Below are positions 1-64,000 of a DNA stretch of 64,000 nt, piece by piece (position 1 is the first letter of the stretch; each line of letters starts with the position of its first letter). The stretch spans positions 2,790,001-2,854,000 of the forward strand of contig NC_085851.1 in assembly GCF_020906515.1 (NCBI RefSeq). Reading direction: 5' to 3'. The notes under the pieces are model-generated. The model did no database searches. It was not told the DNA's origin and saw only the letters and a list, made by a program, of their open reading frames with translations. Both the position numbers and the translations under genes were made by a program. The DNA is from Vanrija pseudolonga. Its lineage: Eukaryota > Basidiomycota > Tremellomycetes > Trichosporonales > Trichosporonaceae.

Positions 1-2067
1 CAAGCATACCTCTGCGATCTCCTCTGTTGGTCTCTGAGGTTCATGGCTAGCCGCCAATTGCTCGAGCTGACGCCTCAGCTCCGCAATCTCTATGTCCTTC
101 GCCCGGATGACAGCGAGGTCCGAGTTAAGCAGCTGAGTGGGTTAGAAGTGCCAAAGCGACGGGCACCCACAATGTTCTTCTGCGCCTTGGTCTCAACCTG
201 GGAACAACGCCCAGCAAACTTCAGTGTCTCTAGCGTCTCCGCACAGTGGGCCTCATCGGCTGACATTCTGGGCGTTAGCACTGAGCCCCATGGTTCCGAC
301 TCACGTGCAGATGACGCAGATGTTAGAGTCACCACCAAGAACATTCTCGAGGAGGTGGGTGAGCTTGGAGTTGCGGTATGGGACGTGGCCGCGCTTCCCC
401 TTCTCGGTGAGCTTGTGGACAACTTCGCGGAGTGCCAGAAGACTGTGGCATGTCAGCGTCAATTGCGACCCAATGCTCACCTCTGGTTGATGTGTTTGCC
501 CTCGCCTCGGCGCTCAACATCGGACACGGCCTTCTCTGAACCAGCAAGGTCCTGTGGCATGTTAGGAACATCCTCATGGGGTGCACTCACGATCAGAGTG
601 AGGCGAGAGACTCGGACCTCGTCGTGACCATCACCGTCGCGTGGCCGAGACTCGATCACAATGGTGAAGACGGCGTGGGATCGGGAGGAGCGCTCATTCT
701 GTGACAGGTCAGCTTCTTCTTCGCCACGGAAATCAGCTTGACATACCCAGTCCGTTGCACCGGTCTTGCGGTTGATGTTGCCCCGCTCCAGAAGGTCTAC
801 AACATCTTGAGGAGTCGAAACGATGGCCTCGACCAAGGGCTCGACATAAACCTTGCCCTTGTTGGTGTGGATCGTTGGCTTCTCGTTTTCAGGCAGGTTG
901 CCCGGCTTGTTGTTCAGGAGATCGCGGAGCGTCTCGTTGTAGATCTCGATGTACGAGACGCGGAGCAGGAACGCACGGTCGCAGTCCTGAAGGGTCAGTG
1001 GTGACGCCACGACGAGTATTTCCCACAACTCACGGCTGTGATGGCATCAAAAATGCCGTCGATAGCGCAGGGGATGATGCCGAGCTCTGAGCGAGTTCCA
1101 GACTGCGTGGTCAGCAGTGTGGCCGCGCTAAGTGAAACATACCATTGTGTGCGACTTGCCACTACCAGTCTGGCCGTACGCAAACACAGTGCTATTGAAG
1201 CCATTCATGGCCTTCTGGACCATCGGGGCGACCTTGGCATCGTAGAGCTCCGGTGTACGAGTAGGGTAGTTGATGAGCGTGTCTGATGGGTCAGTCACAT
1301 CGCGGAACTGAAGTTACCCACCAAACATGTAAGTGTACTCGGCCTCACGCCCGGCCTTGCCACCTCGGCGTATAACGTTGGGGTGGGTGTCGGACAGCGT
1401 CAGTGACGTCGGAGAGAGGTCATACGCCGTGGTGGCGAATGGGTTCGACGTCGGCTTGATACTGACAGGGTTAGTCAACATAGCAACAACCATCACAGCC
1501 AACTCACCGGACACAAACAACGACCTTGTCGCTTCTCTCATTGTCGTAGCTGCGACTCGGCGTGCCGACCGAGGAGCCAGTAGCGAGCGTCGAGAGGCGG
1601 GGAACCGGAGGTACTGCAGAAACACGGGCAGCGACCGGTGTCGACGTCCGTGTGGTTGTTTTGGCGGCCGCGGCATTCAGGCGGTCCTGGAGTGATGGCT
1701 TCTTTGTCGAGCGGGGCGGCACAACATCGATAGCGTTGACAATCTTGCGCTTCGGCGTCGGTGTAGCGACGGCGTCTTTGACGCGGGGGGTCTTGGCGGC
1801 GCGCGCACGCGAGGATCTGACGACGCTGAGCACCTCGTCATCGCTGTCCGCGCCCGAGGCGTTGGACTCGATCTCGCCAGTGCGTGCTGGCGTTGTCGCC
1901 GCCTCGCGGGCGCGCTTGAGCGACGCCCGCCGCGGCTCGGGGGTGGCGGGTGCCATCAGGCCCGTGGATGGTAGCCTGTGTTCTAGGCCTACGCGGGCTA
2001 GTGAGGGGGACGAGTTTGAGCGTTCGAAGGAGCTTGTTGAGGATGATGGCGTGAGCTTTGGTGCCAT
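1..2067 (-). CDS. Kinesin-7-like motor protein, 3' end beyond window
   Basis: Microtubule motor. The minus strand starts at an ATG at 2067 and runs off the left edge, so the stalk and tail are missing. Exon 1 (2067-1508) codes about 186 residues rich in Ser, Thr, Arg and Lys and ends in the first motor strand (DKVVVCVR). Later exons give the kinesin core in order: P-loop [13 protein letters not shown] (about 1140-1190), SYIEIYNE (about 940-965), switch [14 protein letters not shown] (about 660-700), switch [10 protein letters not shown] (about 535-560) and [17 protein letters not shown] (about 330-370), then the LKFAGR end of the motor domain near 210-240. A long basic N-terminal extension before the motor is typical of the Kip2/Tea2 branch of kinesin-7 rather than CENP-E; that subfamily placement is inference. 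Short GTGAGT-type introns interrupt the motor. Residues after the motor begin a likely coiled coil near position 40-120. Confidence 0.88.
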
Positions 2068-2529
2068 CGACCGGGGTGGGAGGAGATTGCGAGGAAAGGA
2101 GGAGGAAAGCGGAAAAAAAAGAAGAGAGATGAAGGATTGCAGCACGAGAGCGGGGTAGCGTTGGTTTGGCTGCTGCTGTTGTGGTGGTTGGTGGTTGTCT
2201 CAGTTGTGGTGAGGTTGAGTGACTGTGACGCCTCGATGCCCTGGATTTGTTGTTGACTGCCCGTGGGTTGGTGCACGGCTGGGCATCAAAACCAGTGGCG
2301 GCGACAGTGTAAAAGGACAAAAACAGCCGCGTCCTGGCGAGTGAGTGATAATCACTGGCCTAAATGCCACGTCAATACGCACGTGCTCTGGAGACCCCAC
2401 ACCCTTGGCAAGCCACCTATGTAAGGAACACTGCCTTTCTTGGCCGCACAGCGTTCCCGTGAACCCCTTTTCGCTGCCAGCAGTGCACGCACATCAACAA
2501 CAACAACAGCAACAACGACAGCAAGAAGC
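2068..2529. other. Divergent promoter region, kinesin / AAA ATPase
   Basis: This 462-bp stretch separates two genes read in opposite directions. It has pyrimidine-rich and purine-rich strands near the kinesin ATG and a CAA/CAG-rich run (about 2490-2525) just before the first ATG of the plus-strand gene, likely 5' UTR. No other gene is supported. Confidence 0.6.
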
Positions 2530-5055
2530 ATGGCATCGAGGTGAGACAGTAGCTTCCTCGACCCCGTCTTCAGCTATTAATACTCACGCTCTCCAGCATG
2601 CGTATAGCGAGCCTTCGCACCTGTCGCCCCCCAGTTGTGGCTCGCGCTCGGGCCCTGCCGCTCGTGCACAGGTTGCACACTTCTGCTATCCGCCAAAATG
2701 TTCCCTCGTGGCCGCCGGGACCGGTCCCAGAGAACCCAGTCACGCCGTCTGATGACCTCAGTTCGGCGTCGAGCAAGAAAAAGGAGCACCAGTCGTGGTG
2801 GCATGACTGGCTGCACAGCCCTAGCTTCCAGGCTGCCCTGACGACCGTCGTCGGCCTCGGCATGGTGTTTGGCGCGGGCACGGGATACTTGTACTGGTAC
2901 AAGGCGCATGTGCTCTCGCGAGTGAGTTGTGGCAGAGGTACGATGTGCTGACCCCCAGGTCGAGGGAGCGTTCGAGGGCGGATATGTGAGTTGGTCGAAA
3001 GAGGAATGGCAGCTCACACCACAGGACCCCGCTCTAGAGCTCGCATCCGACCTTGTCCTCCCGCACACACACCACGTCAAGAGGAGGGAGCAGCCGCTCA
3101 TCGACGCCATCTTCCGCGGCGAAGATGCTGGTGGCTACTACTTGATCATCGGGCCCAAAGGAACCGGCAAGGGGACCATGCTGACCGAGTGGGTGTTGGC
3201 TGCCATCGCGAGGGAATGCAGCTGACGACCGGCAGCGCGATGCGTGCTATCCATGCCGAAGGCAACTCGATCTGTGAAGGTGTGTTCAGTTCCCTAGTCT
3301 CAGCTAACGCCCAGCCCACCCCGATCTCGAAGTCTTCCGCCTTCGCTTGGGCAAGGCCCTCGACTTTGACTACTTTGAGGACTGGCAGGGTTCGCTCTTC
3401 TCCCGCGCTGACCCGCGTAACGGTGGGCCGTCGTTGGACATTGAGCGTGCCATGACCAAGCTCGAGAAGGTTGCGTTGAAGTATGCGCGCAAGAATGGCC
3501 GACCACTGGTCATGGCCTTTACGAGTGAGTCAAACTGCTGGGCTGTGCTGACAGCAGACATCCACCTCTTCCCCAACACCGAGGAGGGCCATGCCGTCCT
3601 CCGCCAGCTGCAGCAGCGCGCTGAGCAGTGGGCCGCACGGGTATGTGACATCGTGGCGGCGTGGCTGATGTTTCAGGGCATGATGACCATGGTGTTCACG
3701 ACTGACGACTTTTGTGAGTTCCCAAATGCCGCGTGCAGCTCACACCACAGGGTGCCTCGACAAGATGAAAAAGACGGCCAACCGCATGAGGATCTTGTCC
3801 GTGACGGATCTCACGGCGGCCGAGTCCATCTCCGCGCTGCGCTCTCTTCGCCGACACTACCTGGGGCGTGGCTGCCCGCCGGCCGAGGAGGTCAGAATCG
3901 AGTCGGATGATGTCCTCCGACGCGTCTACGAACTCGTGGGAGGGCGTACCAGCTTCCTCGCACGCTGTGCGCGCGCGAGCAACATGATTGGTGAGCAGTA
4001 AGTTAGATCAGTCCTAACATTCAGAGGAGGCGGAAACCATGATAGATCTGGAGAAGGGCTGGCTGTTGTCAAAGTGAGCATAGGGCGCCGCGTTGAGCTG
4101 AGCGCCACAGAATTGGCCTGATCCCAGAAATGGATGACGACGTAATGTAAGTGGCAGATCTCGGCGCTGTGGCATGGTTGTTGCTGACCTCTCCAGGGAC
4201 GAACAAAAGTGAGCAGTAACACATGCGCGTGTCGTGTTGTGCAGACCTGACACGCGTCAAGGTGGGCCAGTTGCTCGTGGCTCCTCTTGCGGGACCTGGC
4301 CGATAAGGGACCCGCACTTGACCCGCCTCTTGGGCACCGCCCGGACCACGACGCCGTCGACTCTCCGGATGGCATCCAGTTAACTCCGTCGGTTTATGAC
4401 CAGACGTCGGGTTGTCCTGCCCCTATCGACGACGAGAATGAGTCAGTCCCCCACGTTCCTGCGGCCGACCTCTCGGTAGATGTGGAGCTACCCAAGGTTA
4501 CGTTTGACGACGCACGGCGTCTGATGACACGCACGGATTTCTTTGAAGGGCTGGACCATGACAACGTGAGTACCCGTTCCTCTGCCAAACTCTGAGCTTG
4601 CCTCTTCGGTCTGCTGACTGGGACGTCAGATCATATCCATTGACGTAAGCGCGCCCGTTTCCAAGCAAAACATTGTGAATGGAGGGCGGGGGAGGGAACC
4701 AATGTCACGCGAAACATGTAACGGATGCTTAATGCTCCAGCGCGTGTGTTTGGCCTCGCGGTTCCCCTCTCCGCTCTCTGAACCGCGAACCTTGTCCCCT
4801 GGCTGACCCATACTACAGGTACGGCACGACGTGCGACCTGACAACATGTTGATCCTGCGCGCGGCCCAACAAGTCGTGGCAGAAGAAGACTTTGATTCAA
4901 TGCTAGACCAGACGCGCGACCGCGTCGACGAGATTGAAGGTGAGTTTTGGTTTTACCAGTTGTGGGCAAGACGCACAAAGAGGTTTCCTGGGAAATTATT
5001 CCAAGGCGGTGGTGGCGTTGCAGGGAACGGCAGTGCCCAGCGAGCGAGTAAATGA
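2530..5055 (+). CDS. Mitochondrial AAA ATPase with C-terminal winged helix
   Basis: Predicted P-loop ATPase of the fungal family annotated as AAA protein with C-terminal winged-helix domain. The N-terminus is Arg/Ala-rich and looks like a mitochondrial presequence, followed by a membrane segment (FQAALTTVVGLGMVFGAG). The Walker A motif is IIGPKGTGKGTM at about 3147-3182; family signatures follow: LDIERAMTKLEKVALKYAR (about 3436-3490), QQRAEQWAA (about 3610-3640) and MMTMVFTTDDF (about 3680-3715). The winged-helix part is seen from WASCSWLLLRDLAD (about 4262-4305) through MTRTDFFEGLDHDN. A 15-nt exon (4630-4644, IISID) joins it to VRHDVRPDNM. The start uses an 11-nt first exon (2530-2540) spliced to 2597; an alternative start is the ATG at 2598. 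The last 84 nt before the final residues form a possible in-frame intron, so the C-terminus is uncertain but the stop at 5053-5055 is the same either way. Confidence 0.78.
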
Positions 5056-6690
5056 CTGGGAGCGGGTCGACGAGGCCGCTAGGGCAGGGGAGGGGGAGCC
5101 AAGTTGTTTGCACTGGCTCGCTCGCCGGGTCGTGGCGTGCGGCGGCCAGGCACGTCATGGCGCGCGCCAACATTGGGCACAATGTTCCAGTGTCCTGGCC
5201 ATTTCACCGGGGAGCTCCCCTTGCCTCTCTTGTGTTTCCTAGCTCTCCCTCGCCTCAACCCCCAGTGCCTGCATCGGGCGCGCATCACGCACAATGGTGG
5301 ATCGGCTGGAGCCAGCCAGAGCAACGCACATACCGACAAACAGGGGGAGGCATGATTACGAGGCTGACGCACACCCTTTCAAAACACCTGCACTATTGCT
5401 GCTTGTTGAACGGCGACCGAACCAACGCAATGAACCAACACACCCTCACCAAACGCGTCGCGACTGGGCCTTTTCGCGCGCGCGCGCCATCTCGCCCCGC
5501 CTTCGGCCCCTCATTCCTCATTCCACTGTCCCACATCCCTTTGGCAACAACCCGAAACAGGCCTGCATCGTCAAAGCGAATTGACAGTCAAGGAACCATT
5601 CCGGGTGTCCATTGGGCGGGGCCCAGATGGCGAAACGACTCTGGATGTTGTTGGTCTTGGTGCCAGCTTTGTGCCTCAAGATCTGGACGAGGGGGATGAG
5701 GATGAGGGGGGTGACGTGCCGGCGGCGGCGGCGGCGGCAGCAGCAGCAGCTGGGGGCGAGGAGGAAGAGGACAAGAAGCAAGGTGGCCGAGGTGGATGGC
5801 GCCTGGTCTGAGGGATGTGGGAGCAGGGAATCGGGGGTGGTGGCCAGGGAGGGGCCGAGGGGGGGTCTCATAGATGGGAATTATGCAGTTGTCTGCCAGT
5901 CATGGGTTACGACGCGGCTCAAAGGTTCCGTCATGACCCTGAAAATATCGAGTTGCCAAACAAGGGGACGGCGCGGGCGGCGCGGCAGGCTGCACGCCGC
6001 CAGAGGGCGAGCGAGAGGCTAGAATCACGACGTGGAACGCACCAGAGCCGAGGGAATATAGTTTAGGTCCAAACGGCACGGCGCGCGGCGCGCGTCAGTG
6101 TGGGATTTTTTTTTATGTACGACGCGATATCAAGTTGCCAGGGGAGCAGCCAGCCAGTAAGTAGTGCAGAGAAATGCGGTTTCAGGGACCAGACTCGTCG
6201 ATGTTGGGTCTTGAAATCGAGGTGCCCATCGTAGGTGCGTCACGCCAGTTGGGGTGGGTGGCCTGTACCAGCCTGCCTCATTGGGTTTGGGCAGGGTCTA
6301 GGGGGGGGTCGCGCCCCGAGCGTCAACACGGGAGAAGGAGACGCCAGACGCCAGACGCCAGACACGCACCGCGCACTCGCTGCCTGCACGCACCAGCAGT
6401 CACATTCATATACCAACGCCTGTTGGACCCCATTCTTCCCATCTCGAGCATCCATCTCTTACCATCCGACACGACACCTGGCGCTCAACAAACAACTCTC
6501 ATCTACTCTCACTCTCACACACACACACTCTACTACTCATACACGCATACATCACACACACACACAGAGTACAGTACACCATCTCTCTCTCCTCTCTTCT
6601 TCATCAGCGTAACTTGTTCTATTCCTTTTCTTCTTCTTCACCTTCTTCCCCACACCCAGAGCGTCTAGTCTAGACGCTCAATCTCCACTC
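5056..6690. other. 1.6 kb leader/promoter region of the homeobox gene
   Basis: No gene is supported here. The region holds a GGC/GCA trinucleotide run (about 5718-5755), an ACGCGT hexamer (5453-5458), and a pyrimidine-rich tract with (CA)n repeats (about 6515-6566) that leads into the ATG at 6691 and is probably 5' UTR. Short ORFs within it are composed of low-complexity Arg, Ala or Gln runs and do not resemble proteins. Confidence 0.55.
6515..6566 (+). repeat. Interrupted (CA)n microsatellite in likely 5' UTR
   Basis: Two short (CA)n runs at about 6515-6528 and 6551-6566 are separated by CT/CAT-rich sequence, about 125-175 bp before the homeobox ATG. Confidence 0.85.
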
Positions 6691-9193
6691 ATGTCGACCG
6701 CGCCTTCACCCAGGAGGCACAACGACGAAAACTCGCTCCCCTTCAAGCAGTACCACCACCGCGGAGACGCGACGCTCGGGTCTCTGGCAGCCCCGTCGCC
6801 CTCGCCGCGCCCCCGACAGCCCCTCGCCCAGGTGGACAACATTCCCAGCAGCAACGCGCCCGCCAATCTGTTTTCTTCGGCCGCGACGCGCTTCCCTCCA
6901 GCCACGCCATCATCGGCAACCGGCGCTGCGACCTCGGCCGCAGACGCGACCCCAGTCCGCGCACCAGCGACAAAGGTCGACCCCGACGCGCGCGAGCTCC
7001 CCCTCCCCAAGGGCCTCGCGTTTGCCGCGCCCCCGCCGCCTGCATCGGCGCTGCTTCCCTTGCCGACGCCGCACCGCACCCCTTCGCACCAGACGGCCCG
7101 GCACCACAACCCTCCCCCGCTCCACCACGCGGGCCACCACTCTCACCTCCCCACACCCCACTCGGTCCAGCAGCAGCAGCAGTATGGACATGCCCAGCTC
7201 CCGATGCAGTCGCCCCGCTATGGCCACCACGCGCCGTCGCCGGCCCAGCTTCACCACCTCCAGAGCACGCCAAGCGCCCGTTCAATGTCGCTTTCGTACT
7301 CGTCTCCTTCGACTGTGAGCCACATGCCGTCGACCCCCGACATGCGTACTCGCTCGCCTTACCCTGCTGGGCCTATCGACCTGCAAGAGCTTCTTCCCCC
7401 GCAGCGCTTCCCTGGCCCCTTGCCGGCGGCGTATCTCAACCAGGGCGAGATGCCAAGCAGCGACAACGCCAACAACGCCAACGACAACGACGACAGCAGC
7501 AGCGCGGCCGCGCGTCGCACCCTTGTTTCGTGCAACCCTTGGGACTACCGCCCAGAGGACCACGGCAAGAACAAGCCTCGCCGCAGGTTCTCGCCCGGCG
7601 AGCTCGACATGCTCGAGATTCTGTGGACCATCTCGCACAACCCTCACAAGTGGCAGCGTCAGAAGCTTGCTCGCTGGTTTGGCTGGTAAGTTGATTGATT
7701 TAAATAAACCCTGGTGTGGTCGCCGCCATCAATTTGGCTGGTTGGCTGCCCACCAAACACGCAGTCGCGCCCCTGAAAAGAGTCTTGCCCTGACACGCGC
7801 TTCCCCCAGCACAACTCGCCACCTCACCGTTTGGTTCCAGAACCGTCGCCAGGACCTCAAGAAGGCAGAGATGCTTCTCCAGGTCGCTGACAATGACCCG
7901 GACACGGCGTCCAAGGCCCTCGCGGCGGTCAACCGTGCCAACCGTGGCGGTGACCAGACAAAGTTTACGATCGAGCAGCAAAACGTCATTCTGGACATTG
8001 TCTCGGACCGCCTGCTTCCCGACATGTGGTTCGCGCAGCAGCCTTCTGGTTCGTCGCCTACTGGCATCCACGCCACTCCCTCGCCCCCCGCGCTTGGGTC
8101 GTCGCTTCCGGGCGACCGCGTCGCGTACTCGGCCATGACTGCGCCGACGCCTACGCACCCCGGCCACCACGCGCCTGGTGCCATCTACGCTCTCAAGCCT
8201 GTCCGCCGTGGCTACTCGCTCGACGACGTCTGCGCCGATCGCGAGCAGAGCATGACTCACCGCCCGTCCCAGCGTCCCCGTCACCGCGTCGAGGACTTTG
8301 ACCAGCTCCACAAGAACGACCCCCGCTACCGCGAGGCGCTTCTCAACATGCTCCCGTCCGAGCTGTCTTCTGACGTTATCGAGCCACCCGAGGACGAGGA
8401 GGACTCTGTCGGTGACGAGGACTCGCCTACGCGCAAGCGTGCGCGTTATGCTGCGGCTGCCCGTGCTCCTCGCCCCACCCTCCCGTCGATCGGCCTGGGT
8501 CGCCCAACTGCTGGCGCTGGCTTTGGTGGCCACCGTGCGCGTTCGTCATTTGGTCGCGCGTCGAGCTCGGATGTCCTTGCCTGTTCGTCGCGTGCACGCT
8601 ACCTTGCCAACAACAACGGCCTTGGTTCGTCGGTTCCCGGCATGCTTTCCATGCGCGCCGTCACCGACCCCGTCCCGTCGCGTAGCACTTCGGCTGGCGC
8701 GCGCTCGGCACCTCCCCCCGCCCCCGAGCACATTGCTCGCCCTCCCTCGGCGCAGTCAATGTCATCTGCTGCCACTGCCGCCACGGACAAGAAGCGCAAG
8801 CTCTCTCGCCAGGGCTCATGGTCGCACCTCCCGTCACTCAAGCACCGTGACTCGTTTGATCGCTCCCGCTCCGTCACAGAAGTGCCTATCGAGGAGCGTT
8901 CCTCGCCCGTGCCTGACGCGACGCGTTCCCCCACCCCTACCGACGCCGACTCTTCGTCGCCCAAGACTGCGACCACGGACCCCGCAAGCGCTCCCAACAG
9001 CGTCAAGGATGGCCCGAGCGCCGCCAACGCTGCACCGCTCGCACCCAAGCCACGCCTCCCGATTCCCAAGGGCCGCAGCATCTACTCGTTTTCGACCGAG
9101 CTCGAGCCCGAGGCTAAGCGTGGCACCCCTGAGATGGACGAAAACGTCATTACGGGCGCGCAGGCGCTCATGGAACTGCTCAATGGGCGCTGA
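6691..9193 (+). CDS. Homeodomain transcription factor
   Basis: Nuclear DNA-binding protein of about 792 residues in two exons (6691-7685 and 7810-9193). The homeodomain lies at about residues 295-350 and is split by the single 124-nt intron: exon 1 ends in KLARWFG and exon 2 supplies the recognition helix HLTVWFQNRRQDLKK with the invariant W, F, N and R. A helical segment follows (FTIEQQNVILDIVSDRLLPDMW). The first 290 residues are Pro, His and Ser rich with Gln runs, and the C-terminal 400 residues are Ser/Pro rich with an acidic patch (EDEEDSVGDEDS) and a basic cluster (KKRKLSRQ), as expected for regulatory regions. The start is the first in-frame ATG after the pyrimidine-rich leader. Tremellomycete homeodomain regulators such as Hob1 are the obvious comparison, but orthology cannot be judged here. 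No mating-locus partner gene is adjacent. Confidence 0.9.
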
Positions 9194-10531
9194 GCGCTCG
9201 TGGAGCGGACTAGACTACTACTACGATGGCGATGACGACGACGCGAACGGTAGCGACGATCGGACTGTATCAGCAGAAAGGAAGTAGCATTACGACAAAA
9301 GGTGTACGATAGCGCGCGGAGAGGAAGAAGAAGGTTAAGATTGGGCTCTTGTTTCGTTTCTGCCGTGTTTTACGAGTGTTCTGGTATATCCGTATTGTAC
9401 GTTGGGCGCCAGCCGTCCGATTGCTATGCCACGGTTGGGAGCAGCAGACACACGATTGGGAGCAAAGTGCAAGTGGCAGGTGCAGCAGCTAGTGACATGA
9501 GTTCTGGTCGCGTTGGCGTTGCGCACCAGTGAGTCTGGCTAGACGTCACATGCCCTGTCGCAGTAGTTTGGTCACATTGCAGGGCAGGGACCGGTCGTTG
9601 TTGAATGACACGCTTGTGGGCTGGCAGGTTGCAAGCTGTCCGTGTGTCAAATGAGATTTCGTGGGAAGTGTGACTTGGAAGGGAGCGGCGGCGCGGCGCC
9701 ACACGCGTCCGCCAGTCGTCGGGAACGGCACGAGCGGCGGCGGCACAATAGGCTTGACGACGAGATTCTTGCTGCGGCTGCATCTTGCCCATCTCTGGAA
9801 AGTTTTACGGGACACAATAGGCTGTGCGAGTATTCATGTAGTACGGCAGGGGTGTGACGGGGTGGGCGGAGATTCCTCACCCACTCACGCGACTTGCTAC
9901 TCCGCCGCACTAGTCGCGTCGTCCCTGCAAAGTGACGCACCTGCAATGTTGAGCATTGCATTACGCGACGCGCTACTGTTGGCGGCCGCCTCGTTTTCCC
10001 ATCTCTGCATGACCGCACGGCGTACCTGCACGTGCCCGCGCAGGTAAATGTCGGAACTGAACCAACTTCCCACAGACTACAATAGCACCATGTAAAGACA
10101 AAGTAAGTGCGACGCGTCGTACTTTACGCCGCTGCGCCCACATTGTCTGTTGCCATGTCACCTGTTCGGCGAGTGCGAGCTAGATCTATCAAGGCGGCGC
10201 GGCGGGGATTAGACTGGCCCCCGGTGGGTGCGCCAGTGCGTCGAGTCGGTCATGTTGCATTGCTCGATGCGGCTCGTGACGGCCGGCTTGTGCGCCGTGC
10301 GTGACATTGCGGGGCGGCGCGCGGCGCTATGGTGGACGGTGGACATTGCAACGATCCCGCCGCCATATTAACATTGCGCTGCCTGGCGGAATGAGATTCC
10401 AGCACCAGCGCACCAGTCCAAGCAGCCACGTGGCGCTACGTCACGACCACAAAGCCACTCTCACATATCCGCGCAGACCCGACATCATCAACATCACTCT
10501 CAACCATCCAACTCTCGCGCTCGACAAGCCT
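9194..10531. other. Intergenic, 3' UTR and promoter, no gene seen
   Basis: About 1.3 kb between two plus-strand genes. It includes the likely 3' UTR of the homeobox gene and the promoter of the next gene. ACGCGT occurs at about 9703 and, as the palindrome GACGCGTC, at 10111-10118. ORFs here lack any recognisable domain or consistent codon pattern. Confidence 0.5.
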
Positions 10532-11768
10532 ATGCGCCCTCTGTCCAGAGCGTACGCATACACGGCCTCTAAACGACCCCTCTCAACCACCGCCCCGGCG
10601 CGCAGCCTCCTCCTCCTTCTCCGGCATCGCGCAATGTCGTCCTCGTCGACACACGAACACACGCTCTCACTCGTGCGGCGGCTCATCCCGCCCCTGTCGC
10701 ACAAGCTACACAAGGGCCAGGCTGGTGCGTGCGGCGTGCAGAGAGGGGGAAGGAAAGGGAGGCTGCTGACCCACCCCGCAGGCCGCATAGGCGTGCTCGG
10801 CGGTTCCGGGGACTACGCCGGCGCGCCGTACTTTGCCGCGATGGGCGCGATGCGCTTCGGCGCCGACTTGGCGCATGTGCTGTGCGAGCCTGGGGCCGGG
10901 GCCGTGATCAAGACGTAGTGGGTGGGGTGGAGCTGGCTCCTAGGCCTGGAACGAAGGAGACACAACTGACTCCTCATGCAGCTCCCCCGACCTCATCGTC
11001 CACGCGACGCTCGACGAGTCAAAAGGCATCTACGCCGCGCGCGCCGAGCTCAAGTCGGTGCTGGAGCGCCTGCACGTGCTCGTCATTGGGCCAGGGCTCG
11101 GCAGGAGCGAGTTCATGCAGAGCTGTGCGCGGGAGGCGCTCCGCCTCGCCAAGGACAGCACGCTGGGCGTCGTCGTCGACGCCGACGGGCTGTGGCTGCT
11201 CAACTCGGAGCCCGAGCTAGTGTCCGGCTGGAACGGGCAGCGCGTGATCCTCACGCCGAACGTGATGGAGTTTGGGCGCCTGTGCTCCGCGACTGGCATC
11301 GACGCCAAGGCAGAAGGCAGCTGTGCGGCGCTCGCGAAGAAGCTCGGCAACGTGACGATTATCCAGAAAGGCGCGAACGACGTCATCTCCAACGGCGCGG
11401 CGCTACCCGCCGTGTTTGGCGTGCAGGGCGACACGCTGGTGGAGAGCACGCAGGGCGGACTCAAGCGCGTAGGCGGGCAGGGGGATATCCTCTCCGGCTC
11501 TACGGGCACCCTGCTCGCCTGGGGACTGGAGTGGGCGCGCGGCGCATACGCCCACGTCGGGCATGCGCCCGACGAGCAGCTCACCCCGCACATCCCGCTG
11601 CTGGCGGCTTATGGCGCGAGCACCTTCAACCGCACGGTCTCTAGGCGCGGATGGGAGACGAAGAAGCGGGCCATGGTCACTAATGATTTGGTTGAGCTCG
11701 TTGGGCCGGTTTACGACGAGCTGTTTGGGCGATACCAGGAGGAGAAGGAGGAGAAGGGGAGGTTGTAG
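10532..11768 (+). CDS. ATP-dependent NAD(P)H-hydrate dehydratase
   Basis: Repairs hydrated NADH and NADPH using ATP (YjeF C-terminal/ribokinase-like fold, NAXD or CARKD family). Three exons (10532-10724, 10782-10917, 10982-11768) give 371 residues. Seen motifs: [20 protein letters not shown] near the start, [30 protein letters not shown] and the C-terminal nucleotide-binding loop [17 protein letters not shown]. The first ATG adds 34 Arg/Ser/Ala-rich residues that look like a mitochondrial presequence; a second in-frame ATG at 10634 would give a cytosolic form starting MSSSSTHEH. Family members are known to act in more than one compartment, so two products from leaky scanning are plausible. 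It converges on the UBL5-domain gene with 138 bp between stops. Confidence 0.94.
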
Positions 11769-11906
11769 TGGCGGGCGAGGGGACTTGGCATACAGTGGTG
11801 TAGGTAAATAATGCATATCGGTGGCATCGGGGGCCAGCAGGCCGCCACGAAGTCCTCGCCCCAGCCGCACCATAGCCCAGCACACCTCTAACTCTCCCCG
11901 CGCCGC

Positions 11907-12786
11907 CTAGTACATCTCGAGACTCTGGGCCGTCAGGACCACCCACCCACGGCACACTCACCATCCCATCGTTAATCTCATAGTCCTGCAGCGTGACGTG
12001 GTCCTTGAACATGGTATACCACTTCTTGAGCTGGATCTTCTGCGCCGACGTGCCCGTCTGCGCGGCGATCAGGCGCTTCAGGTCGCCCACCGTGTCGGTC
12101 GGGAGGCACTTGACGCGGACTTTACGTCCCATGCGGTCGTTGGCGATCACTTCGATCATGCGGCCGGGGCGGATGGTCGGGGGTGCGCTGGAGCCGGGGG
12201 CGGGCGGGCGCTGTGGCGGCTGGGCTGTAGACGCGGCTGATGGCCTCTCGCGGTCGCGGTCGTCGCGCCGGTGATCGCGGTCCCTGTCGCGGTGTTCGCG
12301 GTCGCGGTCTCTGTCCCTCCGATCGCGGTCGTCTCGATCCCTGTACCGATCCCGCTCACGCTCGCGGTCGCGGTCCTCTCTCCTGTACTCCCGGTCCTTG
12401 GGCTCGCCGCGCACGCCGAGCCGGTCCAGCGGGTCGCCGGTCCGCTTGAAGCTCCCCGGCGCCGAAGCGACGGGCACGACGACGTTGCCCATCGTATTCC
12501 GCACGCCCTGCTCGCGCGAGCCGCCAAAGCGGCGGGGCACCTCTCCGCGCTCGCGGCGCTGCGCGCGCTCCTTGGCCGTCTCCTCCTCCTCGACATACGC
12601 CGCGCCCGGCGCGCGCGGTGGCGGCGGGGCCGCGCCGCCCTTCTTGTAGAACGACAGCTCCTTCGCCTTGCGCTGCGACCACTGCTTTGGTGGCGGCGAG
12701 CGCGAGCGCGAGCGGTCGCGCCGCGGTTCGCGGGACGGCGAGGCCGAGCGCCGGCGTGATCTTTCTGGTGAGGGCGAGGCGGGCAT
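11907..12786 (-). CDS. RS/RD-rich protein with C-terminal UBL5/Hub1 domain
   Basis: A 280-residue protein in two exons (12786-11962 and 11924-11907). The last 75 or so residues are a full Hub1/UBL5 ubiquitin-like domain: [48 protein letters not shown] and, after a 37-nt intron, the end SLEMY followed by a stop, matching the family's usual end with two tyrosine-region residues and no GG. Hub1/UBL5 normally stands alone at about 73 residues, binds the spliceosomal proteins Snu66 or Prp38 through HIND elements and influences splice-site choice. Here about 200 residues precede it: an SR-like start ([17 protein letters not shown]), a middle with a [18 protein letters not shown] patch, and a long Arg-Asp/Arg-Glu dipeptide tract (about 12240-12390), typical of splicing factors. 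The reading frame is open throughout with no intron between the parts, so I read it as a real fusion. The domain-initial Met could also serve as an internal start; that would need transcript data. Confidence 0.88.
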
Positions 12787-13016
12787 AGTGGTGGGATGGA
12801 TGAGGAAAACAAAGAGTTGATCGAGTTTGAGCTCGTTTGACTTCGAAGTTGTTGGTGGCGATGTGGGGGGAGCGGATAAGTGGTGAGGAAGAGGCGGGCC
12901 CCCGCATTCCTCCTCCACCAGTCGACGAAGATCGCGTCCATCGCGTCGTATGTGATGATGATCATTTCCATTTCTCTTTCTACACTTCGGCACAACTCTT
13001 ATCCTTTCAAATCAGT

Positions 13017-16000
13017 ATGGAAGGCCTAGCGGTACATGGCGAGGGCTCTTCCTCGCGCGCGAGGCCACCCCGGCAGTCCCCTGCCAAGGCAGGCAGCAGC
13101 AAGGGCACCAAACGACAGCGCCCCTCGTCCCCCGCGCAGAAATATGACGAGGAGGAGGAAGACGCACCCCCCATCGAGCTGGATGAGGTGAGCTGACCAG
13201 GGGTAACACGTGTAGCTCACCCCAGCTATATGTCACCCTCCGCACCGACATCGTCGGTGTGCAGCACTACAGAGGCCTCGTCGGCAGAGGCGAGTATGTC
13301 CTCCTTAGACGGCAGCCGAACAACCCGTACGACAGCAACGCGGTGCAGGTGAGAAGGATAGGGTGTCGATGCTAGATATCCACTCACGTATCAGGTCATA
13401 AACGCCACCGGGCAGCAGGTCGGCCATGTGCCCCGCGCCGTGGCAGCCAAGATCGCGCCGCTCATGGACCACAATCTCATCGCAGTCGAGGGGCGGATGA
13501 TCGGGCAGAACCTCGACCGCGCGCTGCACTACAAGCTCAAGATGTGAGCTACACAAAACGCTTGCCGCAGCTGACAACCAGTGATATGCTCATCTACGCC
13601 CGACCGTCGCACCGGCGCTACCTCGAGCCCGAGCTCGAGTGGGCTACCCCTGGGCAGCTAGGCTTCGACCGCATGAGGCAGGCCGAGGCGGCACAGGCTG
13701 CCAAAGGGAAGGGCAAGGGCGATGGTGCTGGATTATCTGCACAGGAGGCTGAGTTGGGTAGACTCCTGAACAAGTTGACCGAGGTCAAGGAGGAGGAGAA
13801 GTTTGCGAACAACGTCATGGTGAGTGGGCCGTCCTCTCACGTATCACTCACTCTCCAGTCCGTTCTCACAGCCGACTTGGACGTCGCCAACCTCCCACCA
13901 CATCCATCACCGCCTTCCCTGGCCTCGGGTGACCTACTCGTTGACCTTCTGCCCCACCAGTCCCAAGCCCTGCAGTGGATGGTGGAGCATGAGAACCCCA
14001 TTCTCCCGAAGAAGGTCGGTGACGCCCCTGTCCAGTTCTGGGCGCGCCATGCACCGGAGGGAAAGACGCAAGAGTACTGGGTCAACATTGCCACCAAGAC
14101 GCCACAGGTCGACACGCCTACACTGGGACGTGGTGGTATCATCGCCGACGGAATGGGCCTAGGTCAGCTCAACTCTAGCTTGAAGAGGAAAGCTGACCCC
14201 CCCAGGCAAGACCCTCACCACTCTCGCGCTCGTGCTGGCGACAAGAAAAAGCAAGCCTGCGTCTGGGTTTTCCAATGCTACTCTCATTGGTGAGCTCACG
14301 AGTATTGGTGCTTGAACTCATGCTGCAGTTTGCCCCCTGTCCGTCCTTAGCAACTGGGAGAAGCAAATCGAGGACCACGTGGTAATCGGCAAGCTAAACT
14401 CGTACACGTATCACGGCGCAGGAAAGGGCATTGGAGCCACCGCCGTGTCACAGCATGACGTGAGCTCCTCCACCACCCACGGAGCTGACAGGCAGGTTGT
14501 CTTGACGACATACCAAACTCTTGCAGCCGAGATGCAGGTGCCTGCGGGGTCGAGCACGCCCACAGGCAAGAGTAAGAAGGCAAAGACAACGAGCACCTCG
14601 GGCCCCCTCATGAAGGTCAAGTGGAAACGTGTCGTGGCAGACGAGGGCCACGTTATGAAGAACCCGAAGGCGAAGAGTAGGTGTCGAGTTCGCAATACTC
14701 TCTCACCTGCCCAGTGACCCAGGCATTTGGTGACCTGCAAGCGGAGCGCCGCTGGGTCTGCACCGGCACTCCGATCGTCAACTCGGCTGCCGACCTCGGG
14801 ACCCTCCTAACGTGTCTCCGTCTCTGCGTGCCACTTGATGACCCACAGATCTTCAAGTCGCTCATTCTCCGCCCCATCAAAACGGGATTAGGCGAGGCCA
14901 GCCGCCTGCTGCAGGCAATTGTCGGCCAAGTCCTCCTCCGCCGCACGAAGGAGAGCAAGGACAGGAAGGGAAAGAAGCTCATTAACCTGCCAAAGATCGA
15001 GTACTACCAGTGCCCCGTCAAGCTCGACCCCGAGACGAGGAAGCTGTATGATGAGGTCCAGGTGGAGTCAGCAAAGCGTTTCCAGGAGAGCGTGGCGACT
15101 GGTGGGGTAGGTAACCTACACACGTCATGAGCTAACCTACCAGACCGGTGCCAATGTCCTGTCGATGTTGACCAGGAGTAAGTCGGATGTCAGGTTCGGT
15201 GAGAGTGTATCTGACGTCCCAGTGCGCCAGCTGTGTCTCTCTGCCGACATGATTCCAGCCGACTATCTCGAGACCCTCCGCAACATCGATACGTCACCTG
15301 CTGGTCCATCTGTTTCCATCTTGTCGCTCCAGCCGGAGCAGAAGGAGAAGCTGATAGAGAAGCTGCGTCAGGCGATTGCCGACCAAGAGGAGTGCTCGGT
15401 GAGCAGCTTGCGCGATATTCCCTAACCGCTTCAGGTTTGCTTCGATGTGCTTGATGACCCTCGGATCACAGACTGCGGCCATCCATGTCAGTTATATGAC
15501 TCGCTATGTATTACAACTGACCTCGCCCAGTCTGCTTGCTCTGCATCACAGAGGTTATCAATCGCCAAGCCCTGTGCCCCATGGACCGCCACCCTCTTGC
15601 TCTCAGCTCGCTTCTTGAACTCCCACCTGATGTCGACCCCAGCTCAGCGGAAGACAACGTCGTGAAGCCTCCAACGCGCTCAGCCAAGATCAGCGAGCTC
15701 GTTCGCTACCTCAAGGCATTCGATGCCAACGACAAGACTCTCGTCTTCTCCCAGTTCACGACCTTCCTCGACCGCGTCGCTGGTGTGCTCCAAGAGGAGG
15801 GCATCACGTTCTGCCGCTTTGACGGGACCATGCCAGCCAAGAAGGTGAGCTGCATTCGCTGAGAACCGAAGCTGACAAGTAGCGCCAGCAGGTCATCGCC
15901 CAGTTCCAGACCCCAGTGACGGACGACAACCGCGACAACAACCCCGTGGTTATGCTCATCTCGCTCAAGTCTGGCGCCGTGGGCCTCAACCTCACCGCCG

Positions 16001-16430
16001 CTAGCAATGTCTTCCTTGTGGGTTCGCTTTTAATCATGATCTAACCCATGTAGTGCGACCCATGGTGGCAGAGCGCGATTGAAGCCCAAGCAGTCGACCG
16101 CGTTCATAGGGTGAGCTGCCACGGGACTATCCAGCTAAGCTCGCAGATGGGGCAGCGCAAGACTGTCCGCGTTTTCCAACTCATCGCCGAGGACACGATC
16201 GAGTCCAAGGTTCTTGATATTCGTGAGCTGAACGAAACCCTGCGTTGAGCGACTAACCAGCTTCCAGAAAAGCGCAAGGACGACCTTGTTGCAAAGGTGA
16301 GCTCACCACTCAATTTCAACAGCTCACACCACAGGCATTCGAGAAGTCGGGAACGCGCGAGGTCAAGGCCGCGAAGAAGCAAGGCCGTTTTGAAGACCTC
16401 AAGGAGCTGATTGGCGTCGTCACCAAGTAA
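13017..16430 (+). CDS. RAD5/HLTF-type HIRAN-SNF2-RING DNA repair helicase
   Basis: Predicted DNA translocase and E3 ligase of post-replication repair. The order is HIRAN domain (DIVGVQHYRGLV, PNNPYDSNAVQ, GQQVGHVPRAVAAKIAPLM), SNF2 N-lobe (DLLPHQSQALQWMVEHE; motif I GGIIADGMGLGKTLTTLAL split by an intron at 14163; motif II VVADEGHVMKNP; motif III WVCTGTPIVN), C3HC4-type RING inserted in the helicase (CSVCFDVL, DCGHPFCLLC, CPMD) and helicase C-lobe (KTLVFSQFTTFLDR, SLKSGAVGLNL, EAQAVDRVHRMGQRKTV). About 17 short introns leave roughly 880 residues. DEGH rather than DEAH is normal for this subfamily. The eighth zinc ligand of the RING is Asp instead of Cys. The start is the first in-frame ATG, with a basic Ser/Pro-rich leader. 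It is divergent from the UBL5-domain gene (230 bp apart) and convergent with the RAD7-like gene (125 bp between stops). Confidence 0.93.
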
Positions 16431-16555
16431 TCATTGGCTACTCATACGATACACATTGCCTACATGCGTGGTATCGGCGGTATGCCTGTATACAATGCGG
16501 ATGAATACAACATACTACAGGTGTGAATGCTGGAGTGGCGGCTCGGTTGTTCACT

Positions 16556-18478
16556 TCACAAGGCATGCGTCTCGATGCCGACAATCTTCAGGCCACGCTT
16601 GCGGGGGACGTTGTCCGTGAGGTGGTTACAGCCTGGCAGCGTGAGTGAATGACCTCAAAATTAAAGAGGAGCGGTCACTCACCCCAGACACGGATCTCCT
16701 TGATAGCAGGACACCCATCAATGATGTCCTTGATGGTAAAGTCGGTGACGTGGCGGCACCAGCTGAGGTCCACCACACCGAGCTTCTTGCAGCCGGCGAG
16801 GAGGGACACGGCATCGGCGTCGACATTGCGCCATCCGAGCAGGGACAGCCGCTCGATGGTGGCATCGCTCTGCTTGATGAGCGCACGCAGGCTCTGCCCG
16901 GCGAGGTCGTGCCCCTTCTCGAGGTCGAGGTGGGAGAAGCCGGGGCGGCGGTGCTTGAGGCGCGTGTCGAAGAAGGTCTTGACCGCCGCGTCTGTGAGAT
17001 CAATGTCGCGCAGGGAGAGCTTGGTGAGCTTGGGGCAGTGCTGCGCGATCGAGACAAGGACGGCGTCCGAGAGCTCGGGGTTGTAGTCTAGGTTGAGGGA
17101 GGTGAGGTTTGCGCCCACGGCCTGGAGGAACGTGTCGAGCGCGTCGTCGCTCAGCGCTGTGCCGCCCGGGCTGGAGAGCTCGAGCGAGTGCAGGTGCTTG
17201 AGCTTTGCGAGCGGGATGAGGAAGTCAGAGTCGAGCTTGCCGATCTCGGCGAGGTGCAGCGTGCGGAGGTTGGGGCACGACTTGACCAGCACTTCGATCG
17301 TCTCCTGGTCGATGCGGGGCGACTGCGTGATGGAGAGCGACTCGAGACGGCTCCCAACCGCCTTGAAGAAACTGATCCAGCCCTCCTTGCGCACGAGGAA
17401 GGGGCCGTACAGCTCCAGATGGCGCAGATGACGCAGAGACTTGCCCCAGGCTTCCAAGGTCTCGGTCTGCATCTGCCCACAGTACTGCAGGTTGAGGGTG
17501 ACGAGGTTGGGGCATAGGTTGGCCATGGCGAGGTACGACTCGTGAACAAGCACTGGTGTGAGTGGCTGTCCAGGGACTTATCACTCACAAGTGCAGTCGT
17601 ACATGGTCAGCTCGGTTCTGTCGACCGAGTACAGCAGCGTGGCGGTTTCTGGCGTCAAGCGGCGGCTCTTACAGATGATCTTGCACACCTTGCCCATGTT
17701 GACACTTCCGATGTCACCGAGCGCCTCGACCTCCTCGATATACTTGCCGATCATCTGGATACAGAGATCGGCGAGAGGTGTAGGGCCCTTTGTGACCTCG
17801 TAGTGAACAATCTTCTCACGGGCGGCCTTCTTGGGTGCGGCCTTGGCCGGCGCCTTCTTCTTGCCGAAGGCTTCGAGGCCGAGCTTGGGGCAGCACTGAA
17901 CGCACAGCCACGTCTGTGGCCGGCGGGGGTGTTCCTTTGTGTATTGCGTCTGAGGTCTTAGCTTGACGTGCGCGGCGCAGTACAGCTACGACATACCACA
18001 GTGAACTTCTTGCCACACTCGCCACAGTTCATGAAGCTTCCGTTGCCCTTGAGCGCAGACGGCTTGATGGAAGCACCAGCTCCCGCCGCGACGCTGGTAG
18101 CACGCGAGCCCGAGGCAGGCGTGTTAATGGCTGACGACACGGCGGTACTGATGCCGTTCGACGGCGTCTCAGCGTCGAGGTCATCCGAGTCGATGGAGAG
18201 TGCGCGGCGGCGCTTGGGCGGGCGCGCGTCGAGGTCGTCGCTGTCGACGTCTTCCTTCTCCTCTTCGATACGCGACGGACCCGCTTCAGCGTTGGGCGCG
18301 GTAGTGTCTTGCTCCGTGGACTGGTTTCCTCCGAGCTGTGGCTCGACGCCGAGACCCTGTTGTTTTCATGTCAGCGTGTGTGTGTGCAGTCCAACGAGCA
18401 ACGCACAGCGAGGAACGATGTGAGGGCAGAGGTGGGGCCGCGCACGGCTGCCCCGGCGCGTCCGCGTCGTCCTGCCAT
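16556..18478 (-). CDS. RAD7-like nucleotide excision repair protein, LRR
   Basis: Likely subunit of a Rad7-Rad16 type complex in global genome excision repair. The start at 18478 gives MAGRRGRAGAAVRGPTSAL; after a 50-nt intron comes an acidic stretch with KRRRALSIDSDD, then a Cys pair block (NCGECGKKFTV and, in the next exon, WLCVQCCPKLG) that matches the N-terminal zinc-binding region of RAD7 proteins, then a Lys/Ala stretch. From MANLCPNLVTLNLQYCGQM onward there are about eight leucine-rich repeats (for example CPNLRTLHLAEIG, CPKLTKLSLRDIDLTD, CKKLGVVDLSWCRHVTD). The last exon adds CNHLTDNVPRKRGLKIVG and a stop at 16556-16558. It shares a 229-bp promoter with thymidylate kinase. Confidence 0.9.
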
Positions 18479-18623
18479 TGCTGTGCGTGTTGTGAGTGAG
18501 TGGGAAGCGGTGAGGACAAAGTTCGATAGCAACAATCAGCCCAGGATCGCGCACCCTCGAAATGATCAGCACGGTCAAGGTTAGTCAACTGCGCCGACCG
18601 TGGGAAAGTGGAGATATGACCAG

Positions 18624-18629
18624 ACGCGT
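18624..18629. promoter_or_regulatory. ACGCGT (MCB-like) site in shared promoter
   Basis: The hexamer ACGCGT, the core of the MluI cell-cycle box bound by MBF-type factors, lies 146 bp upstream of the RAD7-like ATG and about 80 bp upstream of the thymidylate kinase ATG. Thymidylate kinase (CDC8) is a known MBF target in yeast. The hexamer also occurs by chance in GC-rich DNA, so function is inference. Confidence 0.45.
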
Positions 18630-18707
18630 GCCTGGGACGCGCCGCGTCGAAAGTCAACAGTGCGATTGCCGCTCGTCTCGACTGCATCAACATAATCACC
18701 ACCAAGT

Positions 18708-19576
18708 ATGGCCAGCAGCTCGAATGTGGGTAGCTCGAAAGAGGGCATTTGTGCACGACCTAACTCGCCCCAGCCCCATCCTACACCCCGCGGCGGGTTC
18801 ATCGTCCTCGAGGGACTCGACCGCACGGGCAAGTCGACCCTCGCGCGCGAGCTCGTCAAGCTGGCCGAGGCGAGCGGCCGCAAGGCGAGGCTGCAGGTGT
18901 TCCCTGGTGGGGTGCCTCTTCGTCATGCACTCTGTCACCCACTGACCTTCAGACCGTACCCTGCCATCCGGCAAGACAATTGACGCGTACCTCCGCAAAG
19001 AGCTCGAGCTGGACGACGAGCACGTCCACCAGCTGTTCAGCGAGAACCGATGGGAATGCGCGTGGGTGTAGTCAGCCGATGCCGTATCACCCACTGACTC
19101 CTCAGCGAGGGCATCAAGCGTGATCTCGCAGACGGCACGTGGATCATCACGGACCGATACGCGTTCTCCGGCGCGGCATACACCATGGCCAAGGTACGAA
19201 CATACGTGCCTCCATTGTGAAGCTGACAGCCCAGGGCCTCTCGCTCGAGTTCTGCACCAAGCCCGATATCGGCCTGCCGCGTCCCGACGCAGTGTTCTAC
19301 CTCACTGCGTCGCCCACCGCGCTGGCCCAGCGAGGGGGGTACGGCGAAGAGCGGTACGAGCGCGTCGAGTTCCAGACGCGCGTCAAGGCGCAGTTTGAGG
19401 CCGTCGCCGCGCAATTCAAGCGAGACCACGGAGAAGCAAGGTGGAAGACATACGAGACGGAGGGGACCGTGCCGGCTCAGCTCGCTACGGAACTGTACGC
19501 TGAGGCTGAGCGCCTCGTCGCGGCTTCGGGACCGGACGTGCCCCAGCTGTGGGTCGCGGAAGCTGGCGCTGCATAG
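18708..19576 (+). CDS. CDC8: Thymidylate kinase (dTMP kinase)
   Basis: Phosphorylates dTMP to dTDP for DNA synthesis. Seen: P-loop GGFIVLEGLDRTGKSTLARELV, the dTMP-binding DR pair in WIITDRYAFSGAAYTMAKG, LFSENRWECA, and PDAVFYLTASP followed by the lid GGYGEERYER. Five exons (18708-18725, 18774-18906, 18953-19061, 19106-19193, 19235-19576) give 229 residues, close to the family's usual 210-220. The 48-nt first intron is a multiple of three and has no in-frame stop, so unspliced RNA would give a 245-residue product with 16 extra residues before the P-loop domain. The start is the first ATG after the shared promoter with the RAD7-like gene. Confidence 0.95.
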
Positions 19577-20107
19577 CGGCGACCGCCAGCGATGACGGAG
19601 GCGATCTAGCAACCGGCGTAGACATGAGAGCACTTGCATTGCGCGGTTGCACATGGAACTGGCATGACCAGGCGTGCCATCGGCTGCACGGAGCAACAAC
19701 AGCATACGTCAATCGGCGCCCGGTTCCGGCCGGCTGCGCCAGCAGTGAAACAAGGAATGGCATGCCATGCCTCAATCTCATGCCTCATTTAGTGAACGTG
19801 ACCTCCAAACTTGGATTACCGCCCCTCTAGCTTCTCCAGGTGCTGACTCCCGCCTGTCGTCGCTTATCAACCACAGAACGTAGATGGCACACCACGCGGT
19901 CCTTGCGCCAGATCGCGGATCAGTAGCCTCGACGTATGGCTTCTTGTCGTTCGTGCTAATCTGCACGTATGACGCCGTGGTGGGCGTCTCTCACGCCATG
20001 GAGTGCATAAGAATGGCCGTCGCTGTCGATGTCACTTACGCCCCTACTTACTCCCCTCCCCTGCTTCACTCGCCACTCACCCAGCCTCTAACCCAACGTC
20101 ACCCACA
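19577..20107. other. Intergenic between two plus-strand genes
   Basis: About 530 bp holding 3' UTR and promoter. The last 80 bp before the ATG at 20108 are C/T-rich, as in other promoters in this window. No gene seen. Confidence 0.5.
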
Positions 20108-21231
20108 ATGAGCACCATCAAGGCCGTTATCCACGACACGGCGGTAAGCCACTCAACAGCTCGTCGTCGCCAGCTCACAACCCCAGACCACAGCCTCAGT
20201 CCACGACGTGCCCAAGCCGACTCCCGGGCCGTCCGAGCTCCTCGTCAAAGTCTCGCATGTGGGCCTGAACCCCGTCGACGCCAAGCTGGGGCAGCCGGGC
20301 TCGCGCGTCGGCTTCGACTTTGTCGGCGAGGTGGTCGCGCTGGGCGCCGACGCGCCGTCGGACAAGTTCAAGCCCGGCGACCGCGTCAGCGGCATCGTGC
20401 ACGGCTCGGCGCTGCCAAACCAGGGCACGGCGGCCGAGTACACTGCCGTCGAGGCGGCGTTCGCGTTCCACATTCCCCAGTCGGTTGCCGACGCCGACGC
20501 GGTCACGTACGACACGTCGGCGCTCACCCCCGCCATCGCGTTGTACGACAAGCTCGGCCTGCCCCTCCCGCCTGCGACGGTGCCCGGCTCGCCGTGGTTC
20601 CTCGTGTCGGGCGGCGCGACGACGGTCGGGCTCTTCGCGATCCAGTACGCCAAGCGTGCAGGCCTGCGCGTGATCGCGACGGCGAGCAAGCGCTCCGAGG
20701 CGCTCGTGCGGTCCTTTGGCGCCGACGTCGTCGTCGACTACCATGACCCCCAGGCGGCGATCGCGCAGGTCAAGAACGCGACGGCCGGCGGCGAGGTCGC
20801 GTACGCGTTCGAGGCGGCCGGCACGTGGGACATTATCCTCGGCAGCATCAAGCCCGGCGCAAAGGTCTCCACCGTCACGGGCCCGCCCACGACGCCGCCC
20901 GCCGGCGTCGACATCGCGCCCGTGTGGCTGCTTACCGCGTTCAAGACTGTGCGTGGAGCGAGCACAGAGATGACATTGCTGACCATCCGCCCCAGGCCCC
21001 CGCAATCTTCCCGTACAACGGCCGTGACGCCGCCGCGCTCGCAGCCGCCGTGGCTCAGCTTCCGGCGTTCATCGACGCCGGCCTCAAGCCCATCCCCGTC
21101 GACTTGCGCTCTGGCCTCGAGCGCATTCCCGAGGGCCTGGACGAGCTCCGCGTGGGTACTGCGCTACTGAATGTTGCTGACAGTTGTAGGCGGGCAAGGT
21201 GTCGGGCAAGAAGCTCGTGTACAAGATCTAG
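20108..21231 (+). CDS. MDR-family NAD(P)H reductase, quinone/enoyl type
   Basis: Medium-chain dehydrogenase/reductase without catalytic zinc, 332 residues in four exons (20108-20143, 20184-20948, 20996-21151, 21190-21231). The GroES-like part shows PGPSELLVKVSHVGLNPVD and GFDFVGEVVALG. The cofactor site is VSGGATTVGLFAIQYAK followed by VIATASK, the pattern of NADPH-using members. The zinc-binding Cys and His residues of alcohol dehydrogenases are absent. Fungal relatives include trans-enoyl reductases and ToxD-like proteins, some of them in metabolite clusters, but no synthase gene lies nearby, so the substrate is unknown. It ends KVSGKKLVYKI, the usual family C-terminus. Confidence 0.88.
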
Positions 21232-21656
21232 GGGAGACTAAGCTTGTTCCAGTTTAAGCAAGTGGCCGTTCACTGTTGCTACCTATGACGTTGGACTCAA
21301 TGGCTTGAATGTATGAGATCTGCGAGGCAGTTTGGCGGCTTGGCAAGACTGTGCGCCAGCAACGGGATCACCAATACGCTCACCGTCAGACCCACGCCCG
21401 CAGCTACCTATGAATGAATGCATGATAAAACGTGAACACAGCCAAGTGTGAGAGTCATGAGGATGCCGAGACTATTGTATGGCGCAAGGCTGACCATATT
21501 ACGAACCACTGAGGTTTGGGGGGGAGGGGGAGCATGCTAGTGTCCAGAGTGAGGATAAAGTGTCCATGGGGGTGAGAGGCACATGTGACGAAACTCTGTG
21601 TATAGGGGAGGGAGGAGAGAGGGAGATTGTCCAGCAGAAAGACAGTTTGACAACAT
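21232..21656. other. Convergent 3' intergenic region
   Basis: About 425 bp between the stops of a plus and a minus gene. AT content is higher than in the flanking exons, consistent with two 3' UTRs. No gene seen. Confidence 0.5.
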
Positions 21657-24054
21657 CTAGTCGACCCAGAACTTGGCCAGGGCGCCAGTAATGTGCTTGA
21701 CGCCAGAGCCGCTCTTGGTCTTGCGCGCACGGGCTTCGGGGACAACGGTTGCCTCGGATGTCGCACGACCAGCGGCGGAAGAGTCATTGGCCGACGACGC
21801 AGAGCCAGAGCCAGAGGCGCCAGAGCTCGTGTGCGACGCAGAGAGGTGGCTGGGACCGAGGGCCGTGCCGCTGTTGGAACGCGAGCCTAGCCGTCCAGTA
21901 TCAGCCGATCCAGAGTCCTTGCTGCCACTACTCGAGCCCATGCTGCGAATGGTGGCAGGTCTGCGCTCGTCGTGGAAGGAAACTGATCGCGAGTTGGGAA
22001 GGGTCGGCCTATTAGAGGAAGTTGGGGTAGGGAACACTTGAGAGTGCCGTAATGAACTAGGAGGAACAGAAGTGGAGGTGCGGGTTGGCCGTGTGTCTGG
22101 CGACCGCTGGTCGGGAGATGAAGGTGCAGAGTCGCTGCCGCCGTTGTTGTGCCGTCTTGGTGGGCGGCCGTCGGCAGAGAACTCCGAGTCGTCCCAGTAC
22201 ACGGATTGAGAGCGGGGGATATCGATGCGGCTGGGTTGACGAGTGTTGCTATTTCTTCTTGCTGTCATGGATGCGGGACGGCGATTTGAGTCACCGGTAT
22301 GCTGTTTTGTGAGGGGAGCTTGAAAGGAAGGTGGTTCGTAATCGGCGGAAGCCTGCGAGATTCGGTGGAGAGATGAACTAGAGCCCTTTCGACCGTCAGC
22401 CCTAATTGGTGGCGGAGGGGGCAGTGGCGCACCATACGGCGACCCGTAGGGGGTTCCGCCCGCGTACGGGGGGATGGGCGGGTGAGCAAAGTAGTCTTGC
22501 TGCGCAAATGTCGGCTGGGTGAACAGTTGGTCAGGAAGTCGAGTGTCGCGCATCAGGAGCTTTTGGAAGGCGAGGACCGTGTAGAAGGCCTCATTACCTG
22601 CGTTTCCGAGCGGCGCATGCGGGGCGACGGGGATCTGAAGGTGGTGGAGGAGCTGGCGGAGCGAGGCGAGGGGCTGGCGACGGTCACCAACGCCAGGGAC
22701 ACCCTGGCGCTGGGCCTGCTGGAGGAGCGCCAACTCGAGCTGCAGAACGTCGAGTTGCATAATGTTTGGCGCCAAGACTGAGCTTGCAGGTAGAGGGATC
22801 GGCTGCGGCTCGCCCACGGACAGCAGGATAAGTGTGTTGGCGTGCGCATCCGTCTCGTGCGAGGCGAGGCCTTGGATCGAGGCGCTGGGGGGAACGTGTC
22901 AGTCGCCAACTACGTGTGGCGTACACGACACTCACTCGACAATCCGCTCCACGCTCTTCTCGGCAATGAACTGACTCCTGCCAAAGCCAAAGGCGCGAGG
23001 ATAGCTAGGGCGCTCCGTGTTCGTACGCTACAAGGTCAGCGCCCTGCCCACCGACTGCGCGCTTACCTTGTCCACCCACTCCTCAATGACGTAGTGGGCC
23101 TTGCGATAGTTCTTGTCGGGGATCGGGGGCCAGACGTCCTGGGAATGAGTCAGCGCGCGGCCTATGACGATTGCAGTTTCACTCACAACCGCACGCAGAT
23201 TGGCGCATCGCAACGCAGCGAGGCCAACTTCAAGAATCAGGCCCTTGCCGCCTTGACCAGGCTTGGCCATGACAGTGCGTCCATGGCCGGGAATGAAGCC
23301 TTGAGGAGGACCTCCCTTCTCCCACCAGGTCGACTTGATGCAAGCCCACGAATAGCCCTGGCCATTGGTTCGAACACCTGCCGCCGCGGCACCGCCGTCA
23401 GTGTCTGGTGCTCCGGCGTGGAACAGGGCCGTGATGACAGCTGGCTCTCCAGTGCGAACCCTTGCCCGCAAGTGGAGGAGCTCAGCCGGGCTCATGGTAG
23501 TGGCCAGCTTCTTGTAGGACTGCAGGTCGGTAATGTGGACCGTGCGATGCAATGTGCGCGATCGTGCAGGCGCAGGTGACAGAGGCAGGAGCGATGGGGG
23601 CTCCTTGTCCAAAGTTTCACCAAAGCTGGGATGCGTCAACGAAATTGCGCGCTAGCTTTGCTGCGGGGCTGTGCTCACCGAGTCTTGATCATGCGCGCAA
23701 AGAGGGCAATCTGCTCTCGCTTCGCACCGATGTGTGCACGACCGGTGATGCTGTCGACGACGACTGGCGGAGTAAGCTGCGTTCGGCATTCCCCGCTGCC
23801 TGTCTCTCTCTCCAAAACATACCCATCGCATCCCAGCCGAAGCCGAGAAACTCGTTGTACGAGCGAAAGTAGCCACCCCAGGATGCGTCCCACCAGTCGA
23901 TGTTTTGTGCGTCAAAGTCTCCCCTGTAAAGTGTTAGCCGCTGCGGGCAGGACAAGGAGTGCAGGAGGCGGGCGGCTCACAGGTAGGCGGCGTAGATCGA
24001 GTGTAGGTCCACATCGTACTCGGCAGGGTTGCCGTAGCGTGTGTTGTCGCCCAT
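21657..24054 (-). CDS. Uncharacterised protein, Gfd2/YDR514C-like domain possible
   Basis: I do not recognise this gene with certainty. It starts MGDNTRYGNPAEYDVDLHS at 24054. Splicing through short introns gives YFRSYNEFLGFGWDAM, VVVDSITGRAHIGAKREQI and FGETLDKEPPSLLPL. The middle part (about 23000-23600) has TVHITDLQSYKKLATTMSP, WACIKSTWWEKGG, GLILEVGLAALRCANLRAV and HYVIEEWVDK, then AFGFGRSQFIAEKSVERI. The pattern of a residue pair, ILEVG and a late FGFGxS block recalls the RNase H-like C-terminal domain of Gfd2/YDR514C proteins, which would make it a nuclease-like fold; this is inference from a few motifs, and the usual catalytic Asp-Glu pair is not clear. The last 300 residues are Pro- then Ser-rich and probably disordered, ending GALAKFWVD. 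Confidence 0.72.
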
Positions 24055-24555
24055 TGCTATTGCTGGACGAGACTCGATGTGCTGGAAGAAGAAGAAGAGT
24101 GACGAATAAAGACGATCGTCGTGGGCTCGGGCACACCACTTTACCGCCCTGGTCGTGTTGCGGACACTAGGGTGATGGTAAATGCGAGTGGGTGGGTGGG
24201 ATGGTGTGAGCTCGAGCGAGGATCACGGAGCCAACACGCTGTCGTAGAGCGAGAGAGACAGATCCAAGGGGTTCCAGTCAAGGGGGTTAAAACGTTCCGG
24301 CGTGTCGTATCCTCGTGAATGCGACCCAACGAGCGTCCGTCCGTCGGAAGAGAGAGGGGTTGAAACTAGGCGTGGGGTGGGGTGGTGGGGATGTTGTGAG
24401 GGGTGAATGAACAGCCGCGGTCCGTTCAAGGTTGTCGCTGCTGTTGCAAGTGTCCAAGGAGGGAAGAGGGGGAGGGGGGAAGAGAGAGGGGGGAGGGGAA
24501 GAGAGAAACGACGCAATAGAGAACGACGACGACCGGAGGAGTGATGTGAGAGATG

Positions 24556-24577
24556 TGAGAGAGAGAGAGAGAGAGAG
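24556..24577 (+). repeat. (GA)n microsatellite
   Basis: Eleven GA units in a purine-rich stretch about 500 bp upstream of the ATG at 24054 (minus gene). Confidence 0.9.
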
Positions 24578-24770
24578 CGAGATGATGAGAATGAAAAGGA
24601 ATGAAACAAGGAAAAAGCTAGTAGAGGTGGCCTAAGCCGTGCGTCGTCGCCGTTCTAATTGAATGCACTTGGACGCGAGAGTTGTATAGTCGGGTCAAGA
24701 CAGTCGTTTGCGATGAAAGCGGCAATCAACAAGGAACGTGGTGGCGGAGAGGGCAGCAAGCAAACATCCA

Positions 24771-24811
24771 CCAGCCAGCAGCAGCCAGCAGCCAGCAGCC
24801 AGCCAGTCAGT
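24771..24811 (+). repeat. CCAG/CAGC tandem repeat
   Basis: Imperfect tandem copies of CCAGCAG and CCAG. Similar CCAG runs recur at about 24975-24992, 25225-25240, 25272-25288 and 54649-54680. Confidence 0.8.
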
Positions 24812-26255
24812 CACGAGTCTGCGACGTGGTTACATAGGGTTTTGGGTCTGGAATAAGCGGGCGAGGGCAGCGGCGGCGGCGACGGCGGCCAGGCGGCACA
24901 GCCAGGCAGCCAAGCAAGCCGAGCCGAGGCGGCGGCACGCGGTACGCTACGGTGCGGTCAGGATGCTGCGGGCACTCTGCCAGCCAGCCAGCAGCTGTTT
25001 TGCATCTCGAATGCAATGTCGCTATTGAAATGACGGCATCGAGCGCCGCCGCGGCACCGTGTTGCGTCGAGGAAAACCTTCAAAACGTGATGCACAGATG
25101 ATGTGTCTTGCATGTCTGATGCATGGGTCTGTGCAGCGAGCGAGGGGAGAGAGCGAGCGTCAGACAGACAGGCAATGCCATATGCCACGCCATGCCCCAC
25201 CCACCCACTACGAGACGCGGGCCAGCCAGGCAGCCAGCGTTCCCCCGCCCCTCCTGTTCCCCCCACTGCCCTGGCCAGCCAGCCAGGTTTGTATCTGTTA
25301 ACGGCATGCCCCGTACCAGAACCAGAACCAGCACAAAACACGACACGTCTGGTATTGTGCTGCACAAGGTTTTCGCGCGGGGCAACTTCCGAGGCGGATG
25401 CACCGGTGGTATAAGACACTTTCCACCGCCCCCTCCCCCGCCATGTTGATTGTCGATGGGAAACCCGGGGTAAGCAGTAGGTAGGGGGCTGGCATTGTTG
25501 TCGTCGTCGTCGTTGCAGATGTGACGGTGGCCGACACGCGCGCGCCCGCCAGCTGGGTGGTTGGTTGCCCACGCGCCCACGCACGCACGCCGCACGCCGC
25601 CCACCCCCGAGGCAAGCAGGCCCGAAATAGGGCCACTCGCCCAACCTGGCCAAAACGGCCCCTTGCGCCGTGAGAACGCACGAATCGCGGCCGCCGCCTC
25701 CGCATGAATGAATGGGATGCCGCCGCCGCTGCCGTGCCGTGCCGGCTGGCCGGCCGAGAGCCCCGCACGACACAGTGCATGCTTTGCTTTACTTGCTTGC
25801 TGCGAGCCCACATGACTTGCCTGTGCTTGCTTGTCCTGCTTCAAGTAGTGCACTTGGGCACCTGTCCCACATGCACTCGCGAGGCCTAATGATAGCTTCG
25901 TCATCCGCCGCGTTTCAGCGTGTGATGTCCTGAAACGGGGGGCAGGCAGGGCGGCAGCACTGCAGCACTGTGCAAAAGGGGCCTAGAGCCTGGGCCTAAC
26001 CAAGGCTGGGGTATCCAAATGCTGCTGCGGGCCTGGGTGAATGCATTCCAAAGAGTGTTTAGTATTCCAAGTGGCATGCCTAATACTTCTGGTCGGGTCC
26101 TCTTGGCAGAGTCGGACCTTCCGTCTACACCACGTCCGCGGCATGCAACGTATTATACATTCCAAAAGGATACTGTTGTAAATGCTTGTGCGGTCTCCCG
26201 ATATCGTCACTATTGCGTACAGTTGTCGCCCCAACCGGAAGTCATGAGTCAGCGG

Positions 26256-27396
26256 TTAGACTGAACCGCTCCGCTCCGTCTCGGTAGGTGGGGACGTCTC
26301 AACCGGCGCACTTGACTCGTGTGCGTGAAACGGCGGGACAGAGTTGTACATGATGGCCTGGATGATGCCGCCGACAGCCGGGCCGAACCACCAGATCCAG
26401 TGGTCTGTGGCGTTGTCAGCCGTGCCACTTTATTCTGTCTTGCTCTGCTCCTCCTCTCGGACACAACTTACACGAAAAGTCGCCCTGCGCAATCGCGTAC
26501 GCGAAGCAACGGCCAGGGTTCATCTGTGCGCCACCATAGCCGGGGATCATGCCGGAGCTTGCAAACGACACGAGGCCAAGTGACGCGCCGACGAGGAAGG
26601 GGCCAAACTTGGGGCCGGAGAGGACGGCCTGTCGAGGGTCAAGGCCGACGCCGTACGAGAGGAACAGGAGGGAGAAAGTGGACATGACCTCGTTGAGGTA
26701 GACGCGTCCAGCAGTCGTTGTGTGGTTGTCGAAGAAGCAGCCCCCGCCGCCGTGGTACGTCCTTGCCAGCTCCAGTCCCCACACACCGCGCAGGACACCG
26801 CCGGCGAGCGCGGCGCCAGCTATCTGGAAAATCATGTACAGGACGCCTTCGGGGCCAGTCAGCGTGATGCGCAAAGTCAAAGGGGTGCTGTGCTGTGCTC
26901 ACCTCGCGACACGGGGCAGATGCCACACAGGATGGTGGAGAACGTGATGACCGGGTTGATGTGCCCGCCCGACGCTGGCGCCGTCGCAAAGATGAACAGG
27001 CTGATGAGGAAAATGTTGGACACGCCAATGTACACGCCGATAAACTTTGTCTGGTAGGCGCTGAGCGTGCCCGCGATCTGGCCGGCAACAAAGACGAGCA
27101 TGAGGGACGCCATGCCTTCGACGACCTGCGATGTGGGTGTCAGTCGTGGCGTGCCACCTACGCTGCGGAGGGCTCTTCGTGTGACTCACAGCAGAGCGCC
27201 ACACTTCATGCTGTCCCCACCCTCCGAGAAGGTACTCGCGGCAGCGGTACCACGGCCTTGGGTCGTGCTTTTCGTTGCGCGCGCCGGGCGCAAAGGAGCC
27301 CGGGAAGCACGCGATGACGGGGTGTGAGCCGGTCGCCGACTTGAGGGTGATCTGGACTGGCGCGCCGTGCGATGTGGATTCGCTGAGTTTCGACAT
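26256..27396 (-). CDS. Aquaporin/aquaglyceroporin with variant NPA motifs
   Basis: Major intrinsic protein channel for water or small solutes. The start at 27396 gives MSKLSESTSHGAPVQITLKS and a cytosolic N-terminus with PWYRCREYLLGG. Membrane segments follow: MASLMLVFVAGQIAGTL, YIGVSNIFLISLFIFATA, GVLYMIFQIAGAALAGGVL, VMSTFSLLFLSYGVGL, FLVGASLGLVSFASSGM and WIWWFGPAVGGIIQAIMY. The two pore loops read SGGHINPVITF and GAQMNPGRCFAYA, so the classic Asn-Pro-Ala motifs are NPV and NPG here; the Arg after the second motif, part of the selectivity filter, is kept. At least three introns are present. The C-terminal tail after the last helix is short (ESSAPVETSPPTETERSGSV). Confidence 0.92.
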
Positions 27397-28498
27397 GGCG
27401 AGAGTGAGTGCTGTTGCGAGGGAGTGGTGTCGATAACGAGATGAGTGTTGCTGCTGTCCCGTGGTCGCCGGCCTTATAGCTTGCCATTCTATGTTTTGGA
27501 GCTCCAGTAGTGACGTCAAGTTTTTGGCCCAGGCCCGCCCAGCGCGGGACCCCACACGGCCGCGGTGGGAGTGCTTATCAACTCATCCCAGGTTTTTGCG
27601 GGCGTTGACTCGTCCAAGCAAACACACCTGTAAGCCGCCAAGACTTGCAGAGGAGCGTGGCGAGCGTGACGAGGCAGGCGAGGTAGCATGCATCGGCTGT
27701 GGGAGTGGCAGCCCAGGTGATCGCCGCATCGCGGGCCCGGCCAAAGTGCCGGATCGCTGCCACTGGTCCTGGCTGTGAGCGATTTCCTCGCCACCTCGCG
27801 GCCATGAGGCCGACACAGCCGTCAGCACGGCTTGGCGCTCGGCACGGCACCTATGTAGCTGCTGGCCGTGGCCGAGTGCGACGACGGCGTGCGTCGGAGT
27901 CCGGAGGAGCCTGAGGACCCGAGCCACCGGCCCGAGTGCCGCACGGTCGCTCGGCTTCATAGCCAGGGAGTAGCATCCACACCACGCGAGCGAGCGAGGC
28001 CTGCCTACCCTGCAGAGCCGCGATAGGCGAGGCAGTGCCTCTGATCGCTTTGACCACCACTATCGCACCGTTGCTTTCGACGCTGGTGGAGGGGTGGAGG
28101 CCAGTGCCGCGAGGTGGGCGCTTGGCCGGCGGTGGCGGTTATGTGGGCGAGTGGAGCATTTACCTACAGTGAGGGCCACCGGCGTTAGTCGTCGGAAGGT
28201 GGCCTATACATTCGGTCACGCCGGTAGCCGCCCCGCCATGACCTCGAACGTTGCTTTTGACAGCCGACGCGTATCGCGAGCGCCGTCTACGTGCCATACA
28301 CCAGCCTGCACAAGCGCGCATACACCTATCAGGTGATGCAGATGCAGACAGGCGCCTCCACAGGCCCCACGCACCTCGCCTAAATCTCGCGCGAGGCGAA
28401 TAGGATGCATCCCGGACGTCAGCTATAAAGTCCAACCAGGGCACTGATAGCCGGGGTTGTTGTCATCGGCACACCGCAGCAGCAACACCACCAGCACA
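27397..28498. other. 1.1 kb divergent promoter region
   Basis: Lies between the minus-strand aquaporin and a plus-strand gene. An ACGCGT hexamer sits at about 28265. No ORF in it shows a domain. Confidence 0.5.
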
Positions 28499-29416
28499 AT
28501 GACCACATCCGAAGGCAAGGTCTACGACAAGACCCACGGTGCGTGCGTACTCCCTGTTACAGCGCTGACGGCTAGAGAACAACATCAACCGCGAGCCCCA
28601 GAAGGGCCGGTACGACGTCAAGACGATCCGCGAGAGTGGGTGATGCTTGGGACGCCGCGCTGATGCAAGTCATCGAGCAGTCACACTTTGTCAACGTCGC
28701 GTTTGTCGACCTCGACGGGAACCCTGTGAGCTGAGCGGGCGCCCCTCCCAACAAACAACCGGCCACACGTCTAACGCTTTTCCCCAGCAATGCATCCCCA
28801 TGATCTCTGCCATCTTCGAGGACGCGAACGGCGACCTAACCGTCTACCTGCACGGGTACCACAAGGCGCGGCTCGTCAAGCTCCTGCCGCCCGAGAGCAG
28901 GGTGTGCATCACGGCGACGCTGCTCGACGGAATCGGCCTCGCGCTCTCCGCGTTCCACCACACGATGAACCACCGCTCGGCGGTGCTCCACGGCGTCGTG
29001 GAGGACTGGGACGAGACGACGCCCACCGCGGCCGAGGCGAAATGGGAGGCGGCGCGGCAGATCGTCAACGCCGTCGTGCCGGGCAGATGGGAGCACTGCC
29101 GCGAGCCGAACAAGGCCGAGATGACGACCACGGGGTTCTTGAAGATCCGCGTGTTGAGCGCTAGCGCCAAGGTGCGCTCTGGGCAGCCGGGCGAGGAGAG
29201 GAAGGATGTGGAGGATAAGGACCTCCTGGGGAAGACGTGGGCGGGCATCATCCCGAGTGAGTGGCGTGTGCAGGTGTCTGCAGGCTGATTGCGCCGCTGA
29301 CACACCCAGCCCGCCTCGCGTACGGCACGCCCCAGCCGTCAGACTTCAACGTCGCGCCCGTGCCGGAGCACATTAGCGCGTACCTCGCCGACAGCAGCGT
29401 CGCGCCGGGCAACTAG
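28499..29416 (+). CDS. Pyridoxamine 5'-phosphate oxidase-like flavin-binding protein
   Basis: Split-barrel FMN-binding protein (Pyridox_ox_2-like, flavin-nucleotide-binding family) of about 240 residues; substrate unknown. The N-terminus MTTSEGKVYDKTH is joined by short introns to ENNINREPQKGRYDVKTIRE, IIEQSHFVNVAFVDLDGNP and QCIPMISAIFEDANGDLTVY. Family signatures are LHGYHKARLVKLL, VCITATLLDGIGLALSAFHHTMNHRSAVLHG and the late GFLKIRVLSASAKVRSG. The last exon encodes RLAYGTPQPSDFN, a common end of the family. Four introns keep the frame, and the stop is TAG at 29414. Confidence 0.86.
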
Positions 29417-30248
29417 AGGAGGGTGGGGCATGTACATAGGTATGGATTGGTGTTCGGCATACACGGCGTCCGACATACGAGGCGGGGACACGAGGACGGA
29501 AACTCCGCGCGCGCTTGTCGGCGTCGCGGTGTCGAGACCCGGCTTGTCGGCCTCCAAGAGAGCGGCGGTGATCGGTATTCACTGACCCCGGCCCCGCTGA
29601 CTTTACTGACCACCTACGGACGGCGGTATGCGATGGGCTGATGCCGCTCCCGGCGTGGCCGTGAGGTGGCGCGTCTCGCCGACGACGGGCGACGATGTGT
29701 TCTGACGACCCGAGGCCGAGTCCGTGTCCCGCAAGGGTGGGCCACTAGCTCTGCTCGTCGGTGCTATCGTATGCTGGTGATGGGTTGTCAAAAGTTAGGG
29801 GTATGAGAAGAAAAACGGCCACGCGTCAGTACCACCCCCCCACCCCCGCCACACCGCTCACATCTTTCATCCTCATAACAACTCGCCGCCACACTCTAAC
29901 TACAAGATCATTGCTATGCTACAGTCGCGTCTAGGTGTGCGCATACAGATAGGGTCGTGAGAATCTGCGCGCCCAGCGCGAGACTCGGGTAGTCTGCTTC
30001 GTGTTCACAACAGGGGTGGGGGAATAGGCATATTTAGGCGTGATCATGATATGGCCGACACAGTGTGGTGTGGTGGGAGGGGCACATGTGTGTCGGCGGG
30101 AGACGTCTGGAGCGGTTTGAGAGAGAGAGAGAGTAGAACTATCGCATCGTAGTGGACAGCTTGATAATATGTATTCTTTCTTGTTTTTGCGTGTTTCCGG
30201 GGGCCGAGTATTCGAGCGGCCGGCCGCAGTCGCTTCGCTTCACCGTGT
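29417..30248. other. Convergent 3' intergenic region, 0.8 kb
   Basis: Between the stops of a plus and a minus gene. Contains ACGCGT at 29821-29826 and a (GA)n tract at 30119-30133. No gene seen. Confidence 0.5.
30119..30133 (+). repeat. (GA)n tract
   Basis: Seven and a half GA units, 116 bp past the stop codon (at 30249) of the minus-strand gene. Confidence 0.85.
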
Positions 30249-31061
30249 TCAGGTCGACTCCTCGGAGTCTTCGGGGGTCAGGACCACCATGTCGACAGTG
30301 ACCATGTTGAGGTTGTCTGCAGTAGAGTCAGCACGAGTGTGTGGCGACGACAACCAAGCGCCACTCACAGGCCACGTAGTCCTGGAGCCATTCCTTGTTC
30401 GGGTCGTCGAGGCCGATGTAGCGCCTGAATGAAACGTCAAGGTCGGTTCGGCTCCACCCGCCGCACACACGACATACCAAACCACTTGGAATGTAAGCGA
30501 CTGTCTCCATGCAACGGCTGTGGGCTTACTCTGCTCAATGACGGTCCCGTTCGGCTGGTAAACTGTCAGGTGGGTGTGACACGTCCATGCTCACCAGGTG
30601 GAAGTCGTAGTACTGCCAAGGGTCAGCTTGCGTGTGCAGTTGGAGGGAACGAGGCCATGACCGCCACACTTGCCTTGAAGTCGCTGGGAGAGTTAGTGAT
30701 CGCCCTGTGCAACGCTGTCAAACTCACTCAATAGGGCCTTGGCGCGACGGAGTGAACATGTGCAGCGTCGCTGCGCGGCGGCCCGGCTCGGGGAAGTACC
30801 ACACTGCGAGCAGGGTCAATCTTATCGTGGTCACACACACGCGCATGGGCCAACTCACTTCCGTCTACCCAAATACACTCGGCGTGCATACACGAGTGTA
30901 GGTGATACTGGCTACGAGCGGCGTTAGCAGTCCATGGCGAGGGCCTTGCTGCCCACAAGTCCAACCCCCCACACCCTGCCCCCCGCCTCCAACCCAACCC
31001 TCGTCTCACTCACCGGAAGTAGACGTCCCACCTCTCCTCAAGGTCTCCAATAACCGACATC
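30249..31061 (-). CDS. 123-aa uncharacterised protein in nine tiny exons
   Basis: I do not recognise the family. The frame only works with nine exons, minus strand: 31061-31015 (47 nt), 30911-30859 (53), 30803-30728 (76), 30683-30670 (14), 30612-30595 (18), 30562-30530 (33), 30484-30478 (7), 30424-30369 (56) and 30316-30249 (68). They sum to 372 nt, that is 123 residues plus stop, and every intron is GT-AG. The product starts MSVIGDLEERWDVYFRQYHL, contains a Cys/His cluster (HSCMHAEC), then WYFPEPGRRAATLHMF, LRLPPVYQPNGTVIEQ, WRYIGLDDPNKEWLQDYVA and ends acidic (LTPEDSEEST). No signal peptide or membrane segment is apparent. The protein-like conservation of composition, the exact frame bookkeeping and regular donor/acceptor sites make a real gene likely; function is unknown. 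Confidence 0.75.
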
Positions 31062-32906
31062 TGGTGGAGTCCAGTCAAGCGGTAGAGGGGAGTCAAGGAA
31101 TCACTAGGCGCGTGAGCGTCAAAAGACAAGCCGAGTGGCCGGCGGAGCGGTGACGGAGCGGTGATTCGAAGAAGAAAGAGGGCGACGCGGCGGCGAGTGA
31201 GAGAACTTGCAACCCAAAGTCGGAGAGGGGCTGCACTCTATCGTCGTGTGTCGAGGGTTATATCTCGTTGCGGGGCGAACTGGCGAGGCGCACACGACGG
31301 AACGAGGCTAACACGGTCGAGAACATTGCAATGTGCGCGGGGCGAACACGACAAGCAAATGCGGAGCGCATGGCTCGGCTCGCTGCGAAGGCGTTGGGGG
31401 CGAGTGTCGAGCGGGATTCACAACACGACTCACTGGTGACCGGTCATGGCGGAGTGGGCCCTTGACGCCAGGCGGGGCACTGGGCGCGGGCCGTCAGGCG
31501 GAGCTAGAGGGGGAAGGGAGGGCCGGGGAGGGGGAGCACAGCCCCTCGTGTGGGGGGTCGGCAGCGCGGCGCAGTGCGAGTTGATTGCTTGCTTGCTGCT
31601 TTGAGATGCCTGGTCTTGCTTGCTTCACACGGGCGGCGGGCGCGGGGGTCAGGGGGCGAGATAGAGGAGTTATGGCGGCGAAGAGCCAAGAAGTGTGATG
31701 TGTGTGTGGTGTTTTGCTTGTTGGCGTCGTCACAGGCGTCGTTGCGACCGCCGTCTTGGTCGTCGTCGCTCGCTCGGTCGCCGTTGGTCGCCCCAGGGAC
31801 GCTACGCCGCGGCGGGGTCTGGGACGTGTGTGTGTGTGTGTTCTTGTGGGTGGTTGTGGACTGTGAGTGCGAGTGTGAGTCAAGTTCTGGTGGCAATTGA
31901 TGTGTGTGTGCCCCCCGCTCGCCCGCCAGTGCGCCAGACAGTGCCCAGTGTATCGTGACTATTCTAGCCGTCTTTAAGACCTACCTACAAGCGCTGTCGT
32001 CGTGAGAAGAGCTTGGTTTCGGGCGTGGTGGTGGTGTGCTTTGCGGCGGCTCGCGCCTGCCTGGGCCCGCAATTCTAGACGAGGAGAAGTGCAACAGAGA
32101 GATGGTGTTAGCGGTGCGCCTCGTCGATGATATTGCCTGTGCCCAGCGGCGCAGAGGGCCATTGTATTGTGTCGTCGTCGTCGCTGCTGCTGCTGCTGCT
32201 CCGTCCCGTTCTAGTGGCAAAAAGTCGGTATGGATGAAAGCGGTAAAGATCGACCTTGACAACACCTGTAGCACGCAACAGCAGCAGCAGCACGAGCAGG
32301 ACAGCACCAGATTAAGCAGATTCGGCAGCAGCGGCAGCGGCAGCAGCACGAGGCATTGATGGCACTCGTCCTCGGCGTCTCGTTGGCACGGGGAATTCAT
32401 CCGCCGTTGTCGTCGTCGTATCCGAGGTGAGGGGGGCGTCGGAGCCTGGCAACCGCGCGAGAAGGAGGTGAATCGTGTGATCGCGTGTGGACTTCGGCGT
32501 ATGAGGGCAAAATGCGTCGCGCCGCGCCTCGCCTCGCCCCGCCCCCGCCACCCTCATCCCCTGGATCTGCGCCGCCTCGCTCGCTCGCACGCCTGCGCAG
32601 TGTAGCGCCAGAAGGCACAAACGCAGGCGCAATCGCCCGAGCGCCGATCGGGGCGTCGTTGAATGGCGCGAGAAGTCTTCTGCCGATCGGGCGCAGGCGC
32701 GGGGGCGCGGTTAGTGGCGAGATGAGACGCGTCGCGTGCGGTGTTGCGGTGGCGTGGCCTGGGCTAGGCTGTATTGAGCAGCAGCAGTAGCTGGCTGCTT
32801 CTGATGGTCAAAAGCATCAACATCAGCGTCGGAGAGTGCGCAGAAGCACATCATCTCAATGTGGGGTTCGGTGTTGACACGGCAGCGCAGAGGGAGGGCC
32901 GGGGGT

Positions 32907-32924
32907 GGGGGGGGGGGGGGGGGG
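32907..32924 (+). repeat. G18 homopolymer tract
   Basis: Eighteen consecutive G preceded by GGGGGT and followed by AGGAG; a strong candidate for G-quadruplex formation and for sequencing-length error. Confidence 0.85.
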
Positions 32925-33828
32925 AGGAGCCGGTGCCGGAGCCGGTCGGCCGTCAGCGGTCATACCTGTCGCTTGGTCGCGTCGCGCTGCGGGACTTCAC
33001 GTCTTGACATTGGTTGTGCCCACTCACGCTGCCACTCACACCCTACCATGCCATACCTCGTAACCGTCGTGACTCGTACGGATTGCTCGGCGGCGGGTGT
33101 GTCCGGCACACCGTCGTGACATGTGACAGCGAGGGCTGCGACAGCACTGAGCGACTCGCTAGCAGCGGCTGAGACATGATGACCCTGCGTCACGGACGTC
33201 ACAGCGGTGTCCGGAGATCGGCGCAGCTGCTATGCGTCAATGAAGCGCGTCAGAGACCGTCCGTCAGCGTCGAGATCCGTTCCCCGCCCATCAGTCAAGC
33301 CAGGCCAAGGCCCGCCGCGTCCCGTCGAGTCGGGTCGCCGCGTCGTCATGCCGTGCAGAACCGAACCACATACAATGAATCAAGTCTGTAGGTCGACCAG
33401 AGAGGCGAGGGCACGAGGCGGGCGGGCAGCATCGCAGCAGCCCGTGGCGAGCAAGCGAGCGCCATACTCTATACCCCTCCCTGTGGCCGACCGCAAACGA
33501 GCCGTACCCCGTCGCCCGGCGCGTGTGCACCATAGTGCCCGGGGCCGTGCTCGCCTTCTTGCTGTGTGCTCTGCGATACGCCCGGCTGTACAGTGTCTCG
33601 AGTACAGCGGGCACCTTGGCGAGCGGGCGATGGGAAGTGTGCGGTGCGGCTGGCTCGAAGAAGAGTCGCCAGTCGCCGTGTTGTTGACACGGAGGCATTT
33701 CCACGCGGTTTGGGCGTGACGTGACGTCGCGCCGCCGCCTCATGCCTCAAGCCACGGTGCGAAGACACACAACCGATGTTGACAACGACGACCGCCGCAA
33801 TTCACTCTTCGCCTCTTGCCCATTGCCC

Positions 33829-33834
33829 ACGCGT
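33829..33834. promoter_or_regulatory. ACGCGT (MCB-like) site 43 bp before GRF gene
   Basis: ACGCGT ends 42 bases before the ATG of the GRF zinc-finger gene, within the likely core promoter or 5' UTR. Confidence 0.4.
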
Positions 33835-33876
33835 TATGCCTCGCCCCAGCGCGTGCTGCACTGCTGCTACTTAACC

Positions 33877-34912
33877 ATGCCCCCGCGCAGACGGTACAGA
33901 ACTTCAACGACGACGACAACGATGCCGTCGCCCGGCCTGGACGTGCGGTGCACAGTGAGTGTGGTGGTGTGGGTGGCGTCGCGACAAGTGTAGCTCACCC
34001 CCCGCACAGGGCCACAGCGCAAAGTGTAAACGCAACCAAGCCGGCCCGACGACCAAGAATGCGGGACGATACTTCTACACGTGCCCGCTAGCCAAGGACG
34101 ACTCGGCGCGGTGCAAGTTTTTCAAGTGGGAGGACGAGGTGCGCCGGCCCGACGCGACGAGCGCGAGCGGCACGCCGACCGCCGGCGGCGGGAACACGCT
34201 CGGCGCGTCGCCTGCGCGGCTCGGGCTCGTCGGGCTGGGCCGCGGAGGCGGCGCCGGCGACAGCACGCCGCGCCAGCCGCCGCCGCGCCCCCTCAGCGCG
34301 TACTTCAAGCCCGCGGCGGACCCCCTCGAAGCCGAGGGCGGGATCGACTGGTCCGCCGTCGACGCGGACGGGCTCGAGGCCGCCGCGATCCGCAACACGC
34401 CCACGCCGCTCAAGGCTACGCCGGGCCAGCCCGTCCCTTCGTCGGCTGTGGGCAGCCCGACGCCCGCCGCGCTCGTGTCGGAGCGCCTGTTCGACGCGGC
34501 CGGCGCGCCGAAGCGGAAGCGCGAGAGTTTGGGCGGCGGTGGTGGCCGGTCGCCCAAACGCGCGGGCAGCGCCAACCCCTTCCTCGAGAGCGAGGTCGCG
34601 ACGCCCGCCGACGCGATACGCACTATCCCTCCTGCGGCCGAGACGCCGCGCCGTCGCGCTGTCGGCGGAGGCGTGCCGGACAGGCCGTCGACGAGCGCCC
34701 CGACGCCCACTGGTGCTGCAGGCGAGCGCCCGCCACACCCCGCCCTCTCGGCCACGCTCGCGTCGCTCGACGGCCTCAGCGAGCACCTCGCCCGCCAGGA
34801 CCGCCTCGTACGCGCCGCCGAGGCTATGAAGAAGAGCATGCGCGAGACGATCCGCTCCCTCCAGGCCCGCGTCAAGGAGCTCGAGGACGAGCTCGCTGCG
34901 GCGCGCAAGTAG
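33877..34912 (+). CDS. GRF zinc-finger protein with C-terminal coiled coil
   Basis: Protein of 326 residues in two exons (33877-33954 and 34010-34912). The GRF-type zinc finger, a single-stranded nucleic-acid-binding module found in NEIL3, TOP3A and APE2, spans residues 25-69: the ligands C, H, C, C appear in RCTGHSAKCK, GRYFYTCP and ARCKFFKWED, with the signature GR-FY and FFKW pairs. The intron splits the domain between the first Cys and the His. After the finger comes a 220-residue Gly/Ala/Pro-rich region with a basic patch (PKRKRESL, SPKRAG), and the last 60 residues form a predicted coiled coil (LSEHLARQDRLVRAAEAM, IRSLQARVKELEDELAAARK). No enzyme domain is attached, so it probably acts as a binding or scaffold protein. 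An alternative start is the ATG at 33922. Confidence 0.87.
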
Positions 34913-35044
34913 ATGATGACTGTGACGACGACGACGTGTGACGTGTGACGACGTGTCTCTGTACGCTCTTGTTGTGTGTATACTGTGTAAGTGACTGCAT
35001 GCAGATATTACAATGCTACTAGGCCGGCCGGTCCACGCCGCCGC

Positions 35045-37775
35045 CTAGATCTCGCCGAGCCCCTTCCACTCGAGCACGGCGAGCCACTCGGCCACCTCGT
35101 CGACGCGCTGCGTAAGCGCCGCGCCCTGCTCTTTGACTGCGTCGGCCGACGCAGCGTACCCCTCGGGGTTGAGGAGGGCGAGTAAGTCGTCCTCGCTGGG
35201 CGCAGACGACAGGTCCGAGTCCGACTCGTTGCCGTCGTCGTCGCCATCTTCGCGCTTGACCCCGTTGGGCGTCTTGTGCGGGATGACCACGCCCAGCAGC
35301 GAGCCCTTGCGCGAGCCACCGCCGGGGCGCGACGGCGTCGCGGTCGCCGATGCCACGTCGGCCGACTTCTTCTTCTTCGGCGTCTTGGCCTTGGGCGCGG
35401 CCGGTGCCATCGTCGCGACGTGTCGCCTGAAGCGCCACGCAAGCCACTTGGACAGCTGGCGCACAGTCTCAGACTTGCCGAAATGTGTCCACCGCTCCAC
35501 CATGGGCGGGAGCTCGTCGGTGGCAGCAGCAGCAGCAGCAGCAGAACCGTTGGCCGCTGCCGTTTCCGACTGCTCCACGCCACGTCCCCATACCAGCAAG
35601 CCCGAGGCCCAACCGGTCGGCGCGCGCCGGTCGTTCTCCTCGAGCACGCGCGGCGTCATAAAGTAGTACACGCGGCCGTCGAGGTCTGTCCCGATGGGCT
35701 CGAAGCGCATGTTCTTGCGCGCGAGCACTGCGCGGAGGTTGACGTTGAGCAGCTGATTGCGCATGTTGTGGTCGTGCTGTGCCGTGTCCGACTGTGCGGG
35801 TTAGAACCGCCTTCCGCATCAAACCCACCTTTGCCCGCACCACCTTGGTCTGCGCCGCGCTCTTGGCCAGCACGCGCTCCTGCCCGAGCTTTTTCTTCTC
35901 GCCGTCCCAGCGCGTCTTCTCCTCCTTGAGCTGCTTGAAGTTGCGCTGGCGCGCCTCAAAGTCGTAGACGCCCGGGTCCATTTCTGCACGGATACGCGGC
36001 GAGTGGATGGCCGAATTGATGAGCGCGATGATCATCCGGACCACCTCGCTCGCCTGCGGCACACGGCTTGCCGCTGTGCGGCGGGACGGCGCAGCGTCCG
36101 TCCAGCCGGGCACGGCCTCGTCGTCGCCGAGGTCGAGGAGCGCGCGCATCGCGCGGTCGTTGCGCTCCTGCGCTGTTTCTGGCGCCGGGGGCAGCTCGAG
36201 CGCGAGCACGTCGGTGAGCGTGTTGAAGATGGACGCAAAGCGCGCCAGGTCGGCATAGTACCGCAGCTCCTCGCGGCTGTTCTGTACCAGGTCGGCCGTG
36301 TCCTCGTCCCATGTCGCTTCGCGCTCCTCCCTGATCAGGTCGAGCATCGCGCCCGCGAGCAACCGCACGCTCGCCTCGCTCAGCGGCCGGTCAAAGTCGT
36401 CCAGCGGGCCGAGGTTGCGGTCTGGGATGCCGAGCAGCCCACGGAAGCGGAAGACAAACTCGCGGAGCTGGCGTCAGCGCTGTTCGTCGCACCAGTGACT
36501 CACATACATGCGCTGCTCGGCCTCTTCTTGGCTCAAGCGCGTGTCGACCTTTTCAAACGCGGGCGGGTCGACAGGCTTCTCAACCACAGGTTTGGGTGCA
36601 GGCGGTTTCTTCTCCTTCGGCTTGGCCTCCTTCTTCACCTCTGCCGCCGCCTTGCCCTTCGCATCCTTGCCCTTGGCCGCGGCAACCTTGCCCTTCTTCG
36701 TGCTGTCCTTGCCCTTCACCTCCTTGCCCTTGCCCTTTGGCGTGCTCGTGCTCTTTGCGTCCTTGGCTCCCGAGGGGCGCGCCTTCTTGGCCTTTGGCTT
36801 CGCCTTCGGCAGCTGCTGCTGCCCGTCGACATCACTCAGCTCGCTCAGCTCGCCCGACAGATCGACAACGACACTCGTGCGCGCCTTGCCCTGCGGTTTG
36901 GGCCCCTCGGCGTCCGTCTTGCTGACGAGGTCCAGCGCCGAGACGCCAGCCTTGGCCGCAAGCTTGACAATGTCGCCGAGCGGCTCGAGCCCCTTCTTCT
37001 TTCGGCCTTGTTGTTGTCAGCAGCCAGACCCACAAAATAAAATCCGCACTCACACGTCGCGTTCTGGCACTCCTCCAGGCAGCACGGGCACGCAAACACG
37101 TATTCCTTGGTCGTGTCGTGCACTGCGCCGTCGTCGGGCCCGGGCTTGCGGCTCCGGATCGCGTCCGGGTCGAGCCCGTATCGTTTCTTCAGGTCGCGCA
37201 AGCACCACGCGAGGTTGCACGCGCGTGCTGGCGTCGCCTTGGTGTACTTGCGCAACCTTGTGCAGCGGAGGACATCTGCGGGGGTGTCAGCTCGGCCCAG
37301 CCTGTCGCTATCTCCGGCGCGGGGGAGTCACCCGGCTCCTCGCTCGGCCTCTGCGTCGAGCCGCACCACGCGCGCAGCAGCATGCGTGCGAGCTGCAACC
37401 GTACGCCGTCTCCACCACCACCACTCACCCTCGGGTTCACACTTGGTACGGCACCTGGTCCAGTCAGCCCCGCTCGCTCAACCCGCCTTCCTCGCGCGCA
37501 ACCCACTGATGGCAATATGTGCCACGCTCATGCGGCGTCGTCTGGCCGCCGTTCTCAGTGGCCGGCTTGGCCTTCTTGCTCGGTGTGGCCGCGGCACCGT
37601 CCGCGCCCGACGACGAAGCCTTGCGCTTCACTGGCGGCGGGGGCGAGAGCGAGGGCGACGACGACGGCGCCTGCGACGTCGGCGCCGTTGCCGTCTCGTT
37701 GCCTGTCAAGGCTGCCATCGTGTCACTTGCTATGCTGGGCCGCGACGTTGATCCCGTTGGCGAGGACGCGGACAT
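35045..37775 (-). CDS. CDCA7-like zf-4CXXC_R1 protein with DDT and WSD-like regions
   Basis: Chromatin protein of roughly 800 residues in six exons. The N-terminus (MSASSPTGSTSRPS at 37775; second Met at 37718) is Ser/Pro-rich with PVKRKASSS. A four-CXXC R1 zinc domain follows: GTYCHQCRTKCEPE, then after a 160-nt intron VLRCTRLRKYTKATPARACN, WCLRDLKKRYGLD, VFACPCCLEECQNATC and CRKKKGLEPLG. This domain defines CDCA7, which in animals recruits the remodeler HELLS and recognises hemimethylated CpG. A Lys-rich linker with repeated KGK units leads to a DDT domain (REFVFRFRGLLGIPDRNLG, FDRPLSEASVRLLAGAMLDL) and a WHIM/WSD-like part (NLRAVLARKNMRFEPIGTDL, GRVYYFM) known from ISWI-partner proteins. 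The C-terminus is acidic then helical (LAVLEWKGLGEI). The combination suggests a nucleosome-remodeling partner. A palindromic ACGCGT lies upstream. Confidence 0.85.
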
Positions 37776-37866
37776 GGATTGACAGTCGAGACTGTAACGA
37801 AAGTGGGTGGATGTGAGGAAGGAACGAAGTTGTGTTGTGGAGCTCGACCTGACTGCTGCTGGGCGC

Positions 37867-37874
37867 GACGCGTC
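37867..37874. promoter_or_regulatory. GACGCGTC palindromic MCB-like site
   Basis: The 8-bp palindrome lies 92 bp upstream of the ATG at 37775 in the promoter of the CDCA7-like gene. MBF-type regulation would fit an S-phase role; this is inference. Confidence 0.4.
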
Positions 37875-38051
37875 GAGCAAGCGAGTGACGGGAGATTTTG
37901 AATGTTGTCGAGCTCGATCGAGTGTGGCAGCAGCGGGGCCAGCCAGGGTCACCCCCCCGTGTTTAGGCTCGCTGGGACCTGGGGCCGACTTAACCACAAG
38001 CACAATGGACTTGTCAAATGCATACAACACAGGTCTAGCTTCTCCGTCTAC

Positions 38052-40380
38052 TCAGTTGGCACGCTTCAGCCAGTTGTTCATCATGCTGCCGGCGCCCGCA
38101 GTCGCAGCCGCCTTGGGCCCCGCTTGGCGACGCCGCTTCGAACCGTCGGGCCGGTGATCCGTGCCACTGCTCGAAGGCCGCTTCGGCTGGGGTGACATAC
38201 TGCCGGCGCCCAGTGCGTCCCGGTTAAGGCACATGTCGATGTGTTGATTGAGCTCCGAGTTGGACGTCCCGGGGCCCAACGCCTTGGAGCAGAGTGGACA
38301 CACAGGCCCAAGGATGTGTTCGGGGTCCTTATCTGGCACGGGGCTCGATCCCGGGGTTGCTAGGTCGTCGTCGCCACCATCGGGCTCGTCTAAGGGGCGC
38401 TTGAAGTCATCCCCGAGCAGGTTCTGCTCCTCATCCTCCTCATCCTCGTCTAACAGGGATAAGTCTATCGTTTCAGATGCAGCACGGCGCGACGACTGCG
38501 GCTCGTCGGCGGTGGCTTTCGACGTAAAGAACTGCCAGGTCAGCCCGTCCCTCGGTGGATGACCTACCGTCTTGATGCCCTTATCGGGGATGGTAAGATC
38601 CTTGAGGTTGGACAGCCGGATACCGAGGAGCCTGATACGAACAGGCAGCTCCTTGCGCATGAGGTCAAGGGCGATAGGAAGGATCTCGTCCTTGGTGTTG
38701 ATGTACTTCTTGACCGACAGCGCACGAGTCTTGTCTGGGCTGTTAGTGGGTCATCAAGGCCATTCGGACCCACTCTCATACGTGTGGAGCTTGTACTTCA
38801 CAGTGACAGTCTTGCCCGAGTACTGTAGCGTGGTGAGATCCTTTTCGAGCTCTTCAGCGATGCTTTCGAGCTCGGCGAGGATCTCTGCGTCGTCCGTCTT
38901 GTCGCGGAACGTGCTGGGTTGTCAGCCGGAACCTACGACGCGTGCTCACCGCTCCACACCAACGCTCTTGCGCTCCTCACGCTTGTACGGCTCGACGACG
39001 TTGGACGCAATGCCGAGGTACGCCTTGCACAGGCCGCGGAAGCCGAACCAGTGGTCCATGGCGAGAAGTTCTGCCCTCTGCTCGTAGATCTGGCCACACG
39101 TCTCCACACCTAGACCCTCAAGACACCGTTCAGTGACTCGGCCAAAGCCCGGGATCTTGCTGTGACTGTAAGCTACGACAACGAGAGAGCTTTAGCTTAC
39201 CGGACTGGGAGGTCGCGCATGAACGCCGTCACAGTGGCCCGGTCAAACGGGAGCTCGTACGCTCCGTTCGGCTTGTTCTTATCCGAGCAGATCTGGCGTC
39301 AGACAACCCACAACAGCGTCCTCACCTTCGCGAGCATGCGATTTGGCGCAATGCCCGCCGAGATAGTGAGGTCAGTGCTCGCCTCGACCTCGGTGCGGAG
39401 CTGCGCGACGACGTCCCACGCGCTCATGGAGTGTTCATTCATGTACGGCGTGATGCTGCCGTCAGCGGGTTCACCACGAAGCATCCACCCACTTGAGATA
39501 CCCCTCATCCAGGCCAGCCATCATCAGGCTCGGGTCGTACCGCTTGAGCACGTCGCGCACCTTTGTCGACGCGGCAGTGTACAGGTCGAAGTGGAGCTCG
39601 GTGAAGATGATGTGCGGGCAGAGCTTCTTGGCGATGAAGCCCGCCATGCCGGACCGGCAGCCCAACTTGCGCGCTTCGTACGACGCGGTGCAGAGCACGC
39701 CGTAGCCCACGCCGAAGGCCTTGCCCTTGAGAGAGGGGTCGCGCTGTACTTCGACCGCGGCGTACTGCATGTCAGAGCTGGTTTGATCCCTGCAGTCGTG
39801 GCAACTCACAAAGGCGTCCATGTCGACATGGACAATCGTTTGAGAGAGATCCCGTGTCGCCTCGACCTCGAGGAGCTGACGAGGTGAGCTCGATGTTGGC
39901 GCACAAGCTAGCTCACTCACGATCTTATCCGCCTCGGTCGTCAGGCGCTCCAGCTGAGCCTCCTTGACGAGCTCATCTCTCTGCAAGTCAGCGGTGAATC
40001 AAGGACTATAACACCGCACCTTGGCCTTGAACCACTCAATCTTCTCGGTCAACTCCTTGTCCTTGAGCACCTGGCGGTTGTAGAACCTGGCGCGGGTCAG
40101 TGTTGCCCAGGTGTTGTAGACCCACTTGGAGCCCTTGGACGCGTCGGCGATGATGCGGTTGATCTCTGCGCGTTAGAGAGGAAGAAAGTTGACCAACGCA
40201 CCGGTCTGGTCGCGCGCAAGGCCTGGGGTGTTAGGTGGGGTTTGGCACATCAGCGCCCAGCCACCTACCTGCCTTGCCCACACTTGGACCTGCTAGCGAC
40301 CGCTCAAAGCTCTTCTGCCTCTTCTCTGCTGCTGCACGCGCATCGTCTGTCGTGTCTTCTACCTTGGGCCTGGTGTCCAT
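38052..40380 (-). CDS. DNA polymerase kappa (DinB family), translesion
   Basis: Y-family polymerase that copies past bulky lesions. From the start at 40380 (MDTRPKVEDTTDDARAA) the N-clasp follows: GLARDQTEINRIIADASKGS, WATLTRARFYNRQVLKDKEL. The catalytic motif IVHVDMDAF is joined by an intron to YAAVEVQRDPSLKGKAFGVG; then SYEARKLGCRSGMAGFIAKK, LDEGYL, the second metal site region, DLTISAGIAPNRMLAKICSD, the HhH part (RKIPGFGRVTERCLEGLGVE) and the little finger (VEPYKREERKSVGVERTFRD, VRIRLLGIRLSNL). The C-terminus carries one UBZ zinc finger (PVCPLCSKALG, HIDMCLNR) and a basic tail ending MMNNWLKRAN that resembles a PCNA-binding segment. About 11 introns leave about 600 residues. The presence of one UBZ rather than the two of human Pol kappa is seen directly. 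Confidence 0.94.
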
Positions 40381-40771
40381 GTTGCCCAAGGCGGCATTGA
40401 GCGTTGAAGGAGAAGTGTTTTTGTTATTGTTGTTTTTGTATCGTTGTTTTCAATCTCTCACATAGTCCAGTCACCCATCCTGTATCCTTCGTCATTACCC
40501 GTCGGCCATCAGGCACAAACTTTCCCACGGTGACCTTCAGCTTACAACACCAACCACCTCGTTATCAGTCAACCGAACAACGTTCGACATCGGGGTTCAT
40601 CACGCATCGCGACTTGTCCGAGACATCATCACGCTGATAGCCTCCTCCTACCCCCTGCCCCTTCTCGCACTATATCCATTCCAATCTGGTGCATGACCGG
40701 AGATGTGTGGGCGGTTTGCTAAAAAAAACCTATTTGGTCTCTATCTACTCGCATCTTTCCGGCTTTTTTCC
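40381..40771. other. Intergenic, promoter of Pol kappa and 3' UTR of QCR2
   Basis: About 390 bp, T-rich at both ends, with no ORF of interest. Confidence 0.5.
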
Positions 40772-42448
40772 TTACAGGCCGAGCTCGTCGGCGTAGGGGA
40801 GGACGTGGGTGTTGCCGGCAGCGACAACTGTTGGCTTGGCCGAGAACAGGGCCTGGGCGGCCTTGGAGACAGCCGAGGAGGAAACACCGTCAAGAGCGCT
40901 GAACGAGGCGTTGGAGGCGGGGATCGAGCCGGCGAAGAGGGCGGGGGTGGCGGCGGCAACAAGCGAGCCAGTGGTCTCGAGGGCGGTGGCCTGGGTGAAC
41001 TTGGCCTTGGCAACGGCGCTCTTGAGCTGCTCCTCCTTGACACCCGAGGCAGCGGCCTTGATGGCGGCGGCAACGTCGGTAGCAACGGCGCGGACGGCCT
41101 CGTTGGTAGGGGCCTGGACGACGACGCTGAGGAGCGAGGCGTCAGAGTAGGGGGTGAGGACGGCACGGGCCGAAGCACCGGGGGTCTTCGAGGCAGCGAG
41201 GGAGAGGAGGGTCTGACCGGGAGCCCACTTGAGGGCCGACTCGCCGCCGAGGACGTTGGCGAGGACCTGGAGCTCGGGGGTGGCAGCGCCAGCCTGGCCG
41301 TAAGCGATCACGAGGGTGGGCTGGGCGGCGGGGTTGGCGTGGGTGTCGAGGGGGAGACGGGCCTCACCACCGTAGTAGGTCGAGGCAGTGGTGGAGAGCG
41401 ACGAGGCAGCCGAGGGCGAGCCGGCGCCAAAGGCCGACTCGACAGCGGCAGCAAGGGCCTCGGTCGAGATACCCTGGCCGAGGACGGCAATGTTCGACTT
41501 GGCGAACGCGGCCTGGGCGTACGACTTGACGGCGTCAAGCGAGACGGGGGTGTGCTCGGCAGCGAAGAGCGAGTTGCCGAGACCGCGGCGGAAGGCAACG
41601 GCGTGGGCAGCGTCGAGGGCAGCGGTCACGGGGTCGGCGGCAGCGGCAAGAGCGTCACCCTGGACGGTGGGGAGGACGAGCTCCGAGTACTCGTGGGCGA
41701 GGAACTGGGTCGAGGAGAGGACCGAGGCAAGGAGGGAAAGGAAGTGGGCCCTGTGAGAGGTGTGAGCGTTGGCCGTGGTTTGTGGTTGGTTGTTGTCCAA
41801 CTTACTCGTCGCCACGAAGGAACTCGGCGGTGAGGAAGAGGTGCTCGCGCGAGAGACCGGCCGAGAGGAGACCACCGTAGAGCTCAGTCTCGCGGGCAGT
41901 GCGGAGGGCCGAGCCGGAGGCAGTCGACTGGGAGGGTCAGTGATGTGAGCCAAGGTATAGGGGATGTGGCAGGTGTCGGTATGAGTTGCGACGGCGACAG
42001 CGACAACGCCTTAGGCTGTGGATGTCGCGGAGCTTGCGGGGCATGCGCCTGCCCCGGTGCACAAGGCATTGGGCGAGGCGAGCCCATGCCGCGCGCCTCC
42101 CGCCGTGTCCATCCATCACAGGTGCGATCTCGCATCACACCATCATCCGAGCTGCTCCGCTCCGAACCTGCGCGGCACGGCGCGCGCAACCCAACCTCGC
42201 CAACACATGGCACACGCCGCAGCACAACGCACCTTGAAGGCAAAGTTCTTGAGGACGTGGGCGACACCGGGGGTGGTCTCGTAGCGGGCACCGGCCTTGA
42301 CAGCGACCGTGACGGTGGTGGTGCCGGAGCGCGAGCCGTTTTCGATGCCGGCGACCTTGACGCCCGAGGCCTCTGCGACCGAGGCGGCGGCGGTAGCGTA
42401 CGACCGACGGAGGGCCGGGGCGGCGCGGGGGAGGCGGAGGAGAGACAT
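40772..42448 (-). CDS. QCR2: Ubiquinol-cytochrome c reductase core protein 2
   Basis: Core subunit 2 of mitochondrial respiratory complex III, peptidase M16-like fold without catalysis. Three exons (42448-42233, 41927-41806, 41750-40772) give 438 residues. The N-terminus MSLLRLPRAAPALRRSYATA is a mitochondrial presequence with a plausible cleavage site near RRSYA. Fold signatures are VTVAVKAGARYETTPGVAHVLKNFAFK, TARETELYGGLLSAGLSREHLFLTAEFLRGDE, HEYSELVLPTVQ and FRRGLGNSLF. The HxxEH zinc motif of active M16 peptidases is replaced here by HVLKN, as expected for a core 2 subunit. The C-terminal half is Ala-rich with strong codon bias, as in highly expressed genes. The first intron, 305 nt, is the longest clear one in the window. 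Confidence 0.93.
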
Positions 42449-42889
42449 GGGGGGGAGGAGTGGGGAGGGGACCGGGAAGTTGGAGAGGAGGAGATGGAGA
42501 CGAGGTGTGGTGTGGTGACGAGCCTGCGAGCGAGTGAGCCAGAGCGAGCAGCGAGCCAGCGAACGAGGCAGCGTCGTTCACGGGTGCAGTCGGAAACACA
42601 GCCAATCGACGGCACGGTGGACCTCAGCGCCAGGCAGGCAGGCAGCGCAGCGACGACTGCCTGGGCAGCGACGCGGGGTCAAATTCCATCCGCCAGGCGG
42701 GGCAGACGCAGCATCCGAACGGCATTAAAAGGTCATTACGCCGCTGTTGTGGCACTGATGGGGGAGGCATGACGTGGGGACCCCATATGACGACGACAAT
42801 GGATGCTTGCATGTATTTAAGCTGTTATGACTTGCTCCACTGCCCATGTCTCGTGTATGACAGCTACAGTACCCCACTGCACCTCCCCT
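42449..42889. other. Intergenic, promoter of QCR2 and 3' UTR of methyltransferase
   Basis: About 440 bp; G-rich near the QCR2 ATG. No gene seen. Confidence 0.5.
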
Positions 42890-44295
42890 CTACTGCCCCT
42901 CCCCCTCTGCCTCCCCCTCGGCTGCCTTCCGCACCCACCAGAAGCCCCACGGCACAAACACGCCGGCGCCACTGAACCCCCCAGCAGACCCGCGCGCCTG
43001 GCCAGCAAGCTCGCGGCGCACCTCGGCCTCGAGCAGGTCGTAAGCGGGGGAGGAGAGGACGCCCTCATCGATAACACTCAGGCGTGCGGCATCGACCAGC
43101 GCGCGTGTGCTCTCTGTCTCGTGCTGCGCGACGTCTGCCGTTGCCGTCAGTCATGTCATGCCCACCCTCACCCCACACGCACCAGTTCGCTCGCGCGGAC
43201 ACACGGGCCGGTAGTGGAAGTATGCGTCGATCGGGGCCGTGAACCCCGCTGTGGCCAGCAGTGCCTCCATGCGGTCAAAGACGTCGAGCCTGGACGGGGT
43301 CAGGAGCCGACCGACAGCGACTGACACTCACTGAATGCCTTTGCGGCTGAGCGCGTCGCAGAAAACTGCCTTCCACTGAGCGGCGGCGTGAGCAGGGCGA
43401 GCAACGCGGGCTGGCTGCCACCTACCCGCGTGAGGCCCGGTAGCAACCCGTCTGGCGAGTGACATTCCCAGACGCTATAGCACTCAAAGTTGGTCTCGTG
43501 GATTAGGACGATTCCACCGCGCCGGAGGACGCGGTGCGCGTGCGCCAGCATAGCAGCGTAGTCGGGAATCTTGCGTCAGACGCTGGCCCAACCGCCACCT
43601 ACCGCGTAGATGAGCTGCCGGATGTGCACGACGTCGAATGACTCGGCCGGGAAGACGTCGAGGCCCGCCGGCGCGTCGAGCAGCATGAAGGTCACGTTGG
43701 GGCGGTTCGAGCTGCCGCTGTGAGCTAGCTTGTCTCAGCGGCACGACAAGACCCGGCCCACCTGTGCTGGAGGGGCAGCAGGTCGACACCGACGCAGTCC
43801 GCGTGCGGGAAGCGTGCCGCCATCTCGTGTAGCCTGGGTCAGTTGTGCTGTCCTCGCGAGGAAGACGCCTCACCACATGCCCTGCCGTCAGCGCGGCCTG
43901 CATCGCACCCGCACTCACCGTGCCGCACCCCACGTCCAGCACGCGGCGTACCCGGCCCGGGGACGATAGCACCGCATCCACTGGCCCGCGGTACAGGTCG
44001 GGCAGCGAGCCGAGGAGGTAGTGCTGCCTGTCGAGCCGCTGCTGTCAGCCATCGCCCCGACAGGACATTACTCACAACCACCTCGGCCTGGTCCACGGGG
44101 AACTGGTACGCGCGCGACATGCTGCTGCTGGCTGTCAGCGACTCTGCGGGGTACTCACTACGTCCGCCCGCGCCAGATGTAGTACGAGTTGGGGCTGGCG
44201 CTTGTGTTCGCCGCACCCGTGCTCGCCGGTCTCGAACCACCAGCCTCGGAGGAGCTGCCGTCGCGCGCAGTCCTGCCTCGCTGGCGACCTGGCAT
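42890..44295 (-). CDS. Class I SAM-dependent methyltransferase
   Basis: Methyltransferase of the fungal type with an N-terminal helical cap, substrate unknown. The start taken is 44295 (MPGRQRGRTARDGSSSEAG); in-frame ATGs at 44373-44379 would add about 27 residues. The family block NSYYIWRGRTYMSRAYQFP and VDQAEVVRLDRQHYLLGSLP leads to motif I, which needs an 8-nt microexon (43874-43881): LDVGCGT from one exon, GM and part of W from the microexon, then LHEMAARFPHADCVGVDLLP. Further motifs are PNVTFMLLDA, FDVVHIRQLIYA and HRVLRRGGIVLIHETNFE. Later exons give GFTAPIDAYFHYRPV and a C-terminus FVPWGFWWVRKA followed by an acidic Gly/Glu tail. At least eight short introns are present. Similar fold and cap occur in LaeA-like proteins, but no regulatory role can be inferred. 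Confidence 0.84.
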
Positions 44296-45774
44296 CTTGC
44301 TGCTGCTGCTGTTGTGGTGGGGGAGGCGACGACGACGCGGCGGGGACAAACATGCGATGCTGGAGCCGGCCATCATCATCAACTTATACCTCGCCTCGTG
44401 GCCGCCAGTCACTGCCATGCCGGCACTCGCTTCCCCCGTCCACTCTGCCTCGCTGCATGCCTCGTGTGCACACAGATCAGACGGCGATCGAGCATGAGGT
44501 TTGCCTCGTGTGTGTGGTCTGCCGGCGGCCGGCAACTACGCCTCGTCTCGGGGCGAGGGGCTAGCTCGTGGTCGGCGCCGCCTTGTGCCCGCCGCTACCG
44601 CCGCTGCTGCCGGCGGCGAGACGCACCCAGCCGCGTCGCTCGTGCAGGCCCGCTGTCCCGCTTTCCCTCACAAGCGAAGCGCCCGACCTCACCTTGCCAA
44701 ACTGCCACACAGCGACAGATGAGATATGTCGATCGCGCGATCGTCGCCGCGTTGTGATCGTGGTGTGGAGAGAGAGACGATTGCAGAGAGACGAGGCAAG
44801 GGCCGGGTTGGTTGACAAGAGCTGCACGCGGCCGCCGAGACGTGATGCTTGGACCGACCATGATACTCTGAGGGGACGGAATGATCTTGATACTCTGATG
44901 GGTGACCCCCTCTCTGCTGCGATCAGCGGTGGGGCTGCTGTCTGTTAGATAGGTGTCAGGCTGTCAGCTCGGTCAGCAATTTGTTCCCCGCCACGAGGCG
45001 GCCATCGTCTTGTTGCGTGGACGCTGCACGCGTTGGGCGGGGCTGTGGCTATCCGCAGAGATATGCGTCCCATGTAGAAAAAGACGATGCACGACACGAC
45101 GACTGCCACAAGTGCCGCTCGTACCGTGCGCAGCAGGCATGCAGGCAGCATGTCCCAGCATGAAACATGGTCGCCCAGGGTGAGTGTGCAAACCGGTGCA
45201 GGGGCCCGCGGGGTGGGTGCAACGGCGCGAGGGCGATGCCCCTAGCAGGTAGCTCTACGCGTCGACGAGTCGCTGAGGTGGATGTGATCGTCTTGCAACG
45301 TGCCAGGTGTAACGATGAGTAGTGCAAGCTTGTGCAGCGTTTCCAGCTGCTGTGAGAAGAGTACTTTGTCCTCGGCAAGTGGGCACCAGATATGCCGTCT
45401 TCGGTCAAGGAGTCGTTGATGCACAGTAGATGTCGGGCTGCCCAGAAATACCAGAAATCTAGGCACGACAGGTTTAGACCCAATTCAAATTGAAACATCG
45501 GCACGCGTGCTGCCTGCCAGTTGTGCAAGTCGCAACAACTTCACAACACGGGCATTCCTACAGTGCCCGTCCTCCATCTTGCCCACTCACTCACTCACCC
45601 ACCACCCACACTCGTTTTACTTGACAACGGGGCATCACACAAACCGACTAGTGTGCATAGCCACAGTACTGGGCCGCCGGCTTCCCAGACATCACATTAC
45701 ATTACAGGACCACAACAGCTTCCTTCTCCCATACCACCTCGTCCCCCCATCAAAAGACGCCCGGCCATCGCGCC
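44296..45774. other. 1.5 kb divergent promoter region
   Basis: Between the methyltransferase (minus) and the SGNH protein (plus). ACGCGT occurs at about 45025 and 45501; the 120 bp before the ATG at 45775 are CA- and C-rich. Small ORFs on both strands lack domains. Confidence 0.5.
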
Positions 45775-47824
45775 ATGGTCAACATCTCCCACCTCAACAT
45801 GTTCAACCTCAACAGCCTGGTATCGCGGCGCCCGCTCGTCCTCTTCATCGCGCTGGGCGCCATGCTGTTCCTCTTCAGCGTGCACACGACGGGCATAGCA
45901 AAGCTCAAAGTCGGCACGTCGGGCACCTCGGACCAGTGGACGACCACCTCGCCCACCGTCTCGCACGGCACCCCGCTCGAGGAGCTGAAAAAGGCCTGCG
46001 CAGCACCCGACCCGTTCGAGGAAAAGTTTGGCCGCGCAAACCTCCGCATGACCCGAGCCTATGAGGGTACGTTGTTGCGCGCACTGGCCCCAGCGGCGGC
46101 GGTGGCGGAGAGTCGCCCTCACTCACACTCACGCCTCCTCCAGGCTCATTGTTCAGAACACAGACGTTTGTCAACAAGATCCTCCGTGGCGAAAAGGTCA
46201 CAGTGACTACCATCGGCGGCAGTGGTGGGTAGTGGTGTGCTTCTGGGAGCCAACGTGCGCGGCGCTGACCTGACCGTCAGTTACCAAGGGGCACGGTGTT
46301 GACGACGGCGAAAAGTGGATCAAGCGTCTGGAAGAGTGGCTTCGAGACTTCTATCCCGGTGTCGACCTCGACGTCCACAACGGCGCACAGCCCGCCACGG
46401 GCTCCGACTACTTCTCGTTCTGCTTCCCCCTGCACATTCCAGAGGAGACCGACCTGGTCATCATCGAGCTGGCTATCAACGACGAGGGTATCCCCGAGCA
46501 CGTCACGGATATGGAGAACCTCCTCCGTGGCGTGCTCGACATGCCCAAGAGGCCCGCCGTCATGCTCGTCGAGATCCTCGCTTTCAGCAACGGCGGCATG
46601 GGTGGTGGCGGTGGCCGAATGCATCTGTGAGTTTCCGCTGACGACATTTACGGCGGTAGAAGGCCGAGTTTTGTGCTAACCGTCACCCCAGGCCAGTTGC
46701 CCAGTTCTTCGGTGAGTTGTTGTTTTTCGGGTTGCACACCAAGGAGGCGCTAACTATGAATAGACGTGCCGGTCATCAACCACCGCCATCCCTTGGCAAA
46801 CCACTTTGACCGATTCCCGCATATCATGCCGCTCTACTTTACCACCGAGTGAGTCTAGTGCATACCGCCGGGCAGGCGACAAGTCATCTGACATGGATGG
46901 CAGCTTCTGGGGTAACACCGACATGCGCCACATCAATGCACGAGGCCACCACGATGTCGCCCTCATCATTGGCAGTCTGCTCCGCGACACGTCGTGCGAG
47001 CTCGCGCGCGACCCCAACTATGTGGTCCAAGCGTCGTCAGACAAGCATGAGCTGGTCGAGAACCTCCCTCACAAGCTGTTCCACCAGCAGCTCGAAGCCG
47101 CCTACGGCGACGACATGGCAACGCAGGAGCAGGCCCTCAAGATTATGGAGCAGGGCTGGGCCGGGGAACAGAGATCGTTCATCGCGACACCCCGCAGGCC
47201 TAAGAAGGAGAATGAGGACGACGAGGACCCGCCCGAGCCCGAGCCCGTCTTCTTCCCAGGCATGTGGAACCGCCCGCCTGAGTACGGTGTCGCTCCGCGC
47301 CAGTACGTCCTCGACGGGTGGAACGACAATGTCGAGACTCGTGTGCCTCCCTGGCACCCTCACTGCTACAGCACGCGCGCAGTGGAGCCCAAGTTCAACC
47401 TCACCATGACCGATGCCAAGGGCTTTGAGTGGTGGGTCCACAACGACTTCAAGGACAAGCCGTATATCCGTGGCACCAAGCCTGGCGACTCGGTCACGTT
47501 TGAGATTGAGACGATTGTCGGCACCATCAAGATGTACGTCCTCATGTCCAAGACGTTTGGCTTTGGCATTCTCCAATGCCAGGTGTCGGGCAAGGACGAC
47601 AAGGTCGAGATCGACACGTACTGGGACAAGGACCCGAACATTGGGCGGTTTGCGACGATTGCCGAGAACCTTGGGCCTGGCAAGCACACTGTCAAGTGTG
47701 AGATTATGAGCGAGACGAGCGATCCCGAGGGACGGTCCGAGGTCCGCATTATTTCTCTCATGAGGTGGGTCGTGCGGCAGCTTGGGCGGTGTGTTGAGCT
47801 GGGGCTGACCTTACCAGTGTTTGA
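45775..47824 (+). CDS. SGNH-hydrolase-fold, capsule-associated-like protein
   Basis: Predicted type II membrane protein of the secretory pathway, about 590 residues, of the basidiomycete family annotated as capsular associated protein. A short cytosolic N-terminus (MVNISHLNMFNLNSLVSRR) precedes one membrane helix (PLVLFIALGAMLFLFSV). The SGNH esterase/acetyltransferase signatures are present: block I with the Ser nucleophile TTIGGSVTKGHGV, block III LVIIELAINDEG and block V DMRHINARGHH with Asp and His. So the triad looks complete and an O-acyl transfer or de-esterification of a surface glycan is plausible. The C-terminal half has a beta-sandwich-like region (PGDSVTFEIETIVGTIKMYV, YWDKDPNIGRFATIAENLGPG). 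One exon is only 20 nt (46692-46711), and the last intron leaves the two-residue end SV before the stop. Confidence 0.85.
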
Positions 47825-48139
47825 GAGCGCCGTCACTTGCGGCTAGATGGGCGTTGCTATGCGTTAGAAGGCGCGGTTGTTTGTACATATTTCTGGTCAT
47901 TAGAGCATTGTCGGAGCATAGCATGTACAGGGATGATCCATGGTGGGAGGGGACGCAATGTTGTTGTGATGACCAGTCCGCCGAGCCGCTGTAACCGAGC
48001 CAGCGAGTGGAGTAGCCGAGCCGGAGATGACTGATAACCTTGGCGGGAGATGGTGTGCTCGTGTGGTCGCAACCTCGCCGACTTCTTCTTCACCATCACA
48101 TTTAATCCCCTCACCTCATAACCTTCGCTCGCGCCCCCA
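47825..48139. other. Intergenic, 3' UTR and promoter
   Basis: About 315 bp between two plus-strand genes. The 60 bp before the next ATG are C/T-rich (promoter-like). No gene seen. Confidence 0.5.
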
Positions 48140-48711
48140 ATGGCCAGACCACCACCACCTCCGCGAGCCCCAGGCATGCCCTACCCACCCCTAACCCCAG
48201 CAGACCAAGTCTCCCTCGCAGCCGACGAGCTATGGGCGCATCTCCGGCCGGTCCGTCGTCCCTCCCCCTCACCCTCACCCCCGCTAACGAATGACGCAGA
48301 CACTGCCCCCAATGACACCGGCCCAAGAGCGCAGCGGGAAGGACGAGCTGGTCCAGCGCGCCATGTGGGAAGTGGCGGGCGGTATCGTCGGCGCGGCAGC
48401 ACCACCACGACCACCCCGACGAGCCGGCGGCCCACCAGTGCCGGGCAGCGACGCGTGGCGCGCTGAAGGCCAAATCGTGCGTACAGCATGTGCTTGCTGT
48501 GAGAGAGCAAGGGGCAAGCTCACGCCGCTAGCTCCAGCAGTCCCTCATCATGGCCGTCTGGCGCGCGATCCAGGCCTCGACAGTGCGCGACCTCCACTCT
48601 GCGGCGGTGCCCGCCGCCGCTGGCGGCGCCGACGCGCTGATGCGTCTCCGCGCGGCGCGGGCAAACGCGCGCGCGGGGCTGCTGGCTTCTGTGCCTGGTG
48701 CTCCGCGGTGA
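48140..48711 (+). CDS. Small proline-rich uncharacterised protein
   Basis: About 153 residues in three exons joined by a 49-nt and a 60-nt GT-AG intron. The N-terminus is [20 protein letters not shown], followed by ADQVSLAADELWAHLRP, a helical block KDELVQRAMWEVAGGIVGAA, a second Pro-rich linker (PPRPPRRAGGPPVPG) and a C-terminal helix (SLIMAVWRAIQASTVRDLH, ALMRLRAARANARAGLLA). It lacks a signal peptide and any domain I know. The clean splicing, the ATG context and the single open frame on the plus strand support a real gene, but expression evidence is needed to be sure. Confidence 0.6.
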
Positions 48712-49218
48712 TGCTTAGGCCGTCGAAGAGGGCCGCCGCCGCCGATGATGATGGGAGACTGGCGCGCCGCCGGCCGGCGGCATCCGAGGCGATGGCCATG
48801 AAACGCACAATGCTGCTGCGCGCATCACGCACAATGCAAGCTGCCCGCCCATTAGCGCTGGTCATTATGCTCACTGCTCGCCCCCGCGCTACGCTTTGTC
48901 TTGTACTACCACGAATGCATTGTACGCACGCGTTGTGTCACCGACTCGTCGTCGCAAGTGTTATTGTCTCACCGCTCACTTGCGGCTGCCTGCGGGCCCC
49001 CGACTATTTGTCACGACCTTGTTTCGGTTCTTCAACCCACCCTCGCGTCACAACACCGTCGTCACAACAGATAACAATCCACTCTTCTTCCACACTCCCA
49101 TCCGCCAGCGGATAGCAGGGCTCCAAGCTCGAGGCCGCGACGACGACGCCCGCAACGGATAACACCCCGCCGCAGTCAAGACTACCTACCCGCAGCAGCC
49201 CCGACCTCGGCGCTCTCG
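48712..49218. other. Intergenic, promoter of WAPL gene
   Basis: About 500 bp with ACGCGT at 48928-48933, 286 bp before the WAPL ATG. C/A-rich sequence precedes the ATG. No gene seen. Confidence 0.5.
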
Positions 49219-51980
49219 ATGATCACCTCACCCCCTCCACCCGTCTCGCGCCCGCCCCCGAAGCGGACGTACGGCCGGCGCGGGCGCGTGCCCCGCGTCG
49301 CGGCCGACACGGACAGCGACACGGACACAGACTCGGACGGCGACGGGGCACCAGCCGCGGCGGGGCCGTCGCGCAACCTGCCCTCCGCGCCGAAGAAGGC
49401 GCGCACGCGCTCGCCGTCGCCCACCAAGCCCGGCTCGAAGACGCCGCTTGCCCGCTCGGCGTCGGCGAGCTCGGCCGCGACGCCGTCGAGCAGCACCTCC
49501 TCGTCGTCCCTCGCGCGCACGTTCTCCCATCCGGCCGTGACGGTCCAGCCGCCGTCGTCGAGCGTCAAGTCGAGCATTTCATCCGCGACCAAGTCGTTTG
49601 CGCAGCGCACACGCAACTCGGACTCGCCGACGCGCGCGCGTTCCCCCCGTCTGAGAGAGCAGCGCGACCCGCCCTCGCGCCCACAGTCGCCGCGCGACCT
49701 GTCCGACATCTTCGGCGCCGTGTCGCCGTCCAGAAATGGCGAGAGCCAGGAGAGCAGCTCGAGCAGTAATGGCGCAGCAGGCAGGCCGCGCCCGAAATCG
49801 GGCTTACGGAGAATGCTCTCCAAGGCCCAGAGCATGCTTGTGCCCCCCGCCCCGCCCGAGGCGCCGAGCACGCCCCGCGCGCTGCGTACGACCCAGTCGA
49901 TGCCTATCACGCCGACGAGCGGCAAGAGTGACCGCAGCGGGGTGTCGCTCGAGGCGGCGGGCTCGCCGACGCCCGCGGCGCTCGTGGCGCCTGCTGTGGC
50001 TGTCGAGTCGCCCGGCTCGGGGGGCAGAGCACAGCGGACGTACGGCCGGTCACGGACGTTCTTGTCCAGCCGGCCAGCAGACGACGACACTGGCGAGGGC
50101 GCGGCGTCGTCGCTGGCCGCTTCGCTCGCGGAACCCCCGCGCGAGAGCTACGAGGAGCTGCGCAAGCGGTACGAGGTCGATAATGAGACGGGCGGCAGCG
50201 GTAACCTGCTCGACGCGCTGCTCGCGCGAGCGCCGGTGCCAATCTCGGACATGCGTTCCAAGGGCGAGAACAGGCGATTCATGGACGAGGTGACCTTTCT
50301 CCTCGAGGGGATCAGCAACGCGCCGAGCAAGGGCATCCGGCGGACGAGGTGGGTGCAGAGGCCCGGATGACGCTAACCCGCCAGCTCGGTCGACGTGCTC
50401 AAGAACATGCAGGACGCGACGTGGGTGCACAAGATGGACATTTGCGGGCAGACCGACCGCGTGTGGGACGTGCTCCGGTCCGCAAGGAATGCCGACGACA
50501 GCGACGAGGTGATGGAGGCCGTGTGTCTCCTCTTCCTCGACATCCTCGTCGGGTCAGGCGAAGGGGTCAGCAGCGTGCTGCAGACCGACGCGGGGAGTGT
50601 GGTCGAGCTGCTCGCGCGGAATATCGGCCTGCGGACCGGCCCGCTCGACGCAGCCTACCCATCAAAGGTCACGCCGGTGGTAAGTTGCGCCCCAGGGCCT
50701 ATCTGACGCCAGGTATCGAACCTCCGCGCCATCTACCGCTCGTTCGCGGGCGACGAGGACGAGTTTACCACGCGCCGCGCCGCCTCCCGTGTCCTCGTCA
50801 ATGTCTGCGAGACCGCCTGGGCGACAGTAGAGCCCTTGACACCCGGTTCCGGCGTCGTGCCGCGTGCGTTCGGCGCGCTGGTGGCCGAGATTCAGCCGCT
50901 CAGCGCGCGATTACCACTATACGCCAAGGGCTTGGTACGTCCCCGTACCGGCGGAGCTGACACTCAGGATCTATTACCCAAAGATGCCGGGGCGGTCGAC
51001 CTCGTCTTCCTGGAACAGTGCCTCCAGGCGCTCGTCACCATCGTCACCGACTCGTCCAGCAGGTCTGAGATCGCGGCAGAAACGGACCGATATCGGCTCG
51101 CAGCCGTCGTTGACGTTGTCGCCTTGATGGCTGCGGTGGCACTGACAGACGAGGACGAGGACCTGCGCCGAAGAGGTAGGACAGCTTGTCGATGGTTTTC
51201 TTACGGAGCTGACCTCTCCAGCATCTCAATGCACCGTCCTTGCGCTCCAGCTCCTCCGACCGCTCGTGTCCCCGCTCGCCCAGCGCGAAGACTTTGGCGC
51301 GCAACCCGGCACCGTTACCGCGCTCGGGCGCGTCCTTCTTGGCCGCGAGAAGATTGTGGCGTCGCTCCAGGACAGCCCTGCACGGACAGACGCGGACGGC
51401 CCAGAGACCGACAACAAGCTGTCACCTGACGAGCTAACTTCCCTCGTTCTTGCCCTCTTCGGTTCGATGGACCTCGACGAGCCCGACGTCGCCAAGCTGC
51501 TCGCCGAGACAGGTGAGATGAGAGCTCGTTTAGTCATCTAACAACCCAGCCATCTCAGACTGCACGAAGCGATCGTGTGCCGTATCTTGCCGGTGCAGCG
51601 GCCACACCCTGCCCCTCGCCGAGGCGCTCACGCATCTGTACTGCGACTACTCGTCCCGCACGGACGACGCCCTCGGCAGCTTCTTGCACGGCTACCTGGC
51701 CTACCTCCTCACCAAACTGCTCACTATGGCCCCCGGCGCCGCGGGCCCGCTGATCCTCCCCGGCCTGCCAGGCGATGCCACGCGCGCCAAGCTCGACGGC
51801 CTACACTCCACCCTCAGCGACCTGGTCAGCCTCAGCACGGTCGTTCACCGCAAGCTCCAGGAGCCTTCCCAGGGCCTCAACGGCTCGCTCGAGTCGGTGG
51901 CTAGCGACAACGACGACGAGGGCTTGAGTCGAGCGCTGCACGACCTCCAAGAGCTCAGACAACAGCCCCCCTGGCCGTAA
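49219..51980 (+). CDS. WPL1: WAPL-type cohesin release factor
   Basis: Opens the cohesin ring to release it from chromatin. The N-terminal 270 residues are Ser/Pro-rich with two copies of an RTYGR motif (KRTYGRRGRVPR near the start and QRTYGRSRTFLSSRPADDD around residue 275), the second being the family signature just before the conserved domain. The C-terminal WAPL domain follows: RESYEELRKRYEVDNETGGS, RRFMDEVTFLLEGISNAPSKG, SVDVLKNMQDATWVHKMDIC and an armadillo-like helical array (VMEAVCLLFLDILVGSGEG, FLEQCLQALVTIVTDSSSR, LPLAEALTHLYCDYSSRTDD). The usual Wapl pattern of a disordered N-terminus with the helical domain at the end is kept. About six short introns lie in the second half. The stop is TAA at 51978. 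Confidence 0.88.
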
Positions 51981-52320
51981 TAACCATGTAGCATTATTTA
52001 GCCTTGTCATGAGAGTAGATATAGCAGCGTCAGTTTCAGTGACGTGTAATCGCAGCCATAGCTTCTGAGCAGTGCGCATTCATCACTGGGGATACAAGTA
52101 TTGCCTCGCGCTCCCCCGTAGGTAGGGACGCGCCAGATGCAGGGAGGTGGGACAGGCCGAGCTGAGCGGGCAAATGCCAGTCATGCAGTGGTGAGTTTTG
52201 TGTGGGTATATGACGATGATACGGGCGAGTCGCGCGAAAGGCTCGCCACATGAAGGAAGGGAAAGAAGACTACAAGAGAGAGATGAGAGGAACAAGACAC
52301 CAGAACTGCTGCTCTGGCGC
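51981..52320. other. Convergent 3' intergenic region
   Basis: About 340 bp between the WAPL and Hsp70 stops, no gene seen. Confidence 0.5.
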
Positions 52321-54443
<2,123 letters not shown>

Positions 54444-54544
54444 TTTGTGTAGTTTGGATATTAACCGCGATGGGAGTGCGGGGTGTGGGTGTTTTAAGAG
54501 GAAAGAAGAAAACGACGCAAGGACCGAGAAGATGGACAAGGACC

Positions 54545-54556
54545 GGGGGGGGGGGG
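54545..54556 (+). repeat. G12 tract upstream of mitochondrial Hsp70
   Basis: Twelve consecutive G followed by several GGG-containing runs, about 100 bp upstream of the Hsp70 ATG. Confidence 0.8.
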
Positions 54557-54648
54557 AGTGTAGGGTGGGTGTGGGTGGTGGGGGGCCGCTCTCTGATTTT
54601 TTGGTGCCGAGTCGCAGTTAGGCGGGTGGGTTAGCCGGCAGCGATTTC

Positions 54649-54680
54649 AGCCAGCCAGCGAGCCAGCCAGCCAGCCAGCG
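54649..54680 (+). repeat. CCAG tandem repeat
   Basis: Imperfect CCAG copies, similar to the runs in the 24-25 kb gap. Confidence 0.8.
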
Positions 54681-55128
54681 ACGACATTAGACGGACCCGA
54701 TCCGCTGGGCATCCGCCGCCGAGAGCCAAGTGCCGCTCCAGCCAAAGAGACTTGCCGTTGCCGCGGCCGTCGCTTCTGCCGCTGCCAGGCTCCAGCATAT
54801 TCTTCCACAATCTTGGCTGGGCCACTGTATGACGAGGTCCGCCCGATTTCGGAGAAAACCTCCTGCCATGTGGCACATTGTTTGAGTATCCCCTTTAGCA
54901 CGTGGCCTCATGCCGATGGCAGCCGATGAGACTGTGGATCCAATCAATGCGCAAAGCTTTGACAAAGTGTAGCCTGGGTGGACTTCGAGCGGCCGGAGCG
55001 AGCGACGACACAGTCTGCTCAACGTTGATCAACTCGTCCGTCCTTGGCCAACAGCAACCTCGTCACTACCGGCGATAACGCCAACCTCCCCACTCCTTCA
55101 TCACCGCTCAGCCCCCACACCGCCCGCC

Positions 55129-55374
55129 ATGGCGCCCCTCCTCCTCTCCCACTTCCGCGCAAAGCACCGCTCGGTCCTCACCTCGCTGTTCACGGCCACC
55201 TTCCTCGGCGCTGTCATCGTCGTCGCCTTCCCCTGCCCCGCGCAGACTACCGACCAGTTCGGGCGCCGTGGTGTCCTCGCCGCCAATGCGCCCCAGGGCC
55301 CCGAGTCGGCCACGTCAAAAGAAGTTGTCGTCATGATGAACCAGCGCGGACGGAGGCGATTCCTCGAGGAGTAG
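55129..55374 (+). CDS. 81-aa single-pass membrane protein, unknown family
   Basis: Single exon. The start sits in an excellent context (CCGCCATGGCG). Residues 1-16 are short and basic (HFRAKHRS), residues 17-36 form one hydrophobic segment (LTSLFTATFLGAVIVVAF), and the soluble tail ends with a basic-acidic motif (MNQRGRRRFLEE). The layout of a short N-terminus, one helix and a charged tail is common in small mitochondrial inner-membrane assembly factors, but I cannot assign a family. It is divergent from mitochondrial Hsp70. Confidence 0.62.
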   Translation: MAPLLLSHFRAKHRSVLTSLFTATFLGAVIVVAFPCPAQTTDQFGRRGVLAANAPQGPESATSKEVVVMMNQRGRRRFLEE

Positions 55375-56462
55375 GATTACTCGTGAGTCTTGTCCCGGGC
55401 AGACGGAGCGGTGGAGGCGCGGGATAAGGCTTGTTTGCGCAACAAGTATAGGAGTGGGCGGGTGCGCACGCCTGGCTAGCGACTAGCAAGGCGAGCGGAG
55501 GGCCATGGGGCGACGATGGCGCGGACGACGACGCGGAGCAGCCGCACCTCACCTTCTGGAATCCTGTCATGATGCCAATAACTAACACCCAACAGCACCA
55601 AACCCATTCTCGGAACTCACTATCAAAAGAAAAGGATGCTCTACATCCCCTAGGTTTTCTCAAGTTGTACTTACTAGCCCAATCACAGCATCGTGAGTTG
55701 TTTGCTGCCTTCCTCCGTTCGCCAGCTGACACTCCCCAGTACAGACACGCCACACCCGGCACACACAATACCTCATCTTGTTTTTCCGTTCAATGCATGT
55801 TGATTAGGACGTCGCGAGCGTGGTGAGGTTCGGGCAGAGGGGTGCGGAGACGAAGGCCGTCCCAGTTGGGGTGGCAACGACTCGGGGGCGCGAGATGACT
55901 TGGCTGTCGGCGTAGTAACTAACAGGTCGACGTCGTAACTGGGGTCTGCTCCTGAGGCCTTTTGTTGTCGGTATGGTTTCGCGACAGGGCACGCCCTCGC
56001 CAGCGGGCACATGCCGCATGTTGCTGTTGAAGTCGCAGCGAGCCAAGGAACCACAAGCCTTGGACGATGCTGGCGCCACTGTGTGCGTCTACGCGCCCTC
56101 GCGCTCCTACTCGCACACTGCATTTCTACTACCATAAGCCCTGTCAATCTCCTGAGGCCGCCATGCGGCGCCGCCTCGTTGCCTCGGAACGCAGTCATTG
56201 TTGTCGGAAAGCAAGTCGAACTGTACATCCCGAGCGGCGTGTGGGGCACCGAGTTCACGTGAAAGCTCGATGTCATGTGTGTGTCGTGGTTTCACTTTGG
56301 GGCAACCTTGTCCACTGTAGCCACGGCCGCCGCGCGCCGCAGCCGCCGTGCACAGACACTTTGCATTTGCTTTCCACTCAATCACGGTGGGCTCACTTTT
56401 GTCAACAGCAGCAAAAAGCAACATCCCCAGGCCATGCTCTACTAGACGGACACATCTCACCC
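55375..56462. other. 1.1 kb intergenic, no gene seen
   Basis: Holds the 3' UTR of the small membrane gene and the promoter of the GPHR gene. ORFs on both strands are short and without domains. AT content is higher around 55570-55690. Confidence 0.5.
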
Positions 56463-58800
56463 ATGGAGAGCGAACACCATCCGGCCGGAGGCGCCAAAGC
56501 CACGCTCTCAAAAGCAGCCGCGTCCCACCCCATCCTCTTCGACACGCTCGTCCTCGTCGCCCTGCGCGTAGTGTATGCGCTCCTCGCGCGGCGCTACCTC
56601 CTCGCGACGCTCAACCCGACGCTGCGCAGCCTCTCGACGCAGGACGATGTGGTGCTGCCCGACGCTTATCGGGGCAACAGCGCCGCGACGCGCGGCCTGC
56701 TGCGCGAGTCGGACGCCGAGCTCGAGCCCGAGTCGACAGACGCCGAGTCGCCCTCGTCATCGTACCCGCCGTCGCCGCGTTCCCGCCGCGCTCCGATCCA
56801 AGAGTCGTCAGCGCCCTTCCGGCACCGCTCCGCAAGCTCAGTGAACCGCACCGACGCGCCGCTCGACGAGGAGGCCGCCGGCGGAGGCATCGAGCTCGCC
56901 CAGCTCTCGGCGCGCCTGCGCGACTCGGGCCCAGCCCCCCGCCGAGGCGGTGTACAGGTCCTCGAGCTGTCGCACGGTCGCGCTGCCTCCGGTAGCACCG
57001 GGTCAAAGAGTACCAAGGTCGCTCGCCGGGGTCTGAGCCGCGTCGCACGGTGAGTGGCGCCAATGAAGTGCGAGAGAGCGAGGCTGACGTGATAAGCATC
57101 GTCTTCTCGCTCGCATTCGCCGAGAGCATGAATATCGTCACTCTGGTCGTGTTCCACGCGCTCGGGTTCCTGCACGCACACGCACGCCAGGTCAACTTCT
57201 CGGTATCATTGCACATCCTCTTGGGGATTATTCTGCTCGTCGTGCCGCTCGTCCAGTGCCTGCTCCTGACGTACAGATCGAGAGGTGGGTAGTGTGTGTG
57301 GGACAGCACTGATACCAGACTCGACGAGCGCGTCGACAAAGTCGTCCTCGCTGCCGTTCACCTCGCGCCTGCTCATCTCGTTGATCCCGTTCGCGCTCTA
57401 CGTCTTCCTCTTCACGCGTATCCCGCCGTACATTACGGCTGTGGCGCCGCGCGAGATCGCCAATGTGAATGCCACTATCCCTGCGGACGAGGCCTCGAAC
57501 GGCACAGTGGCTGGTATTGGCGAGGCGCTGGTCGAGTGGTCCACCTCGGGACCAGAGGGCTGGGAGGGCGGAGGATGGCTCGCGTCGAGCCTCGGGCGCG
57601 TCGTCGTCCTCGGCATTGTCGTTATCGCTGGTCTCTCGGGCGTCGGTGCCATCGTCACCGCGTGGGACTACTTGGAGCAGGCTCGTGGAGCTGGAAGGTA
57701 GGACGATTGTAGCTCGGCAGCTGCTGATCCCACCCCAGGCCACCAGTGACGGATGCCGATGTGCTCCAGGCTGAGAGATCACTCTACCGTATCCGACACG
57801 ACATTGTCGCCAAGCGTGAGGACATTGCGCGCGTATCCTCCGGCGGTAGTGCAGAGGCGGCTTCTGGCGGCTGGATGACCAGAGTCTTTGGGACCAAGGC
57901 CGATCAAGGCAAGTAATGGGACCCGTTGTCCAGCTGACTTGCGCAGAGGCAAACTCGCTGCGATCAGAGCTCCAAGGCCTCCAGCTCATGGAGTCTGACG
58001 TTATGAGGTCGCTCTCCTCTCTCAAGGCAAGGAATGTGCGTTAGACATGCGTTGCTATAGCTAACGCTCCAGAAACGCCAAGGCTTCAGGCATACGATCC
58101 GTGGCGCAGTGTACAACATTCTCGGCTACGTGTTTGCGCTGTACTGCGCTGCCCGCTTGGCCATGTGCCTCATCTCCATCTTTGTCGCGCCGCTGTCGAC
58201 GTCGCGCATCCCCGAGTCGGGCGCCAGCCACAAGGGCAGCGGCAACACGAACGGCGACTGGATCTCGTTCGCCGTCGCCCTCGGCCTTGCGCACCTGCCC
58301 TTCGGACACGGCGTCGACGTCGCGGCGTGGTCGCGCGCCATCTCGCTCCTCATGACGGGCCTGCTGATCCTCTCGTCCCTCGCCATGGTCCTCCGCTGGC
58401 TCAGCCGCATGCTCCGCCTCACGAGCAAGTCGGTCGGAGCGGGCTTCCTCCTCCTGACCTTGGGCCAGCTATTCGTAAGTGCTTGTCCCTGTGCCGTACT
58501 GACCCCAAGGCAACGTACACCATCTCGCTGCTTGTGCAGCTGCGCTCGAGCATCCCACCCGCGCCACTGACCGATGGTGACCCGTTCAACTCTGGCGCGG
58601 GTAACGGAACCGCCATCGACACAGGTGGCGCGACGGATGACTCGCTCCTCCGCTCCCTCCCCGACTTCCGCGTGTTCGGCCGCCTGTTCGACGCGGTGTT
58701 CCTCTTCGCCGCCATCGGCGCCGGTCTCTACCGATACATTGCGATGAAGGTGACGGGCAGCGACGACGACGATCTCTACATCCACCGCGGAGAGCACTAG
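56463..58800 (+). CDS. GPHR/GTG-type multi-pass membrane protein
   Basis: Golgi pH regulator family (related to plant GTG, Pfam ABA_GPCR), an anion channel-like protein of about 690 residues. The N-terminus has a helix (ILFDTLVLVALRVVYALLA), a Ser-rich cytosolic stretch, and then helices IVFSLAFAESMNIVTLVVF, LHILLGIILLVVPLVQCLLL, LLISLIPFALYVFLF and VVVLGIVVIAGLSGVGAIVT. The cytosolic coiled-coil region (ADVLQAERSLYRIRHDIVAK, SLRSELQGLQLMESDVMRSL) and the C-terminal helices (GAVYNILGYVFALYCAARLA, RAISLLMTGLLILSSLAMVL, VFGRLFDAVFLFAAIGAGLY) match the family order. Six or so short introns keep the frame. The stop is 65 bp from that of the convergent SLP1-type gene. Confidence 0.87.
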
Positions 58801-58865
58801 TAGATGACTTCTAGACCCTAGACGCAGAGCAGCATGGCTTCCATTAATACTAATACAAATACAAA

Positions 58866-61800
58866 CTAGAGTGAATGCGCATGCAGGGTATCGTTGTGCT
58901 TGGTGTCCTCGGCGACGCGGATGGCTATGGGCTGGGTTTCCGAGGAGTTGGTTTTGGTGTTGTTGTTGTATTCCGGAGGGGCTTCGTCGTCGTGGAAGCC
59001 AAGGGCAGACAACGGGCCTGCAGCCTTGTTGTCTGATGTGCGGTGTGCGAGCGGAGACTGTTGACGGCCAGTGCCTCCCGTCTCGTCGTCGACTTCACTG
59101 GCACTCGCGCCCCCGCTCGTGCTGGCGACATCGGCGGCGCTGAGGCCGTCCTCAGTGCCCCACTGCGAGTCGTCGTGATCGTCGTTGCGGACGGCGCGGG
59201 CGATACGAGGTACAGGCGAGTTGCCACGCACCCCGCGGCCGCCGTTGATGGGCGAGGGCGTCGCGAGGCTGTTGACCGAGTTGGGCGACACACCGTCTGC
59301 GACGTCGGCATCACTGCTCTCGTCGCCGGCACGTCTACTTCTCATGGTATGGAGATGCGAGCTTCGCGCAAGCCGGCGCCCACTACCCCCGGTAGTGCGC
59401 GGGTGTAGGGACAGACGTGATCGATTGCTCTGCGTCGGTGTGAATGTCTGGGGCACCGTGACGGATGGGGAGTCTTCGTCGTCGGCGAAGCCCCAACCCG
59501 AGCCAAAGGTTGATGTGTCGGCGATGGTCACGGACCGTGTGGCGAGTCGGCGGCGGTGATGCTGGCTGCTCGAGCCGGAGACATTCTCAGCACGGCGAAG
59601 GCTCGATGACCTCGAGAGCGACGGGGTCCCGCGGCTGCGCTGAGCGAGGCGCATCTGAGCCGTCTGTTGGCTCGCGTTGACAGTGGGCGTAATGGCGGGT
59701 GATGCAGTCCTGGAGTGGTCACGACTCGAGCTGGGCGACGGCACGTCGATGACGAGGCCAGCCAGCGGGCCGGTGGACAGACGTTTCTGGTGGCGCGAGT
59801 GCGGCTCCATTGGGACGCCTCGACGGCGCACTTCAGCCAGCGACTTGAGCAGCTCGTCAATCGTCTCGCTCTTGGTCGCGACGCCGACGCCGATAATGAT
59901 GAGAATGATGATCAGCTGGGCGAGCGAACGCCGTCTCTCGTAGCCCAGCTCGTCGTGCAGGATACGAAGGTGCGACTCGATAACGCGGCGCTCAGCGTCC
60001 ATGGACGCCTTCATCCGCTCGACGTGGGTCACGATGCGGCCGAGGCGCTCCTCGTGGCGCATTCGCTTGTCATTAGCAAGGGACCCGTATGCAGAGACCT
60101 ACCTCGATCTCCCAGCGGTGAGCATCGTCCTCCACCGCCCTCGCCTGCGCCGTCTCCCAGCGCTTCTCGGCGCGCACCAAGGATGTGCGCAGCGCCTTGC
60201 CGTGCTCGTCAATGTAGCGCGCCACAAGGGTAGAGTTGCCCTCTAGAGCCGTCAAGCGGCGGATAATGAACGCGTAGATGGACTCTGACGAGTCGGATTT
60301 GAGAGGCTGTTGGTTGCGCGCGTAGCCAGAGCTGGATGGTGGCGAGTTTGCCGGCGCGCCGACCTTGTCGGGGTTGGGTTGAGGCGGGGGTGCTGCAGCG
60401 CTTCCGTTCGACTCGATATTCTCGGCCGTGGGTGGTGGTGGAGGAGGAGGAGCAGGCGGCTTGGCGGCACTGGTTCCCTCGACATTCTCGTCGCTCGTAG
60501 ATGATAGCGGCGGTGACACCGCTGCAGCCGCCTGGCTGGGCACCGAGCAGTCGATGGACTCCTCGGCGGAGAACAGCTCTGCGCCACTCATCCTCCGCGC
60601 TTGCTCCTGCACGAGCTTCTCAAGCTCGCAAAGCTCGCGCTCGCGCCGTTCGTCGTCCTCGCGCTCCTTGATGTCCCGCTCGCGGCTCTGCGCAGCCTCG
60701 GCCTCGCGCTCCCTTTCCCGCTGCAGCTCGCGCTCGCGGGCCTTCTCCTGCTCTCTTGCGCCGCGCGCAGCCGCCAGCCGCTTCTGTTCCATCTTGAACG
60801 CGTCCATCTGGTTCATGCCGTACACCGTAAGCTGCGACACGGGGCAGTAGTACTCGGTGCCGTAGAACGAGGGGAAGTCGAGGCGGACGAACCGGTGGAA
60901 CGAAGTAGGCTCGGACAACTGGAAGGACTAGGACGTCAGCACTGTCAGCTCGACAAGAACCCACCTGCACACCGCGGACATTCTTGCCCACAAACGTGGC
61001 CACTTCGGTCAACGCGCCCGGCCCATCCCCCGCCTCCTCATTGCCTACACTCAGCCGGATCTCACGGACGACGCCCGAGAAGAACTCCCACACGGCGAGC
61101 TCCATCGCCTCGATTCGGATCTCGTCGCACAGCTCCACCACAACGTAGTGTTGCTGCGCACGGCAAGGCGTGAGCATGTACCTGTCGCGCGACTTGTGTA
61201 AAATCGACGACGCGTGCTGTGTCTGCGGCGACGACGAGAGCACGCGCGCCGAGCAGTCGGGCGAGGCGTAGTTGTATCTGTGGGGCATGGGGAGGGGCTT
61301 CGGCTCGGTCCCTCCAGCCGGTGGAGTGTTGGGCCCAGGCGCAGCGGTCGCGCCTAGCGTCGACGAGTTGATCTCTGCAGGAATAGAGGGTGGAGTGTCG
61401 ACCGTCTTGGGCAGAGCTTCCGAATTGTTGGTGCTGTCTCGCGAGGGGAGAGATGCGCCGCCCTCGTCGACGGTGCCCTCGCCTGGCGCGTCATCTACCG
61501 GCTCGCACTCCTCGTCGTATTCATCGTCATCCTCCTCTGCTTCTTTCCGTCGCTTCCACTCCTCGAAGCTCTCGAATTCGTCGTCCTCGGCGTCGGCTGT
61601 TGGTTCTGGGGTGGCGTCGTCCACCAGCTGCTCCTGTTGTTGGAGCCGCAGCGCGTCGTCCAGTGCCGCTGGGTCGGACTTGATCCACGGCGGTGGGAGA
61701 TCAGACTGCATGACCGGTGCTGGACATTGTTCGCGGAACCACCCCCATGGCTCGATGACTGAGATGCCACCGCGCTCATAGGGGTCTGGCGAGCCTCTTG

Positions 61801-61936
61801 TCCAGCTGTCGTTGTCGACTCCACGGTGCGTGGGCGAGGTAGGGTGGGGTACGAAGGGGTCCGCCGGTGACGCCGATGCCGTTGCAGTGAAGGCTAGTAT
61901 TAGATGTACTAGATGAAGTGGTAGTGGTGGACTCAT
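58866..61936 (-). CDS. SLP1-type SUN-domain membrane glycoprotein
   Basis: Endoplasmic-reticulum SUN-like protein of the SLP1/OSPT family, about 990 residues, implicated in membrane-protein folding or nuclear envelope tethering. A signal peptide is evident (MSPPLPLHLVHLILAFTATA, cut near ASA). An acidic lumenal stretch with FESFEEWKRRKEAEEDDDE precedes the SUN-like domain: HRYNYASPDCSARVLSSSP, ILHKSRDRYMLTPCRAQQHY, VVVELCDEIRIEAMELAVWE, FFSGVVREIRLSVG, then after an intron FHRFVRLDFPSFYGTEYYCP and LTVYGMNQMD. A long charged coiled coil follows (QEKARERELQREREREAE), a proline run, SESIYAFIIRRLTALEGNST, VARYIDEHGKALRTSLVRAE, and a membrane helix (LAQLIIILIIIGVGVA). The last 250 residues are Ser-rich cytosolic tail. 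Three exons are clear. SESIYAFIIRRLTALEGNS is the family signature. Confidence 0.9.
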
Positions 61937-62163
61937 TGTGTGTTGCCGTGATGAACGAGTGTGTCGAGTCTGTTGTGGAGAAGTGGAAGAGCTGCGAGGC
62001 GAGAGAGATTGCGCCTTGAGTTGTTCGGTCGGCCGGGTCGCCAGTCCGGCCCGCAGCATGGTTGACGGCGTGGAGACCCCAGATCTCCACCTCCCCACCA
62101 CGAATTTCCAGCACCACTGACATCGCGTTCTTCGCTCTCTATCCATTTCACTACGACATCACC

Positions 62164-62936
62164 ATGCCTCGCAGCCCGCTCACCTACGACGATGGCCCAA
62201 TGGTCTGGGTACGTCCTATGTTAGTCCACAACGCTCACGCCAGGTCGACTGCGAGATGACGGGGCTGGACGTGGCCAACGACAGGATCATCGAGATCGCA
62301 GTCATCATCACTGACGGGCACCTGAACCCCGTCGACGAGGGCATCAGTTACGTGATCAACACGCCGAAGGAGGTGCTGGACAAGTGGGTCGTCATCGTCG
62401 TAGCGGCGTCCGAGCCGCGAGCCGGCACTGACCCCCCGCAGCATGAACGAGTGGTGTGTCAACCAGCACGGCAAGTCGGGCCTCACGCAGGCGTGCCTCG
62501 ACTCGCCCCACTCATACGACGAGGTGACGGCCAAGGTCGTCGAGTACATCCAGCGCTGGATCCCAGAGCGCGGCGCGGGCCTGCTCGCCGGCAGCTCGGT
62601 GCACGCCGACATGCGCTTTCTGCTCGTCGGCATGCCAGCCGTCATGGCGCACCTGTCGTACCGCATCGTCGACGTGTCGTCCGTCAAGGTGGGTTGTGTC
62701 CTCTGGCATCATCAACCCTGCTCACTCGGCCTCAGGAAATCGCTCGGAGATGGTACCCCGCCCTCGTGCGCAAGGAGAAGGAGAGCCGCGCGGCCGAGTC
62801 GTCGCACCGCGCGCTCGATGACATCCGCGCCAGCATCCGCGAGCTGCAGTTCTACCAGGATAACATCTTTGTGCCTATTGAGACTGGGCCCGCGCCCTCC
62901 TCTCTGCGGGATACGGAGCTCAAGACGGCCGTCTAG
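62164..62936 (+). CDS. REX2: Oligoribonuclease, DEDDh 3'-5' exonuclease
   Basis: Degrades short RNA (nanoRNA) in mitochondria or cytosol. Four exons give about 208 residues, near the usual 180-210. Catalytic motifs are seen: Exo I WVDCEMTGLD (exon 1-2 junction falls inside it), Exo II GSSVHADMRFLLVGMP and Exo III HRALDDIRASIREL with His and Asp. Further family blocks are IIEIAVIITDGHLNPVDEG, SYRIVDVSSVKEIARRWYP and YQDNIFVP. The start at 62164 gives MPRSPLTYDDGPMVW with no clear presequence. The SLP1-type gene lies divergent with 227 bp between starts; the stop is 17 bp from that of the convergent GNAT gene. Confidence 0.95.
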
Positions 62937-62953
62937 TATAGTAGTATTGTAGC

Positions 62954-63797
62954 CTACTCGAAGCTCTTGTAGACGACCACGGCGTCGACGTACTCCTCGG
63001 CGCCGTTCGGGCCCGTCCTGAGGCGGCCAGCCTTGGGGATGAGGCCGACACGCGAGAAGCCCAGCTTGTCCCACAGCTTGAGGGATGCAACGTTGTCTTG
63101 ATGGCGTTAGTGCGGGTCGGAATGGAGCAAGATACGTACTGCTGTAGACGAGGTTGAAGACCGACGACTTGTAACCCAGCTTGGGGGCGTACACGAGGAA
63201 GCTCTCCGCTAGCCCGTATCCGACCTTTCGTCCGCGCTGGGAGGGGGGGACAATGAAGCCAGCGTTGCAGTTCTGTCACGTCAGTATCGCAAGAGGATGG
63301 GTGGGGCGACGACGTACGTGGCTGCTCCGTCCTGGGTAGTTCGGCTTGCTGTGAAGGTTAGCACTGGACAAGCTACACCCATCCAGCCACTATACCTACA
63401 TGTAGTAGACACCACCGACAACCTCCTCCCATGATCGTCCAGCGCGCGCATCCTCCAGAGTCTTCAACGATGCGACGTCGACCGAAGCGGGCGAGACGAT
63501 GGCCACGATCGTCGTGGAGTTGAAGAAGTAGGCGACAAACTGCTCCCTCGTCATCTGGTCCTCTTGCGGGTACGTCTTGCCCTCTGTGAATGTTAGTCTC
63601 TGCAATGCCTGGCAAGCCTACTCACCCTCAATCTCCTTGTTGAAGATGTCAAACAGGTAGTCGATGAGCTCTTGTGGAGCGTCGGCGCCCTGCACGGGGT
63701 GTGTGGTGAGGACAAGGTCGCCGGGAAGCTTGTAGGACAGCACGGGGAGGGGGCCGCCAGAGCCCTGGGGCGCCTTGATTGCTCCGTAAGCGGACAT
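62954..63797 (-). CDS. GNAT N-acetyltransferase
   Basis: Acetyl-CoA-dependent acetyltransferase of the fungal type related to Mpr1-like enzymes, about 220 residues. The start at 63797 gives MSAYGAIKAPQGSGGPLPV. Early blocks are LPGDLVLTTHPVQGADAPQE, LIDYLFDIFNKEIE and TYPQEDQMTREQFVAYFFNS. The GNAT core shows VGGVYYM, CNAGFIVPPSQRGRKVGYGL (the acetyl-CoA-binding R/Q-x-x-G-x-G/A loop), LGYKSSVFNLVYS and, across an intron, NNVASLKLWDKLGFSRVG, the classic GNAT end. It stops at 62954. Four short introns are needed. The acetylated substrate cannot be told from sequence. Confidence 0.86.
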
Positions 63798-64000
63798 GGT
63801 GTTGAGTAGTGGTTTAGTTTGTTCTGGATGAAGATGCAAGAGTTTGAGTGTTCGTTTTATAGTCGGCCGTTGCGTCAGTCGGGCCGAAGTGGAGTGAGGT
63901 CACTTTCAGGGTATGGTTTACAACCGGCTGGCCGGACTTGGCCGCAGGCAGTTTTTGCTACACAACCGGCCTACCTCACACGTCAACTGTCTACAAGATT

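What the first reader, a model, noticed from the sequence alone, without database searches (positions are those of the whole stretch)
11907..12786. Hub1/UBL5 ubiquitin-like domain fused to a long RS/RD-rich N-terminus
UBL5/Hub1 is one of the most conserved free-standing ubiquitin-like proteins, about 73 residues. Here the same open frame runs about 200 residues upstream as SR-like and Arg-Asp repeat sequence typical of splicing factors. A covalent link between a splicing modifier and an RS domain would anchor Hub1 at the spliceosome rather than let it bind through HIND elements.
Basis: partly seen in the sequence, partly recalled or inferred. Interest (0 to 1): 0.75.

Follow-up and report, generated by a model that had tools for sequence, protein, structure and literature searches.

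The report
Splicing factor Hub1 carries SR-like arm
In this yeast and its relatives (including Cryptococcus) the tiny splicing helper Hub1, a stand-alone protein in most organisms, appears to be built as the end of a longer protein with a floppy arginine-rich arm, which may change how the splicing machine holds the message being cut.

Summary
On the minus strand, 12786..11907 encodes a 280-aa protein: a 209-residue Arg-rich arm followed by a complete Hub1/UBL5 domain, with a 37-nt intron before the last five residues. It is identical to an annotated Vanrija pseudolonga protein and holds the only Hub1 domain found in this genome. The fusion is no local accident: 26 named Tremellomycete proteins (three orders) carry the arm, while Mrakia (same class) and other named Basidiomycota listed have short Hub1s, two Tephrocybe models apart. 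The arm is more than low-complexity sequence: it holds conserved motifs (KELSFYKK; [20 protein letters not shown]) matching no Pfam family or solved chain. In 26 of 45 readable junctions the old initiator Met is Phe or Leu, so no ATG start remains there. Best reading: a normal Hub1 that still docks on HIND and the MFAP1 5'-exon channel, with an SR-like/Arg-Asp arm added for local concentration or extra contacts. The arm's function is inferred. No description was found in the papers searched.

The parts
11907..12786 (-). Hub1 fusion gene, coding region with one intron, 280 aa
   Evidence: product identical to P0002 of Vanrija pseudolonga
11962..12786 (-). exon 1 (residues 1-275)
11925..11961 (-). 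37-nt intron, GTGAGT donor, CTGAC branch-like site, CAG acceptor
   Evidence: splicing gives the SLEMY end seen in relatives and equals P0002; no RNA evidence
11907..11924 (-). exon 2 (residues 276-280 SLEMY and stop)
12685..12786 (-). RS-rich N-terminus, residues 1-34
12637..12669 (-). conserved motif [11 protein letters not shown], residues 40-50
   Evidence: alignments A1, A2
12484..12579 (-). conserved core [32 protein letters not shown] region, residues 70-101; mean identity 84% to the 21 of 23 relatives aligned over it
   Evidence: no Pfam or PDB match
12409..12459 (-). conserved GSFKRxxDPLDRxGVRG motif, residues 110-126
12241..12399 (-). Arg-Asp/Glu mixed-charge stretch, residues 130-182 (24 R, 17 D, 6 E of 53)
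   Evidence: modelled as one long helix 131-177, block pLDDT 56-73
11962..12159 (-). Hub1/UBL5 ubiquitin-like domain, residues 210-275 (completed by exon 2)

Best explanation
This is the organism's Hub1/UBL5 gene, in which a 5' coding extension or gene fusion in the ancestor of Filobasidiales, Tremellales and Trichosporonales gave Hub1 a permanent disordered arm. Shown by sequence: one Hub1 gene, no separate copy found, a conserved arm, conserved HIND-, MFAP1- and exon-contact residues in Hub1, and loss of the internal start codon in many relatives. Inferred: the Hub1 domain still docks on the Snu66 HIND and then on MFAP1 beside U5 loop 1, forming the 5'-exon channel of the B complex. The RS segment (phosphorylatable), the conserved short motifs (docking sites) and the Arg-Asp mixed-charge stretch (condensate retention or weak RNA/protein contact) raise the local concentration of Hub1 at assembling spliceosomes and may steady the 5' exon at its channel. 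This would be an SR-protein-like activity in cis.
For: Single Hub1 in G000. 26 named Tremellomycete proteins with the arm. Core-profile search: each of the 25 hits named with an organism is a Tremellomycete Hub1 fusion, and of all 91 hits 28 carry Hub1 through the FKDH motif and 17 more its first part in one ORF. Domain Met replaced by F/L in 26 of 45 junctions. HIND kept. MFAP1 kept (the equivalent of human R358 was not checked). D22, N7 and K13 kept; in human B complex N7/K13 touch the exon and D22 touches MFAP1 R358 (PMC10943123, passages). GFP-Hub1 still reaches speckles in human cells (PMC4141198, passages), so a tagged Hub1 can localise. R/D mixed-charge domains were reported to accumulate in nuclear speckles (PMC9324279, abstract). 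Hub1 fold modelled at pLDDT about 97 and 0.6 A from 4pyu.
Against: No RNA or protein data for this gene. 46 of 91 core hits have no Hub1 in the same ORF; many look like metagenome exons cut at an intron, but their DNA was not read. In Vanrija the domain Met is still present, so an internal start cannot be excluded there. Models of Kockovaella imperatae (P0182), Tremella mesenterica (P0139, partial) and Naganishia friedmannii (P0030) begin at the domain Met. The 26 of 45 count includes close relatives and unspliced ORFs, so it counts sequences, not independent events. The same abstract says that an alternating R/D peptide did not phase-separate. The arm's function has no direct support; most of it is predicted disordered. 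Speckle data are human; speckles in this yeast are unknown.
Confidence: 0.55

Rival explanations
1. The arm is translated but is mostly a passive, tolerated extension: Hub1 works exactly as elsewhere, and the arm only adds a nuclear signal or solubility.
For: Most of the arm is predicted disordered; the Arg-Asp stretch and linker vary most (51% and 37% mean identity); Hub1 contact residues D22, N7 and K13 are unchanged.
Against: Residues 70-101 are 84% identical on average to 21 aligned relatives, more than a passive spacer needs.
Confidence: 0.25
2. Two products are made: a long form and a free Hub1 from internal initiation (or, in relatives, an alternative first exon at an intron before the domain).
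For: The domain Met is kept in 19 of 45 junctions including Vanrija, and 16 of the 26 others have a Met within 8 residues upstream. Several relatives appear to have an intron just before the domain (ORFs; DNA not read).
Against: The domain Met has a weak context here (C at -3, A at +4; Kozak rule recalled), and three ATGs from 12786 on precede it. Ten of the 45 have neither domain Met nor a Met within 8 residues; the nearest lies 24-126 residues upstream. One of these ten, P0015, has a Met at domain residue 2, and P0045 may include intron sequence.
Confidence: 0.13
3. The fusion is an annotation or assembly artefact joining two neighbouring genes.
For: Such artefacts probably exist: the Tephrocybe and Trichobilharzia proteins P0031, P0032 and P0037 look like neighbours run together.
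Against: Here the frame is continuous through the junction with no intron, and separately sequenced genera show the same junction.
Confidence: 0.03
4. The arm folds back as a pseudo-HIND and regulates Hub1 in cis.
For: EETAKER in the core loosely resembles EETNKVR of HIND, with K and R at the same spacing.
Against: The hydrophobic LGLKP part is missing. Two cores (Vanrija, Cryptococcus) matched no Pfam family, HIND included, at E up to 10 (with HMMER filters on). The model gives a short helix at 71-79, but contacts with Hub1 were not measured.
Confidence: 0.04

Closest known systems
Hub1/UBL5 (human, S. cerevisiae, S. pombe)
   Same: Same ubiquitin-like domain, D22, N7, K13, no C-terminal Gly-Gly, partner HIND present in Snu66
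   Different: Known proteins are about 73 residues, a few with several extra N-terminal residues (PMC8431670, figure legend passage); here 209 residues precede the domain
SR-related proteins and Arg-rich mixed-charge domains
   Same: RS dipeptides near the N-terminus; an Arg-Asp stretch
   Different: No RRM; short RS segment; a ubiquitin-like fold instead; conserved core motifs of its own
Ubiquitin-fold splicing precursors such as Sde2 (recalled; title and start of abstract of PMC9508853 seen)
   Same: A ubiquitin-like fold within a larger splicing protein
   Different: In Sde2 the fold is N-terminal and is cut off (recalled); here it is C-terminal without a Gly-Gly processing site
Prp38 with C-terminal RS tail
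   Same: A neighbour of UBL5 in the human B complex (PMC6274647, passages); this genome's Prp38 also shows an RS tail
   Different: Unrelated fold; tail is C-terminal

Membership tests
Hub1/UBL5 | Ubiquitin-like domain closest to UBL5/Hub1 | tested here: met
Hub1/UBL5 | No C-terminal di-glycine; ends in a tyrosine motif | tested here: met
   ends SLEMY (one Tyr, not two)
Hub1/UBL5 | D22 for the HIND salt bridge | tested here: met
   role from PMC4141198 (passages)
Hub1/UBL5 | Partner protein with HIND in the genome | tested here: met
   N-terminus of Snu66
Hub1/UBL5 | Stand-alone protein of about 73 residues | tested here: not met
   280-aa product predicted, first ATG at 12786; length is typical rather than definitional
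Hub1/UBL5 | Non-covalent binding to spliceosomes | not testable with these tools
   needs biochemistry
SR protein | RNA recognition motif | tested here: not met
   no RRM in Pfam scans
SR protein | Long RS-dipeptide domain | tested here: inconclusive
   5 RS and 5 SR dipeptides against 14 RD and 16 DR in the arm
Arg-rich mixed-charge domain | Arg-enriched stretch of interspersed Arg and Asp | tested here: met
   24 R, 17 D, 6 E of 53 residues; no formal charge-pattern score was computed
Arg-rich mixed-charge domain | Accumulates in nuclear speckles | not testable with these tools
   needs imaging

The most novel reading that the evidence does not exclude
A whole fungal lineage, including the intron-rich Cryptococcus group, has turned Hub1 from a small loosely bound modifier into a built-in arm-bearing splicing factor. 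The arm's conserved core is a new spliceosome-docking element that acts at the 5'-exon channel and lets Hub1 remain on more, or other, introns than free Hub1 does.
Probability: 0.3. Interest if true: 0.75.

Novelty: new variant of a known kind. Interest (0 to 1): 0.58.

Why it matters
Hub1 is among the most conserved small splicing proteins and is thought to act by brief non-covalent contacts. A lineage that made its only detected Hub1 part of an SR-like protein is a natural tethering experiment at the 5'-exon channel. It offers a direct test of whether Hub1 dosage and localisation control splice-site choice, in fungi whose genes carry many introns (recalled). The conserved core is an unassigned motif likely to have a spliceosomal partner.

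Tried and rejected
Gene-model artefact: rejected, because the frame is continuous and the junction recurs in other genera. Second free Hub1: none found in G000 (six frames, E up to 0.001, assembly completeness not given). HIND lost: rejected; the second, sub-threshold HIND hit (L003, 16.6 bits, cut-off 25) lies in an open frame with hydrophobic stretches and was dropped. HIND on Prp38: no hit there, and the translated tail shows RS repeats instead. Arm as a relocated known protein: no Pfam family on the arm, no PDB hit (E up to 1), SNRNP27 encoded elsewhere. Arm docking on Hub1: the first AlphaFold run was poor (mean pLDDT 51); the second modelled only the Hub1 domain well.

Literature: ten searches, nine on Hub1/UBL5 or the Cryptococcus spliceosome and one on mixed-charge domains. 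One search found no paper; one search listed 20 of 75 and one search listed 8 of 70. None of the listed titles or abstract openings describes this architecture. I saw passages of PMC10943123, PMC6274647, PMC5364666, PMC4141198, PMC2408969 and PMC8431670, and abstract with outline of PMC9324279. Many subscription papers are not held. A first reading of minus-strand loci used the wrong strand for L002, L003 and L010 and was redone.

Full report
What is there. The minus strand at 12786..11907 encodes a 280-residue protein in two exons. The spliced product is identical to P0002, annotated as Ubiquitin-like protein 5 of Vanrija pseudolonga, a Trichosporonales yeast in Tremellomycetes. Residues 210-280 are Hub1/UBL5, modelled at pLDDT about 97 and 0.6 A from human Hub1 4pyu. 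Residues 1-209 form an Arg-rich arm: RS-rich start, conserved core, Arg-Asp stretch, Pro-rich linker.

Only copy found. A six-frame search of the whole genome (24.87 Mb, 9 contigs) with the Hub1 domain gave one place, this one. The assembly's completeness is not given.

Conservation. A search with the Hub1 part, admitting proteins of 154-490 residues, gave 54 hits. Of the first 30, 29 carry at least part of the arm and one (P0030, Naganishia friedmannii) starts at the domain Met; P0007 (Papiliotrema) has a different, RS-poor start before the core. Counting names, 26 named Tremellomycete proteins have the arm, from Vanrija, Apiotrichum, Cutaneotrichosporon, Trichosporon, Cryptococcus, Kwoniella, Papiliotrema, Naematelia and Naganishia. 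Orders were looked up for Vanrija, Naganishia and Papiliotrema and are recalled for the rest. I did not read the sequences of P0040 and P0046-P0054. The only named Basidiomycota of this length outside Tremellomycetes are two Tephrocybe models joined to a membrane protein, which look like merged genes.

Short Hub1 proteins. A search that by design returns only 39-124 residues gave 204 hits, 120 listed. It lists many Basidiomycota outside Tremellomycetes (their class recalled), the longest read from the list being 122 residues. Three named Tremellomycetes appear: Mrakia frigida (76 aa, P0120; Cystofilobasidiales), Tremella mesenterica (partial, P0139) and Kockovaella imperatae (P0182; Tremellales). 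P0093, a metagenome ORF with the same IANSRTGQK stretch as Tremella P0139, has the arm joined to it, so the Tremella model is probably truncated. The simplest history, inferred, is a fusion after Cystofilobasidiales split off.

The arm has its own signature. Compared with the window's protein in alignment A3 (23 relatives; rows covering 60% or less of a segment dropped), mean identity is 84% for residues 70-101 (21 rows; lowest 27%, probably a reduced Filobasidiales form), 76% for 40-50 (21), 67% for 110-126 (23), 73% for the RS start (13), 51% for the Arg-Asp stretch (21), 37% for the linker (21) and 92% for Hub1 (23). A profile of the core found 91 proteins, with only the 7995 best candidates scored. 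Each of the 25 named with an organism is a Tremellomycete Hub1 fusion. In the same ORF, 28 of 91 reach the FKDH motif of Hub1, 17 hold only its first part and 46 hold none. Many of the 46 end in the same linker sequence, as expected of gene calls cut at an intron, but their DNA was not read. The core matches no Pfam family and no PDB chain.

Start codon test. I gave 46 proteins to a script; 45 had a readable junction (P0030 has none; P0087, a near twin of P0086, was left out). At the ancestral initiator position 19 have Met and 26 have Phe or Leu. Of the 26, 16 have another Met within 8 residues upstream and 10 have none; in these ten the nearest lies 24 to 126 residues away, although P0015 has a Met at domain residue 2. 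Some of the 45 are close relatives or unspliced ORFs, so these are sequences, not events. Many relatives therefore have no ATG at the old start. Vanrija keeps the Met, in a weak context.

HIND and the spliceosome. Snu66 of this genome begins MSVNQETLTLEETNKVRISLGLKPI, a canonical HIND above the Pfam cut-off. MFAP1 and Prp38 are present. Hub1 keeps D22, N7 and K13; of 11 positions checked, N19 and K29 differ (L and R). In human B complex UBL5 and MFAP1 form the 5'-exon channel; N7 and K13 touch the exon and D22 touches MFAP1 R358 (PMC10943123, passages). An earlier structure paper placed UBL5 on the Snu66 HIND instead (PMC6274647, passages); PMC10943123 calls an Snu66 helix there misplaced. Human Hub1 M1 contacts HIND (PMC4141198, passages), which fits the M/F/L restriction seen here. 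HIND binding is thus probably kept.

Function. The arm's role is inferred. Arg-Asp mixed-charge domains were reported to accumulate in human nuclear speckles, although an alternating peptide alone did not phase-separate (PMC9324279, abstract). GFP-Hub1 in human cells still reaches speckles, even with D22A (PMC4141198, passages), so a joined partner is tolerable. I favour a model in which the arm raises local Hub1 concentration and adds contacts next to the 5' exon, with the conserved core as a docking element of unknown partner.

Novelty. The 2021 review notes only a few extra N-terminal residues in some species (PMC8431670, passages). None of the listed titles or abstract openings describes this fusion (one search found no paper). 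The long proteins already sit in public databases as 'ubiquitin-like protein 5' or HUB1, so the sequence is known but the architecture seems unremarked.

Noticed in passing
window 12831-14717 (+): Divergent neighbour gene with HIRAN (39 bits) and SNF2 (65 bits) matches in separate open frames, perhaps an HLTF/Rad5-like helicase (likeness recalled).
   Followed up: partly
window 10944-11768 (+): Convergent neighbour: NAD(P)H-hydrate dehydratase, Carb_kinase 111 bits.
   Followed up: partly
P0036 (eukprot transcript) and P0039 (ena): Two Hub1 proteins with Lys-rich, partly RS-rich N-terminal arms that do not resemble the Tremellomycete arm by eye, possibly independent fusions in other eukaryotes.
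   Followed up: no
G000:C1 2574325-2574975, loci L006-L009: Prp38 of this genome shows a C-terminal RS tail and no visible HIND.
   Followed up: partly
P0029 and P0006: Trichosporon asahii and Vanrija humicola Hub1 models appear to read through introns; their public annotation is probably wrong.
   Followed up: no
P0031, P0032, P0037: Annotated Hub1 fusions to a membrane protein (Tephrocybe) and a deacylase-like protein (Trichobilharzia) that look like merged gene models.
   Followed up: no
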